A DNA stretch of 49,236 bases, taken from positions 1-49,236 of the forward strand of contig NZ_QKOB01000015.1 in NCBI RefSeq assembly GCF_003226535.1. Reading direction: 5' to 3'. The DNA comes from Meiothermus sp. Pnk-1 (lineage in GTDB: Bacteria; Deinococcota; Deinococci; Deinococcales; Thermaceae). The notes under the pieces are model-generated. The model ran no database searches. It was given only the letters and a program-made list of their open reading frames with translations, and had not been told where the DNA came from. Positions within the stretch are counted from its first letter, which is position 1. Every line of letters begins with the position of its first letter. Position numbers and translations under genes: made by a program. Shown here piece after piece: positions 1 to 49,236 of this stretch.

Positions 1-6
1 CTCCTT

Positions 7-1502
<1,496 letters not shown>

Positions 1503-1607
1503 GGCTCACAGGATTACCTGTGTAGTTCAAAGGTAAGGGTTTTGTGGCTTGCTGATCTTCCTTTTCAAGGTTCGCCCGCTCTCGGTTTCCCTCAAGCAGC
1601 ACGAAGT

Positions 1608-1636
1608 AGTGTAGCAACCCCCCTACCCATTGTCAA
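1608..1636 (-). promoter_or_regulatory. 16S rRNA promoter
   Basis: Read on the minus strand, TTGACA (1631-1636) and TACACT (1608-1613) are separated by 17 bp, close to the housekeeping consensus. Transcription would start near 1601, giving a leader of about 100 nt. A small hairpin, CACAGG/CCTGTG (1507-1522), sits just before the mature 5' end and may help processing. Confidence 0.85.
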
Positions 1637-1748
1637 GCCTCTTGACTCCTCCAGAGGAATTGGCTGCTGCACGCGAGATTTTTGAGGGCGGGCGAGGAGC
1701 CGTAGGCTTCGGCTGGCCCGGGGGCCTCGAGCCCGTAAGATAGGGCTT

Positions 1749-2600
1749 ATGCGGCTGGTGCTGGTACCTACCCCCATCGGCAACCTCGAGGACATCACCC
1801 TGCGGGCCCTACGAGTGCTCAGGGAGGCCGAGGTCGTGGCTTGCGAGGATACCCGCCGCACCGGGGTGCTGCTCCAGCACTACGGCCTCCACAAAAAGAT
1901 GGTGCGGCTTGACCAGCACACCATAGGCCGGGCCAAGGATTTGCTCGGGGGATACGGCTACGTGGCCTACGCTACCGACGCTGGGACCCCCGGTATCTCC
2001 GACCCCGGAGCGGAACTGGTGGCCTTGGCGTTGCGAGAGGGCTGGCAGGTGGAGGTCTTGCCCGGCCCCACGGCGCTCATCCCAGCCCTGGTGGCTTCGG
2101 GGATGCCTACCGCCCGCTTCGCCTTTGAGGGGTTCTTGCCGCAAAGATCCTCTGAGCGCAAAGCCCGGCTCGAGCAGATAGCCCGAGGTCGCACCGTGGT
2201 ACTTTATGAAGCCCCCCATCGCCTGCGGAAGACCTTGGACGACCTGATCGAGCTGTATGGCCCTGAGCATCCAGTGGCCTTGGTGCGTGAACTCTCCAAG
2301 CTACACGAGGAGGTATGGAGGGGAAGCCTCGAGGCGGCGCAGGAGCACTTCCAAGAGCCTAGGGGGGAGTTCGTGATCGTGCTGGCGCCGAAGGTGCATG
2401 ACCCTAAACACGAGACGCAGAATGCGGAGGAGTTGCTCGAGCGCCTCAAGCACCAAGGGTTGCGCGGTAAGGCGTTGGTTAGGGCGCTAGTCGAAGCTGG
2501 GGTTCCGCGCAATCAAGCGTATACTTTGGCTCATGGTGAGTCGGTCCTCCGGCGAGGATTCCTGACCTCAGCGGAGGACGATGAAAAGGCGCAGCCGTAG
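1749..2600 (+). CDS. rsmI: 16S rRNA (cytidine-1402-2'-O)-methyltransferase RsmI
   Basis: RsmI is a SAM-dependent methyltransferase of the tetrapyrrole-methylase fold. It 2'-O-methylates C1402 in the 16S rRNA decoding centre. The 283-residue protein begins with the family signature [17 protein letters not shown] and has [14 protein letters not shown] (about residues 75-88) and [12 protein letters not shown] (about 100-111), all typical. Length is normal. A -10-like TAAGAT (1736-1741) ends 7 nt before the ATG and there is no Shine-Dalgarno sequence, so the mRNA is probably leaderless. The gene is divergent from the 16S gene it acts on. It precedes pfkA by 38 nt, so the two may be cotranscribed. 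Confidence 0.95.
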
Positions 2601-2638
2601 AGGTAGCGGTGCTGGGCTGCGCGAGCGGGAGGGTTGGG

Positions 2639-3607
2639 ATGAAGCGAATCGGAGTGTTCACTAGCGGGGGAGATGCCCCCGGTATGAATGCAGCTATTCG
2701 GGCGGTGGTGCGTATGGGGGCCGCATATGGGCTCGAGGTGATCGGGATTCGCCGGGGCTATGCGGGGATGATCGAGGGGGATTTTGTCCCGCTTGGGCCC
2801 CGCGATGTAGCCAACACCCTGCAACGCGGTGGGACCATCCTACTCACCGCCCGCAGCGCGGAGTTCAAGACCCCTGAGGGTCGGGCCAAAGCGGCGGAGA
2901 ACCTCCGTAAGGCCGGGATCGACGGTCTGGTCTGCATCGGGGGGGATGGCAGCTACCGGGGGGCCCTCAAGCTCCTCGAGGAACACCACATCCCAGTAGT
3001 GGGGGCTCCCGGCACCATTGACAACGACCTCTACGGTACCGACTTTACCATCGGCTTCGATACGGCAGTGAACACCGCCCTCGAGGCCATCGACCGCATC
3101 CGCGACACTGCGGCCAGCCACGAGCGGGTTTTTTTCATCGAGGTGATGGGGCGGCACGCCGGGTTCATCGCCCTCGAGGTAGGCATCGCGGGGGGTGCGG
3201 AGGTCATCGTCCTCCCTGAGGATCCCATTCCGGCCTCGGCTTGCGCGGAAGTCATCAGCCAATCCAGCGCTAAGGGCAAGCGCTCCTCGATCGTGGTGGT
3301 GGCCGAAGGCGGGTATGAGGGGGGAGCAGAGGCCTTGGCCCGAGACGTAAAAGCCTGTTCGGGTATCGAGGCGCGGGTCACGGTACTGGGCCACATCCAA
3401 CGGGGCGGTAGCCCTACCGCCATAGACCGGGTGCTGGCGAGCCGCCTGGGGGCGGGGTGTGTGGATGCCCTCCTGAGCGGGGCCAGTGGGGTGGCGGTGG
3501 GCGAGGTGGACGGCGAGATCCGCCTTACCCCCTTTAGGGAAGCGGTAGAAAGACGCAAGGATATCCACCGCAAGAAATACGAGCTGGCGAAGGTCTTGGC
3601 CCTCTAG
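2639..3607 (+). CDS. pfkA: ATP-dependent 6-phosphofructokinase
   Basis: PfkA phosphorylates fructose 6-phosphate to the 1,6-bisphosphate in glycolysis. The 322-residue protein starts [20 protein letters not shown]. It carries GGDGS (about residues 102-106, the glycine that favours ATP over pyrophosphate), the catalytic loop [18 protein letters not shown] and the EVMGRHAG motif. The chosen ATG at 2639 is preceded by a GGGAGGG ribosome site and gives the length of bacterial PfkA. An in-frame upstream start at 2609 would add ten unconserved residues. The gene follows rsmI, and msrA lies 56 nt downstream. Confidence 0.96.
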
Positions 3608-3663
3608 CCAGGCCGGTCGGCTGGCTCACCTTGCCGGGCGCAGATCGCTGGCAGAATGGCCGC

Positions 3664-4218
3664 ATGGGCCAGCCTCTTGAGGTTGCTACGTTGGGCGGTG
3701 GGTGCTTTTGGTGCTTGGAAGCCGTCTATGACGAGCTTCGGGGCGTGGTCGATGTGGTTTCGGGCTACTCGGGTGGGCACGTGGAGAATCCCACCTACGA
3801 GGAGGTCTGCGGCAAAAGGACCGGGCACGCCGAGGTGGTACAGATAACCTTCGACCCCCAAGTGGTCTCGTATCGTGAACTACTAGAGGTTTTTTTCACC
3901 ATTCACGACCCCACCACCCTGAACCGCCAGGGCAACGACGTGGGGCCGCAGTACCGCTCGGTGATCTTCTACCACTCCCCCGAGCAGAAAGACATCGCTT
4001 TTCAGGTAATTCGCGGGCTCGAGCAGGCCAAGGTCTGGGATGACCCCATCGTGACCGAGGTAGTGCCCTTCGAGAAGTTCTATCCCGCCGAGGACTACCA
4101 CCAGGAGTATTTTAAGAAGAACCCCCACCAGCCCTATTGCTCCTTTGTGGTAGCCCCCAAGGTCGCCAAGTTCCGCAAGCGCTTTTTCGACAAGCTCAAG
4201 CGGAGTACGACCCCCTAA
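3664..4218 (+). CDS. msrA: Peptide methionine sulfoxide reductase MsrA
   Basis: MsrA reduces methionine-S-sulfoxide in oxidised proteins and free methionine. The 184-residue protein has the catalytic motif GGCFWCLE near the N-terminus (about residues 10-17), then [24 protein letters not shown], and NDVGPQYRS further on, all hallmarks of MsrA. The start at 3664 puts the motif at the usual distance. A CAGAAT box (3652-3657) lies 6 nt before the ATG, with TTGCCG (3631-3636) upstream at a short 15-bp spacing, so this may be a leaderless transcript. It converges on the cvpA-like gene. Confidence 0.95.
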
Positions 4219-4227
4219 TCAAGCCAG

Positions 4228-4251
4228 AGGGGCCGGCAGGGCAGCGCCCCT
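4228..4251. terminator. Hairpin between convergent msrA and cvpA-like gene
   Basis: An AGGGGC/GCCCCT inverted repeat with a 12-nt loop lies in the 46-bp gap between two converging genes. There is no clear T-tract on either strand, so termination is inferred mainly from position. Confidence 0.35.
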
Positions 4252-4264
4252 TGGTGGGCTCACC

Positions 4265-4747
4265 TCAGCGCAGGTGAGGCAGCAGGATCTTGCGCATCAA
4301 CGGCTGGCTGTTGACCCAATTGAAGAGGGGATTGGCAAAAGGGCTCTCGATGACACCCCGCTGGATGGTCAGGGGTAGCTGGGCGGAGGGGTAGCGCAAG
4401 GTTCCTGAGGAGGCTACGAACTCAGCGGGGAAGCTCACCCAGATCGCCAAGGCCAGCAACGCACCCCACAGCAGCCCCCCGGCGCTCCCGGCGATGCCCT
4501 CTAATAGCGGGTTGAGCCGGGGTAAGGAGAGGCCACCGGTCAAGTAGGCCCCGCCAAACCCCACCAAAAGGGCGATCACGAGCGGTATGGCTAGCGGAAG
4601 AGCGCCCACCGGCATCACTAAAGCAACCAGGGTATACCCCAAAATGGCGACCAGCACCGCGATGGTGAAGGGCAGCCCCTGCCGCGCGCCCACGGCGATG
4701 GCCAGGGCCAACGTGAGCAGGGAGAGCAGGTCGAGCCAGGTTAGCAT
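4265..4747 (-). CDS. CvpA-family membrane protein
   Basis: This 160-residue protein is strongly hydrophobic, with about four membrane segments (residues 5-22, 27-47, 50-75, 88-110) and a polar C-terminal tail. The N-terminal pattern WLDLLSLLTLALAIAVGARQG resembles the CvpA / colicin V production family, whose molecular role in most bacteria is unclear. A TATACT box lies 11 nt before the start codon, suggesting a very short 5' leader. pheT ends about 60 nt upstream, but this promoter suggests separate transcription. CvpA assignment rests on topology and N-terminal pattern only. Confidence 0.7.
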   Translation of the reverse strand: MLTWLDLLSLLTLALAIAVGARQGLPFTIAVLVAILGYTLVALVMPVGALPLAIPLVIALLVGFGGAYLTGGLSLPRLNPLLEGIAGSAGGLLWGALLALAIWVSFPAEFVASSGTLRYPSAQLPLTIQRGVIESPFANPLFNWVNSQPLMRKILLPHLR

Positions 4748-4806
4748 GCCTGGAAAACAGTATACGGAGGCGCCTCAGCAAGGGCGGAGGCAGATGAACA
4801 TCGGCG

Positions 4807-7155
4807 TCACCTGCGGATCGCGTACCCCGCTGCCTCGACGGCCCGGATCACGTTCTGCATGTAGCCGTCGGTCTCGGCGTCGGTGAGGGTGCGCTCCGGG
4901 TGGCGGAAGCTGAGGTGGAAGGCCAGGCTCTTCTGGCCGGGCTCGAGCGGGCTGCCCCGGTACACGTCGAAGACCTGCAGGGCCTCGAGGTACTCGCCGG
5001 CGCTCTCGCGCAGGATGCGCTCGACCTCGCCGTAGGGCACCGCCTCGGGCACCACCACCGCCAGGTCACGCAGGGAAGCCGGGTACTTGGCCACGTCCTT
5101 GAAGGCTGTCTTGGCCTTGGGGAGGGGCAGCTCGAGCTCGACCAGATAGGTCGTAGGCAGCTCGGCCTGGGCCGCGATGGCCGGGTGCAACTGCCCGATG
5201 GAGCCCACCTTCCGCCCGTTCCAGTACACCGCGCCCGAGACGCCCGGGTGCAGGTGGGCAAAGCCCTCCTGCTCGACCCGTAGCGTGGCCCCCAGGTGCG
5301 CGGCGGTGCTCTCCAACAGCCCCTTGAGCGCGTAGAAGCTGCCCGCGAGCCCCGGCTGCCACAACCCCGGCACCGCCTCGCCCGAGAGCAGCATCCCCAG
5401 CCGGGCGGTCTCGGTCTGGTTGAATACGTTACCGATCTCGAAGAGCAGGAAGGGGCCTTCCTCGCCCTGGGCGAGGTTGAGCTCGAGGTTGCGCAGCAGG
5501 CCCGGATAGATGGCGGTGCGCAAATGGGTTCGGTCTGAAGCCTGGGGGTTGGCCAGGGCCACGGTGGGCGCGGGGGCTCGGTACTTGGCCAGCTCTTCCG
5601 GACTGCTCCAGGAGTAGTTGACCACTTCCTGAAAGCCCAGGCCTACCAGCACGCGCTTGAGTTGCTCCTTGGCCTCATAAGGCTCGTCCACGCCCAGGTT
5701 GTCGGGGGCGGGGAAGAAGGCGGGAAGGGTGACGGGAATCTTGTCGTAGCCGATGATCCGGGCCACTTCCTCGACCAGGTCCTCCGCGATCTCGATGTCC
5801 ATGCGGTAGCTGGGAGGCGTGACCTGGTAGGGCTCCGCCTCGCCTACCACCTGGAAGCCCAGGCGCTTGAGGGCAGCCAACTGTTCGTCCTCGGCGAAGC
5901 TCGCGCCGATCAGTTGGTTGGCCTGACTGGGACGGAAGGCGATGGGCCTGGGGGGCTGGGTGTGGTTGAGGTCGAGGTGTTCCTCGGCCACCAGAGCTCC
6001 CTCGCCTTGCCACTGCTGTACCAGCTCCATGAAGCGCAGGGCGGAGCGCACCTGTCCGTCGGGGTCCACCCCGCGCTCGAAGCGGTAGCTGGCTTCGGTC
6101 TTGAGCCCCTGGCGCTTGGCGGTGCGCCGGATGGAGACCGGGTCGAAGTGGGCGACCTCGAGCGCGACCTCGGTGGTGTCCTCGCGCACCTCGCTGCGCG
6201 CCCCGCCCATCACGCCCGCGATGCCCTCGGGGAGGCTCTGACCCCCCTGCTCGACGGTGATGAGCAGGTCGCGCTCGTCGAACTCGCGCTCCACCCCGTC
6301 GAGCGTGACCAGCTTTTCGCCTCTCCGGGCCCGCCGCACCCGGATGCCCTCGCCGATGAAGCGGGCGTCGTAGGCGTGAAGGGGATTGCCCAGCTCGAGC
6401 ATGGTGTAGTTGGTCGCGTCCACCACCAGGCTGATGGGGCGCATCCCGGCGGCATACAGGCGGCGCTGGACGACGAGGGGGGAGGGGGTGTTCCGAATCC
6501 CTTGGGCGTACCAGAGCGTGAAGCGGTCGCAGCCTGTAGGATCGTCGATCCAGACCCGGAAGGGGAGAGGGATGGAAGCGGTTTTGGGTCTGGGGTCGGG
6601 GTGGATCAGCGTCATGCCCAGCGCAGCCAGGTCGCGGGCCGTGCCATAAACCGAGAGCATGTCGGCGCGGTTGGGGGTGATCTCGAGCTCGATCACCCAA
6701 TCCTCGGACCAGGCCTCGGCCAGGGACGTGCCGGGGGGCAGCGCGCCGGCGGGGAGTTCCATCAGCCCGGCGGCATACTCGCCCACCGCCAGTTCCTTGG
6801 CCGAAAGGGCCATGCCGTAAGACTCGCGGCCCTGGATCTTCCTCACCGCAATCTCGAGGCCTCCCGGCAATACCGCTCCCGGCAGGGCCAGCGCCACCCC
6901 CATCCCCGCCCTGGCGTTGGGCGCGCCCGAGATCACCTGCACCTCTCGCCCCGCGTCGAGGATGAGCTTTCTCACCTCGAGGCCGGGAATCTCCTCCACC
7001 GAGAGCACCCTGGCGAACACCACCCTACGGTGAGGAGCGCTTAGGCGCTCGATGGCCTCGGTCTCGTGCCCCAGCCCGGCGAGCAATTCCTCCAGCCGCT
7101 CGGGTTTGGGTGCGTCGGGCAAGAACTCTTTGAGCCAGCTATAGACGATTCGCAT
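4807..7155 (-). CDS. pheT: Phenylalanine--tRNA ligase beta subunit
   Basis: PheT pairs with PheS in an (alpha-beta)2 enzyme that charges tRNA-Phe. The 782-residue length matches Thermus PheT. The N-terminal part MRIVYSWLKEFL followed by a tRNA-binding (EMAP-like) domain, a central B3/B4 editing domain with ITPNRADMLSVYGTARDLA, B5 repeats, and a C-terminal FDX-ACB domain (about residues 690-782, containing PASLRDLAVVVPE and SLAFHLSFRHPERTLTD) can be followed in order. The ATG at 7155 has a GGAGG site 6 nt upstream. An upstream in-frame start at 7254 would add 33 residues read from the repeat element, so it is rejected. It is presumably cotranscribed with pheS across a 221-nt gap. Confidence 0.97.
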   Translation of the reverse strand: MRIVYSWLKEFLPDAPKPERLEELLAGLGHETEAIERLSAPHRRVVFARVLSVEEIPGLEVRKLILDAGREVQVISGAPNARAGMGVALALPGAVLPGGLEIAVRKIQGRESYGMALSAKELAVGEYAAGLMELPAGALPPGTSLAEAWSEDWVIELEITPNRADMLSVYGTARDLAALGMTLIHPDPRPKTASIPLPFRVWIDDPTGCDRFTLWYAQGIRNTPSPLVVQRRLYAAGMRPISLVVDATNYTMLELGNPLHAYDARFIGEGIRVRRARRGEKLVTLDGVEREFDERDLLITVEQGGQSLPEGIAGVMGGARSEVREDTTEVALEVAHFDPVSIRRTAKRQGLKTEASYRFERGVDPDGQVRSALRFMELVQQWQGEGALVAEEHLDLNHTQPPRPIAFRPSQANQLIGASFAEDEQLAALKRLGFQVVGEAEPYQVTPPSYRMDIEIAEDLVEEVARIIGYDKIPVTLPAFFPAPDNLGVDEPYEAKEQLKRVLVGLGFQEVVNYSWSSPEELAKYRAPAPTVALANPQASDRTHLRTAIYPGLLRNLELNLAQGEEGPFLLFEIGNVFNQTETARLGMLLSGEAVPGLWQPGLAGSFYALKGLLESTAAHLGATLRVEQEGFAHLHPGVSGAVYWNGRKVGSIGQLHPAIAAQAELPTTYLVELELPLPKAKTAFKDVAKYPASLRDLAVVVPEAVPYGEVERILRESAGEYLEALQVFDVYRGSPLEPGQKSLAFHLSFRHPERTLTDAETDGYMQNVIRAVEAAGYAIRR

Positions 7156-7206
7156 TTGCAACCTCCGGTTGCGCTGAACGCCCGGCGCAAAACGCGACTT
7201 GCGTCG

Positions 7207-7344
7207 TACGTCGTACGCTAAACGCTGAGGACGATCCCCTATCGGGACGAGCAAAGCTCGTACACCTAGGGGACGATCCCCTGTCGGGACGGGCTACGCC
7301 TATACACCCGACGGGTCGGCCCCCTTCGTTCGGCGTACGACGTA
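7207..7344. repeat. Intergenic repeat element between pheS and pheT
   Basis: The element is bounded by 18-bp inverted arms: 7207-7224 (TACGTCGTACGCTAAACG) and 7327-7344 (its complement at 16 of 18 positions). Inside are two imperfect tandem units of about 42 bp, each beginning with a near-identical 21-bp block (7229-7249 and 7271-7291, one mismatch). The first unit also contains a GAGC-AAA-GCTC mini-hairpin. The core GTCGTACGC recurs at about 32081-32089. This looks like a REP- or MITE-like family. Copy number is unknown. Confidence 0.6.
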
Positions 7345-7376
7345 GGACGTAGGACATGCGATCAGCACAAATCAAG

Positions 7377-8483
<1,107 letters not shown>

Positions 8484-8515
8484 CTATCAAGTAAGCCGCC
8501 TCCTACGCTCTTCGC

Positions 8516-8571
8516 AAAAGCTACGGGCGGCACAGGGCCGCCCGCGAGAGCCAAAGGGCACTCCCGCAGGC
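8516..8571 (-). promoter_or_regulatory. pheS attenuator (mutually exclusive antiterminator and terminator)
   Basis: Two hairpins compete on the minus-strand RNA. The antiterminator pairs GCCTGCGGGAG (8561-8571) with CTCTCGCGGGC (8540-8550): 11 bp including two G-U pairs, with a 10-nt loop. The terminator pairs CGGGCGGC (8537-8544) with GCCGCCCG (8524-8531): 8 bp with a 5-nt loop, followed by TAGCTTTT. They share 8540-8544, so only one can form. The antiterminator 5' arm begins at the last base of the leader-peptide stop codon. A ribosome reaching the stop would cover it and let the terminator form. A ribosome stalled at the Phe codons would leave it free. The T-tract is short. Confidence 0.75.
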
Positions 8572-8597
8572 TACCTAAAAAACCACCTCCCGCGCAT
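8571..8597 (-). CDS. Predicted pheS leader peptide with tandem Phe codons
   Basis: This micro-ORF of eight codons plus TAG reads MRGRWFFR. It lies between the pheS promoter and the overlapping hairpins of the pheST leader. Codons 6 and 7 are adjacent TTT Phe codons. From the -10 box, transcription should start about 3 nt before the ATG, so translation would be leaderless. It is far too short for family comparison. The assignment rests on promoter position, Phe codons, and a stop codon that overlaps the antiterminator arm. An in-frame ATG at 8606 touches the -10 box and should not be transcribed. Confidence 0.72.
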   Translation of the reverse strand: MRGRWFFR

Positions 8598-8606
8598 ATT
8601 GGCCAT

Positions 8607-8635
8607 AGTTTACCGGCGAGCCCCCTAAAGCTCAA
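8607..8635 (-). promoter_or_regulatory. pheST promoter
   Basis: On the minus strand, TTGAGC (8630-8635) and TAAACT (8607-8612) are spaced by exactly 17 bp. The predicted start is near 8600, giving a leader of about 160 nt before pheS. Confidence 0.8.
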
Positions 8636-8641
8636 GCCATA

Positions 8642-9042
8642 CGCGAAAGGCGGTGGATCATCTAACCTCTAGGGCTCCAGCGGGCGCGTTTGCAGCCGGC
8701 GTTACGCGCAAGCGTAAACCCTTCATTTCGCACTCCCTGGGCCGATTGGACCTGGGTCACGGGGTGGGGATTTTGCCGTATGGCTCCGAGGGTGGGCAAA
8801 CGTCACCGGCGTGAAACGTGGAAGGTGCTATGGTCAAGCTACCCTAAGCAGGCGTTTCGGAACCTCTCATCTTTATGCAAACAGCTTTTTATCGGAACCA
8901 AGGGCCTTAGGGTAGGGCGAGCGGGGGGCGAGCACCCCCCGCTTCCGTCCTTTTTAGCCCTAGCCTTCAGCTTGGACTCAGCCCGGCTTCCTAAGCTTAC
9001 CCCTGAGAACTGCCGCGCGCCGTGGCGCGCCAGGAGGTGAAG
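8642..9042. other. Gene-free stretch upstream of the TPR gene
   Basis: About 400 bp between the divergent pheST promoter and the TPR gene hold no convincing ORF. The only clear structure is the hairpin at 8920-8943. An 11-codon ATG reading (8875) precedes it but has no placed promoter. A ribosome site AGGAGGTG (about 9032-9039) belongs to the TPR gene. No riboswitch class was recognised. Confidence 0.5.
8920..8955 (+). terminator. Terminator-like hairpin upstream of the TPR gene
   Basis: AGCGGGGGG (8920-8928) pairs with CCCCCCGCT (8935-8943), a 9-bp stem with a 6-nt loop, followed by TCCGTCC and then five T (8951-8955). It points toward the TPR gene and no gene ends here, so it could be an attenuator of that gene or the end of an unannotated small RNA. 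Confidence 0.55.
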
Positions 9043-10155
9043 ATGCGTTCAGCTTTGCTTGTTATCGCGCTGTCGTTTGGGTTGGCTGTTGCGCAACAGG
9101 CTGCACCAAGCCCCTCGGCTCAGCAGCTTCTCCAGGAGGCCCAGGCCTTGGCCCAGCAGGCTAGGGCGAGCGGGGTGGCACCCTCGGTGGACGCCACCCC
9201 CTGGAAGCAGGCTATCCAGCGGGCTGAGGCCGCCGCCCAGGCCGACCCTCAGTCGGCGGAGGCTTGGAAGCTGTTGGGAATGCTCTACCACGACGTCAAG
9301 TTTTGGGCTCGAGCCCACGACCGTTTCAACCAGTACCTCCGCCTCACAGGCGGGCAAGCTGAGCCTGAAGTGGCTAAGGCCATTGGGGATACCGACCTCA
9401 ACCTCGGCTACGAGGCTTATAACCGGGGCGATATCGCCCAAGCGCTGGAGTACTTCCAGGCGGCTGCCGACTTTTTGCCGGGCGATCCTCAGCCCTACGA
9501 GTGGATTGGCCGCATCTACCTCGAGCAGGGTAATGCTACCCAGGCCCGCCAAGCTTACCAGCGGGCCAACCAGATCCGGCCCACCCCTACCAACACTTAC
9601 TTCCTGGCCCGTTCCCAGGACGTAGCCACCTATGGCCGGGCCGCGGTGCGGGCTTTTACTACGGGTTATAACGCCTACCAGACCGGGGATAAAGCGACTG
9701 CCCTGAGCCAGTTCCAGGCGGCCGTCCAAGCTGCTCCCAACTGGCTCGAGGCCAAGCGCTGGTTGGCCCGGACCCAGCTCGAGACCAACCAGGCACAAGC
9801 GGCTTTGGCCACTTGGCAGCAGATCGTGGCCTCGCCCCAGGCTACCGCTTCGGACAAGTACTTCCTGCGGGTCGCCCAGCTCTCAGCCCAATACGGGGCC
9901 GATGCAGCCCGCGCCTACTTCGAGGGCGTGCAGGCTTACCAAGCCGGCGACCGCCTACAGGCCCTAGCTCGTTTTCAGGCCGCCACCCAGGCCAACCCCC
10001 AGTTTGCCGACGCCTGGTACTGGTTGGGCCGCACTGCCTACGAAGGGAAGAACTATGCTCTGGCGGTTCAGGCTTACCGCCAGGTGGTAGCCCTTCAGCC
10101 CGACAACGCAGAGGCTAAATACTGGCTCGGGCAAGCGCAAAAAGCGGCCCGCTAG
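9043..10155 (+). CDS. Secreted TPR-repeat protein
   Basis: The 370-residue protein opens with a Sec-type signal peptide: charged start, hydrophobic run LLVIALSFGLAVA, probable cleavage after AVA at residue 17-18. The rest consists of tetratricopeptide-like repeats of about 34 residues, for example around ALEYFQAAADFLPGDPQPYEWIG, ALSQFQAAVQAAPNWLEAKRWL, ALARFQAATQANPQFADAWYWLG and a last one ending near residue 365. TPR solenoids bind protein partners; here the location should be periplasmic or cell-envelope. The ATG at 9043 has AGGAGGTG upstream. An earlier GTG (9022) would spoil the signal peptide. Ala and Gln are very frequent. No specific function is assigned. Confidence 0.85.
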   Translation: MRSALLVIALSFGLAVAQQAAPSPSAQQLLQEAQALAQQARASGVAPSVDATPWKQAIQRAEAAAQADPQSAEAWKLLGMLYHDVKFWARAHDRFNQYLRLTGGQAEPEVAKAIGDTDLNLGYEAYNRGDIAQALEYFQAAADFLPGDPQPYEWIGRIYLEQGNATQARQAYQRANQIRPTPTNTYFLARSQDVATYGRAAVRAFTTGYNAYQTGDKATALSQFQAAVQAAPNWLEAKRWLARTQLETNQAQAALATWQQIVASPQATASDKYFLRVAQLSAQYGADAARAYFEGVQAYQAGDRLQALARFQAATQANPQFADAWYWLGRTAYEGKNYALAVQAYRQVVALQPDNAEAKYWLGQAQKAAR

Positions 10156-10171
10156 ATCCCATGGGGCCGAA

Positions 10172-10202
10172 CCCCACCCGAAGTGTTCCGCTTCGGGTGG
10201 GG
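10172..10202. terminator. Hairpin between convergent TPR gene and dnaB
   Basis: A perfect 12-bp inverted repeat, CCCCACCCGAAG (10172-10183) with CTTCGGGTGGGG (10191-10202) and a 7-nt loop, lies between two converging stop codons. No T-tract follows on either strand. A bidirectional terminator is inferred from position and stability. Confidence 0.6.
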
Positions 10203-10211
10203 GCAATCACA

Positions 10212-12836
10212 TTACACCTCGTCTTTGGCTAGGTCGTTGAAGCGCACGTGCTGGGCGTGGAACTGGAGTTCGGCCACGCCGGTGGGACCGTTGCGTTGTT
10301 TGCCCACGATGATCTCGGCAATCCCAGCCTTCTCGGAGTGGGGGTTGTAGTAGTCGTCGCGGTAGATGAACATCACCAAGTCGGCGTCTTGCTCGATAGA
10401 GTTGTGTACGACGATGTTGTTGGCGACGAAGTTGTGCGGGCCGGGGACCGTGAGGTCGAAGACCTCTTCCTCCCCGGCCGCCTCGACGGACACCACTTTG
10501 TCCCAGTAGATGTCACTGCTGGCAATGCGCTCGAGCGCTTGCGACCCCGGGGCCTTCGCCATCCGCAGGGCGCGCTCGCGGCTCGGGTTTTGCTTGAAGA
10601 GGGTCGTGCCTGAGTAGGCCGTGCCCAGGGCCCGGTGTAATTCCCGGTGGGAAAGGCCCGAGACCGCCAGGTCGGCCCGCGTGGGGTGCAGCCACAGCTC
10701 GAGCGGGATCACGTCCCGGTTGGTGTTTTCCGGGCGGGCCTCTAGGTAAGCCTCGACCTGCGATAAGGCCTGGCGCTTGTAGCTGCCCACAGCCCCGACC
10801 TCGCGCGCGAAGCGCAACAGGCTGGAGCGGCCGCTGACGATGACGTGGAACTGGTCGCGCCCCCTGCCCTTCTGCGGCAGGCGCTTGAGCCGGGAGTTGA
10901 TCCCCAGGTGCAGCAGCAGGGTTTGCACGTCCAGAGCTAACCGCTCGCTGCTGCTGGCGTAGTAGATGGCGGGGTAGGGGGACTTGCCCTGCCGCAGGAG
11001 GACGCAGCCGTCTGTGGACCACAGGTGCCGCAGAAAGCGGGCGATCGCGGGAGCAGGCTGGGTGAACACCAACTCGGGGACTCGCTTCTCGTGAGAACGC
11101 AAGCCCCACACCCCTAACGCCTCGAGCCACTCTGCGACCGGGTTGCGCCTGCTCCGCCCCAGCCGCTGCGCCGCGCTCAGGTAGACCTGCAACCACCTCC
11201 GCTCGGGCTTGACCCTAGGGACGATGGCTTCGTTGAACACCGCTCGAGCCAAGTCGGCCACGGTTTGCGCCAGGTCGGGCTCGCGGGTGGTGTACTGCAG
11301 GGCATGGCGTGGCAGGGTGCAGCCATCACCGATCAGGTGCCCCAGCAGGGCTAGCTCCTCGTCGCGGAGGCGTTGCCCCTGGGAGGAGGCCAGTTTCCGC
11401 GGCAGAGCCAGGTAATCACCCACGGCGAGCTGGTCCAGCCGCTTCCAGCCCTGCGGGGTGAGGAACTGGTGGTTGGCCGTCGCGCGGACGCGGCGTCCGA
11501 GCCGGGTGGTGAGGGCGAACACCGGCTTTACGCCGGTGGAGAAGGCCCGGCTCACCCAGGCGGGCTTGAGCCTTTGGGTGGTCTCGTCGAGCGCGAGCAC
11601 CTCGAAACCGCTCTTCCCAATGAGTTCACGGATGGGCTGCCTCGAGCCGTCGGCCAATTGCACCAGGGTGTCGCCGGTGAGGCAGCCCGACTCCCTCAGG
11701 TCGGAGAGCATGGGGCGTTTGTTGGGGCGGGCTTCCACCGCCCGCGAGAGCTGGGAGAGGGCGATTACCGGCACGTTGAGTTCGCGGGCCAGCCCCTTGA
11801 GGCCACGCGAAATCGCTGCGATTTCCTGTTGGCGGTTCTCTCCACCTCCGTTGCGGCTCGAGGTGGGGCCGGACATCAATTGCAGGTAGTCGATCACGAT
11901 CAGCCCCAGCTTTTGCTGGCTCATCAAACGCCGCGCCCGGCTCCTTAGCTCCATCAGGGTCATGTCGGAGGTGTCGTCGATGAGGATGGGGGCCTCGGCG
12001 ATACGCCCGGCTACGTCTACCAAGCGCGAGAAGTCCCGGTCGGTGAGCTGGCCCTGCCGCAGCCGGTTCATGTCGATACGCGCCTCCGAGCACATCATGC
12101 GGGTGACGAGCTGCACGGCGGGCATCTCCAGGGAGAAGATCGCTACCCCGATGTTCTCGCGCAGGGCCACGTTTTGCGCGATGGTTAGGGCGAAGGCAGT
12201 CTTACCCATGGAGGGCCTGGCAGCGATGATATTCAAGGATCCCGGCGTGAACCCCCCGATCATCAGGTCGAGCTCACGGAACCCGCTGCGTAGCCCGGTG
12301 GTAGCCCCTTGGTTTTCATAAAGCTGCTGGATGTGCTCGAAGGTCTCGTGCACCAGCTCGCGCATGCTTTGGAACTCGGTTTTGCTGCCCGCCAGGGCCA
12401 CCTCGAGCACCCTTCGCCCGGCGCCATCCAGGATCTCCTCCAGGCTACCCGACTCCTCGTAGGCCATCTTCATGGCTTCCCCGGCGGCTTCGATCAGGCG
12501 GCGCAGGGTCCACTTCTCTGCCACGATGCGCGCGTAGTATTCGGCATAGGCTGCGGTGGGGGTATTCTCCGAGAGCCCTACCAGATACGAGAGGCCTCCG
12601 GCTACATCGAGCTCTCCCCGGGTGGCGAGTTCGTTGGAGAGCGTCACCAGATCTACCGGTTCGCCCCGCAGGCGAAGTTGCTCCATGCAGCTCCAGATCT
12701 TGCGGTGGCCCTCCTTGTAAAAAGACTCAGCGGTGAGGATGCCCTCGAGCCGGTCCAGCACCTCGCTGTCCAGCAACACCGAGCCCAGCACGCTGGCCTC
12801 GGCTTCAAGGTTGTGAGGAGGGATGCGACCTTCCAT
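10212..12836 (-). CDS. dnaB: Replicative DNA helicase DnaB with an in-frame intein
   Basis: DnaB is the hexameric 5'-3' helicase of the replication fork. The 874-residue precursor has the DnaB N-terminal domain (residues 5-105, starting PPHNLEAEASVLGS). A RecA-like core follows, with Walker A ARPSMGKT at 206-213, Walker B LIVIDYLQLM (312-321), and the segment leading into the conserved SDLRESG/SIEQDAD site. The intein is inserted there at residues 385-812; the C-extein (813-874) resumes SIEQDADLVMFIYRDDYY. Spliced DnaB would be 446 residues, the normal size. The start codon at 12836 gives the expected N-terminus. The gene converges on the TPR gene. Confidence 0.96.
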   Translation of the reverse strand: MEGRIPPHNLEAEASVLGSVLLDSEVLDRLEGILTAESFYKEGHRKIWSCMEQLRLRGEPVDLVTLSNELATRGELDVAGGLSYLVGLSENTPTAAYAEYYARIVAEKWTLRRLIEAAGEAMKMAYEESGSLEEILDGAGRRVLEVALAGSKTEFQSMRELVHETFEHIQQLYENQGATTGLRSGFRELDLMIGGFTPGSLNIIAARPSMGKTAFALTIAQNVALRENIGVAIFSLEMPAVQLVTRMMCSEARIDMNRLRQGQLTDRDFSRLVDVAGRIAEAPILIDDTSDMTLMELRSRARRLMSQQKLGLIVIDYLQLMSGPTSSRNGGGENRQQEIAAISRGLKGLARELNVPVIALSQLSRAVEARPNKRPMLSDLRESGCLTGDTLVQLADGSRQPIRELIGKSGFEVLALDETTQRLKPAWVSRAFSTGVKPVFALTTRLGRRVRATANHQFLTPQGWKRLDQLAVGDYLALPRKLASSQGQRLRDEELALLGHLIGDGCTLPRHALQYTTREPDLAQTVADLARAVFNEAIVPRVKPERRWLQVYLSAAQRLGRSRRNPVAEWLEALGVWGLRSHEKRVPELVFTQPAPAIARFLRHLWSTDGCVLLRQGKSPYPAIYYASSSERLALDVQTLLLHLGINSRLKRLPQKGRGRDQFHVIVSGRSSLLRFAREVGAVGSYKRQALSQVEAYLEARPENTNRDVIPLELWLHPTRADLAVSGLSHRELHRALGTAYSGTTLFKQNPSRERALRMAKAPGSQALERIASSDIYWDKVVSVEAAGEEEVFDLTVPGPHNFVANNIVVHNSIEQDADLVMFIYRDDYYNPHSEKAGIAEIIVGKQRNGPTGVAELQFHAQHVRFNDLAKDEV
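10401..11684 (-). mobile_element. DnaB intein with LAGLIDADG homing endonuclease domain
   Basis: This 428-residue intein (precursor residues 385-812) sits between RESG and SIEQ, the insertion site also used by the known Rhodothermus and Synechocystis DnaB inteins. Splicing motifs look intact: Cys1 in CLTGDTLV, block B TANH (453-456), C-terminal blocks around VFDLTVPGPHNFVAN, and the final His811-Asn812 followed by the +1 Ser. Two LAGLIDADG-like helices are visible, LLGHLIGDG (497-505) and FLRHLWSTDG (601-610), each with an acidic residue, so the endonuclease may still be active. Boundary codons were checked: TGC at 11682-11684 and AAC at 10401-10403. Confidence 0.95.
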
Positions 12837-13037
12837 AGCTACTTTGGGTCTCCGTGATGGTCTAATCTAACAGGGGCTTGCTGGTTCCCTCTAGGCTCTC
12901 CGCCCCGGCGCAGTACATAAACTAAGCCAGGGCAGGCGCGAAACCAGAGCCAGGTGCAAGCCCCGCTGCGCCTCATGCGTAGCGCATCCAAGTCTAAGCC
13001 TGAAAGCCCTTGAGGGTGAAGCATTGCCTTTTTGCTC

Positions 13038-13066
13038 TTGCCAAGGTGGAGGGGCTTTGCTATATT
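13038..13066 (+). promoter_or_regulatory. tRNA-Asn promoter
   Basis: TTGCCA (13038-13043), a 17-bp spacer and TATATT (13061-13066) place the start near 13073, about 34 nt before the tRNA. This is one of the strongest -10/-35 pairs in the window. Confidence 0.8.
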
Positions 13067-13106
13067 AGCCCTTGCCCTGACGCCCTGAGGCGTGGGCCCA
13101 GAACAT

Positions 13107-13182
13107 TCCGCGGTAGCTCAGTCGGTAGAGCGGTCGGCTGTTAACCGATTGGTCGCAGGTTCGAGTCCTGCCCGCGGAGCCA
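13107..13182 (+). tRNA. tRNA-Asn (GTT)
   Basis: This 76-nt cloverleaf includes an encoded CCA. The acceptor arms TCCGCGG (13107-13113) and CCGCGGA (13172-13178) pair fully. The D arm contains AGCTCAGTCGGTAGAGC and the anticodon loop reads CTGTTAA with GTT at 13140-13142. The T arm contains GGTTCGAGTCC, with discriminator G and CCA at 13180-13182. Confidence 0.97.
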
Positions 13183-13189
13183 GGAAAGA

Positions 13190-13216
13190 AGCCCGAGGAA
13201 GTGTTCCTCGGGCTTT
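13190..13216 (+). terminator. tRNA-Asn terminator
   Basis: GCCCGAGGAA (13191-13200) and TTCCTCGGGC (13204-13213) form a 10-bp stem with a 3-nt loop, followed by a T-rich run. It lies 8 nt after the tRNA. Confidence 0.85.
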
Positions 13217-13291
13217 GCTCTTGGGGGCCACCGGGAGCCAGCTTGGCCGCTGGGGTGGCCAAAAGTAAAAGCCTCCGACTGGAGGCCTTGG

Positions 13292-13786
13292 CTAATTCAG
13301 CTCCTCCCCCCAGGCGTTTTCAAACATGGCGCGGGCTTCCTCCAGGCTCACCTCTAGGGCCTGGCAGACTTCCTCGGCTAGTAGGTGGATGGCGCGGCGA
13401 AAGGCCTGGCGGTCCAGGTCGGGCAGGCCCCGCTCGAGTTCCCAAGCCCGCAGTTGCCCAGCGAGGGTGGCGATGCGGTAGGGATCACCTTCGGCCAGGA
13501 TCTCGCTGGTCTTACGGTGCCGGGCAGCCCATTGGCGCGGTAGTGAGAGACGCCCATTGCGCAGGAGATGGAGGATCTCCTTGATCTCTTCACGGCACAA
13601 AGCGGGCCGCATCCGTGCGCTCTGGGGGGACTCTACGGGCACATAGGCTTTCGAACGGGTATTGGGAAACTCCACTTGATAGTAGGCCCGTTGGTTGCCA
13701 GAGATCGTGCGCTGCATGATGCTCGCCACCACGCCAACCCCATAGGGTGGCAGAACCACCTTGTCGCCTGGACGGTACTCTTTCAC
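13292..13786 (-). CDS. carD: CarD-family RNA polymerase-binding regulator
   Basis: CarD/CdnL binds the beta subunit of RNA polymerase and stabilises the promoter open complex, notably at rRNA promoters. The 164-residue length equals that of the Thermus protein. The N-terminal Tudor-like RNAP-interaction domain (residues 1-60) contains YRPGDKVVLPPYGVGVV and YYQVEFPNTRSKAYVPV. The rest is the helical DNA-binding domain. The start is GTG at 13786, with AAGGAG about 7 nt upstream. It overlaps the end of the TetR gene by 4 nt (GTGA), so the pair is translationally coupled. Confidence 0.92.
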   Translation of the reverse strand: MKEYRPGDKVVLPPYGVGVVASIMQRTISGNQRAYYQVEFPNTRSKAYVPVESPQSARMRPALCREEIKEILHLLRNGRLSLPRQWAARHRKTSEILAEGDPYRIATLAGQLRAWELERGLPDLDRQAFRRAIHLLAEEVCQALEVSLEEARAMFENAWGEELN

Positions 13787-14340
13787 TGGCCCACTCCTTT
13801 CATGAGCACCTCCATGAAGTGCTCGAGGTACGCCTGCCGGGGTAGCTCAAACTGCGGGTTGATGGCGTCCAACACCGCTGCGGTGAGGCTAGGGTCTAGA
13901 TCGCGGCGAACTTCGCCGCGATCCTGACCGCTTCGTACCAGTACTTCCAGAAGCCTTAGATAGGTTTCGCGCAAGCCCTTCAGCCAGCCCGAGGGATCGC
14001 CCGGGTGAGCTTCCCTGGCTACCGAGGCCCACGAACCCCGCCACTGTGAGGCGAACTCGAGCCTGAGGGCCAGCACCTCCCGCAACCTTTCCGCGAAAGG
14101 GCGGTCTTGCACGACGACTTGCTCCACGTCGCGGTAAAAGGAAATCGCGTGGTGCTCTACCAGCGCTTTGAGCAGATCCCGTTTGTCCTGGAAGTATAAG
14201 TAAACAGTACCCTTGCCCACCTCGGCCTCGCGGGCAACTTCTTCCACCTTCAACCCTGAGAGACCACGCTGTTGTAAGACCTTGATGGTTGCCTCGAGGA
14301 TCGCTTCTCGCTTATCGGCAACCTTGGCCTCCGGCGTCAC
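13783..14340 (-). CDS. TetR-family transcriptional regulator
   Basis: The N-terminal helix-turn-helix (residues 9-55 from the chosen start) reads KREAILEATIKVLQQRG followed by VEEVAREAEVGKGTVYLYFQDKRDLL, typical of TetR. The C-terminal ligand-binding domain is not assignable. The GTG at 14340 is preferred over an upstream TTG at 14400, because TATAGT lies exactly 7 nt upstream of the GTG (leaderless) and the N-terminus then fits the family. Its coupling to carD is notable: a local repressor would set expression of a global RNAP regulator. Ligand and targets are unknown. Confidence 0.88.
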   Translation of the reverse strand: MTPEAKVADKREAILEATIKVLQQRGLSGLKVEEVAREAEVGKGTVYLYFQDKRDLLKALVEHHAISFYRDVEQVVVQDRPFAERLREVLALRLEFASQWRGSWASVAREAHPGDPSGWLKGLRETYLRLLEVLVRSGQDRGEVRRDLDPSLTAAVLDAINPQFELPRQAYLEHFMEVLMKGVGQ

Positions 14341-14486
14341 GCGTTTGACTATATCATGAAGGAGCCCTCGCTGCGTGAGAACCCCAGCTTTTGCCCCCAA
14401 AAGTCACCCCAAAGCCCGGCAAGATGCCCTTTCTGTACGCTAAAGGGCTAGCCATTGTTGCACGGCAGAATTCGGCTACAGAGGGT

Positions 14487-14534
14487 ATTTTCCGCTTGGG
14501 CTATGAAATGCATAGTGGGCTAGTTACGGAAAAT
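14487..14534. repeat. Nested inverted repeats between tetR and the DUF2227 gene
   Basis: ATTTTCCG (14487-14494) and CGGAAAAT (14527-14534) flank an inner CTATG-AAATG-CATAG (14501-14515). The block is AT-richer than its surroundings, within a 275-bp divergent intergenic region. It could be an operator or an RNA hairpin; neither is proven. Confidence 0.45.
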
Positions 14535-14615
14535 CAAGGAGAAATCGGCCAAAAGACAAAATTTGGGGCAAGGATTATGTTTACGACAAACACCGCTCGG
14601 GGTAGACTAGAACGG

Positions 14616-15122
14616 ATGCCGGCTGGACGGACGCACGAAGCTATCAACTTGGGAACCTTAGGGTTGCTTTCCGCGGGCTATGTGTATCAACAGAACCACC
14701 TCGGGGTGAGCGAGCCCGCAGCCTTTGGATTTGTTGTGGCTTATTTGATCGGGACTTTCTTGGTCACCCCAGACCTGGATTTGGCCGAGCAACGGGTAAG
14801 GGCCAAGGGAAACTGGGGAATCCTGGGCTGGCTGTGGGTCCCCTATGGGCTCATCTTTTCCCACCGGGGTTGGTCGCATACCTGGATCGTGGGGCCGCTA
14901 ACCCGGTTGGCCTATATGGCGCTGATGGGGACGTTGCTGTGGTTTGGAGGGGAGGCGCTGCTTCATTACCTAGGGGTCCGGCTCGACCTACGGGGCCAGG
15001 TGCGGCTTCCGCCGGAGCCGGTGTGCTACAGCGCCGTGGTGGGGTATTTCGTCTCCCAGTGGATGCACTTGCTCGCGGATGGGATCTGGCCAGATGCCGG
15101 GCTGCGCCGGGCGCGGCGTTAG
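14616..15122 (+). CDS. DUF2227-like metal-binding membrane protein
   Basis: The 168-residue protein begins MPAGRTHEAINLGTLGLLSAG. It has FLVTPDLDLAEQR, HRGWSHTW and QWMHLLADG, a spacing of Asp and His residues typical of the uncharacterised metal-binding DUF2227 group. It has three to four membrane segments (about residues 12-28, 38-55, 95-120 and a final one near 145). The start at 14616 is supported by TTTACG-17-TAGACT (14580-14608) with the -10 box 7 nt before the ATG. The longer in-frame extension upstream has no coding character. Function unknown; the family resembles membrane-bound hydrolases of the YdjM type. Confidence 0.75.
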   Translation: MPAGRTHEAINLGTLGLLSAGYVYQQNHLGVSEPAAFGFVVAYLIGTFLVTPDLDLAEQRVRAKGNWGILGWLWVPYGLIFSHRGWSHTWIVGPLTRLAYMALMGTLLWFGGEALLHYLGVRLDLRGQVRLPPEPVCYSAVVGYFVSQWMHLLADGIWPDAGLRRARR

Positions 15123-15148
15123 TTCGCCCGTTGCGGTAGGCTATGGCC

Positions 15149-16024
15149 ATGAACCAGACCCTCACCGCGCTCGAGGGGTTCTGCGTGGGGCACTGGACCG
15201 ATCCGGTGGGGCGGACCGGCTGCACGGTCATCCTGGGGCCGGCGGAGGGGTTTTTGGCCTCGGCTTCCTTCTTGGGGCCCTCTCCGGGCAACCGAGAGGG
15301 GATTCTGCTCTCGCCGGAAAAGCGGGTGGAGCGGGTCCACGCCCTGCTATTCACGGGGGGATCGGCCTTTGGGTTGGGGGCAGCGGAGGGAGTGGTGCGT
15401 TACCTCGAGGAGCGGGGCGTCGGCTACCCCACCCCCGCCGGGCGGGTTCCTATTGTCCCGGCGGCGGTGATCTTTGACCTGATGACCGGCGATCCCAAGG
15501 CCCGCCCTGGGCCGGAGCACGGGTACGCGGCGGCTCGGCTGGCCAGCCGTGATCCGGTGCCGAGGGGGCGGGTGGGGGCCGGGACCGGGGCCACGGTGGG
15601 AAAATACCTGGGCTACGAGTTGTCCAGCCCGGGCGGTTTGGGGAGTGCCCTGGTCGAGCAATCAGGGGTGCGGGTAGGAGCTTTGGCGGTGGTAAACCCG
15701 GCAGGGGACGTCTACGACCTCGAGGGGCGCTTACGGGCTGGGCCGGGGCGTTTTAGGGAGTACCGCCCGATGGACCTCTATGGGCAGAGTACCACTTTGG
15801 TGGCGGTGGGGCTCGAGGTCGCCCTCTCCAAGGCGGAGGCCCGGATGTTAGCCGAGGCGGCCCAGACCGGCCTGGCCCGGGTGATCCGCCCCTCGCACAC
15901 CCCGGTGGACGGGGACTCGGTGTTCGTGCTCTCCACGACCTGCCGTCCGGCGGCTGACCCGATGCTCCTCACCGCTTTGGTGCAGGAGGCGGTGGCGCAG
16001 GCTATCGTGGATGCGGTAGCTTAG
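15149..16024 (+). CDS. P1-family peptidase (DmpA / L-aminopeptidase D-esterase type)
   Basis: Members of family S58 are N-terminal-nucleophile hydrolases that self-cleave. The roughly 291-residue protein shows GFCVGHWTDPVGRTGCTVIL near the N-terminus, FTGGSAFGLGAAEGVVRYLEERG, GRVGAGTGATVGKY, and VGALAVVNPAGDVYD, all recurrent in this family. Substrate cannot be predicted. The exact start is uncertain: ATG GCC ATG occurs at 15143, and a TAGGCT box (15136-15141) directly before it makes the second ATG, at 15149, more likely for a leaderless message. The MFS gene follows after 4 nt, suggesting one transcription unit. Confidence 0.85.
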   Translation: MNQTLTALEGFCVGHWTDPVGRTGCTVILGPAEGFLASASFLGPSPGNREGILLSPEKRVERVHALLFTGGSAFGLGAAEGVVRYLEERGVGYPTPAGRVPIVPAAVIFDLMTGDPKARPGPEHGYAAARLASRDPVPRGRVGAGTGATVGKYLGYELSSPGGLGSALVEQSGVRVGALAVVNPAGDVYDLEGRLRAGPGRFREYRPMDLYGQSTTLVAVGLEVALSKAEARMLAEAAQTGLARVIRPSHTPVDGDSVFVLSTTCRPAADPMLLTALVQEAVAQAIVDAVA

Positions 16025-16028
16025 GCGA

Positions 16029-17192
16029 GTGAACGCCTCCCTCTCCCGTTCCCTCATGGCGGCCCGCCTCGCCGTCTACACCTATTTTTTTGTCTGCGGC
16101 TTGGTCTTTGCCGCCTGGGTGTCACGGATTCCCGCTATCAAAGACAAGCTGGCATTGGAGGATGGCGAGTTGGGGTTGGTGCTTTTCGGGGTGCCGGCGG
16201 GATTGATGGTGGCGATGCCCCTCACCGGCTGGGCCATCTCGAGGTTGGGGAGCCGCTGGGTAGTGACGGTTGCGGCGCTTTTGAACGGCCTAATCCTACC
16301 CTTGCTAGCCTTGGCCCCCAGCGGGGCTGTTCTTTTCCTGGCGCTTTTCTTTTTTGGCTTTACCCAGGCCGCTATGGACATCAGCATGAACGCTCAGGCC
16401 GTGGAGGTGGAAAAGCGCTATGCCAGGCCGATCATGTCCAGCTTCCATGCCCTTTTTAGCTTAGGGGGACTGGTAGGGGCGGCCCTGGGTGGGGCGGCGG
16501 CGGGGCTCGAGGTCGCTCCGCTGCCCTTTTTCGCCCTGGTGAGCCTGTTTGCCCTGGGGGTGATACTGGGGGGGTTCCGCTGGCTGATCCTCACCCCCAG
16601 CCAGCCAGCAGGGACACGTTTCGTCTGGCCTCGGGGGGTTCTGTTGGGTTTGGGGCTGATCCTCTTTTGTACCGGGCTGGGAGAGGGAGCGGTGGCCGAC
16701 TGGAGTGCGGTGTTCATGAAACAAAGCCTAGGCGCCGGGGAGGCCTTGGCAGCTCTAGCCTTCTCGGCTTTCTCGGTAGCCATGGTGATCGGGCGGCTTG
16801 GCGGTGATGCCCTACACCACCGCTTTGGCCCGGTGCGGTTGGCCCGGGTAGGGGGTCTTTTAGCGGCGACGGGGCTGGGGTTGGCGGTGGGCTCGAGCAG
16901 GCCCTATCTGGCTTTGCTGGGCTTCGTGCTGGTGGGGTTTGGCTACTGCACCCTGTTTCCGCTGGTCTTTAGCGCGGCGGGCAAGGTGCCGGGGGTGCAT
17001 CCGGGAATAGCCTTGGCCTCGGTGGCGACCTTGGGGTATGCCGGTTTTCTGGTAGGACCGCCGCTGATCGGCCTGATGGCCGAGGCCATCTCCTTGCCGG
17101 CTTCTTTGGGGATGGTCGCGGTATTGGCCCTCCTTATTGCGGCGTTGGCCGGACTGCTGCGGACAGCCCAGACTGGAGGCCAGGGGCGGTGA
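16029..17192 (+). CDS. MFS transporter, YbjJ/FucP-like
   Basis: The 387-residue integral membrane protein has about twelve hydrophobic helices. The N-terminal half contains AAWVSRIPAIKDKLALEDGELGLVLF and QAAMDISMNAQAVEVEKRYARP. These are typical of the YbjJ-like branch of the major facilitator superfamily, related to the fucose permease. Substrate is not predictable. The start is GTG at 16029; an ATG at 16056 is an alternative and would keep all membrane segments. It lies 4 nt after the peptidase gene, so uptake or export of a peptidase product is a guess only. It converges on tsaE with an 18-bp gap. Confidence 0.85.
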   Translation: MNASLSRSLMAARLAVYTYFFVCGLVFAAWVSRIPAIKDKLALEDGELGLVLFGVPAGLMVAMPLTGWAISRLGSRWVVTVAALLNGLILPLLALAPSGAVLFLALFFFGFTQAAMDISMNAQAVEVEKRYARPIMSSFHALFSLGGLVGAALGGAAAGLEVAPLPFFALVSLFALGVILGGFRWLILTPSQPAGTRFVWPRGVLLGLGLILFCTGLGEGAVADWSAVFMKQSLGAGEALAALAFSAFSVAMVIGRLGGDALHHRFGPVRLARVGGLLAATGLGLAVGSSRPYLALLGFVLVGFGYCTLFPLVFSAAGKVPGVHPGIALASVATLGYAGFLVGPPLIGLMAEAISLPASLGMVAVLALLIAALAGLLRTAQTGGQGR

Positions 17193-17210
17193 AGAATAAA
17201 GCCCCTTTCC

Positions 17211-17639
17211 TCATTCTCCCGTAAAGGGAAGAAGCGCATTCCCGTGGGCGATGAGTTCGACCGTGCGGGCCTCGCCCTGCGGGGCCAGGCGCACCTCGAG
17301 GCTATTGGGGAAGAGCTCGGGATTACCCCACTCGATGAGCACCAAGCGGGCTTCGGAGAGGTAGTCCTCCAACCCCAGGCCGAAGAGTTCCTCTTGGTTG
17401 GCTAGCCGATAGGCGTCAATGTGGAGGATAAGGCCCTGGGGGGAAGGGTACTCGTGGATGAGGGTGTAGGTGGGGCTGGTTACTTCCCCTGTGAACCCCA
17501 ATGCCTCTGCGATGAATTTGACCAGCGTGGTTTTGCCTACCCCCATTGGCCCGGTGAGAAGCAGCAGCGATCCGCTAGGCAAGGCTTGGGCCAGTTTGTG
17601 AGCCAAGCGGCGGGTGGCTTCCAGGTTTGCCAGCAACAC
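17211..17639 (-). CDS. tsaE: tRNA threonylcarbamoyladenosine biosynthesis ATPase TsaE
   Basis: TsaE works with TsaB and TsaD in forming t6A37 on ANN-decoding tRNAs; its ATPase activity resets the complex. The 142-residue protein has Walker A GPMGVGKTT (about residues 31-39), SPTYTLIHEY and HIDAYRL typical of TsaE, and LVLIEWGN. Length is usual. The start is GTG at 17639 with AGGAG close upstream. It is downstream of groEL but separated from it by a strong terminator. Confidence 0.94.
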   Translation of the reverse strand: MLLANLEATRRLAHKLAQALPSGSLLLLTGPMGVGKTTLVKFIAEALGFTGEVTSPTYTLIHEYPSPQGLILHIDAYRLANQEELFGLGLEDYLSEARLVLIEWGNPELFPNSLEVRLAPQGEARTVELIAHGNALLPFTGE

Positions 17640-17690
17640 TCTCCTAGCTTATCTCGCTTCAGCAGACTAGGCGGGGTGCCGGCTTGGACG

Positions 17691-17721
17691 AAAAAATCCC
17701 CTTCCCAGTCGGGAAGGGGAT
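17691..17721 (-). terminator. groESL terminator
   Basis: On the minus strand ATCCCCTTCCC and GGGAAGGGGAT form an 11-bp stem with a 4-nt loop (17696-17721), followed by six T (17691-17696). It lies 14 nt after the groEL stop: a canonical intrinsic terminator. Confidence 0.93.
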
Positions 17722-17734
17722 CATCGCTCTGGGC

Positions 17735-19387
<1,653 letters not shown>

Positions 19388-19429
19388 TCAGTTGCGTCTT
19401 GCGTCGTTTAGGGCAACGTACAGTGCTTT

Positions 19430-19726
19430 TTACAGCACAGCCAGCAGGTCGCGCTCGGAGAGGATGATGTACTCCTCGCCGTCGATTTCGATCTCGGTAC
19501 CGCCGTACTTGGCAAACACCACGGTGTCGCCCTCCTTGACCTCCAGGGGCAGCTTGGTGCCGTTATCCAGCACGCGGCCCGAGCCCACGGCGATGACCTT
19601 GCCCTTCTGGGGCTTTTCCTTGGCGGTGTCGGGGAGGACGATTCCCCCCTTGGTCTTGGCCTCTTCCTCGATGCGCTTGACCACCACGCGGTCGCCGAGG
19701 GGTTTGAGCATGGTTGCGGTTGCCAT
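19430..19726 (-). CDS. groS: Co-chaperonin GroES
   Basis: GroES is the heptameric lid of GroEL. The 98-residue protein contains [16 protein letters not shown], the mobile-loop region [36 protein letters not shown] and the end SERDLLAVL, nearly as in Thermus. GAGGAGGA lies 7 nt before the ATG. It is first in the groES-groEL operon; the promoter and a CIRCE-like repeat lie within 100 nt upstream. Confidence 0.98.
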
Positions 19727-19749
19727 AACTTGTCCTCCTCTAAGGCTGA

Positions 19750-19776
19750 TTGACAGTCGTGGGTTTAGAGTGTCAA
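19750..19776. promoter_or_regulatory. CIRCE-like operator upstream of groES
   Basis: TTGACAGTC (19750-19758), a 9-bp spacer and GAGTGTCAA (19768-19776) form the 9-N9-9 layout of CIRCE, the HrcA operator (consensus arms TTAGCACTC and GAGTGCTAA). The right arm matches at 7 of 9 positions; the left arm is weaker. It lies just downstream of the predicted start, the usual CIRCE position. Confidence 0.55.
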
Positions 19777-19787
19777 CCCAAGACCAT

Positions 19788-19817
19788 AGTATTTTGTAGA
19801 CCCCGCCAGATTGTCAA
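19788..19817 (-). promoter_or_regulatory. groESL promoter
   Basis: On the minus strand TTGACA (19812-19817) and AATACT (19788-19793) are separated by 18 bp. The predicted start near 19781 lies a few bases upstream of the CIRCE-like repeat. Confidence 0.6.
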
Positions 19818-19826
19818 GGGTCTGGA

Positions 19827-20648
19827 CTATAAAGTTGAGTGCATCTTAGTCAAGCCATCCCGCAGGAGCCGCTGCCTAAGCGCTTCATAAAGCAAGAGTG
19901 CCGCTGAAACCGAGACGTTGAGGCTATCGGCCTGGCCCCGCATGGGGATGCGCACCTTGGTCTGGGCGGCCTTGAGCCAGAGCGCGCTTAGCCCCTCGTG
20001 CTCTGGCCCTACGGCGATGGCCACGGGAGGGCGCAGGTCGGCCTCCCAGTACAGGGTGTGGGTGTGGGGGGTGGCGGCGACGAGGGGTAGGTTATGCTGC
20101 TGGATCCAGTCCAAGACCTCGGATTCGGAGGCGGCCAGCGTCCGGAGGGAGAAGACCACCCCGGTGCTGTTGTGGATCACCTGGGGGCTGTAGAGGTCCA
20201 CCCCGCCCGCCACCAGCACCGCCTCCGCCCCGGCGGCGTCCGCCGAGCGCAGTAGGGCCCCCAAGTTGCCGGGCTTCTCCAGCCCCACCGCCACCAGGAT
20301 GAGGGCGCTGGAGGAGGGTGGGTAGTCCTTCAAGGTCTGCCGGGGACTTCGCGCCGAGGCGATGATCCCCGCCGGGTTTTCCCGCGGGCTGAGTCTCTTC
20401 AGTACCGCCTCGGAGACCTCGAGCAGGGCTAACCCCTCCCGCCGCAGCGCGGCGTATACCCGCTGCTCCTCGGGGTTCAATCCCCCCTCCCAAACCAGGG
20501 CCTGCTCGAGTTCGATCCCCGCTTGCAAAGCCCGCTCGATCTCGCGGGCCCCTTCGATCAGGAAGCGCTGCTCGCTAGTGCGGTGTCTGCGCTCGAGGAG
20601 ACGGGCGAGCGCCTTGATGCGAGGGTTGGCCGGACTGGTGATGCGCAT
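19827..20648 (-). CDS. TrmH/SpoU-family RNA 2'-O-methyltransferase
   Basis: SPOUT-knot enzymes of this family 2'-O-methylate ribose in rRNA or tRNA using SAM. The 273-residue protein has an N-terminal substrate-binding domain (residues 1-95, with ITSPANPRIKALARLLERR and RFLIEGAREIERAL). A catalytic domain follows with motif 1 EKPGNLGALLRSADAAG, motif 2 AVGPEHEGLS, and motif 3 ADSLNVSVSAALLLYEALRQR. Target RNA cannot be told from sequence. It ends close to the groES promoter and starts 3 nt after the pantothenate-kinase-like gene, so the two are likely cotranscribed. Confidence 0.92.
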   Translation of the reverse strand: MRITSPANPRIKALARLLERRHRTSEQRFLIEGAREIERALQAGIELEQALVWEGGLNPEEQRVYAALRREGLALLEVSEAVLKRLSPRENPAGIIASARSPRQTLKDYPPSSSALILVAVGLEKPGNLGALLRSADAAGAEAVLVAGGVDLYSPQVIHNSTGVVFSLRTLAASESEVLDWIQQHNLPLVAATPHTHTLYWEADLRPPVAIAVGPEHEGLSALWLKAAQTKVRIPMRGQADSLNVSVSAALLLYEALRQRLLRDGLTKMHSTL

Positions 20649-20651
20649 AGC

Positions 20652-21488
20652 TCAGCCCCGGTCGGCGGTTACCAGCACCGCCCCCAGCGCAGTGGCCGCT
20701 CCTGCCTCCTGGGGGATGAGCGGTTTGGGTTCGACCTGGTAAAACTCCCACACGGCTAGGATCGCTTTGCGGATCGGCTCCAAATCGGGCAGGTGGCCTA
20801 CTACCACCACCTCGCGCAGCCCGGCCGCCTTGGCCGCGCCCAGGGCCACCACCCCGATCACCTGACCGACCATCACCACCAGCCCGGCGGCGATGTCCTC
20901 GCGCTTGGGTGGGCCTGGGAGGCTTCCCACCTTGCCAAAGTTGACCGCGGTGGCCGAAGGGGGCAGGTGGCCGATCCCCCCACCGATGGCGTCTTGGAGG
21001 GTGGAGTCTACCCCGGCGGGATCTCCCCGCGCGGCCAGGTGGGCGATCTCCAGCGGATGGCTGGTCCCGATCAAGAGCTTGGCGAGCCCCAGCAGGGTTC
21101 CCCCGCCCACCGCGCTCCCGGTGAGGTGCTGGGTCTTCTTGCCCCAAGCGGCGATCATGGCGGTTCCGGTGCCCGCCGAGACCACCAGGGCTTCTTCTAG
21201 CCCCGCCAGGGCCAGCCCCCCGCGCCCCACCGCCTCGGCTTCCCCTGCTTTGTAGAGGGGAACCCCCTCGATCTCGTCGGGTAGGGTGCGGTGGAGCCCG
21301 CCGGTGGTGGCGATGGCCTCGAGCTCGCTGATCTCCTGCTTTCCCGCCGCCAGGGCTTTATGCACCAAGGCTTCGCTGGCCGGGCCAGCGTGGGGCAGGA
21401 CCCAGTGCTGGAGCAATTTTCCTTTGTGCACCAGCACTACGTCGGTGTTGGTGAGGCCGAAGTCGATACCGATTCGCAGGCCAGCCAT
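20652..21488 (-). CDS. Type II pantothenate kinase-like protein
   Basis: The 278-residue protein has the ASKHA-fold phosphate motifs: GIDFGLTNTDVVLV at the N-terminus, VVSAGTGTAMIAA near residue 110, and GSAVGGGTLLGLAKLLIG. These resemble eukaryotic-type (Fumble / CoaW) pantothenate kinases, which catalyse the first step of CoA synthesis. It could be another sugar- or cofactor-kinase of the same superfamily. The neighbouring SpoU gene (3 nt downstream) and small acidic protein gene (6 nt upstream) appear to form one operon, with no CoA gene nearby. Confidence 0.68.
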   Translation of the reverse strand: MAGLRIGIDFGLTNTDVVLVHKGKLLQHWVLPHAGPASEALVHKALAAGKQEISELEAIATTGGLHRTLPDEIEGVPLYKAGEAEAVGRGGLALAGLEEALVVSAGTGTAMIAAWGKKTQHLTGSAVGGGTLLGLAKLLIGTSHPLEIAHLAARGDPAGVDSTLQDAIGGGIGHLPPSATAVNFGKVGSLPGPPKREDIAAGLVVMVGQVIGVVALGAAKAAGLREVVVVGHLPDLEPIRKAILAVWEFYQVEPKPLIPQEAGAATALGAVLVTADRG

Positions 21489-21494
21489 GCGGGA

Positions 21495-21899
21495 CTAGCG
21501 GGGCAGGAGAGGGCGCAGGTACTCGAGCACTTCGGGGTAGTCGAAGGTGTAAACCGCCCCGTTGGGAAGGCTCATCTCCAAGGTGTCTTCCCCCGGATAG
21601 AGGAGCCGCCGCAGGACCAGCAACCCTTTGGGTTCGATCAGCTCGACTTCGGCTGCGGTGTATGAACCCTCCTCCGGGACATGGGCTCCTTGAGTCCAGG
21701 ACTGGCCGCCCTCGATCTCCTCGGGTTCCTCGCCGTCCAGCTCGAACTCGTCGGGATCGATAATTTCTCCTTCTTCGAGCCGGGCGAAGGCCTCGGCCAG
21801 CGCGAGCGCCTCGATCAACAGCCGTTCCTCGCTTCCGTCGTCCAGGATCAGCTCGAGGGTCTCTTCGTCCTCGAGTATCTTCGCACTCAAGCCTTCCAT
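21495..21899 (-). CDS. Small acidic protein of unknown function
   Basis: I do not recognise this 134-residue protein. It is very acidic, with long Glu/Asp-rich runs in the first 65 residues (for example EEGEIIDPDEFELDGEEPEE). The more ordered C-terminal part has YTAAEVELIEPKGLLVLRRLLYPGED and ends PEVLEYLRPLLPR. No signal peptide or membrane segment. It has a good AAAGGAGG ribosome site and lies 6 nt before the pantothenate-kinase-like gene, so it is very probably real and cotranscribed. Confidence 0.75.
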   Translation of the reverse strand: MEGLSAKILEDEETLELILDDGSEERLLIEALALAEAFARLEEGEIIDPDEFELDGEEPEEIEGGQSWTQGAHVPEEGSYTAAEVELIEPKGLLVLRRLLYPGEDTLEMSLPNGAVYTFDYPEVLEYLRPLLPR

Positions 21900-21977
21900 C
21901 TCAGCCTCCTTTGGCCCCTGCGGAGCCCGACTCCCCGAGACTAAGCGGCCCCGGAGGAGTTTGCAATCGGTCGGGGG

Positions 21978-24296
21978 CTACCCCAGCACCACCTCGGCCT
22001 TCTCCAGGCGGTAACCGTTCTCTTTGGCTCCCAGCTTGAGGCGGATCTCGCCCACCTCGGGAAGTTCTTCCACCAACCGCGATACCCGCAACAACAGTTC
22101 TTGCAAGGCGCTGAGGTCGGCGTGCCCCTCGAGGGCGCGCAGCATCTCCCGGGCGTCCTTGTCGGTGAGCGGGGTGATGCGGGTGTCGAGGAGCTGGGGG
22201 CCTAGGGGCAGGTCCACCAGCTCGAGCGAAAGGACGGGTCCGAAAAGGGGGTCGCAGCGCACCGAGAGCTCGAGGTTTAGCCGTGCCGTAGGCGGGGCGT
22301 CAGCGGGGGAGGGTTGTGGTGCGGGAATGCCGAAAGCCTGGAGCAGGGATTGGGCCATTGCGGGGTTGAGCTTCCCCTTTCCGGCCTGGCGCACCAGCTC
22401 CCGGGCTAGCTCCTCCCTTGGGGCGAAATCCGGGATCTCGCCGGGCGGCTCCATGCGCCAGCGGGCGTACTGCACCGCCAGCGAGAGCGCCCGGGCTGCC
22501 GACTCCGGGAAGCGGTACACCGGGACTCGTTCGTTTCCGACGAATACCCGAGGCCGCCCCCCGGTCATGAAGCAAGCCAGCACGGTTTTGTTGAGACCGG
22601 CGGCCCGGGCCTCGGCCAGCGCCTGCCGCAACGCCTCGGCTACGGCCTCGGCGGAGGTGAAGCCCATGGGTACGAACAAGGCCATCGCACAGTCATAGGC
22701 CGGATCAGCCAGCACCTTGGCGGCGGTTTCGCGGTACTGAAGGGGGGTGGCCGCGCTCCCCAAGTCGAAGTGGGTGGCCTCGAGCCCGCTCGAGCGCAGC
22801 GCTTCCAGGGCTAGGCTGCCGGGGCCGCTGGCGTTGGAGACCAGGGCCACGCGGGGGCCGGCGGGTAAGGGTTGGAAGGTGAGCAGGGCGGCGGTATCGA
22901 AGACCTCCTCCAGGCTGTCGGCCCGGATCACCCCGGTCTGGCGGAAGAGGGCCTCCACCCGCGGATCGCGCCCGGGGCGCACCACCAGGATGGGTTTTTG
23001 CCGCCCCACCCGCCGCGCCAGCCGGGCGAAGCGGCGCGGGTTACCGAAGTTTTCGATGTATAGCAGGATGACCCCGGTCTCGGGGTCGTCTTCCCAAAAC
23101 TGGATGAGGTCGTTTGAGCTCACGTCGGCTTTAGCCCCCAAGCTGACAAAGCTCGAGATGCCGAGGCCCATCTCGCGGGCGTACTCCAGCACCGCCAGCC
23201 CCAGGGCCCCGCTTTGCGAGGAGAGGGCTAGCCGGCCACGAGGGGGCATCTCGGCCAGCCCAGCAGCCAGGCGCACCTCGGGGTGGGTGTGTACCATCCC
23301 GAGCGAGCCTGGCCCTACCAGCCGCATCCCGTAGCGCTGACAAACCTCCCCCAGGCTTTGGATCTCCCTTTCGGAGAGCCCCACCGTGATCACGATCAGA
23401 GCCCGTACCCCGCGCTGGCCGCAGGCTTCGGCTGCGGAGATGACCTGGTCGGGCGGGACCGTGATCACCGCCAGGTCCACCGGCCCAGGTATGGCTTTCA
23501 CCGAGGGGTAGGCCAGGATCGAACCCACCACCAGCACCTCCCCGGCTGCGTGGGAAGCGGCCGGGTTCACCGGGTAGACCGGTCCGTCGAAGCGGTTTCC
23601 CACCAGGTTCTCCAGCACCCGGTAGCCCACGCTTTGGGGGTCGCGGCTGGCCCCCACCACCGCCACGCCCCGGGGCCGGAAGAAGGGTTGCAGCGAGGCT
23701 ATCGTGGCGATGCGCTCGCGCAGCTCAAAGCGCTCGACCATGGTGGCGTTGGGCTCGATTTCAAACTCCACCTCCACCTCGCCGGATTCGCTCTCGGTTT
23801 TGACGTTGAACCCCGAGGAGCGGAAGACCTCGAGCATCTGGCGGTTTTCCGCCAGGGTAAACGCGTGAAAGCGGCGAATTCCCCTCCGCGCTGCGATCAG
23901 CGCCAGGCGCTCCAAAAGCAGGGTTCCTAGACCCTTGCCCTGGAACCAATCGTCCACCAAAAAAGCCACCTCCGCCGAGTCCGCGCCGGGGCCTTCTTGT
24001 ACATACTCCCCGGTGGCGATCACCCGAGGGGGCTCTCCCGTCAGCACCAGCAGCGCGACCTTGTCCTCACCGGGGGTCTGTTTGAGCAGGAGGTCGGCCC
24101 CGGTCTCGGGACTTACCTCGGAGAAGAAGCGGAAGCTGCGGGCTTGGGGGGATAGGCGCGAGAGCAGCTCGACCAGCAGGGGCCGGTCGGCGGGGGTAGC
24201 GGGCCGTAGCAGGGCGGTACGCCCGTCCTTGAGCAGGATGGGGCCCTGCTCGAGGCCGTATTGCGGCAGTGGAGCGGGATAGTAGCGCTCAGGCAT
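21978..24296 (-). CDS. GNAT acetyltransferase fused to acyl-CoA synthetase (NDP-forming) domains
   Basis: The 772-residue protein joins an N-terminal GNAT domain (about residues 20-170, with acetyl-CoA loop VDDWFQGKGLGTLLLERLA) to a CoA-binding Rossmann domain. The Rossmann part (about 205-320) has FFRPRGVAVVGASRDPQSVGYRVLENLV. A succinyl-CoA-ligase-like domain follows, with LALSSQSGALGLAVLEYA and VSLGAKADVSSNDLIQFWEDDP. This resembles Pat/YfiQ-type lysine acetyltransferases, with domain order reversed from the E. coli enzyme. The final ATP-grasp region is short (about residues 645-772): DPLFGPVLSLEL is present but the usual nucleotide-binding segment seems missing, so a regulatory role is likelier than synthetase activity. 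The ATG at 24296 is preferred; a start at 24353 adds 19 odd residues. Confidence 0.85.
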   Translation of the reverse strand: MPERYYPAPLPQYGLEQGPILLKDGRTALLRPATPADRPLLVELLSRLSPQARSFRFFSEVSPETGADLLLKQTPGEDKVALLVLTGEPPRVIATGEYVQEGPGADSAEVAFLVDDWFQGKGLGTLLLERLALIAARRGIRRFHAFTLAENRQMLEVFRSSGFNVKTESESGEVEVEFEIEPNATMVERFELRERIATIASLQPFFRPRGVAVVGASRDPQSVGYRVLENLVGNRFDGPVYPVNPAASHAAGEVLVVGSILAYPSVKAIPGPVDLAVITVPPDQVISAAEACGQRGVRALIVITVGLSEREIQSLGEVCQRYGMRLVGPGSLGMVHTHPEVRLAAGLAEMPPRGRLALSSQSGALGLAVLEYAREMGLGISSFVSLGAKADVSSNDLIQFWEDDPETGVILLYIENFGNPRRFARLARRVGRQKPILVVRPGRDPRVEALFRQTGVIRADSLEEVFDTAALLTFQPLPAGPRVALVSNASGPGSLALEALRSSGLEATHFDLGSAATPLQYRETAAKVLADPAYDCAMALFVPMGFTSAEAVAEALRQALAEARAAGLNKTVLACFMTGGRPRVFVGNERVPVYRFPESAARALSLAVQYARWRMEPPGEIPDFAPREELARELVRQAGKGKLNPAMAQSLLQAFGIPAPQPSPADAPPTARLNLELSVRCDPLFGPVLSLELVDLPLGPQLLDTRITPLTDKDAREMLRALEGHADLSALQELLLRVSRLVEELPEVGEIRLKLGAKENGYRLEKAEVVLG

Positions 24297-24359
24297 GATA
24301 AGCCTATTGTGCACGGCGGAAACCCCAAAGGGCCATGGGTCACCTGGTAGCATAAAGCC

Positions 24360-25697
24360 ATGCTGAGACTCGAGCTACATAACCTCCACCCAAGGCGGGT
24401 GGGAGAGTACGGCTTTGACCTGGCGGCGGCGTTGGAGGCGCACGCCGTCCAGCTCGAGGCTGCCCGCGACGCCCTCTGGGGCCGCAAGGACGACCCTGCC
24501 GAGTTTTTGGGTTGGATCGAGGTGCCCGAAGACACCCAGACCCTGCGCGAGGTGCTGCGCTACCGCGAGGCCAACCCTTGGGTGGAGGATTTGGTGGTGT
24601 TGGGCATCGGTGGCTCGGCGCTGGGAGCGCAGGCCGTGAACGCGGCCTTGGGCAAGGGGCCGGTGCGCCTGCACTTCGTGGACAACGTCGAGCCCGAGCC
24701 CATCCTCGAGCTGCTGCGCTCGCTCGAGCCGCGCAAGACGCTGGTCAACGTCATCAGCAAGTCGGGCTCCACCGCCGAGACCATGGCCGCCTTTCTGGCC
24801 TTCCGCAAGTGGCTCGAGGACGCCCTGGGCAGCGGCTGGAAGGAGCACGTGGTCGTCACCACCGACCCGGCTAAGGGTATCCTGCGCCCCTACGCCAAGA
24901 GCGAGGGGCTCACCGCCTTCGACGTCCCTCCGGCGGTGGGCGGGCGCTTCAGCGTGACCTGCCCGGTGGGTACGCTACCGCTGGCCTTCGCGGGGGTGGA
25001 CCTGGAAAACCTGCTGGCCGGGGCCCGTAAGGCCAACCATACCGCCCGTGACGCCCTGGAGCAAAACCTCCCCGCCCAGACCGCGCTCGTCCAGTACCTG
25101 GCTGCCGCCAAGGGGCTGAATATCACCGTGTTCATGCCCTACTCGACCCGGCTGCGCTTTTTGCCGGACTGGTTCGTCCAGCTCCACGACGAGTCGTTGG
25201 GCAAGATGCTAGACCGGCAGGGCCGGGCAGTCCGCAGCGGCACCACTGCCGTGCGGGCCATCGGTACCACCGATCAGCACGCCCAAGTGCAGCTTTTCCG
25301 TGAAGGACCGCACGATAAGCTGATTACCTTGGTGCGCCTCGAGCACCCCAGCGAAGACCTGGAGATCCCCGCCGTGGCCGGGCTCGAGGGCCTCGACTAC
25401 CTATTTGGGAAGAAGTTCTTCGACCTCCTCACCGCCGAGGCCAAGGCCACCGCCCATGCCCTCGCTAAAGCCGGGCAACCGAATTACACCATCCTCTTAG
25501 AAAAGCTCGATGCTTACCACCTGGGCTGGCTCCTGCAACACCTGATGTGGCAGACCGCCTTCCTGGGCGAACTCTGGAACATCAACGCCTTCGACCAGCC
25601 GGGGGTGGAGCTGGGCAAGGAGTACACCTACGCCTTGATGGGCCGCAAGGGGTACGAGCAGTTGGCCGAGGAGTTGAAGGCGGAAGAGGTCGAGTAA
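24360..25697 (+). CDS. pgi: Glucose-6-phosphate isomerase
   Basis: Pgi interconverts glucose 6-phosphate and fructose 6-phosphate. The 445-residue protein has the sugar-phosphate-binding LVVLGIGGSALGAQAV (about residues 79-94) and ISKSGSTAETMAAFL (about 137-151). The signature segments GGRFSV and DQPGVELGKEYTYALMG are also present. Length fits the shorter bacterial/archaeal-like PGI class. The start is supported by TAGCAT 6 nt before the ATG (leaderless). It is divergent from the GNAT fusion gene with only 63 bp between starts. Confidence 0.96.
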   Translation: MLRLELHNLHPRRVGEYGFDLAAALEAHAVQLEAARDALWGRKDDPAEFLGWIEVPEDTQTLREVLRYREANPWVEDLVVLGIGGSALGAQAVNAALGKGPVRLHFVDNVEPEPILELLRSLEPRKTLVNVISKSGSTAETMAAFLAFRKWLEDALGSGWKEHVVVTTDPAKGILRPYAKSEGLTAFDVPPAVGGRFSVTCPVGTLPLAFAGVDLENLLAGARKANHTARDALEQNLPAQTALVQYLAAAKGLNITVFMPYSTRLRFLPDWFVQLHDESLGKMLDRQGRAVRSGTTAVRAIGTTDQHAQVQLFREGPHDKLITLVRLEHPSEDLEIPAVAGLEGLDYLFGKKFFDLLTAEAKATAHALAKAGQPNYTILLEKLDAYHLGWLLQHLMWQTAFLGELWNINAFDQPGVELGKEYTYALMGRKGYEQLAEELKAEEVE

Positions 25698-25994
25698 AAT
25701 AACCCAGGTTGCCCCCTGTCCGACGACCTCCTGCCCCACAAGACACGGATCAACCGCCCGTGACCACGGGCCACAAGGACGACCCCCAGACCAAAGCCCC
25801 CTCCAGCGGTCTTTGGGGCAGACAAGGTGGCCGGTGCTCGAGGGGAACACCAACCCCGAGTCGCGCCACTCCTCGAGGGCGAGACAGCCTGGGGCTGGCT
25901 TCGCTGCTCCTCGCCGCAGGTATCGTCGAGGTTGGAGCGGCGACGGGCTCGAGAGGGCTTTGACCAAATTGGATCCATTGGATACACTTTGATC
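25698..25994. other. Gene-free stretch between pgi and the GntR gene
   Basis: About 300 bp hold no convincing ORF. A CCCGTG/CACGGG repeat near 25757-25770 and an imperfect CCCCAGACC/GGTCTTTGGGG hairpin near 25783-25817 may terminate pgi transcription. The last 35 bp are the promoter described separately. Confidence 0.4.
25960..25988 (+). promoter_or_regulatory. Promoter and possible operator of the gntR-acdS operon
   Basis: TTGACC (25960-25965), a 17-bp spacer and TACACT (25983-25988) lie 6 nt before the ATG, giving a leaderless message. The spacer holds a perfect palindrome TGGATCCA (25970-25977) and two direct ATTGGAT repeats 9 bp apart (25968 and 25977). These could be where the downstream GntR protein binds. 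Confidence 0.75.
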
Positions 25995-26651
25995 ATGACC
26001 GCCAACCCCAACAGGCCACCCGCCACCTCGCCCGATCGGGTTGCTCAGCAGTTGCGCGAGCGCATTCTGGGAGGCCAATACCCCGGCGGCACGACCTTGC
26101 GGCAGGAAGAGCTGGCCGCGGAGCTGGGGGTGAGCCGGATGCCCGTGCGTGAGGCCCTGCGACAACTGGCGGCGGAAGGGCTGCTAATCCTCCAGCCGCA
26201 TCGGGGTGCGGTGGTAGCCGAGCTTTCGATACCTGAGCTCGAGGAAGTCTACGAGATGCGCGCGGTGCTCGAGCCCCTGGCCCTGCGCCTGGCCATCCCC
26301 AGGCTGGGCAAGGGCCAGCTAGGCCAAGCCGAGGACGCCCTGGACGAGGCCGAGCAAGAACGCGACGGGCGGCGCCTGAGCGAGCTCAACTGGAAGTTCC
26401 ACGCTGCCTTGTACCGGCCCGCAGACCGCCCCCGCCTGCTTTCGACCATCGAGCTGCTTCACCTCAACGTAGACCGCTACATGCGGATGATCCTTACGGT
26501 AGTGCACCACCGCGAACAGTCCGACCGCGAGCACCGCGCTCTGCTCGAGGCCTGCCGGAGGCGGGAGGTTGAACAAGCCTCCAACCTGCTGCAGCGGCAC
26601 ATCGTCGAAGCCGGGCAACGCCTGGTGCGGTTTTTGCAGGAGAAGCCATGA
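25995..26651 (+). CDS. GntR-family transcriptional regulator (FadR/FCD subfamily)
   Basis: The 218-residue protein has an N-terminal winged helix (about residues 12-78): [51 protein letters not shown]-terminal all-helical FCD ligand-binding domain (about 85-210) carries metal/ligand-type residues in [10 protein letters not shown] and [13 protein letters not shown]. The ATG at 25995 follows a well-formed promoter; the longer in-frame ORF upstream is not coding-like. It overlaps acdS by 4 nt (ATGA). The context suggests it controls acdS and its own expression, probably in response to a carboxylate or amino acid; this is inferred. Confidence 0.9.
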
Positions 26652-27661
26652 AGCTGGAGAAGTTTCCCCGTTATCCGCTGATGTTTGGCCCTTCGCCGAT
26701 CCATCCCCTCAGAAGGCTCTCCGAGCACCTGGGGGTGGAAATCTGGGCCAAACGCGAAGACTGCAACAGCGGGCTGGCCTTCGGCGGCAATAAAGTGCGC
26801 AAGCTGGAGTACCTGATCCCCGATGCCCTGGCTCAAGGCTGCGACACCCTGGTCTCCATTGGCGGGGTGCAGTCCAACCACACCCGCCAAGTGGCCGCGG
26901 TAGCCGCCCATCTGGGCCTCAAAGCCCTGCTGGTGCAGGAGCACTGGGTCAACTACGAGGACCCCATCTACGACCAGGTGGGCAATATCCTCCTCTCGCG
27001 CATCCTGGGCGCCGAGGTCGAGCTCAGCCCGGCGGGCTTCAGCATTGGCCTGCGCGAAAGCTGGCAGCGGGCTTTGGATAAGGTGCGGCAGCGGGGGGGC
27101 AAGCCCTACGCGATCCCCGCTGGAGCCTCCGATCACCCGCTTGGTGGGCTGGGCTTCGCCCGCTTCGCCGAGGAGGTCGCGCAACAGGAAAAGGAACTGG
27201 GCGTCTTCTTCGACTACGTCATCGTCTGCTCGGTGACCGGCAGCACCCAGGCCGGAATGATCGTGGGTTTTGCGGCGCAGGACAGGCCGCGCAAGGTGGT
27301 GGGCATCGACGCCTCGGCCAAGCCGGCCGAAACCCGCGCCGCGGTGCTCAAGATCGCCCGCTTCACCGCCGAGGCCGTCGAGTTGGGGCGCGAAATCCTC
27401 GATGAGGACGTGATCCTGCTCGAGGACTACGCGGGACCGGAGTACGGCCTGCCCAACCAGGGGACCCTCGAGGCCATCCGGCTAGCGGCCCATCTGGAGG
27501 GCATGATCACCGACGTGGTCTACGAGGGCAAGTCCATGCACGCGCTCATCGACCTGGCCCGCAAGGGCAGGTTCGAAAAGGGCTCTCGGGTGCTCTACGT
27601 GCACCTGGGCGGAGCCCCGGCGATGAACGCTTACGCCGGCCTGTACCAGCCTAGCGCATAA
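26648..27661 (+). CDS. acdS: 1-aminocyclopropane-1-carboxylate (ACC) deaminase
   Basis: This PLP enzyme opens the cyclopropane ring of ACC, giving 2-oxobutanoate and ammonia. The 337-residue length and many blocks match known AcdS ([54 protein letters not shown]). PLP lysine is Lys49 in GGNK. Tyr292-Glu293 in VYEGKS and Leu320 in YVHLGGAP correspond to the Tyr294-Glu295 and Leu322 that mark genuine ACC deaminase over D-cysteine desulfhydrase. It is translationally coupled to the GntR gene. Free-living thermophiles do not obviously meet ACC, so the natural substrate deserves a test. Confidence 0.92.
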
Positions 27662-27766
27662 AAAGGCTCGAGGCCGTCCCCCGAAAGTCCGAGAAAAGCG
27701 CCAGGCGGTGGGAACCGGGCTTATTGGGTTTGCAAAACGCCTTCGAAGCTCTGGTGGAGACTCCGC

Positions 27767-27793
27767 CCAAAGCGCCCTGCGGTGGGGCTTTGG
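27767..27793. terminator. Hairpin between convergent acdS and unknown gene
   Basis: CCAAAGC (27767-27773) and GCTTTGG (27787-27793) form a 7-bp stem with a 13-nt loop, in the 150-bp gap where two genes converge. No T-tract; a termination role is inferred. Confidence 0.35.
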
Positions 27794-27811
27794 AAGGTCA
27801 CAGGGGGCTGC

Positions 27812-28369
27812 TCAGTCGCGCAGGCCAGGTAGCAAGGGCTGGCCTTTGGGCAGACGGAACATCAGGTATTCCTGGCTGGCGGGTCGGGTGGGGGTAGGCT
27901 CGAGCTGCATCATCACCAGGCTCTCGATACGTCCTTCTACCCGCAAGAACAGCGGAGGAGCATAGCGCGGCTCACCGCGTTCGTAGCGGATTCCTTCCAA
28001 GGTATAGGAGAGAAATACCGATTCGTCGCGCTCGAGGTAATCCGGAGCGTACAGCGCCACCACGTCGGCTTCCTGGCGCTCGATTTGCAGCACTGCGTCC
28101 CACATGACCATCTGGGCGTCGGGTTGGCTCAGGTACTCGCCGAAGATTGGGCCCAGCCGGGCGTAGAAAGCATCGGGGGCGGCTTTGAGTTCGTAGTAGA
28201 GCCCGCCTGGGCCGTGCCATAGCCGCGCCACCGCGTTCTCCACCGCGTGTTCGCCCAGCCGTTCCCTAGCGTAGTCCCGGGCCAGCGCGAACGGCCCCTC
28301 GAGGGCCTGGCGGTCGCTTCCTAGCTCGAGGGTTTCCACCAAGTGCCGGTAAGGATCGAATTCGATCAA
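27812..28369 (-). CDS. Protein of unknown function
   Basis: I do not recognise this 185-residue, probably cytosolic protein. It starts IEFDPYRHLVETLELGSDRQALEG, contains a central VMWDAVLQIERQEADVVALYAPDYLERDESVFLSYTLEGIRYERGEP, and ends in a strand-rich part. No signal peptide, membrane helix or catalytic motif is evident. The start codon is TTG at 28369, supported by both GGAG 5 nt upstream and a perfect TATAAT (28379-28384). It lies just downstream of menG on the same strand but has its own promoter. Confidence 0.75.
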   Translation of the reverse strand: MIEFDPYRHLVETLELGSDRQALEGPFALARDYARERLGEHAVENAVARLWHGPGGLYYELKAAPDAFYARLGPIFGEYLSQPDAQMVMWDAVLQIERQEADVVALYAPDYLERDESVFLSYTLEGIRYERGEPRYAPPLFLRVEGRIESLVMMQLEPTPTRPASQEYLMFRLPKGQPLLPGLRD

Positions 28370-28399
28370 CTTGACTCCATTATAGGCTGAAAAGCAGGG

Positions 28400-29113
28400 C
28401 TACCTGTCTCCGATGTGCAGCGCCACGATACCCCCGCTGAAGATGCGGTAGCGGGTCTGGAAGCCAGCCTGCTCCATCTTGGCTTGGAGGGTCCGGGGCT
28501 CGGGGAAGCGCTCCACCGACTCCGGCAGGTAGCGGTAGGCGGAGGGATTTCCCGAGACCAGCCCGCCGATCCAGGGCAGCACCTTCTGAAAGTACAGGCG
28601 ATACAGCTCACCGAAGCCGCCCTTGGGGGGTGGGGGAAACTCGAGGATGCACAGCCGCCCGCCGGGGGCCAGCACCCGGTAGAGTTCGGCCAGGGCGTGA
28701 TCGTAGTCGGCGAAGTTACGAAAACCGAAGGCGATGGTCACGGCGTCGAAGCGGGCGTCGGGGAAGGGAAGGGCCAGCGCGTCGGCCTGCTGGAAGGGGA
28801 CCTCCCGCCCCAGCCTGCGCGCTTTCTGTCGGGCGACCTCGAGCATCGGGAGGGCGAAGTCGGCCCCGATCACCTCGGCCTGGGGGGCCAGGCGTTTGAG
28901 CAGGAGGGCCATATCGCCCGTTCCGGTGGCCAAGTCCAGGATGCGCTGGGGTTTTTTCTCGAGCGCGGCCTGGGCGGCGATAAACCGCCAGCGCCGGTCT
29001 ATCCCCGCGGAGAGGAGCCGGTTCAAAAGGTCATAGCGCGGGGCGATCTGGCTGAACATCCGCTGGACGGCCCGGGCTTTTTCCTCTGGCTTTTCGCTCG
29101 AGTCCTTCACCAC
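28400..29113 (-). CDS. menG: Demethylmenaquinone methyltransferase
   Basis: MenG (UbiE family) performs the last methylation in menaquinone synthesis. The 237-residue protein has RAVQRMFSQIAPRYDLLNRLLSAGIDRRWR at the N-terminus, the SAM motif LDLATGTGDMALLL (about residues 60-73), and the family signatures AFGFRNFADYDHALAELYRVLAPGG and GELYRLYFQKVLPWIGGLVS. GTG at 29113 lies 6 nt after TAAACT (29120-29125), indicating a leaderless message; a second GTG follows at once. Menaquinone is the respiratory quinone of this phylum. Confidence 0.95.
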   Translation of the reverse strand: MVKDSSEKPEEKARAVQRMFSQIAPRYDLLNRLLSAGIDRRWRFIAAQAALEKKPQRILDLATGTGDMALLLKRLAPQAEVIGADFALPMLEVARQKARRLGREVPFQQADALALPFPDARFDAVTIAFGFRNFADYDHALAELYRVLAPGGRLCILEFPPPPKGGFGELYRLYFQKVLPWIGGLVSGNPSAYRYLPESVERFPEPRTLQAKMEQAGFQTRYRIFSGGIVALHIGDR

Positions 29114-29232
29114 CGGGGAAGTTTAGCACAGCAGGAGGCGAAGAGCAGGAGCTACGAGACATTCCAAGAGGCTAAGCGGAGCCCCTGCGAGGGAGGCTAT
29201 AAGCCGGGGCGACGGCGGAGTACAATTTTTGC

Positions 29233-31107
29233 GTGCGAAACTTGGCCCGTTCCTGGCTTTTTCTTGTGAGCTTGGGGTTGCTGGGGCTCATGGCCCTGGC
29301 GCCTTGGATGGTCCCCAAGCGAGAGTTCGGCGGGGTGGGGTACCTGATCACCCCCTTTACCACGGTCAATCCACAAAACCTCGAGCTGCCTGCCTCGCTG
29401 GGGCTGGGGTGGGTAGGGGCGGTCTTCTGGGTCTGGGCGGGATTGATGGGGGCGGCCTCGCTGGCCTTTTTGCAGCCCGACCCCCGCTCGCGCTCGAGGG
29501 CCCTTTACGCTTTAGGGGCTGTGGGGGTGGCCCTCTTTGCGCTCGAGGCGGTGCTGTTTTACCAGGCGGTAAACTCCGCCAACCAGGCCGCTCTGGCCGG
29601 AGGGGCCACGCGGGTGCCTTTGCGCCGCTTCACCCTCTCGCTGGGGGCCTACCTGGGCTGCTTTTATGCGTTGGCCCTGCTCCTGCTGGCCCGCGTGCAA
29701 CTCCCTGGGGGGAAAGCCTTCCTGGTGCGCTACCGCGGGGCAGCGGTGCCGGTGGTCTCGCTGCTGCTTTCGGTGCTGGTAGGGGCGTTGCTGATCCTGG
29801 TCTTGGGCCGAGTGCCGGGGGTGGAGGGCTCGAGCTTGTCCCTCCGGGAATGGGTTGCGCTGAAGCTGGACCTGATCACCTTTTCCTTTCAGCTGCTCTT
29901 TTCTCCGATCTACACCCTTTCCGGTTGGTTCAATAGCCTTCAGCAGACCACCCCGCTGATCTTCGCCGGGCTGGCGGTGGCTTTTGCCTTCCGGGCTGGC
30001 CTTTTCAATATCGGCGGCCCTGGGCAGATCACTTTGGGGGCTATCTTCGTGATGATCGTGGGGGTCTTCCTGCCCGGGCCGGGCTGGGTCGTGCTGCCCC
30101 TCAGCATCCTGGCGGCAGCCCTGGGCGGGGCTTTGTGGGGTGGGCTGGCGGGGTGGCTCAAAGCCCGCTTCGGGGCCAACGAGGTGGTCAACACCATCAT
30201 GCTCAACTACATCGCGGCCTCGGTGCTGCTGTTCTTCTTGGCTTCCAACCAGCAGCGCTTTTTCGGGTATACCCTTTACCTGCCCTTCAAGGCCCAGGGC
30301 TTCGAGGCCAAGAGCCTCGAGCTGCGCCCCGAAGCCCAGATTCCCTTGATGATCAACTTGCTGGCCCCTGGGGGGGAGTTTTCCTGGGCCATCCCCGTGG
30401 CCCTGGTGGCGGGCCTGGCGACATTTTTCTTTTTACGGCGGGCCGATCTGGGCCGCCGCTTGCTGCTCGGCGGAGGGGCAGCCGTCCTGGGGTACGCGCT
30501 GGGCGGCCTGATCCCTGGCCCCACCCTCGCCAGCGATTTGGTCCGTGACCTGGCGGCCTCCAAGCTCAACGGCTCGTTCTTGTTGGCGCTGGGGGTGCTG
30601 ATCCTGGTGCACTACTACCTGCTGCGCACCGTGGGCGGCTACGAGATGCGGGCGGCAGGGTTGGCCCCCAGAGCAGCCGAGTACGCCGGGATCAACCTGG
30701 GCCGCAAGATCGTGCTGGCTATGCTGGTGAGCGGAGCTCTGGCGGGGCTGGCCGCGACCCACTACGTGCAGGGTGGGGTGATGGATGAATACCGGCTCAA
30801 GCAGTCCATTCCCGTAGGGGTCGGCTTCGACGGGATCGCGGTGGCCTTGATGGGGCAGAATACCTCGTTGGGGGTGGCTCTGGCCGGGTTCTTGTTCGGG
30901 GTGCTCCGCACCGGCGGGCTGGACCTGAGCCAGCAACTGGGCATCAGCCGCGAGCTGGTGACGGTGATTATCTCGTTGGTAGTGCTGGCCATCGCCTTGG
31001 GCGGGTTGCTGCCGCGGTACTTCACCGATCCCTTGAAAGCAGCTCAGGTCGAGACCGAGGCCAAGGATGAGGAGGCGGCCCGTACCGCGATGCGGCGTGC
31101 GGGTTGA
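29233..31107 (+). CDS. ABC transporter permease, nucleoside/sugar (BMP-NupP-like) type, enlarged
   Basis: This is an integral membrane subunit of an importer of the nucleoside / basic-membrane-protein class (BPD_transp_2). The core signature TTPLIFAGLAVAFAFRAGLFNIGGPGQ sits near residue 240, about 170 residues later than in typical NupP/YufP. The extra N-terminal region adds about four hydrophobic segments. A second insertion near residues 380-460 also appears, giving 624 residues against about 350 usual. GTG at 29233 follows TACAAT by 6 nt (leaderless). The partner permease starts 13 nt downstream; no ATPase or binding-protein gene is in the window. Confidence 0.85.
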   Translation: MRNLARSWLFLVSLGLLGLMALAPWMVPKREFGGVGYLITPFTTVNPQNLELPASLGLGWVGAVFWVWAGLMGAASLAFLQPDPRSRSRALYALGAVGVALFALEAVLFYQAVNSANQAALAGGATRVPLRRFTLSLGAYLGCFYALALLLLARVQLPGGKAFLVRYRGAAVPVVSLLLSVLVGALLILVLGRVPGVEGSSLSLREWVALKLDLITFSFQLLFSPIYTLSGWFNSLQQTTPLIFAGLAVAFAFRAGLFNIGGPGQITLGAIFVMIVGVFLPGPGWVVLPLSILAAALGGALWGGLAGWLKARFGANEVVNTIMLNYIAASVLLFFLASNQQRFFGYTLYLPFKAQGFEAKSLELRPEAQIPLMINLLAPGGEFSWAIPVALVAGLATFFFLRRADLGRRLLLGGGAAVLGYALGGLIPGPTLASDLVRDLAASKLNGSFLLALGVLILVHYYLLRTVGGYEMRAAGLAPRAAEYAGINLGRKIVLAMLVSGALAGLAATHYVQGGVMDEYRLKQSIPVGVGFDGIAVALMGQNTSLGVALAGFLFGVLRTGGLDLSQQLGISRELVTVIISLVVLAIALGGLLPRYFTDPLKAAQVETEAKDEEAARTAMRRAG

Positions 31108-31120
31108 GGGGAGGCGCCAA

Positions 31121-32050
31121 ATGAACGAAATCTTTACCCTGGCTTTGCTGTTTTCCACCCTGCGTCAGACCACGCCGATCCTGCTCACCGCGCTGGGCGG
31201 GCTGTTCTCCGAGCGGAGCGGGGTGGTCAACATCGGCCTCGAGGGCATCATGCTCTTCGGGGCCCTGGCTGCGGCGGTGGTCACCCAACGGCTCGAGGTT
31301 CCCTTTTTGGCCTCCGATCCCAACGCCCAGATCTGGTGGATTCCCTGGGTCGGGCTCTTGGCCGGGGCGGCGGTGGGGGGCTTGGTGGCGTGGGTGCACG
31401 CCCTCGCCTCGATCAAGTACAAGGCCGACCAGATCATCAGCGGCACCGCCATCAACCTGCTGGCCTTGGGGGCGCCCAGTTTGGTGCTCGAGTACTACTA
31501 CGACAACTCCACCAGCTCGCAGGAGGTGGTCAACCGCCTCCCGCTGATCTCGGTAGGTCCAGAAAACCTCTCTCCTCTGGTCTTTCTCGCGTTTTTGCTG
31601 GTTCCGGTGATCTGGTGGGTGCTGTTCAAGACCCCCTGGGGGCTGCGGTTACGGGCGGTGGGCGAACACCCCGAGGCCGCCGAGACCATGGGGGTGAACG
31701 TGATCCGCACCCGCTACGTCGCGGTGGTCATCTCCGGCCTTCTGGCGGGTATCGCGGGGGCTTATCTATCGATTGGCTTTCTCAACCAGTTCGTCAAGGG
31801 GATGAGCGCTGGGCTAGGGTTTATCGCCCTGGCTGCCCTGATCGTGGGCAAGTGGCACCCCATCGGCGTGCTGGGTTCCACCTTGCTCTTCGGTTTTGCC
31901 TCGGCCCTCTCGATCCAGCTCACCGGGCGCAACATCCTGCCGGTGCCGGTGGTGCAGGCCATCCCATTCATCCTCACCATGCTGGTGCTGGTAGGGTTCA
32001 TCGGGCGGAGCCGGCCTCCGGCGGCGGTGGGGAAGCCCTACGACAAGTAA
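31121..32050 (+). CDS. ABC transporter permease, nucleoside/sugar (NupQ-like) type
   Basis: The second permease of the same importer has 309 residues and about nine membrane segments. The family signature is LRQTTPILLTALGGLFSERSGVVNIGLEGIMLFGALAA at the N-terminus, followed by DQIISGTAINLLALG and LRLRAVGEHPEAAETMGVNV. Length is normal. The ATG at 31121 has GGGGAGG 6 nt upstream; an upstream in-frame start is within the preceding gene. Substrate is likely a nucleoside or purine, by family only. Confidence 0.88.
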   Translation: MNEIFTLALLFSTLRQTTPILLTALGGLFSERSGVVNIGLEGIMLFGALAAAVVTQRLEVPFLASDPNAQIWWIPWVGLLAGAAVGGLVAWVHALASIKYKADQIISGTAINLLALGAPSLVLEYYYDNSTSSQEVVNRLPLISVGPENLSPLVFLAFLLVPVIWWVLFKTPWGLRLRAVGEHPEAAETMGVNVIRTRYVAVVISGLLAGIAGAYLSIGFLNQFVKGMSAGLGFIALAALIVGKWHPIGVLGSTLLFGFASALSIQLTGRNILPVPVVQAIPFILTMLVLVGFIGRSRPPAAVGKPYDK

Positions 32051-32093
32051 CTGATTTTTGGGGCATTGTGCGGCCCTAACGTCGTACGCAAAG

Positions 32094-32151
32094 CGCCAAG
32101 CGCGGTGGGTTTCCTGCGCTGCTGGGCGTCGGACATCGAATGGGCTTGGCG
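32094..32151. repeat. Inverted repeat in the gap after the permease genes
   Basis: CGCCAAGC (32094-32101) and GCTTGGCG (32144-32151) bracket about 40 bp. A GTCGTACGC core (about 32081-32089), shared with the pheS-pheT element, lies just before. It may be a degenerate copy of the same intergenic repeat, or a terminator. Confidence 0.35.
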
Positions 32152-32159
32152 TAGATTGC

Positions 32160-32786
32160 CTAGCCATCGCCGCGCGACCATACCCCGGGCTGGAGCCGGG
32201 GGCGGCTGACCTCGAGGTAGGCCACCACCTGCCCGAGCGTCGAGAGCCCCACGAAGAGCACCAGGATCACCAGGCCCAGGAGGTCAGGGGCGGGGCCGGT
32301 AGGAAAATAGCCGCCCAGGATGGCCAAAAGCACCAAGGCTACATGCCCCCAAGGCCCGTGGTCGCGCACCAGATGCCAGCTCTCGCGCAGCGCCTCCCAC
32401 CAGCGCCGCTTTGTATCGGCCATGAGGGTGAAGGTATAAAACCAAAACAGCGCCACCACCCCCTGGTAGAAGAACGCCGCAATCTGGCCGGAGATATCGT
32501 CACGAATGGGCAGCGCCAGGGTAGGGGCCACGAACAAGCCCAAAAACAGCACTCCGGCCACCCAGGTGTTCCAGCGGAACTCGCTCCACTGGGCCTGGGG
32601 TTCCCATACCCCGTCGCGAGCCAGCCGCAGTAACACCTTGGCCAGCCCGACTTGCAGGGGGCCGAAGAGCAGCCCCAGGCTGAGGAGGCTCAGGAGCAAG
32701 GCGAGCGCGCTGCACCCCAGGATGCCCAGCGGCTGCCGCCGCAGCACGACGAGCATTCTCAGAAGGACTCGGGGGGCGCTCAGCAT
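32160..32786 (-). CDS. Integral membrane protein of unknown function
   Basis: This protein of about 208 residues has five to six hydrophobic segments, for example ILGCSALALLLSLLSLGLLFG, WVAGVLFLGLFVAPTLALPI, FFYQGVVALFWFYTFTLMA and LVILVLFVGLSTLGQVVAYLE. Loops carry many Arg and Trp residues. No family was recognised with confidence. The ATG at 32786 gives a sensible N-terminus; a start at 32867 would add 27 unlikely residues overlapping the divergent P450 promoter. It is divergent from the P450 gene with 46 bp between starts. Confidence 0.72.
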   Translation of the reverse strand: MLSAPRVLLRMLVVLRRQPLGILGCSALALLLSLLSLGLLFGPLQVGLAKVLLRLARDGVWEPQAQWSEFRWNTWVAGVLFLGLFVAPTLALPIRDDISGQIAAFFYQGVVALFWFYTFTLMADTKRRWWEALRESWHLVRDHGPWGHVALVLLAILGGYFPTGPAPDLLGLVILVLFVGLSTLGQVVAYLEVSRPRLQPGVWSRGDG

Positions 32787-32832
32787 CGGTGCTCTCAGGG
32801 TAACACGCCCTGCGCGATAAACTACGGATAAG

Positions 32833-34065
32833 ATGAACCCCTTGCCTGAGATCCACCTGAACCTCAACGACCCGGACTTCGTCTACGACCCCTACCCCCG
32901 GCTGGCCGAGCTGCGCGAGGCCACTCCGGCTTTCTACGATCCGGTGTGGAACAAAGTGTTCTTCACCCGCTACGAGGATATCGCCGGGTTGTTGCGCGAC
33001 AAGCGCCTGGGCCGCTCGATCCTGCACGTGCTCTCGCGGGATGAGCTGGGCTGGCCCCCACCCAACCCGCTCACCCGTGACTTCGACCATTTCCAGGAGA
33101 ACCACATCCTCGATAACGAGCCCCCCAAGCACACCCGGCTCAAGGGGCTATTTTTGAAAGCCTTCACCCCGGCCCGGGTGGAGGGGTTGCGCGGCAAGAT
33201 TCAGAGCATGGTGAACGCTTTGCTCGACCGGGCCGAAGACCAAGGCCGCATGGACTTGCTCCACGACTACGCCGAGCCCCTGCCGGTGGCGGTGATCGCC
33301 GAACTGCTGGGGGTACCCGAGGAGGACCGGCACCTGCTGCGCCCCTGGTCGGCCAAGATCGTCAAGCTTTACGAGCTCGGCTACACCGACGAGCAGGCTC
33401 GAGAAGCCAACCAGGCGGTGGTGGAGTTTTCCCGCTACATTCGAGCGCTGGCCGAGGATCGCCGCAAGCACCCCCAAGACGACCTCATCTCCGCCCTGGT
33501 GCAGGCCGAGGAGGCGGGGGACAAGCTCAGCGAGGACGAGCTGGTGGCCAACTGTATCTTGCTCCTCAACGCTGGGCACGAGGCTACCGTCAACGGCACC
33601 ACCGCGGGCATGCTGGCCCTGCACCGCAACCCCGAGCAGAAAAGGCTGGCGGTGGAAGCTGCCAAAGCTGGCCATGGGGAATTTTTCAAAAGGGCGGTGG
33701 AAGAGCTGCTCCGCTACGATACCCCCCTGCCGATGTTCGAGCGCTGGGTGTTGCAGGACCTCGAGTGGAGGGGTATACCCCTCCGGCGGGGCCAGGAGGT
33801 AGCCCTGCTGTATGCCTCTGGCAACCGCGACCCACGCAAATTTTCCCACCCCGATACCCTCGACCTGACCCGCCCCGACAACCCGCACCTCACCTTCGGG
33901 CTGGGCATCCACTACTGCATCGGGGCGCCGCTAGCCCGGCTCGAGCTGCAAACTTCCTTCCAGACTTTGCTCAAACGCCTGCCGCACCTCGCGGTCGTGG
34001 AGCCGGTGGAGTACACTGGAGGTTTCGTGATCCGCGGGCACAAGGCCATGCCGGTCGAGTTTTAG
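32833..34065 (+). CDS. Cytochrome P450
   Basis: This is a soluble bacterial-type heme monooxygenase of 410 residues. The I-helix LLNAGHEATVNG (about residues 245-256) has the acid-threonine oxygen-activation pair, the ExxR motif is EELLR (about 290-294), and the heme loop is FGLGIHYCIGAPLARLE with the Cys ligand near residue 361. Substrate is unknown; carotenoids or fatty acids are guesses from other thermophilic P450s. A TAAACT box lies 9 nt before the ATG. A methyltransferase gene follows after 23 nt. No ferredoxin or reductase gene is nearby. Confidence 0.95.
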   Translation: MNPLPEIHLNLNDPDFVYDPYPRLAELREATPAFYDPVWNKVFFTRYEDIAGLLRDKRLGRSILHVLSRDELGWPPPNPLTRDFDHFQENHILDNEPPKHTRLKGLFLKAFTPARVEGLRGKIQSMVNALLDRAEDQGRMDLLHDYAEPLPVAVIAELLGVPEEDRHLLRPWSAKIVKLYELGYTDEQAREANQAVVEFSRYIRALAEDRRKHPQDDLISALVQAEEAGDKLSEDELVANCILLLNAGHEATVNGTTAGMLALHRNPEQKRLAVEAAKAGHGEFFKRAVEELLRYDTPLPMFERWVLQDLEWRGIPLRRGQEVALLYASGNRDPRKFSHPDTLDLTRPDNPHLTFGLGIHYCIGAPLARLELQTSFQTLLKRLPHLAVVEPVEYTGGFVIRGHKAMPVEF

Positions 34066-34088
34066 CGCTACCCCAAAGGGAGCTTTGG

Positions 34089-34850
34089 ATGGCATGGAAT
34101 CCCGATCAATACGAGAAATTCAAAGCCGAGCGCACCGCCCCTTTCGAGGATTTATTAAAGCTCGTGAAAGTCAAGCCCGGCTTACGGGTTATAGATCTAG
34201 GCTGCGGAACCGGTGAACTCACCCGCAGGCTGGCGGACGCCCTGCCGGATAGCGAGGTGACGGGTTTGGATAACTCCGCTTCCATGCTCGCCAGGAGCGG
34301 AGCGTATACCCGTCCGGGTTTGCGCTTTGAGCGGGGGGATATCGCGGAGTTGGAGGGCACCTACGACCTCATCTTCTCCAACGCGGCCTTGCAATGGCTC
34401 CCCGATCACCCGAGGCTTTTCCCCAAGCTCTGGCGGCACCTGAATCCGGGCGGGCAGTTGGTGGTACAGATGCCCGCCAACCACGACCACCCCTCGCACC
34501 GGCTGGCCCGCGAACTGGCCGAATCCGCCGAGTTCGCGGCCTATTTCCCCGAGGGTGGACGGCAGAGCCCGGTACTGCCCCCCGAAGACTACGCCCGGAT
34601 GCTCTTCGGGTTAGGCGGGGAAAACCTCACGGTGTTGCTCAAGGTCTATCCGCACGTCCTGGCCGACGCTGAGGCTATGGTGGAGTGGGTCAAGGGAACT
34701 TTGCTTACCGCCTACCTCGAGCCCCTCCCTCCCTCTGCGCAGGAAAGGTTCTTGGAGGGCTACCGCGCTCGCCTGCGCGAACTCTTCCCGCGAAAACCGG
34801 TCTTCTACGGCTTCAAACGCATTCTTTTTTCGGCGTCCAAACCCGGCTAG
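34089..34850 (+). CDS. SAM-dependent methyltransferase, trans-aconitate type
   Basis: The 253-residue class I methyltransferase begins MAWNPDQYEKFKAERTAPFEDLL. It has motif I VIDLGCGTGELTRRLADALP, GLDNSASML, and IFSNAALQWLPDH, the pattern of trans-aconitate 2-methyltransferase (Tam), which neutralises spontaneously formed trans-aconitate. Another small acid may be the real substrate. AAAGGGAG lies 6 nt before the ATG. It is probably cotranscribed with the P450, and its 3' end overlaps that of the convergent NUDIX gene by 4 nt. Confidence 0.85.
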   Translation: MAWNPDQYEKFKAERTAPFEDLLKLVKVKPGLRVIDLGCGTGELTRRLADALPDSEVTGLDNSASMLARSGAYTRPGLRFERGDIAELEGTYDLIFSNAALQWLPDHPRLFPKLWRHLNPGGQLVVQMPANHDHPSHRLARELAESAEFAAYFPEGGRQSPVLPPEDYARMLFGLGGENLTVLLKVYPHVLADAEAMVEWVKGTLLTAYLEPLPPSAQERFLEGYRARLRELFPRKPVFYGFKRILFSASKPG

Positions 34851-35308
34851 CGCCGGTCATTGACGATATGGGTCGGAGCGAGGGGCAAGCGGCGCAATCC
34901 TTGGATTAGAAAAGGCGGGCGGATGTCCATACCAGGGGTCTCCTGGAGGGCAAACCAGCGGAAGGTCAGCCGCCGGTGGCCCTCGAAGCCGTAAAATTCG
35001 AGGCTCGAGGGCTCGAGAGACACCGTCACCGCAAAATACAGCTCGAGGCCATGGTACTCGCGCTCCCTCTCCCGGAAGAAGTTTTCTACTACCCAGATCA
35101 AACGCCCCACCCTGACCTCGATGCCCAGCTCTTCCCGCATCTCCCGGACCAAGGCCTGCTCGGCGGGTTCGCCCGCCTCGACCCGGCCACCGGGTAGGGT
35201 CCAGAAGGGTTCTCCCGGGCCGTGGTGGAGCAAGATTTGCCCGTGCTTTATGACTACGGCGGCGACCCGGTGGATGAACCGGACGTTGCCGATATCGAAG
35301 GTGACCAT
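34847..35308 (-). CDS. NUDIX hydrolase
   Basis: This is a small pyrophosphohydrolase (153 residues). The NUDIX box is complete: GGRVEAGEPAEQALVREMREELGI (about residues 39-62), with the REMREELG metal-binding helix. Substrate is not predictable; family members cleave ADP-ribose, NADH, nucleoside triphosphates or mRNA caps. The start codon overlaps the stop of the upstream unknown gene by one base (TGATG). It is last in the operon that begins with the phosphoesterase at 38036. Confidence 0.93.
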   Translation of the reverse strand: MVTFDIGNVRFIHRVAAVVIKHGQILLHHGPGEPFWTLPGGRVEAGEPAEQALVREMREELGIEVRVGRLIWVVENFFREREREYHGLELYFAVTVSLEPSSLEFYGFEGHRRLTFRWFALQETPGMDIRPPFLIQGLRRLPLAPTHIVNDRR

Positions 35309-35622
35309 CAGGCCTCCCGAACCCGGGTATCCAGGCTCCGCCCGCCCAGGAACCCACCCCGCCAGGCCACCTCGAGCCCGCTCCCGTCCGCGAAGCTGAC
35401 CTTGAGGGTGCGTCGGTCGAACTCGAAGTTGAGGATGGTGGGCTCGAGGCGTTTAGCCTGCCCGCCCGAGGCCTGTACAAAGCTGCTGAAGCCGTCTTTA
35501 CGAAAGTGCAAAATCGATCCGTCCTGCAACACCAAGTGGGCCTCGGTGGCCTGCTTGTTGAGGCGGTAATCCTTGAGCTGGTTCGATACCGCCCAGGCCT
35601 GGTTAGGGTCTCGCGCGCCCAT
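35308..35622 (-). CDS. Small protein of unknown function
   Basis: I do not recognise this 104-residue protein. It is soluble, with no signal or membrane segment, and has basic and strand-forming stretches such as EAHLVLQDGSILHFRKDGF, ILNFEFDRRTLKVSFADGSGLEVAW. The start lies 10 nt after ricT and its stop overlaps the NUDIX start, which strongly supports it being a real gene of this operon. Confidence 0.78.
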   Translation of the reverse strand: MGARDPNQAWAVSNQLKDYRLNKQATEAHLVLQDGSILHFRKDGFSSFVQASGGQAKRLEPTILNFEFDRRTLKVSFADGSGLEVAWRGGFLGGRSLDTRVREA

Positions 35623-35632
35623 GGGTGAAAGC

Positions 35633-36409
35633 TTACCGCCGTAGCTCGCTTTTGTGCACCGTAACCCAGCTTCCCTCTTCGGTGAGGAGGTCTACAGTGC
35701 CGGCCAGCGGGTTGAGCTTGGCGACCTTGCCGCAAACGTCGTGGATGGTGCAGACCTTGGCGTTTTTACGCGGCAGATCCTTAAGGAGTTCCTGGTAGTG
35801 CGGGTGCTCGTACTGCAAACAGCACAGCAACCTGCCGCAAGGTCCGGAGATCTTCTCGGGGGAAAGCGGAAGCTGCTGGTCGCGGGCCATCTTGATCGAG
35901 ACCTGGGCGAAATCCTGCAGGTGGGTAGAGCAACACGACTCCATGCCGCAAGCTCCCAGGGTTCCCAAGTAGGCGGTCTGATCACGCGGCCCCAGGGCCA
36001 CGAACTCCACCCGGGCCCCCGCGGTGCGGGCGATCTCGCCCACCCAGCGCCGCAGGTCAATGCGCTCTTCCGCCGAGTAGTGCACCGCCAGGTGCGATCC
36101 GTCCAGGGTGTAGTCGCAGCCCAGCACCTTGGCCTGTACCTTTTCCTTGCGCAGCCGGGCTTTAATCCACCACTTGATCTCTTCCGCCTTCTCACGAAGC
36201 CGAGCGGCTTTGTCGAGATCCTCCGAATTGGCGGGGCGCACGATGCGCCCCTTGGGCTGGCCCGGGTGGGGGGTGGTGCGTACCTTGCCCAACTCGAGCC
36301 CTCGGCTGCTCTGCACCACCACCCAGGACTCGGGCGGGGGTGGCGCACCGTCGAAGGTGTAGTCGTAAAGTTTGGGGCTGTGAGAAAAACGCACCCCGAC
36401 ACAGTTCAT
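35633..36409 (-). CDS. ricT: PSP1-domain protein RicT (YaaT)
   Basis: RicT proteins in Bacillus form, with RicA and RicF, an iron-sulfur complex that stimulates RNA maturation by RNase Y and affects phosphorelay signalling. This 258-residue protein has the N-terminal VGVRFSHSPKLYDYTFDG, the PSP1 domain, and the conserved Cys cluster GACGMESCCSTHL (about residues 150-162) and GPCGRLLCCLQYEH (about 187-200). The ATG at 36409 overlaps the holB stop (ATGA). The holB-ricT pairing is the same as in Firmicutes. No RicA or RicF gene is seen here. Confidence 0.93.
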   Translation of the reverse strand: MNCVGVRFSHSPKLYDYTFDGAPPPPESWVVVQSSRGLELGKVRTTPHPGQPKGRIVRPANSEDLDKAARLREKAEEIKWWIKARLRKEKVQAKVLGCDYTLDGSHLAVHYSAEERIDLRRWVGEIARTAGARVEFVALGPRDQTAYLGTLGACGMESCCSTHLQDFAQVSIKMARDQQLPLSPEKISGPCGRLLCCLQYEHPHYQELLKDLPRKNAKVCTIHDVCGKVAKLNPLAGTVDLLTEEGSWVTVHKSELRR

Positions 36410-37299
36410 TTCGTTGCCTCCTGGTTGGCTTGAGCCCCGGCGCTTTGCCAATTCGCCAACCGCCACAGCCGCAGGGCCAGCCAAGTGTGGGTGAGCTCTT
36501 CGCCGGCGTAGGCGCTGAGGGCTTCTTGGGCTTGGGCCAAGGCCTCGAGCGCTTCCCGGCGGCGGGGGGATTCAGGGGGGAAGATCTCCCCCAGGCGGCG
36601 AGCCAAGTAGTCCAGGCCGTTATCTAGCTCCCCCAAGGCCTTGAAGGCCTGTTGAGTCTGGGCTGGGCCGGAGCGGGCACCGCGTAGGCTCTCCATTACC
36701 CCCTCGGCCCGCGCGAGCAACTTTTGGAACTCCAGCGGGTGCTCGAGGGCCCAGCGTACCCGGCCCACCGCCCCTTCAGCATAGGCCAGAACCTCGGGGT
36801 CGGTAGAGAGCTGGCGCAGGATTGAGAGGGGAAGGGGGCCAAAAGCGATCTCGAGGCTGCGGCTGGTCAGAGTAGGCAGCACCAGCTCCCGGCTGGGGGC
36901 GATCAGGACGATCCGGGCGTAGGCCGGGGGCTCTTCCAGGATCTTCAGCAGGGCATTCCCGGCGGGTTCGTTGAGGAGATGGGCCCCGTCGATCACCGCC
37001 ACCTTGGCCCGGTGGCGGGGGTAGGTGGAGAGCCAGTCCAGCAGGTTCTCCCCTCCTTCTTCGCGGGGGGCGATCTGCTCGAGCAGAATCTGCGGCTTGC
37101 GCGCCTTTTTGCCCCCTTTGGTCTCGCCCTCGGGGGCGATCTCCAGATAATCGCTGGCGTAGTGCTCCCCGTTGAGCTGCCAGGCATACCAGCGGGCTAC
37201 CGCTCGCCGGCCCACCCCTTCTGGGCCGGTAAAGAGAAAGCTCTGGGCCCTAAGGGCGGGGAGAAGCTCGAGGATGCGTTCGTGGCCGAGGATGTTCAT
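36406..37299 (-). CDS. holB: DNA polymerase III delta' subunit
   Basis: HolB is a non-ATPase part of the clamp loader. The 297-residue protein starts MNILGHERILELL and has a degenerate Walker A, GPEGVGRRAVARW, with Arg in place of the Lys, as usual for delta'. VAVIDGAHLLNEPAGNALLKILEEPPAYARIVLIA (about residues 100-134) is the typical P-loop/sensor region, with TSRSLEIAF after it. No zinc-finger cysteines are visible. It overlaps the phosphoesterase gene by 4 nt and ricT by 4 nt, consistent with translational coupling. Confidence 0.92.
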   Translation of the reverse strand: MNILGHERILELLPALRAQSFLFTGPEGVGRRAVARWYAWQLNGEHYASDYLEIAPEGETKGGKKARKPQILLEQIAPREEGGENLLDWLSTYPRHRAKVAVIDGAHLLNEPAGNALLKILEEPPAYARIVLIAPSRELVLPTLTSRSLEIAFGPLPLSILRQLSTDPEVLAYAEGAVGRVRWALEHPLEFQKLLARAEGVMESLRGARSGPAQTQQAFKALGELDNGLDYLARRLGEIFPPESPRRREALEALAQAQEALSAYAGEELTHTWLALRLWRLANWQSAGAQANQEATK

Positions 37300-38036
37300 C
37301 TACCCACCAGCAACCTCTCGTACAGCCATAGGGGGAAGCCCTCCTCGAGGATGCGCTTGAGGACGCGCTCGAGGTCGAACTCCACGCGGAAGAACTGCAC
37401 GCTGCCGTCGTCGCTGTCCCACACGGCGTAGGCGGCGCCGGGCATGCGGTCGCGGGGCTGGCCCACCGAACCGGGGTTGACCAGGGCTCGAGCCTTGGGG
37501 GCTAAAAATAGCTCGCTGCCGTGGACCTGGCGCTGGTAGCGCACCCACTGCCCGTTAGGGCCTTCCAGCGCCAGAAAGGTGCCGGCCAGGTGGGTATGTC
37601 CGTGCAGGCTCCAGCGGGCTGGGGTGCAGCCGAAGTGCGCTCGAGCGGTGTCCAGGTCATCCACGTACTGCAAGGGGTCGCAAGCGCTCCCGTGCACCAG
37701 CAAGGCCCCGTCCACTTCCCGCGTCCAGGGGAGGCTACCCAAATAGGCCCGGTTCTCCAACGACAGGCGCTCGGACTGCCAACGCAGGATCTCGAAGATG
37801 GGCCCCTCCTGCTCCTCGGGGTCGATATCGTCAAGGTGCAATAGCCAGGCGTCGTGGTTGCCCATCACCCCGATGGCCTCCTCCGAGCGCAGCCAGGAGA
37901 GCACCCGGTCGGCGTCCGGGTAATAGCCCACCGCGTCGCCCAGGAAGATCACCCGGTCGTATTGGGGCGCGGTTTGCAGCACGGCCTCCAGGGCCGGCCA
38001 GTTACCGTGGATGTCGGCGAGGAGCAGATACCGCAC
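37296..38036 (-). CDS. Metallophosphoesterase (YfcE/MJ0936-like)
   Basis: The 246-residue calcineurin-like phosphoesterase has all metal-ligand motifs in order: LLADIHGN (residues 5-12), VIFLGDAVGYYPD, GVMGNHDAW, LLVHGSA, and SLHGHTHLAG. Members hydrolyse phosphodiesters or phosphomonoesters; the substrate here is unknown. The GTG start at 38036 is 6 nt after TATTCT (leaderless). It is divergent from pstS across 138 bp containing PHO-box-like repeats, so phosphate control of this operon is possible. It leads an operon with holB and ricT. Confidence 0.9.
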   Translation of the reverse strand: MRYLLLADIHGNWPALEAVLQTAPQYDRVIFLGDAVGYYPDADRVLSWLRSEEAIGVMGNHDAWLLHLDDIDPEEQEGPIFEILRWQSERLSLENRAYLGSLPWTREVDGALLVHGSACDPLQYVDDLDTARAHFGCTPARWSLHGHTHLAGTFLALEGPNGQWVRYQRQVHGSELFLAPKARALVNPGSVGQPRDRMPGAAYAVWDSDDGSVQFFRVEFDLERVLKRILEEGFPLWLYERLLVGR

Positions 38037-38099
38037 GTCAAGAGAATATCACCTGTCAAGCAGGTAAAACCCCACCGCTTGGCGGGGCAGGCGGCCTCT

Positions 38100-38117
38100 C
38101 TGACAATCTCCTGACAA
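38100..38117 (+). promoter_or_regulatory. PHO-box-like direct repeat upstream of pstS
   Basis: CTGACAA (38100-38106) and CTGACAA (38111-38117) are separated by 4 bp, an 11-bp period as in PhoB boxes (CTGTCAT repeats). A further half-site CTGTCAA lies at 38053-38059. The position before the phosphate-uptake operon makes a PhoB-type response regulator the likely ligand. Confidence 0.65.
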
Positions 38118-38142
38118 AGCACAGGCAGGCTGTGAAGCGTGC

Positions 38143-38159
38143 AGGTTGCGGTGCAACCT
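38143..38159 (+). promoter_or_regulatory. Hairpin in the pstS 5' untranslated region
   Basis: AGGTTGC (38143-38149) and GCAACCT (38153-38159) form a 7-bp stem with a 3-nt loop, ending 3 nt before the AAAGGAGA ribosome site. It may stabilise the abundant pstS mRNA or tune initiation. Confidence 0.45.
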
Positions 38160-38174
38160 CTCAAAGGAGAACGC

Positions 38175-39233
38175 ATGAACAAGCTACTGAGCAGCGCTAT
38201 TGCCGCTACTGCCCTCCTCGGAGTGGCCTCCGCCCAGGTCACCTTGAGCGGGGCCGGGGCGACCTTCCCAGCCCCGCTGTACACCGAGGCCTATATCCCC
38301 AACTTCACCAAAGCTACCGGGATCCGGGTGAACTACCAAGCGGTAGGCTCGGGCGCCGGGATTCGGCAGCTCACCGACAAGGTGGTCAACTTTGGGGCCT
38401 CCGATGCTCCGCTTTCCGACGCCCAGCTCAAGGAAATTCAGGAGAAAAACGGCAGCCCGGTGCTGCACATCCCCACCGCCCTGGGCCCGGTGGCCCTGAC
38501 TTTCAACCTTCCGGGTATTGAAGAGCTTCGCCTAGACGCGGCTACGGTGGCGGACATCTTCCTGGGCAAGATCATTCGCTGGAACGACCCCAGGATCGCC
38601 GCGCTCAACCCCGGCGTACAGCTTCCCCGTCAGCTGATCTCCGCCACCCACCGCTCGGACGGCTCGGGTACCACCTTTATCTTCACCAGCTACCTCTCGG
38701 CCATCTCCCCGGAGTGGAAGAGCAAGGTGGGGGCCGGGCAGTCGGTGAACTGGCCTGCGTTCAGTAGCCTAGGGGGGCGAGGCAACCCCGGGGTGGCCGC
38801 GATCGTGGCCCAGACCCCCGGCTCCATCGGCTACGTCGAGCTCAAGTACGCCCTCGAGAACAAGCTCCCGGTGGTTACGCTCAAGAACCAGGCGGGCAAC
38901 TGGATCAAGCCCAGCCTGGCCTCGGCGGTGGAAGCCACTTCGGGAATCGAGCTGCCGGACGACCTGCGCCTGCAAAACCAGGTGGTCAACACCAAAGACC
39001 CGCAAGGCTACCCCATCGTGGGCATGACCTGGCTCCTCGTCTACCAAAAGCAGGAGGTTACCGCCAAGAGCCTCGAGGAGGCCAAAGCGCTGGTGCGCTT
39101 CCTCAACTGGGTGCTCACCGAGGGGCAGAAGCTCAACGAGGGGGCTTCCTACGTGCGGCTTTCCCCGGAGGTAGTGAGGCGGGCCCAGGCGCTGGTAAAC
39201 ACCATGACCTACAACGGCCAGCCCCTCCGCTGA
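38175..39233 (+). CDS. pstS: Phosphate ABC transporter substrate-binding protein PstS
   Basis: PstS is the high-affinity phosphate-binding protein of the Pst importer. The 352-residue precursor has a Sec signal peptide (MNKLLSSAIAATALLGVASA, cleavage near residue 20). Then comes LSGAGATFPAPLYTEAY, with phosphate-binding residues in SGAGATFPAP, GSGAGIRQL and HRSDGSGTTFIF. Length is usual. No lipobox Cys is present, so it is soluble in the envelope. It is first in pstSCAB. Confidence 0.96.
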   Translation: MNKLLSSAIAATALLGVASAQVTLSGAGATFPAPLYTEAYIPNFTKATGIRVNYQAVGSGAGIRQLTDKVVNFGASDAPLSDAQLKEIQEKNGSPVLHIPTALGPVALTFNLPGIEELRLDAATVADIFLGKIIRWNDPRIAALNPGVQLPRQLISATHRSDGSGTTFIFTSYLSAISPEWKSKVGAGQSVNWPAFSSLGGRGNPGVAAIVAQTPGSIGYVELKYALENKLPVVTLKNQAGNWIKPSLASAVEATSGIELPDDLRLQNQVVNTKDPQGYPIVGMTWLLVYQKQEVTAKSLEEAKALVRFLNWVLTEGQKLNEGASYVRLSPEVVRRAQALVNTMTYNGQPLR

Positions 39234-39289
39234 GGAGCGCGTAAGATGGGGTGGGGCCGCCGGAGGCCTCACCCTTCGTTGGAGCAGAG

Positions 39290-40249
39290 ATGACCGCTCA
39301 ACCTCCGACCAGAACCTCCCCCCTCTACCGAGCCCTGGGGGATCGCCTATTTGCTGGTGTTGTGTTGGTTTTGTGCCTGCTGATCATTGGAATCGTGGTC
39401 TTGATCGGCTGGCAGTTGGCCGCCAACGGGAGCCGGGCCTTCGCCGCGTTCGGCCTGCTGGGGTTCCTAGGGGGAACCACCTGGGACCCGGTGGCTCACG
39501 TCTTCGGGGCTTGGCCCTTCATCCTGGGCACCCTCATCACCAGCCTAGCGGCCTTAGCCCTAGCTTTCTTTCCGGCGCTGGCGGTGGCGATATTCGCGGT
39601 GGAGTACGCCCCCCGCTGGCTGGGGAGCGCCTTGCAGTACGCGCTCGAGCTCCTGGCCTCGCTCCCCAGCGTCATCTATGGCCTATGGGGCCTGCTGGTG
39701 CTGGCCCCGGTACTCCGGCAGATAGAGCAAGCCGTGGTGGGCTGGGCGGTGGAGCATGAGGCGGACTGGCTGGCGCAGATCCTGGGAGCCCCCATCGGCA
39801 TCGGGATGGCCAACGCGGTGATCGTGCTGGCGGTGATGGTCATTCCCTACGCGGCCAGCCTGGCCAAAGACTCCATCGCGCTGGTGCCCAACACCCAGCG
39901 GGAAGCCGCTTATGGGCTGGGGGCCACCAAGTGGGAAGTGATTCGCATGGCGGTGTTGCCGTACGCCCGGGGTGGGATTCTGGCGGGGGTGATCCTAGGC
40001 TTTACTCGGGCTCTGGGGGAGACCATGGCGGTGGTGATGGTGATCGGCAACAACAAAAATCTGCCCTTTACCGTTTTCGGGAGCGCCACCACCATCCCCT
40101 CGGCCATCGTCAACGAGTTTGGCGAGGCACAAGGCCTGCAGCTCTCGAGCCTCCTGGCGCTGGGCCTCATCCTCTTTGTCCTCAGTGGAGCTATGAACTT
40201 GCTGGCCGCTTGGATCGTCAAGCGCATGAGCGTGGAGGGCCGCCTATGA
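39290..40249 (+). CDS. pstC: Phosphate ABC transporter permease PstC
   Basis: This is an inner-membrane subunit of the Pst importer with 319 residues and about six membrane segments. The binding-protein-dependent permease loop REAAYGLGATKWEVIRMAVLPYARGGILAGVILGFTRALGETMAV (about residues 205-250) contains the EAA motif that docks to PstB. LLASLPSVIYGLWGLLVLAP is typical of PstC. The ATG at 39290 has GGAG nearby. Its stop overlaps the pstA start (ATGA). Confidence 0.95.
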   Translation: MTAQPPTRTSPLYRALGDRLFAGVVLVLCLLIIGIVVLIGWQLAANGSRAFAAFGLLGFLGGTTWDPVAHVFGAWPFILGTLITSLAALALAFFPALAVAIFAVEYAPRWLGSALQYALELLASLPSVIYGLWGLLVLAPVLRQIEQAVVGWAVEHEADWLAQILGAPIGIGMANAVIVLAVMVIPYAASLAKDSIALVPNTQREAAYGLGATKWEVIRMAVLPYARGGILAGVILGFTRALGETMAVVMVIGNNKNLPFTVFGSATTIPSAIVNEFGEAQGLQLSSLLALGLILFVLSGAMNLLAAWIVKRMSVEGRL

Positions 40250-41118
40250 GCGCTTGGGCACAATCTCGCCACGTACCGGCGGACGGGAATCTACGCCGCA
40301 GGCGGTTGTGGAACCAGGCCATGCTGGCCCTGCTGGTCCTAGGGTCCCTGATTGTAGTCGCGCCTTTGGTGCTAGTGCTGGGAGCGGTTTTGCTCAAGGG
40401 GATAGCGGCGATCAATTTGGCTTTTTTCCTCGAGCCCTTCCGCCCGGTGGATCAGGGAGGGGGAGGGCTGGCCCATGCTATCGTGGGCACCCTGCTGATG
40501 AACTTGTTGGCCCTCTTGATCGGCGGGATCCTGGGGCTGGCCGGGGGCATTTTGCTCTCGGAGTACCCCGACCACCCCGTCAACCCCACCTTGCGGATCA
40601 TCTCCGACCTGCTCAACGGCCTCCCGGCCTTGCTCAAAGGTCTGGTCATCTACACGTTGGTCGTGATCCCCAGCGGGCACTTCTCCGGCTACGCCGGGGC
40701 TTTGGCGCTGGCTTTGATCATGGTGCCCATCGTGCTGCGCGCTACCGAGGGGGTCTTGAAGCTGGTGCCCTGGAGCGTACGCGAAGCGGGGCTGGCCCTG
40801 GGTCTGCCGCGTTGGCGGGTGATTCTATCGCTGGTGTTGCCCGCCGCCACCTCGGGGGTCATCACCGGGCTCATGCTGGGCTTTGCTCGCGCGGCCGGGG
40901 AGGCCGCCCCGCTATACTTTACCGCCGGAGGCAGCCAGCTTCTCACTCTCAACCTGGGGCAACAGGTCGAGAGCCTGGCCCTTTCCATCTACAAGTACGC
41001 CAACGAACCCTCCCCCTTGCGCCAGGAGCAAGCGTGGGCGGCCTCGCTGGTGCTTACGGTGCTGGTGTTGGGGGCGAGCCTGCTGGCCCGCTGGGCTACC
41101 CGCCGTTGGACGAACTAG
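40246..41118 (+). CDS. pstA: Phosphate ABC transporter permease PstA
   Basis: This is the second membrane subunit (290 residues, six membrane segments). Family marks are HAIVGTLLMNLLALLIGGILGLAGGILLSEY, LNGLPALLKGLVIY, and the EAA loop REAGLALGLPRWRVILSLVLPAATSGVITGLMLGFARAAGEAAPL. The start overlaps the end of pstC by 4 nt, and pstB follows after about 15 nt. Confidence 0.95.
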   Translation: MSAWAQSRHVPADGNLRRRRLWNQAMLALLVLGSLIVVAPLVLVLGAVLLKGIAAINLAFFLEPFRPVDQGGGGLAHAIVGTLLMNLLALLIGGILGLAGGILLSEYPDHPVNPTLRIISDLLNGLPALLKGLVIYTLVVIPSGHFSGYAGALALALIMVPIVLRATEGVLKLVPWSVREAGLALGLPRWRVILSLVLPAATSGVITGLMLGFARAAGEAAPLYFTAGGSQLLTLNLGQQVESLALSIYKYANEPSPLRQEQAWAASLVLTVLVLGASLLARWATRRWTN

Positions 41119-41133
41119 CGCGTGGAGGCGAAC

Positions 41134-41961
41134 GTGGACGAATTGAAGCTGAACGAATTGCGGCAGGGGGAGCCGGGGGTCCTCTCTCAGGGGGCAGGCT
41201 TGCTGAAACCTCGCATGGAGACCCGGGGCCTCAGCGTCTATTACGGCAAAAAACTGGGGGTAGGTAACGTCACCCTGCCCATTTATGCCAACAAGGTCAC
41301 CGCTTTGATCGGCCCCTCGGGCTGCGGCAAGACCACCTTTTTGCGCGCCTTGAACCGGATGCACGACCTCACCCCGGTGGCTCGGGTGGAGGGGGAAGCC
41401 CTTCTCGACGGCAAGAACATCTACGCTTCGGGGGTGGACCCGGTAGAGGTGCGGCGCAAGATCGGGATGGTCTTCCAAAAACCCAACCCTTTCCCCACCC
41501 TTACCATCTACGACAACGTGGTCGCCGGGCTGCGGCTGCTGGGGGTGAGGCGCAAGGAGGTGCTGGACGAGGCAGTAGAGCGTTCTTTGAGCCAGGCTGC
41601 CTTGTGGGACGAGGTCAAGGACCGACTGCGGGCGCCGGGGATGAGCCTCTCGGGAGGGCAGCAGCAGCGGCTGTGCATCGCCCGGGCACTGGCGGTAGAG
41701 CCCGAGGTGCTGTTGATGGACGAGCCGACCAGTGCCCTCGACCCCATCTCCACCCAGGCCATCGAAGACCTTATGGCCGACCTGAAAAACCATGTCACCA
41801 TCGCCATCGTCACCCACAACATGCAACAGGCCGCCCGGGTCTCCGATTTTACCGCGTACTTCCTGCTGGGCGAACTCATCGAGTTCGGCCCCACCAATCA
41901 GCTCTTCACTAACCCCAAGGATCCCCGCACCGAGGCCTACATCACCGGACGCTTCGGGTAA
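41134..41961 (+). CDS. pstB: Phosphate ABC transporter ATP-binding protein PstB
   Basis: PstB is the ATPase of the Pst importer, about 275 residues. It has Walker [13 protein letters not shown]-loop [13 protein letters not shown], signature [18 protein letters not shown], Walker [14 protein letters not shown], and the switch His in IVTHNMQQA. The GTG at 41134 has GGAGG 5 nt upstream; a GTG at 41122 would add four residues and lacks a site. No phoU follows, unlike in many bacteria. Confidence 0.95.
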
Positions 41962-42008
41962 GCCCGAGGCGGGCGGCCTGGATCGGGCCGTTGCGGGATA
42001 ATGTAGCC

Positions 42009-42533
42009 GTGCGGGTAGGAGTGTTGCTCACCCCCAGCTTCCTCGAGGCCGAAGCGGCGTTGGCGCTCGAGGTCTGTCGTTTGCTGGGCCTGGAGGCTTT
42101 CACCTTCGCCAAGGCCCGAAGCTCCTTGGAGGGCCAGGCCGGTGCGGTCTGGACGCCCAGGTTCGCCCTCTCCGGCCGACCCCAAATGGAGGTGTTGGTG
42201 GTTCCCGGTGGGGCCAGCATGCGCCGCATGGGCCGCGACCCGGTGCTGCAGGGCTGGCTCGAGGAGGCCTGGCCGCACCTGCAAGCGGTATTTCTGGGGG
42301 CCAACGCCAGCCTTTTCCTGGCCGAAGCGGGTTATCTGGGGGGGACGGTGACCGCCCAGGCCCTGGCCCGCGAAGCCCTGGCGGAAAGGGGTTTTCGGGT
42401 GGTGGAGGCTCCCTTGGTCTGGCACGGCAAGGTGTGCAGCACCCGGGGCTACTTGGATCTGGCCCGGGCGCTGCTGGACTGGCAATTGGCCCCGCCGGGG
42501 CTCCGGCAGCACCTGGGGTTGCACGAGCGGTAG
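42009..42533 (+). CDS. DJ-1/PfpI-like protein without the nucleophile cysteine
   Basis: The 174-residue protein has a DJ-1/PfpI-like layout: VGVLLTPSFLEAEAALALEVCRLLG, then MEVLVVPGGASMRRMGRDPVLQGWLEEA, then the elbow region AVFLGANASLFLAEAGYLGGTVTA. In active members the elbow carries Cys; here GANAS has none, so protease, glyoxalase or deglycase chemistry is doubtful. GTG at 42009 follows GATAAT by 6 nt (leaderless). It lies 47 nt after pstB. Family assignment is by pattern only. Confidence 0.7.
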   Translation: MRVGVLLTPSFLEAEAALALEVCRLLGLEAFTFAKARSSLEGQAGAVWTPRFALSGRPQMEVLVVPGGASMRRMGRDPVLQGWLEEAWPHLQAVFLGANASLFLAEAGYLGGTVTAQALAREALAERGFRVVEAPLVWHGKVCSTRGYLDLARALLDWQLAPPGLRQHLGLHER

Positions 42534-42551
42534 GCGGAGTATATTGGTCAT

Positions 42552-43094
42552 GTGCTCAAAGGCGAGAAAGTGATGTTGCGGGCGATACGCCCCGAGGACC
42601 TAGAGCGGCTGTGGGAGTTCAACAACGACCTCGAGGTGGAACTCTTCGGGGGTGGCGGTCCACCCTACCCTCAGTCCTTGGCCCGCCTAAAGGCCGATTT
42701 CGAGCGGGAATGGGCCAAGGGGGGGCGGGACGGTACCAACTTTGGCATCGAAGTAGACGGCAAGTTCATCGGTCACTGCGCTCTTTTTGAGTTTGACCAC
42801 GTGAGCCGCACCTGCAAGCTGGGCATCAGCATCGGGGACAAGGGCTACTGGGACAAGGGATACGGGCGCGACGCGGTGCGGGTGTTGGTAGACTATGCCT
42901 TCCGCCTCTTGAACCAGCGCAAGGTCTGGCTCAGCGTCAACGGCAACAACGAACGGGCCATCCGGGCTTACCGGGGGTGCGGTTTTCAGGAGGAGGGCCG
43001 GCTGCGCCGCCAGGTCTGGACCAACGGCCAGTACGTAGACTTGGTGCAGATGGGGATTCTGCGCGAGGAGTGGGAACGCTTGAGGACGGGCTAG
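42552..43094 (+). CDS. GNAT-family N-acetyltransferase (RimJ/RimL-like)
   Basis: The 180-residue protein has the Acetyltransf_3 layout: VMLRAIRPEDLERLWEFNND at the N-terminus, central strand NFGIEVDGKFIGHCALFEFD, the acetyl-CoA loop DKGYGRDAVRVLVDYAFRLL (Q/R-x-x-G-x-G/A type), and NERAIRAYRGCGFQEEGRLRRQVWTNGQYVD. Ribosomal proteins, polyamines or small amines may be substrates. GTG at 42552 follows TATATT (42540-42545) by 6 nt (leaderless). Confidence 0.92.
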   Translation: MLKGEKVMLRAIRPEDLERLWEFNNDLEVELFGGGGPPYPQSLARLKADFEREWAKGGRDGTNFGIEVDGKFIGHCALFEFDHVSRTCKLGISIGDKGYWDKGYGRDAVRVLVDYAFRLLNQRKVWLSVNGNNERAIRAYRGCGFQEEGRLRRQVWTNGQYVDLVQMGILREEWERLRTG

Positions 43095-43147
43095 AGGCGT
43101 TGGGTGGGTAAGACCGGGGCCTTCCTGCGGTACAATGGCCGCTTGGT

Positions 43148-44260
43148 ATGTTAGGAGTCGGCATCGTCGGTCTTCCCAACGTGGGCAAATCCACGTTATT
43201 CAACGCCATCACCAAGGCTGGAGCCTTGGCGGCCAACTACCCCTTCGCCACCATCGACAAAAACGTAGGGGTGGTCTCCCTTTCCGACCCCCGGCTCGAG
43301 GCCCTGCAACAGCTCTTCATCAAAGGGGAGCGGGTGCCTCCCATCGTTCCCACCCACGTCGAGTTCGTGGACATTGCGGGGTTAGTAAAGGGGGCGCACA
43401 AGGGGGAGGGGTTGGGAAACCAGTTCCTGGCCAACATTCGTGAGGTGGCGGCCATTGCCCATGTGGTGCGCTGTTTTGCCGACCCCAACGTGGTGCACGT
43501 GGCCGGGCAGGTCAACCCCCTAGACGACCTCGAGACCATCAACACCGAGCTGGCGCTGGCCGACCTTTCCACGCTGGAGAAGCGCCTGGACAAGCTGCGC
43601 AAGACCGCCCGGGTGGACAAGGACGACAAGGCGCTGCTCGAGGTCCTCGAGCCCCTTCTGGCCCACCTCTCCGCAGGGAAACCGGCCCGGACCTTCCAGG
43701 CCGCCGACCCTGAGCTTTTGCAAAAAGCTGCCCGGGAGATGAGCCTCCTCACCTACAAGCCGGTCATCTACGTGGCCAACGTGGCCGAGGAAGACCTCCC
43801 GGACGGTGCCCGTAACCCCTACGTGGCCCAGGTCAAGGAGTATGCCGCCCAAGAGAGCGCAGACGTAGTGGTGGTCTCGGCCAAGATCGAGGCCGAACTG
43901 GCCGAACTCTCCGAGGAGGAAGCCGCCGAGTACCTCAAAGCCTTGGGGCTCGAGGAGTCCGGCCTGAACCGCCTGGTGCGGGTGGCCTACCGCACCCTGG
44001 GGCTCATCACGTTTTTTACCGCCGGAGAAAAAGAGGTTCGCGCCTGGACGATTCGCCAAGGCACCAAAGCGCCGCAGGCAGCCGGGGAGATCCACTCGGA
44101 CCTCGAGCGGGGTTTTATCCGGGCCGAGGTCATCGACTGGCGCCGGCTTGTCGAGGCCGGGGGCTGGACCCAGGCCAAGGAACGGGGCTGGGTGCGCAGC
44201 GAAGGCAAAGAGTACGTGGTCCAAGACGGCGATGTGATGCTGATTTTGTTCAACGTTTGA
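43148..44260 (+). CDS. ychF: Redox-responsive ATPase/GTPase YchF
   Basis: YchF is an Obg-like P-loop protein that prefers ATP, binds ribosomes and is linked to oxidative stress. The 370-residue protein has G1 GLPNVGKSTLFNAIT (residues 8-22), G3 DIAGLVKGAHKGEGLGNQFLANIREV, a G4 region KPVIYVANVAEEDL, and the C-terminal TGS domain with FFTAGEKEVRAWTIRQGTKAPQAAGEIHSDLERGFIRAEV. All are highly conserved. TACAAT (43131-43136) lies 11 nt before the ATG. Confidence 0.97.
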   Translation: MLGVGIVGLPNVGKSTLFNAITKAGALAANYPFATIDKNVGVVSLSDPRLEALQQLFIKGERVPPIVPTHVEFVDIAGLVKGAHKGEGLGNQFLANIREVAAIAHVVRCFADPNVVHVAGQVNPLDDLETINTELALADLSTLEKRLDKLRKTARVDKDDKALLEVLEPLLAHLSAGKPARTFQAADPELLQKAAREMSLLTYKPVIYVANVAEEDLPDGARNPYVAQVKEYAAQESADVVVVSAKIEAELAELSEEEAAEYLKALGLEESGLNRLVRVAYRTLGLITFFTAGEKEVRAWTIRQGTKAPQAAGEIHSDLERGFIRAEVIDWRRLVEAGGWTQAKERGWVRSEGKEYVVQDGDVMLILFNV

Positions 44261-44285
44261 GCCCGCGACGGGTCGAACGTACACT
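44257..44285 (+). promoter_or_regulatory. Promoter of the ModE-like gene
   Basis: TTGAGC (44257-44262), a 17-bp spacer and TACACT (44280-44285) lie 6 nt before the ATG at 44292. The -35 box overlaps the ychF stop codon. Confidence 0.75.
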
Positions 44286-44291
44286 AAAGCC

Positions 44292-44648
44292 ATGCGCCCC
44301 AAGGCCAAAATCTGGCTCGAGCGCGAGGACGGCTCCTATCTGATGGGGCCGGGGGCCATACATCTGCTGCGGGCGGTAGCCGAAGCGGGGAGTCTCAAAG
44401 GCGGCGCCAAGCGGATCGGGATGAGCTACCGCAAGGCCTGGGCGCAGCTCAAAGAGGCCGAGGCAACGCTGGGGTTTCCCCTCTTGCAACGGCACTCGGG
44501 CGGGGAGGGGGGTGGCGGCAGCACCCTCACCCCGGCGGCGTTGGACTTTCTCGAGCGCTACGAGCGGTTCTGCCAGGGCGCCCTACGCGACCTCGAGGCC
44601 CGCTTCCAAGACTCCTTCGCCGACTGGGGCCGTACCCTTAGCCGTTGA
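44292..44648 (+). CDS. ModE-type winged-helix regulator (single domain)
   Basis: The 118-residue protein is a LysR-like winged helix of the ModE N-terminal kind: GPGAIHLLRAVAEAGSLKGGAKRIGMSYRKAWAQLKEAEATLGFPLLQRHSGGEGGGGSTLTPAALDFLERYERF. The Gly-rich wing is typical. It lacks the molybdate-binding C-terminal domains, so it would sense nothing by itself, or works with another partner. No molybdate transporter gene is in the window. Its leaderless promoter is strong. Confidence 0.88.
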   Translation: MRPKAKIWLEREDGSYLMGPGAIHLLRAVAEAGSLKGGAKRIGMSYRKAWAQLKEAEATLGFPLLQRHSGGEGGGGSTLTPAALDFLERYERFCQGALRDLEARFQDSFADWGRTLSR

Positions 44649-44654
44649 ATGGGC

Positions 44655-45491
44655 CTAGGCGTAGGGGAAAGCCACGTCGCAGGCCGGGTCGTCGGGGCCC
44701 AGGGCATCCCAGCGGGCAAAGTAGACCTCCCGGGCCGGACCGCTCATCGGCTTGCCCTGGTCTTTTAGCCATCTCGCCACCGCGTCGTAAGCCTCCAGGA
44801 TGGCGGGGAAGTTGACCTGGGCCTTGTTGATGCGGGTAAAGGCTTCATGATGGGCGGGCTCGAGCCGCACCCGGATTCGCCCCGTGGGCTCCAGGCGGCC
44901 CGCGAAGGGCACGCAGATCTCCACCGGACCGTCGGAGTCTTCGTTGACCTGGCCATGGTAGATGACCAGCGGAGCGCCGCGCACCTCGAGGCCGGAGGCG
45001 GTGATGTGGCCGTAGAGTTCGCTGAACGCCTCCTCGATGAAACGGCTGAGGTCTTTGATATTCACCTTCCTCTGGATCGTCGCAACGTTCTGTGGGGGCA
45101 CTTCTCGGGTTTGTATCTGCGGCATGCTTCCTCCTTCACCGCCGAGGTAGCCCTCGAGGTAGCGAACGAGCGCCCGCTTGGTTTTCAGGTCTGCTTCGAC
45201 CTCTTCCCAGTACTGCCTCACCGCGCGCCTGGCCTCCACCCCTTCCAGCTCGAGCACCGCGGCGATGCGTTCGAGCGGCATCGCGAGCTGCCTCAGTAGG
45301 CCGATCAGCCGAGCCCGCTCGAGCTGGTCTTCGCGGTAGTAGCGGTAGCCCGAAGGCGCGTCCACGTAGGCGGGCGGGAGCAACCCCAGCGCGTCGTACA
45401 GCCGCAGCGCCTTGAGGGAGAGCCGCGAGCGCCGGGAGAACTCTCCAATGCTCAGGTAGGGGGTGGAGGGTTTGCTGCGGGGCTCGCTCAC
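44655..45491 (-). CDS. MerR-family regulator with GyrI-like effector domain (BmrR-like)
   Basis: The 278-residue protein has the MerR winged helix (about residues 11-80): YLSIGEFSRRSRLSLKALRLYDALGLLPPAYVDAPSGYRYYREDQLERARLI. A dimerisation helix (85-115) and a C-terminal GyrI/AraC-effector domain (about 125-278) follow. This is the plan of BmrR-type multidrug-sensing activators. GTG at 45491 lies 6 nt after TACCCT (leaderless). Its own promoter has the 19-bp spacing typical of MerR targets, so autoregulation is likely. No efflux pump gene is adjacent. Confidence 0.92.
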   Translation of the reverse strand: MSEPRSKPSTPYLSIGEFSRRSRLSLKALRLYDALGLLPPAYVDAPSGYRYYREDQLERARLIGLLRQLAMPLERIAAVLELEGVEARRAVRQYWEEVEADLKTKRALVRYLEGYLGGEGGSMPQIQTREVPPQNVATIQRKVNIKDLSRFIEEAFSELYGHITASGLEVRGAPLVIYHGQVNEDSDGPVEICVPFAGRLEPTGRIRVRLEPAHHEAFTRINKAQVNFPAILEAYDAVARWLKDQGKPMSGPAREVYFARWDALGPDDPACDVAFPYA

Positions 45492-45497
45492 GGGCTC

Positions 45498-45528
45498 AGG
45501 GTAGGGCCTGCCCTTGGGGAAAGGTCAA
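45498..45528 (-). promoter_or_regulatory. MerR-type promoter (19-bp spacer)
   Basis: On the minus strand TTGACC (45523-45528) and TACCCT (45498-45503) are 19 bp apart. MerR activators untwist such over-long spacers. A CCTT-N5-AAGG half-symmetry lies in the spacer. Confidence 0.68.
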
Positions 45529-45535
45529 GCTGCGT

Positions 45536-46174
45536 CTACCGCGGCAGGCCCACGGTGCTGGTTTGGTAGGGGCTGCACAGCTGAGGTCCGCAGACCCTGG
45601 CGCTGACCTCGAGGGCGTATACCTCGTCGCGGTTGTTGACCAGGTCGTTGATCGCGGTGTTGACCTGGGCGTAGAGCCCGCTGGTGGTCTTGTCCAGGCC
45701 TATGGCGGGGATCGGGAGGCCCAGATAATTGCCCAAAGCCGCCGGGGCCAGCGAGAGCACTACCTTGAAAGTGCCCTCGAGGATGCGGCCTGTTACCCGG
45801 AAGAAGTTGCGATCCGGCACATACACCGGGAAGCTCGCGGTGGCTGGGGTATTGGGGCTTAAGGGGGCTTCGCCTTTGATCTCGCGGGTTTTGTTCTCGT
45901 AACGGGGGGAGAGGAGGTTTCCCACCGGGGTGCGGTAGAAGAGGGTCACGGTGTACTCGGCCCGTACCGCGTCGCGGGCCACCGTCGGGTAGACCACCAG
46001 GGTGCAGACGTTGGACCCGTACTCGAGCAGGGGTCCCGGACGGTTGGACTCGCCTACGCAAGCCACGTTGAGCCGCGGGGCCTGGGCGTAGGCGCTCAAG
46101 TACTCGGGGTCGGTGTTGAGGGTGCGCGGGGCGCAGGCCACCAAAAGCAGCATCCCGGCCAGCAGCTTTTTCAT
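45536..46174 (-). CDS. Putative lipoprotein of unknown function
   Basis: The 212-residue protein starts MKKLLAGMLLLVACAP with lipobox LVAC (Cys14), so it is predicted to be lipid-anchored. The rest, predicted mainly beta, contains YTVTLFYRTPVGNLLSPRYENKT and FPVYVPDRNFFRVTGRILEGTFKVVLSLAP, with four further Cys. No family recognised. TATGGT lies 6 nt before the ATG, again leaderless. The leuS 3' hairpin follows upstream. Confidence 0.78.
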   Translation of the reverse strand: MKKLLAGMLLLVACAPRTLNTDPEYLSAYAQAPRLNVACVGESNRPGPLLEYGSNVCTLVVYPTVARDAVRAEYTVTLFYRTPVGNLLSPRYENKTREIKGEAPLSPNTPATASFPVYVPDRNFFRVTGRILEGTFKVVLSLAPAALGNYLGLPIPAIGLDKTTSGLYAQVNTAINDLVNNRDEVYALEVSARVCGPQLCSPYQTSTVGLPR

Positions 46175-46210
46175 GTTTTCACCATAACGTACCCGCCTGA
46201 GTAGTGGATT

Positions 46211-46238
46211 ACCCCCCTCGTGCAGTACCGAGGGGGGT
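46211..46238 (-). terminator. leuS downstream hairpin
   Basis: ACCCCCCTCG (46211-46220) and CGAGGGGGGT (46229-46238) form a perfect 10-bp stem with an 8-nt loop, 15 nt after the leuS stop. There is no T-tract, so termination is inferred. Confidence 0.6.
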
Positions 46239-46252
46239 CAAGGCAAGGGCGG

Positions 46253-48871
46253 TCAGCGCACCACGATGTTCAGCAGCTTCCCCGGCACGTAGATCTCCTT
46301 CACCACCTGTTTGCCCTCGAGGTGGGCTTGCACGTTGGGAATCTCGCGGGCGATACGCCGGATCTCGTCCTCGCTGGCCTCGGCGGGGACGGTGACCCTG
46401 CCGCGCACCCTGCCCGAGACCTGCACCACCAGCTCGAAGGCCTCGGCCACCAGGGCCTCTTCGTCCACGGCGGGCCAGCGGGCCGCGAAAACCGAGGTGT
46501 CGTGGAACCGGTGCCACAGCTCCTCGGCGAGGTGAGGGGCGAAGGGAGCCAGGAGCTGGATGTAGTGGAGCGTGGCCAGGCGAAACACCGGGGAGACCGG
46601 GTTTTCCTTGCGGTAGTCGTACATCGCGTTCAAAAGCTCCATCAAGGCGGCCACGGCGGTGTTGAAGCGCAGGGCCTCGATGTCCTCGCCCACCTTTTTG
46701 ATGGTCTGGTGCAGCTTCTGGTAGAGGGCTTTGTCGGCGGCACCCAGGGCCTTGGGGTCATGGAGGTCGCCCTGGGCCTTGAGTTCGGTCAGGTTCTCGA
46801 CCACCAAGCGCCAGACCCGGTTGAGGTAGCGCCAAGCCCCCTGCACGCCCTCCTCGGTCCAGATCATCTCGTTCTCGGGTGGGGCGGCGAAGAGGATGGT
46901 GATGCGGGCGATGTCGGCGCCCTGCTCCTTCACGAAGGGGCCCACCATCACCCCGTTGCCCAGGCTCTTGGACATGGTGGCGGGCTTCCAGAAGTGGAGG
47001 CTGCCGTCGTCGTGGGGGCGCAGCTCGGCCCCGCTCTTCCTGACCTCTTCCAGGCTGAGGGTCTCGGGGAGGTCCAGCTTGGCCCGGCGCTCGGAGGTCA
47101 GGAAGCGGACCTCCTGGCCCTTCACCTCTACCGGGCCCACGTCGGTCCAGCCCTGCACCATGCCCTGGGTGAAGAGGCCCTCGAAGGGTTCTTCGACCTC
47201 CACCATGCCGATGTCGTGCAGGAACTTGGTGAAAAAGCGCGAGTAGAGCAGGTGCAAGATGGCGTGCTCCACCCCGCCGATGTACTGGTCTACCGGCATC
47301 CAGAAGTTGGCCCGCTCGGGGTCGAAGGGCAGCTGCGCGTTGTGGGGGTCGGCGTAGCGCAGGAAGTACCACGACGAGTCAAAAAACGTATCCATGGTGT
47401 CGGTGTCGCGCCGGGCCTGGCCGCCGCACTTGGGGCAGTCCACCTCATAGAACTCGGGGTGGGCGGCCAGCGGGCTCTTGCCCTTAGGCCTTATGTCCTC
47501 CACGTCCTTGAGCGTGGGGAGCACCACCGGCAGCTGCTCGTAGGGCACCGGGACGATGCCGCAGCGATCGCAGTGGATCATGGGGATGGGGGTGCCCCAG
47601 TAACGCTGGCGGCTGATGAGCCAGTCGCGCAGGCGGTAGTTGACCTTGCGCTCCCCGATGCCCTTCTCCTCCATCCACTCGATGATCTTCTGCTTGGCTT
47701 CCTCGACTGAGAGCCCGTTGAGGAAGCCGGAGTTGATGGCCGGGCCGTCCTCGGTGTAGGCCTGGCCCTGCCAGCCGGCGGGGGGCTCGACGGTGCGGAT
47801 GATCTCGAGCCCAAACTTCTCGGCAAACTCCCAGTCGCGCTGGTCCTGCCCCGGCACCCCCATGATCGCCCCGGTGCCGTAGCCCGCGAGCACGTAGTCG
47901 GCGACCCAGATGGGAATTTCCTTGCCGCTCGCCGGGTTGATGGCGTAGGCCCCGGTCCACACCCCGCTCTTCTCGCGGTCCTCGCGCTGGCGCTCGACCT
48001 CGCTCTTCATCTTGGCCGCGGCCACGTAGGCTTCCACCACCTCCTTCTGCTCGGGGGTGGTGATCCGGGCCACCAGTTCGTGCTCGGGGGCCAGCACCAT
48101 GAAGGTGGCCCCGAAGATGGTGTCGGGGCGGGTGGAGAAGACCCGGATCTTGGCGTCGTGGCCCTTGACCGAGAAGTCGAACTCGGCCCCGGTGCTCTTG
48201 CCGATCCAGGCCCGCTGCATGGCCTTGACCTTCTCGGGCCAGCGCGGGAGCTTGTCGAGGTCGGCCAAGAGCCGCTCGGCGTAGTCGGTGATCTTGAGGT
48301 ACCACTGCTCGAGCTCGCGCTTCTCGACCAAGGCCCCGCTGCGCCAGCCGCGCCCGTCGATGACCTGCTCGTTGGCCAGCACGCTCTGCTCGACCGGGTC
48401 CCAGTTGACCAGGCTCTTCTTGCGGTAGGCCAGGCCTCGCTCGTACATCTTGAGGAAGATCCACTGGTTCCACTTGTAGTACTCGGGGGTGCAGGTGGTG
48501 ACCTCGCGGCTCCAGTCGTACTGGATGCCCATGAGGGCCAGCGACTCCTTCGACTGCCGGATGTTGCCATAGGTCCAGTCGGCGGGGCTCACGCCGTACT
48601 TCAAGGCCGCGTTCTCGGCGGGCAGGCCGAAGGCATCCCAGCCGAAGGGGTGCAAGACCGAGTAGCCCTGCTGGGTGCGCCATCGGGCCAGCACGTCGCC
48701 CATGGTGTAGTTCTTGAGGTGGCCCATGTGCAAGTCGCCCGAGGGATAGGGGAACATCACCAAGACGTACGACTTTTTCTCGCCGCCTTCGGTTGCTTTG
48801 AGCAGCCCGATTTCCTGCCAGTACTTCTGCCACTTGGGCTCGAGTTCGTGGGGGTTGTATTTGTCGCTCAT
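46253..48871 (-). CDS. leuS: Leucine--tRNA ligase
   Basis: This class I synthetase charges tRNA-Leu. The 872-residue protein has the HIGH-type motif [15 protein letters not shown] (about residues 37-51), the CP1 editing domain with the TRPDT region [16 protein letters not shown], and the KMSKS motif [11 protein letters not shown]. The C-terminal anticodon-binding domain ends [13 protein letters not shown]-like. A zinc-type knuckle DRCG...CPKCGG is in the central part. The ATG at 48871 has GGAGAGA upstream. Its leader contains a predicted Leu attenuator. Confidence 0.97.
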
Positions 48872-48931
48872 GAGTCTCTCCAGACGGCTCTAGCGAGTCA
48901 TTCTATGGGAAGGTGTGGGGGCCGCGGGAGT

Positions 48932-48986
48932 AAAAAACCCCCTACGCGGGCGTAGGGGGAGCTTCCCGAACCCGCGGGCTCCCCTA
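48932..48986 (-). promoter_or_regulatory. leuS attenuator (mutually exclusive antiterminator and terminator)
   Basis: On the minus-strand RNA, TAGGGGAGC (48978-48986) can pair with GCTCCCCCTA (48953-48962; one bulged C), with a further CCG/CGG inside. The terminator pairs CCCCCTACG (48951-48959) with CGTAGGGGG (48938-48946): 9 bp, a 4-nt loop, then six T (48932-48937). The antiterminator 3' arm and the terminator 5' arm share 48953-48959, so they exclude each other. The antiterminator 5' arm starts at the first base of the leader-peptide stop codon. Leu starvation would stall the ribosome 4-10 codons into the leader and leave this arm free. The terminator is canonical. Confidence 0.85.
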
Positions 48987-49016
48987 GCCTAGCGCTAGGC
49001 GCTTCACAAACCTCAT
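48984..49016 (-). CDS. Predicted leuS leader peptide with two CTA Leu codons
   Basis: Ten codons plus TAG read MRFVKRLALG. Codons 7 and 9 are both CTA, a Leu codon that appears uncommon in the genes of this window, where CTC, CTG and TTG dominate. A TATCAT box (49023-49028) ends 6 nt before the ATG, matching the leaderless pattern of many genes here. The stop codon lies in the antiterminator arm. Too short for family comparison; the call rests on position, codons and hairpin geometry. Confidence 0.78.
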   Translation of the reverse strand: MRFVKRLALG

Positions 49017-49022
49017 GAGCCC

Positions 49023-49051
49023 ATGATAACACGGTTTTGTGCACGAGAAAA
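49023..49051 (-). promoter_or_regulatory. leuS promoter
   Basis: TATCAT (49023-49028) is a fair -10 box, 6 nt before the leader ATG. The -35 region at 17-bp spacing (49046-49051) reads TTTTCT, a poor match. The probable insertion-sequence end begins about 15-20 bp further upstream and may have changed the promoter. Confidence 0.55.
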
Positions 49052-49065
49052 AAATAGCCGCGGGT

Positions 49066-49236
49066 GGGGTGTGTCCTGAAAATAGGCAAACAGCCTAAAC
49101 TGTTGGAATGAGCGAAATACGGGAACGGATGCATCAGTTGGTGGATGAGTACGAGCGGCTGGGAGAGGGGAAGAATATAGCCGAGCAGGAGTTGCTGGTG
49201 ATTGAGTTTGGCAAACAGATCCAGCGGCTGATGATG
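49066..49236 (+). mobile_element. Probable left end of an insertion sequence
   Basis: From about 49066 base composition becomes AT-richer. The stretch GGGGTGTGTCCTGAAAATAG looks like an IS terminal repeat, followed by TAGGC-AAACA-GCCTA (49083-49097) and a short ORF start. The right end is outside the window, so neither the partner repeat nor a target duplication can be checked. Confidence 0.4.
49108..49236 (+). CDS. Truncated ORF at the window edge, probable transposase N-terminus
   Basis: The ORF reads from ATG 49108 to the end without a stop: 43 codons beginning MSEIRERMHQLVDEYERLG. The sequence is helical, charged and continues ELLVIEFGKQIQRLMM. The N-terminus and the short distance from a repeat-like end suggest a transposase, perhaps of an ISKra4-like element, but this is not proven. 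An unrelated small protein is possible. Confidence 0.45.
   Translation, partial: MSEIRERMHQLVDEYERLGEGKNIAEQELLVIEFGKQIQRLMM

Follow-up and report, generated by a model that had tools for sequence, protein, structure and literature searches.

The stretch of Meiothermus sp. Pnk-1 DNA analyzed here (49,236 nucleotides in full, hereafter the window) carries pheS and pheT, the genes for the α and β subunits of phenylalanine–tRNA ligase, on its minus strand. Upstream of pheS lie a promoter, a short open reading frame (ORF) encoding MRGRWFFR, and two overlapping hairpins, H1 and H2. The features of this region are as follows.

8630..8635, minus strand: −35 hexamer TTGAGC, from sequence, 17 nt from the −10 hexamer
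8607..8612, minus strand: −10 hexamer TAAACT, from sequence, 9 nt 5′ of the leader ATG
8571..8597, minus strand: leader ORF MRGRWFFR, ATG CGC GGG AGG TGG TTT TTT AGG TAG
8583..8587, minus strand: region 1, GGTGG, complement of CCGCC in the 3′ arm (8526-8530) of the proposed terminator
8577..8582, minus strand: adjacent Phe codons TTT TTT, the proposed regulatory codons; Phe occurs in all leaders
8573-8571, minus strand: leader stop codon TAG, from sequence
8540..8571, minus strand: H1, 12-pair hairpin from the stop codon, from pairing and covariation; proposed sensor/antiterminator
8524..8544, minus strand: H2, 8-bp GC hairpin, from folding; proposed intrinsic terminator
8516..8519, minus strand: TTTT, short U-run of the proposed terminator, from T enrichment in relatives
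8446..8450, minus strand: Shine-Dalgarno sequence GGAGG of pheS, from sequence, 9 nt 5′ of the pheS ATG
7377..8441, minus strand: pheS, phenylalanine–tRNA ligase α subunit (TIGR00468, 3e-87, over the cut-off)
4807..7155, minus strand: pheT, β subunit (TIGR00472, 8e-198)

The start of pheT is probably the ATG at 7155, which follows a GGAGG; the longest ORF extends to 7254. The pheS-pheT gap (∼220 nt, window 7156-7376) is unusual for the interior of an operon and contains repeated motifs (ACGTCGTACG / GTACGACGTACGAC, and GGGGATCGTCC twice), some of which are common to locus L004. Elsewhere in the window, dnaB (10212-12836, 874 amino acids) matches replicative helicase in two segments separated by an intein N-terminal splicing region, so this gene probably contains an intein.

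An earlier note on this DNA had described a promoter, TTGAGC-17-TAAACT, followed by an eight-codon ORF, MRGRWFFR, with adjacent Phe codons. The promoter is present at 8635-8607 of the minus strand, and the ORF agrees with that description to the base; an alternative in-frame ATG at 8606 would add MAN to the leader peptide. Short ORFs of 5–14 amino acids that begin 6–12 nt after a TANNNT box occur 15 times in the 49-kb window, and MRGRWFFR is the only one with an FF. The motif GGYGGTTTTTTRGNTAG is present in a single copy in the organism's own 3.5-Mb genome.

H1 is formed by the pairing of 8571-8560 with 8551-8540 and H2 by the pairing of 8544-8537 with 8531-8524. The first of these had been reported as an 11-bp hairpin at 8540-8571; its coordinates hold, but it has 12 pairs when G-U is counted. 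The GC-rich 8-bp hairpin at 8524-8544 was recovered as described, as were the five bases common to both hairpins (8540-8544) and the reach of the stop codon into the first hairpin arm, where G8571 of the UAG is the first paired base of H1. Taken singly, H1 and H2 are each more stable than 200 of 200 shuffled sequences (z about −3.4), and the folding energy of the whole leader is unexceptional compared with shuffles (z −1.2). The assertion that the two hairpins cannot coexist was too strong, as the minimum free energy structure of 8572-8506 consists of H2 plus a trimmed, 8-bp H1, which sheds 4 basal pairs and stands beside H2.

For comparison, pheS upstream regions were taken from 21 non-Thermus Thermaceae, 12 sister-family, and ∼40 more distant genomes; the labels Thermus, Marinithermaceae-like (the sister family), and Trueperaceae-like were assigned here from kinship and protein identity, and one Thermaceae genome (G019) was left out because its pheS is truncated where the contig stops. 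In each of the 21 non-Thermus Thermaceae and 12 Marinithermaceae-like genomes, pheS is preceded by a −10 box, a short Phe ORF, H1, and a GC-rich H2. The leader frame, the FF, and the stop codon are kept in each of the 21 Thermaceae with an intact upstream region, and the 12 Marinithermaceae-like leaders contain FF or FFF. Across both families, the ORFs have 7–10 codons with 2–3 tandem Phe codons. The peptides themselves vary (MRGRWFFR, MWAWRWFFR, MSGRWFFG, MRRGGRFFR, MRAYGFFFSY, MAAFFFP, MRGLFFG), and despite this variation none lacks the run of Phe codons, the stop codon, or the hairpins that follow. Phe is the sole residue other than the start that is present in all leaders of the two families (34/34), a count that is partly built in, as FF was a requirement when leaders were sought in these families; even so, each genome yielded a single candidate, and the architecture was the same throughout. 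The codon TTT accounts for 62 of 75 Phe codons in the leaders; in pheS, pheT, and dnaB of the window it accounts for 7 of 72, the other 65 being TTC. This preference of the leaders for the rare TTT codon fits a stall site.

A covariance model was built from the 19 distinct Thermaceae leaders and used to search 111 genomes. It gave one strong match per non-Thermus Thermaceae genome (E 1e-17 to 1e-26), always before pheS. Although it was not trained on the sister family, the model also matched pheS leaders there, with E values of 0.0006–0.002 in four genomes (G064, G061, G059, and G060) and 0.001 in G068, and gave weaker matches at the pheS leaders of G066, G070, G071, and G062. Leader copies before genes other than pheS were not found at a convincing E value in the 111 genomes. 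The single pheS-adjacent match per genome and the lack of another strong locus indicate specificity of the element for pheS, and, judged from these sequences, the leaders found in the two families are probably homologous.

H1 covaries in both families. In Thermaceae, 99.5% of H1 cells are paired, and both the covariation score and the count of cells in which both sides have changed exceed those of all 500 shuffles; two-sided changes are found in one pair only, and several other pairs vary one-sidedly. In the sister family, 99.0% of the cells of H1 and H2 are paired, three pairs have two-sided changes, and the score again exceeds that of all shuffles. The H2 core is invariant in Thermaceae, which means that covariation cannot test the core; its basal pair (alignment columns 59/80) is U-A, C-G, or U-G and is unpaired in five sequences. 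Hairpins like H1 are found at the same place in more distant families, with very different sequences and matching changes; the eight distant-family rows aligned were chosen for a common register, so that their 100% pairing is by construction. In unpicked leaders, a stem of 7 bp or more whose base lies 1–7 nt past the first base of the stop codon is present in 21 of 21 Thermaceae, 12 of 12 sister-family, and 18 of 26 distant leaders, compared with 6.5, 3.2, and 3.9 expected from shuffles.

The position of the promoter relative to the ORF is also conserved. In all 33 leaders (21 Thermaceae and 12 Marinithermaceae-like; the second start codon was counted for the window and L002 leaders), the ORF begins 6–12 nt after the end of a TANNNT box, and a −35 element, TTGA(C/G)N, at a spacing of 17–18 nt is kept in 19 of the 21 Thermaceae relatives. 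If transcription starts ∼7 nt past the −10 box, this distance leaves an untranslated leader of 0–5 nt. We infer the transcription start from this spacing, and on that placement the leader ORF is probably leaderless or nearly so, with translation at or near the mRNA 5′ end. The earlier reading had put the ORF close to the predicted start and had left unfollowed the probable leaderless start, which is kept in all 33 leaders.

We then asked how a ribosome on the leader ORF would affect the two hairpins, setting its leading edge 13 nt from where the A-site codon begins. In 33 of 33 leaders, 6–10 bp of H1 would survive when the A site holds the last Phe codon, against 0–4 bp when the ribosome has reached the stop. 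The predicted probability of H1 falls accordingly from 0.2–1.0 with the ribosome at the Phe codons to 0–0.25 with the ribosome at the stop. The most general statement supported by these data is that the stop-codon hairpin H1 would read the position of the ribosome. The response of H2 is different. In a naked-RNA equilibrium, its probability in Thermaceae is 0.78–1.0 with the ribosome at Phe and 0.94–1.0 with the ribosome at the stop, and in the Marinithermaceae-like family H2 is nearly always favored. Thus, the proposal that ribosomes at the Phe codons and at the stop would give opposite folds stands for H1, which is switched on and off, but not for H2, which is favored in both states; likewise, the two-state switch has the H1 geometry behind it in all 33 leaders, but naked RNA holds H1 and H2 together. 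Since H2 is favored in both ribosome states, such a switch must rely on co-transcriptional timing or on the polymerase itself. The hairpins overlap by 3–6 nt in Thermaceae versus 0–1 nt in the Marinithermaceae-like family; within RNA polymerase, where termination is driven by closure of the stem's foot, an overlap at that point of the terminator may still have an effect.

Without a ribosome, the predicted probability of H2 is 0–0.06 in 20 of the 21 Thermaceae leaders and 0.2 in the remaining one. The RNAalifold consensus for Thermaceae pairs GGYGG, just 5′ of the Phe codons, with the terminator CCGCC around a full H1, a pairing that would suppress H2 without a ribosome and that the earlier account of the fold had left unfollowed. 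This region 1:4 pairing is possible in 19 of 19 distinct sequences (through U-G in 17 and C-G in 2), with the Y being T, in a Trp codon, in 17 and C, in an Arg codon, in 2. Two-sided covariation of region 1:4 was not found among the 19 distinct Thermaceae leaders, and we keep the pairing as a proposal from the modeled folds. A protector (1:2) hairpin was not found in the Thermaceae leaders.

The sequence that follows H2 is enriched in T. At positions +5 to +8 after the stem, the T frequency in the 21 Thermaceae leaders is 0.57, 0.95, 1.0, and 0.81, respectively, versus a background of 0.23. By E. coli standards this U-run is short and offset, and it is weaker than a canonical one. A scan of the window for canonical terminators gave little above shuffles and so says nothing for or against H2. 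The distance from H2 to the pheS ATG varies from 18 to 83 nt in Thermaceae, and the Shine-Dalgarno sequence is fixed at −9 in 20 of 21; a varying distance together with a fixed Shine-Dalgarno sequence fits termination rather than masking of the Shine-Dalgarno sequence. Many distant-family leaders have canonical U5-8 terminators at the place of H2. On these features, H2 is a candidate intrinsic terminator of the pheST leader. In 14 of the 21 Thermaceae leaders, a −10-like box (TAGACT/TAGGCT/TAGTCT; at 8481-8486 in the window and also noted among loci L004-L021) lies 12–38 nt 3′ of H2 with no obvious −35 element and is possibly a second, constitutive start for pheST.

In the sister-family leaders L111-L122, the first Phe codons (CUUC/UUCU) complement the pheS Shine-Dalgarno GGAG(G), and the RNAalifold pairing between them encloses both H1 and H2.

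Several other explanations for the leader were weighed. The leader might act on translation of pheS, with the leader ribosome altering access to the Shine-Dalgarno sequence, for example through UUCU:GGAG in the Marinithermaceae-like family. RNAalifold pairs UUCU with the Shine-Dalgarno region in the 12 sister-family leaders, H2 there lies just 22–31 nt before the pheS start, and the U-run is weak. The UUCU:GGAG helix, however, has just 4 bp and its changes follow lineages, the UUUUUU of Thermaceae could pair with the Shine-Dalgarno sequence through U-G pairs only, the variable spacing in Thermaceae leaves the Shine-Dalgarno sequence at −9 free, and canonical terminators stand at this place in several relatives from other families. 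We regard control of this kind as unlikely, and masking by the Phe codons in the sister family as weak and group-specific. Less likely again is a switch that depends on translation and not on Phe, in which any ribosome would block region 1 and permit H2, and the absence of a ribosome would give read-through via region 1:4. In its favor, a strong switch in the naked-RNA ensembles is seen only on going from no ribosome (P(H2) ∼0 in almost every Thermaceae leader) to any ribosome, and GGYGG is kept as nucleotides while the amino acid that it encodes changes between Trp and Arg, but it leaves unexplained the presence of 2–3 Phe codons, mostly TTT, at a fixed distance from H1 in families without region 1:4.

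Recoding, in which TTTTTT before a strong hairpin would be a slip site for the ribosome or RNA polymerase and an extended product would be coupled to pheS, is very improbable. The window and several relatives do have T6 followed by a hairpin and an alternative frame open to the pheS start. That frame is nevertheless stopped early in several close relatives (among them L002, L003, L006, L007, and L008), the extension that it would encode lacks conservation, and some leaders have TTC codons or single TTT codons; frameshifting or slippage at TTTTTT is therefore disfavored. The possibility that the ORF and hairpins arose by chance in GC-rich sequence 5′ of the gene and regulate nothing, for which the ordinary whole-leader folding energy could be cited, has next to no probability and is refuted by conservation: both families keep the arrangement in 33 of 33 leaders, each genome has a single copy, the sequences covary, and the window has no second FF ORF of this type. 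Identity with a T-box, the enterobacterial Phe leader, or another Rfam family was ruled out by the lack of a match: the enterobacterial Phe leader model gave none in the window at the gathering score or in the leader region at E values up to 10, and the T-box covariance model gave none.

The anatomy, the conservation, the covariation of H1, the ribosome-edge geometry, and the restriction to pheS are shown by the sequences compared here. The region is a genuine regulatory leader that relatives conserve, and its most likely function is to attenuate pheST in response to Phe, in a short and leaderless form. We consider it probable that a leaderless Phe leader peptide controls pheST through ribosome-mediated attenuation of transcription; we infer the site of termination (H2), the way the control runs, and that H1 acts as the antiterminator. 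In such an attenuator, transcription would start at or a few nucleotides before the leader AUG, so that a ribosome could start on the 5′ end as it emerges. When Phe-tRNA is sufficient, the ribosome would reach the UAG and cover the 5′ arm of H1 with its front edge, H1 would melt, the 5′ arm of H2 would be free, and H2 would form at the U-run and stop RNA polymerase. With too little Phe-tRNA, the ribosome would wait at the Phe codons and H1 would stay whole, taking the bases that close the foot of H2 (the 3–6-nt overlap of Thermaceae), and the polymerase would read on into pheST. In the Marinithermaceae-like leaders, H1 would block the H2 foot by direct abutment, and these juxtaposed hairpins pose the question of whether mere abutment on a terminator stem blocks termination. 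When no ribosome is present, the leader GGUGG would pair with the 3′ arm of the terminator around a full H1, which would make read-through the default in Thermaceae.

The E. coli pheST attenuator has the pheM leader peptide with its Phe codons. The system proposed here resembles it in the operon, the amino acid, the Phe leader peptide, and the succession of a proposed antiterminator and terminator. Unlike in E. coli, the leader ORF has just 7–10 codons and is probably near leaderless, and the proposed antiterminator begins at the stop codon. The enterobacterial design also differs in that read-through without a ribosome is predicted here and that no protector hairpin was found in the Thermaceae leaders. 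The Firmicutes T-box likewise senses tRNA charging 5′ of synthetase genes with a terminator and an antiterminator, but sensing here would be by a ribosome on an ORF. The trpL attenuator transcript of Sinorhizobium meliloti is leaderless. It shares with this system the leader peptide of a transcription attenuator, and differs in controlling a Trp biosynthesis operon in Alphaproteobacteria.

Attenuators are described for pheST of γ-proteobacteria and for trpS and leuS of Streptomyces (PMC1262725). In the ilvBNC leader of Corynebacterium glutamicum, the antiterminator and terminator overlap, as they do here, and their pairs slide without full melting (PMC11857589); that leader differs in having branched-chain amino acid codons and an extra anti-antiterminator hairpin, and it belongs to Actinobacteria. 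The leaderless polycysteine short ORFs of mycobacteria (Canestrari et al. 2020, per PMC9031893; also cited in PMC13236596) are similar as leaderless short ORFs with tandem codons for the sensed amino acid upstream of the genes they control. They differ in sensing cysteine and in acting on downstream translation, and PMC9031893 describes no such two-hairpin terminator. For Deinococcus deserti, the same source puts leaderless mRNAs at up to 60% of genes. Searches of the open full-text literature found no pheST attenuator described for this phylum; the primary D. deserti leaderless-mRNA paper (10.1093/gbe/evu069) might mention related leader peptides. If the reading as an attenuator is true, Phe leader-peptide control of this synthetase operon extends from enterobacteria to a deep, distant phylum, where it takes a very short and probably leaderless form.

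The earlier note had proposed the Phe leader-peptide attenuator of pheST and an alignment of pheS upstream regions from Meiothermus, Thermus, and relatives in support of it. The core of the proposal was supported by conservation in 33 of 33 leaders, with Phe codons and hairpins kept and H1 covarying; what fell away were strict exclusivity of the hairpins and the extension to Thermus, as a Phe leader ORF before pheS is absent from the 24 Thermus genomes (0/24). The Thermus pheS lies a few nucleotides after TATCCT or TATTCT and looks leaderless. The loci without an attenuator are those of Thermus (L022-L030, L141-L150, and L206-L210) and of a neighboring genus (L130/L212), with a pheS box of TATCCT, TATTCT, or TATACT, and on these sequences loss of the attenuator looks to coincide with a leaderless pheS in both.

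Outside the two families, a Trueperaceae-like group and two small families have another common leader peptide (e.g. MRSLLASPFIT, MVNALSPFTRFA, and VTHPGRPDVPFFFR). These distant-family leaders carry SPF or FF peptides and H1-like hairpins, their −10 box is usually 6–8 nt before the start, and they have 1–3 Phe codons, the last of which is 6–9 nt before the stop in 22 of 26. A clear leader before pheS was not seen in a handful of distant genomes. The presence of Phe leaders in distant families as well makes it possible that the pheS Phe leader is ancestral in the sampled phylum, and it may have been lost in Thermus and the next genus (G049). If so, the leader would show how such a switch can persist throughout a phylum and disappear from a single genus. 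The full account, in which a stop-codon hairpin blocks termination by sitting on the terminator foot, through a few overlapping bases or simple abutment and not through a long alternative helix, a leaderless 7–10-codon Phe peptide directs it, read-through is the default without a ribosome, and the system is ancestral and lost in Thermus, is tentative, and we think it less likely than not.

The distant loci L126-L140 and L181-L202 have near-leaderless ORFs before pheS that end in (A)SPF(T/I)xx or FF/FFF, with the DNA motif TTCGCC[AC]TTTA. A hairpin forms at their stop codon, and canonical terminators are present in many. A lone Phe codon, set in a conserved Ser-Pro-Phe context, is common among these leaders, and some also have a small hairpin, GAAGCC..GGCTTC, inside the ORF.

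Follow-up and report, generated by a model that had tools for sequence, protein, structure and literature searches.

The leuS leader region of Meiothermus sp. Pnk-1

The stretch of DNA analysed here (hereafter the window) comprises 49,236 nt of Meiothermus sp. Pnk-1 (NZ_QKOB01000015.1) and includes leuS, which encodes a leucyl-tRNA synthetase of 872 aa (46253–48871, minus strand). An orthologous LeuS was matched in 100 of the 111 genomes surveyed from this phylum when the chosen cut-off was applied. All parts of the putative attenuator upstream of leuS are read on the minus strand. They begin with a promoter, P1, whose extended -10 element (TG-T-TATCAT; 49023–49031) consists of the box TATCAT (49028–49023) with TGT just before it; no consensus -35 is found at P1 in the minus-strand leader sequence. 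Exactly 6 nt past the box lies the ATG (49016) of a short leader ORF (48984–49016) that reads ATG AGG TTT GTG AAG CGC CTA GCG CTA GGC TAG and would encode the peptide MRFVKRLALG. Two of its codons are the leucine codon CTA, namely codon 7 (48996–48998), which we propose to be the regulatory one, and codon 9 (48990–48992). A G-rich element starting at the leader stop codon, TAGGGGAGC (48978–48986), can pair with GCTCCCCCTA (48953–48962) leaving one bulge, and these two elements form the 5′ and 3′ arms of a predicted antiterminator whose 3′ arm overlaps the 5′ arm of an intrinsic terminator. The terminator hairpin, CCCCCTACG-CCCG-CGTAGGGGG (48938–48959; -16.7 kcal/mol by folding), leads into a run of six T (48932–48937) that ends about 85 nt from the leader ATG. 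An earlier note on this DNA had described a -10 box with a ten-codon ORF starting 6 nt past it and had placed both antiterminator arms and the terminator with its six T at these positions, and the minus-strand sequence bears out every one of them.

Because the ATG follows the -10 box by 6 nt, transcription should start at or next to the start codon, and the leader transcript is therefore probably leaderless, so that a Shine-Dalgarno sequence would not be needed. Leaderless genes are common in this phylum, whose share of them is the highest reported (PMC3160421). Between the terminator and leuS, we further find a candidate second -10 element (P2; TAGAAT, 48900–48905), and a TA[ACG]AAT motif stands at a P2-like place in 18 of the 21 Meiothermus-like upstream regions (counted by reading). 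P2 may thus let part of leuS transcription bypass the switch in the window species. Thermus-like genomes have leuS within about 20 nt after the T run in most cases, and the attenuator therefore seems to be the only gate for leuS transcription there.

Conservation of the layout across the phylum

We surveyed the leuS upstream regions from 111 genomes of the phylum, with 49 from the Thermaceae, 12 from their nearest sister family (f4) and 39 from the deeper lineages f2, f3 and f5. A detector requiring a TANNNT box, a spacer of 5 to 8 nt, an ATG or GTG start and an ORF of 5 to 25 codons with an in-frame CTA matched 47/49 Thermaceae, 8/12 f4 and 20/39 f2/f3/f5 regions, compared to 32 hits among 2000 dinucleotide-shuffled versions of these regions and none among 77 leuS upstream regions from other phyla. 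When a terminator was required as well, 45 Thermaceae (each with the hairpin at a place like that in the window), 7 f4 and 13 f2/f3/f5 regions were retained alongside a single one of the 2000 shuffles and, again, none of the 77 controls. With looser settings (spacer of 5 to 9 nt, ORFs no longer than 40 codons), 80 leaders are recovered from 100 regions, and one more with a longer ORF (L081) was added by reading beyond it. In all 47 Thermaceae leaders, the TANNNT box (scored as a consensus match only) is separated from the start codon by 6 or 7 nt. The earlier note had named a lack of conservation of the leader ORF or its leucine codons in relatives as what would speak against its reading; the survey finds both kept in Meiothermus-like and Thermus-like genomes, in the sister family and in deeper lineages. 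From this distribution, the leuS attenuator appears to be ancestral within the sampled order.

Among the surveyed upstream regions, the leader is missing from M. rufus (L010/L102), L017, four f4 genomes and many f5 genomes. A gene for tRNA-Leu (UAA) lies directly upstream of leuS in L012, L013 and L017/L050; no leader remains beside it in L017/L050, and L012 and L013 keep the leader ORF, with no T run found after the hairpin when we looked for one. In one genome (G083) the start region of leuS is present twice (L063 and L099) with identical upstream sequence, in which a CTA-bearing ORF stands at an unusual spacing of 9 nt.

A constant CTA codon in a variable peptide

The peptides encoded by these leaders differ widely (e.g., MRFVKRLALG, MRFAGRLLGQLGGPC, MQGCVQLVQT, MQWFIYLELP, MFSALLTGR, MSTARLNP, VRASLRP, MTRTGLPPA and MIRSGLPRLGALLE), and the 19 Meiothermus-like leaders alone encode 18 distinct ones. 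What every Thermaceae leader found has in common is a CTA at codon 5 to 7, also in searches that did not require CTA. This codon makes up 4.3% of the leucine codons in the genes of the window and about 1% of those in leuS itself among Meiothermus-like and Thermus-like genomes. Its share of the leucine codons in the leaders is 109 of 145, a ratio that is biased upward by the preselection of leaders for CTA. Thermus-like leaders have one CTA each and, with one exception, no other leucine codon. The earlier note had pointed to both CTA codons of the ten-codon ORF, of which the first (codon 7) is universal and suitably spaced from the antiterminator, whereas the second (codon 9) is not, being missing from the Thermus-like, sister-family and other leaders.

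Geometry and folding of the antiterminator

Of the 49 Thermaceae and f4 leaders that were measurable, 44 have an antiterminator core that starts 8 to 13 nt past their first CTA (about 11 nt in most of the window's own group), and this distance holds though the position of the stop codon and the length of the peptide vary. A ribosome with a codon in its A site reaches around 9 to 10 nt past this codon, as known from toeprint positions, which means that the antiterminator arm would be just free when a ribosome stalls at CTA. The second CTA of the window is too close to the arm, and a ribosome placed at the stop codon covers it.

Folding before the 3′ arm of the terminator has been made gives median antiterminator energies of -16 to -22 kcal/mol for a ribosome at CTA (around -17 for Meiothermus-like and -20 kcal/mol for Thermus-like leaders) versus -3 to -4.7 kcal/mol once it stands at the stop codon (around -4.7 kcal/mol for these two groups). 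In f5 leaders the antiterminator includes the stop codon, so that a ribosome past CTA breaks the pairing with the same outcome. We used this energy instead of an equilibrium probability, which proved uninformative: in an equilibrium model with the whole terminator, termination is favoured in most sequences even with the ribosome stalled at CTA, and antitermination must consequently be kinetic.

By folding, the antiterminator pairing is present nearly everywhere. When it is compared with shuffled spacers, its strength exceeds what base composition would yield in Thermus-like leaders (z of -1.9), but in the window's own group it does not (z of about -0.4). The 5′ arms of the terminator change between families, and the antiterminator window of a leader pairs better with its own arm than with most arms from other families (the median fraction of such foreign arms that pair equally well is 6%, and 20% for the Meiothermus-like group). 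Pair counts from the 23 Thermus-like leaders come from sequences too alike for covariation to be weighed.

Most Thermus-like leaders contain a third pairing between GGCCAGG just before CTA and CCTGGCC past the antiterminator arm, which is paired in nearly all of the 23 sequences. As predicted from these sequences, it is the protective stem of the textbook, and stalling of a ribosome at CTA would break it up. This protective (1:2) stem scores a mean z of -2.3 in Thermus-like leaders and is also strong in two g2 loci. Its z is around 0 in the window, and it does not rise above chance in the window or in most other leaders, being seen in few besides those of the Thermus-like and g2 groups. Such a stem is usual in textbook attenuators, though it is not required for a switch.

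An attenuator sensing charged tRNA-Leu and its alternatives

The leuS leader shows several of the features by which classical attenuators are recognised, namely an ORF with cognate codons, an adjoining promoter, a terminator before the structural gene and a fitting placement of the control codon. The earlier note had read it as a leucine leader-peptide attenuator, and this reading gains support from the ORF, the CTA codon, the promoter spacing, the terminator and the geometry as conserved across genera. Together with the codon choice and pairings that are mutually exclusive in silico, these observations make it very likely, in our view, that leuS is controlled by a classical ribosome-mediated transcription attenuator sensing charged tRNA-Leu. 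It is from sequence that we infer translation of the leader ORF, ribosome stalling, termination and a dependence on leucine. RNA polymerase would begin transcription at the leader ATG or beside it, with a 70S ribosome initiating on the 5′-terminal AUG and translating the short peptide. When Leu-tRNA reading CUA is scarce, this ribosome would stall with the CUA of codon 7 in its A site and leave UAGGGGAGC free to pair with GCUCCCCCUA, so that the terminator would be blocked and leuS transcribed. When Leu-tRNA is plentiful, the ribosome would reach the stop codon and cover UAGGGGAGC, the terminator would form, and transcription would stop around 85 nt from its start. Expression of leuS would, by this route, rise when the tRNA reading CUA is uncharged.

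The most durable alternative is that the leader monitors the general rate of translation or the decoding of rare CUA codons (e.g., the abundance or modification of the tRNA) instead of leucine supply itself. Most Thermus-like leaders do carry one rare codon, and decoding of rare codons is slow, but the amino acid encoded by CTA matches the regulated synthetase and pheS leaders bear phenylalanine codons instead, so that we regard this possibility as unlikely.

Still less probable is that the leader ORF arose by chance or senses nothing, with a terminator that belongs to an upstream unit or sets a constant level of leuS. Regulatory codons are missing from many leader genes near operons (PMC4833913), and the 87-nt leader of the window is unremarkable as a single sequence, folding no better than its shuffles (z = -0.93). 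However, the spacing of promoter and ATG, the in-frame CTA and its distance to the antiterminator are kept across genera, and a chance ORF would not be expected to retain a rare leucine codon as its peptide changes. The layout is thus more than chance across the sequences compared, and it is the comparison among relatives rather than the folding of any single sequence that makes it significant.

We give even less credence to an arrest by the nascent chain or an action of the leader peptide in trans with CTA as a bystander: other leader peptides set a precedent (e.g., peTrpL in trans, PMC7298713), but the peptides at leuS are short and variable and have the leucine of the CTA codon as their sole constant residue. 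A tRNA-binding T-box riboswitch upstream of leuS, a form of control often anticipated at aminoacyl-tRNA synthetase genes, is finally hardly credible despite T-boxes (RF00230) upstream of the presumed ileS and valS in the same genome, being contradicted both by the absence of any RF00230 match at the leuS upstream region (E up to 5 in an Rfam search of window positions 44000–49236) or, at gathering scores, in the leuS loci of ten relatives and by the span between the leader ATG and the last T of the run (around 85 nt), which is too short for a usual T-box.

Other leaders in the same genome

A candidate phenylalanine leader stands before pheS in the window (8571–8612, minus strand), where TAAACT is followed by ATG CGC GGG AGG TGG TTT TTT AGG TAG (encoding MRGRWFFR) and, after this ORF, by a terminator-like hairpin. 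Meiothermus-like relatives have similar Phe-bearing pheS leaders, as do f4, f3 and f2 genomes, and none was seen in the pheS upstream regions of Thermus-like genomes. Outside of the window, the T-box leaders of the genome lie in L182 (3688–3927, minus strand) and L183 (1186–1358, plus strand) with RF00230 E-values of 3.1e-19 and 4.9e-9, respectively, both below the gathering score, and precede two class I synthetase genes that we take to be ileS and valS. T-boxes and leader peptides thus seem to be in use side by side in the same genome.

In L185 (around 1330–1500), upstream of an apparent metS, the box TACCAT precedes a leaderless-type ORF, MEAFLAYKPGSWPGLRMVEVARR, that contains an internal ATG and is followed by a strong hairpin with a T run; it is possible that this ORF is a methionine leader. 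In L191 (around 1320–1450), an ORF encoding MILSAKKPSAGGLA with two AAA codons is followed by a hairpin and precedes a homocitrate-synthase-like gene, and it is possibly the known Thermus lysine leader.

Beyond the switch itself, we lean, with little more than even confidence, towards a broader picture in which a single rare CUA would be the whole leucine sensor of a leaderless, Shine-Dalgarno-independent attenuator that descends from the ancestor of the sampled Deinococcota. This attenuator would be part of a larger group of leaderless leader peptides (leuS, pheS and perhaps metS) that shares the control of synthetases with T-boxes (ileS and valS) in the same genomes.

Comparison with known systems

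As of 2010, the leader peptides demonstrated were said to come only from Proteobacteria and Actinobacteria, to which Firmicutes were added (PMC2965389). The earlier note knew of no leucine leader peptide described before a leucyl-tRNA synthetase gene in this phylum, and our literature search, which covered work other than the likeliest earlier prediction (Lopatovskaya et al. 2010), likewise found no leuS leader described for Thermus or its relatives and no such report for the phylum, though a leucine leader before leuS had already been predicted in Streptomyces. This kind of switch is thus known elsewhere, and the leuS case appears to be new, as far as we have found, for the phylum of the Thermaceae. 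It would extend leuS leader-peptide attenuation from Actinobacteria, where it is predicted, to a phylum rich in leaderless genes and over many genera. An invariant CUA at a near-fixed distance from the antiterminator would constitute a minimal and genetically simple sensor that is testable in Thermus, and it raises the questions of whether one codon is enough and whether leaderless initiation alters the coupling of transcription and translation.

The leader-peptide attenuators predicted at leuS of Streptomyces coelicolor and S. avermitilis (PMC1262725) share with ours a short ORF with leucine codons before leuS, a hairpin with a U run and the prediction of classical attenuation, and LeuL2 of S. 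lividans (MRAVRLLLSEPR) is also transcribed leaderless, with a hairpin and U run behind it (PMC8079986). Unlike our leaders, these belong to another phylum, and LeuL2, which we liken to them from the published peptide only, has three adjacent leucines compared to one or two CTA codons in most of our leaders.

The leu operon attenuator of enterobacteria (RF00512) is likewise ribosome-mediated and uses rare CUA control codons, but it controls biosynthesis and not a synthetase. The enterobacterial leu leader is longer, with several leucine codons. Membership of our leaders in the Rfam family Leu_leader (RF00512) was rejected, since its covariance model, like those of all other Rfam families, found no match in window positions 44000–49236 or, at gathering scores, in the leuS loci of ten relatives. 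In Salmonella, the control codons of the leu leader are CUA, and changing them to CUG lowered its sensitivity (Carter et al., as described in PMC1183508). The gamma-proteobacterial pheST leader (cited in PMC1262725) resembles the leuS case in that a leader peptide controls an aminoacyl-tRNA synthetase operon, but responds to phenylalanine instead of leucine and stems from another phylum.

Within the same phylum, the leader of the lysine cluster in Thermus thermophilus works by leader-peptide attenuation as well, and unlike the leuS leader it uses lysine codons and serves a biosynthetic gene cluster. This leader peptide (hcs cluster) was reportedly described by Tsubouchi et al. in 2005 in J Biol Chem. 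T-box leaders (RF00230), lastly, also sense tRNA charging and control synthetase genes by termination or antitermination, but they bind the tRNA directly and have no ORF, and none is found at leuS. One genome would thus combine two sensors of charging, the T-box and the leader peptide, for related synthetases.
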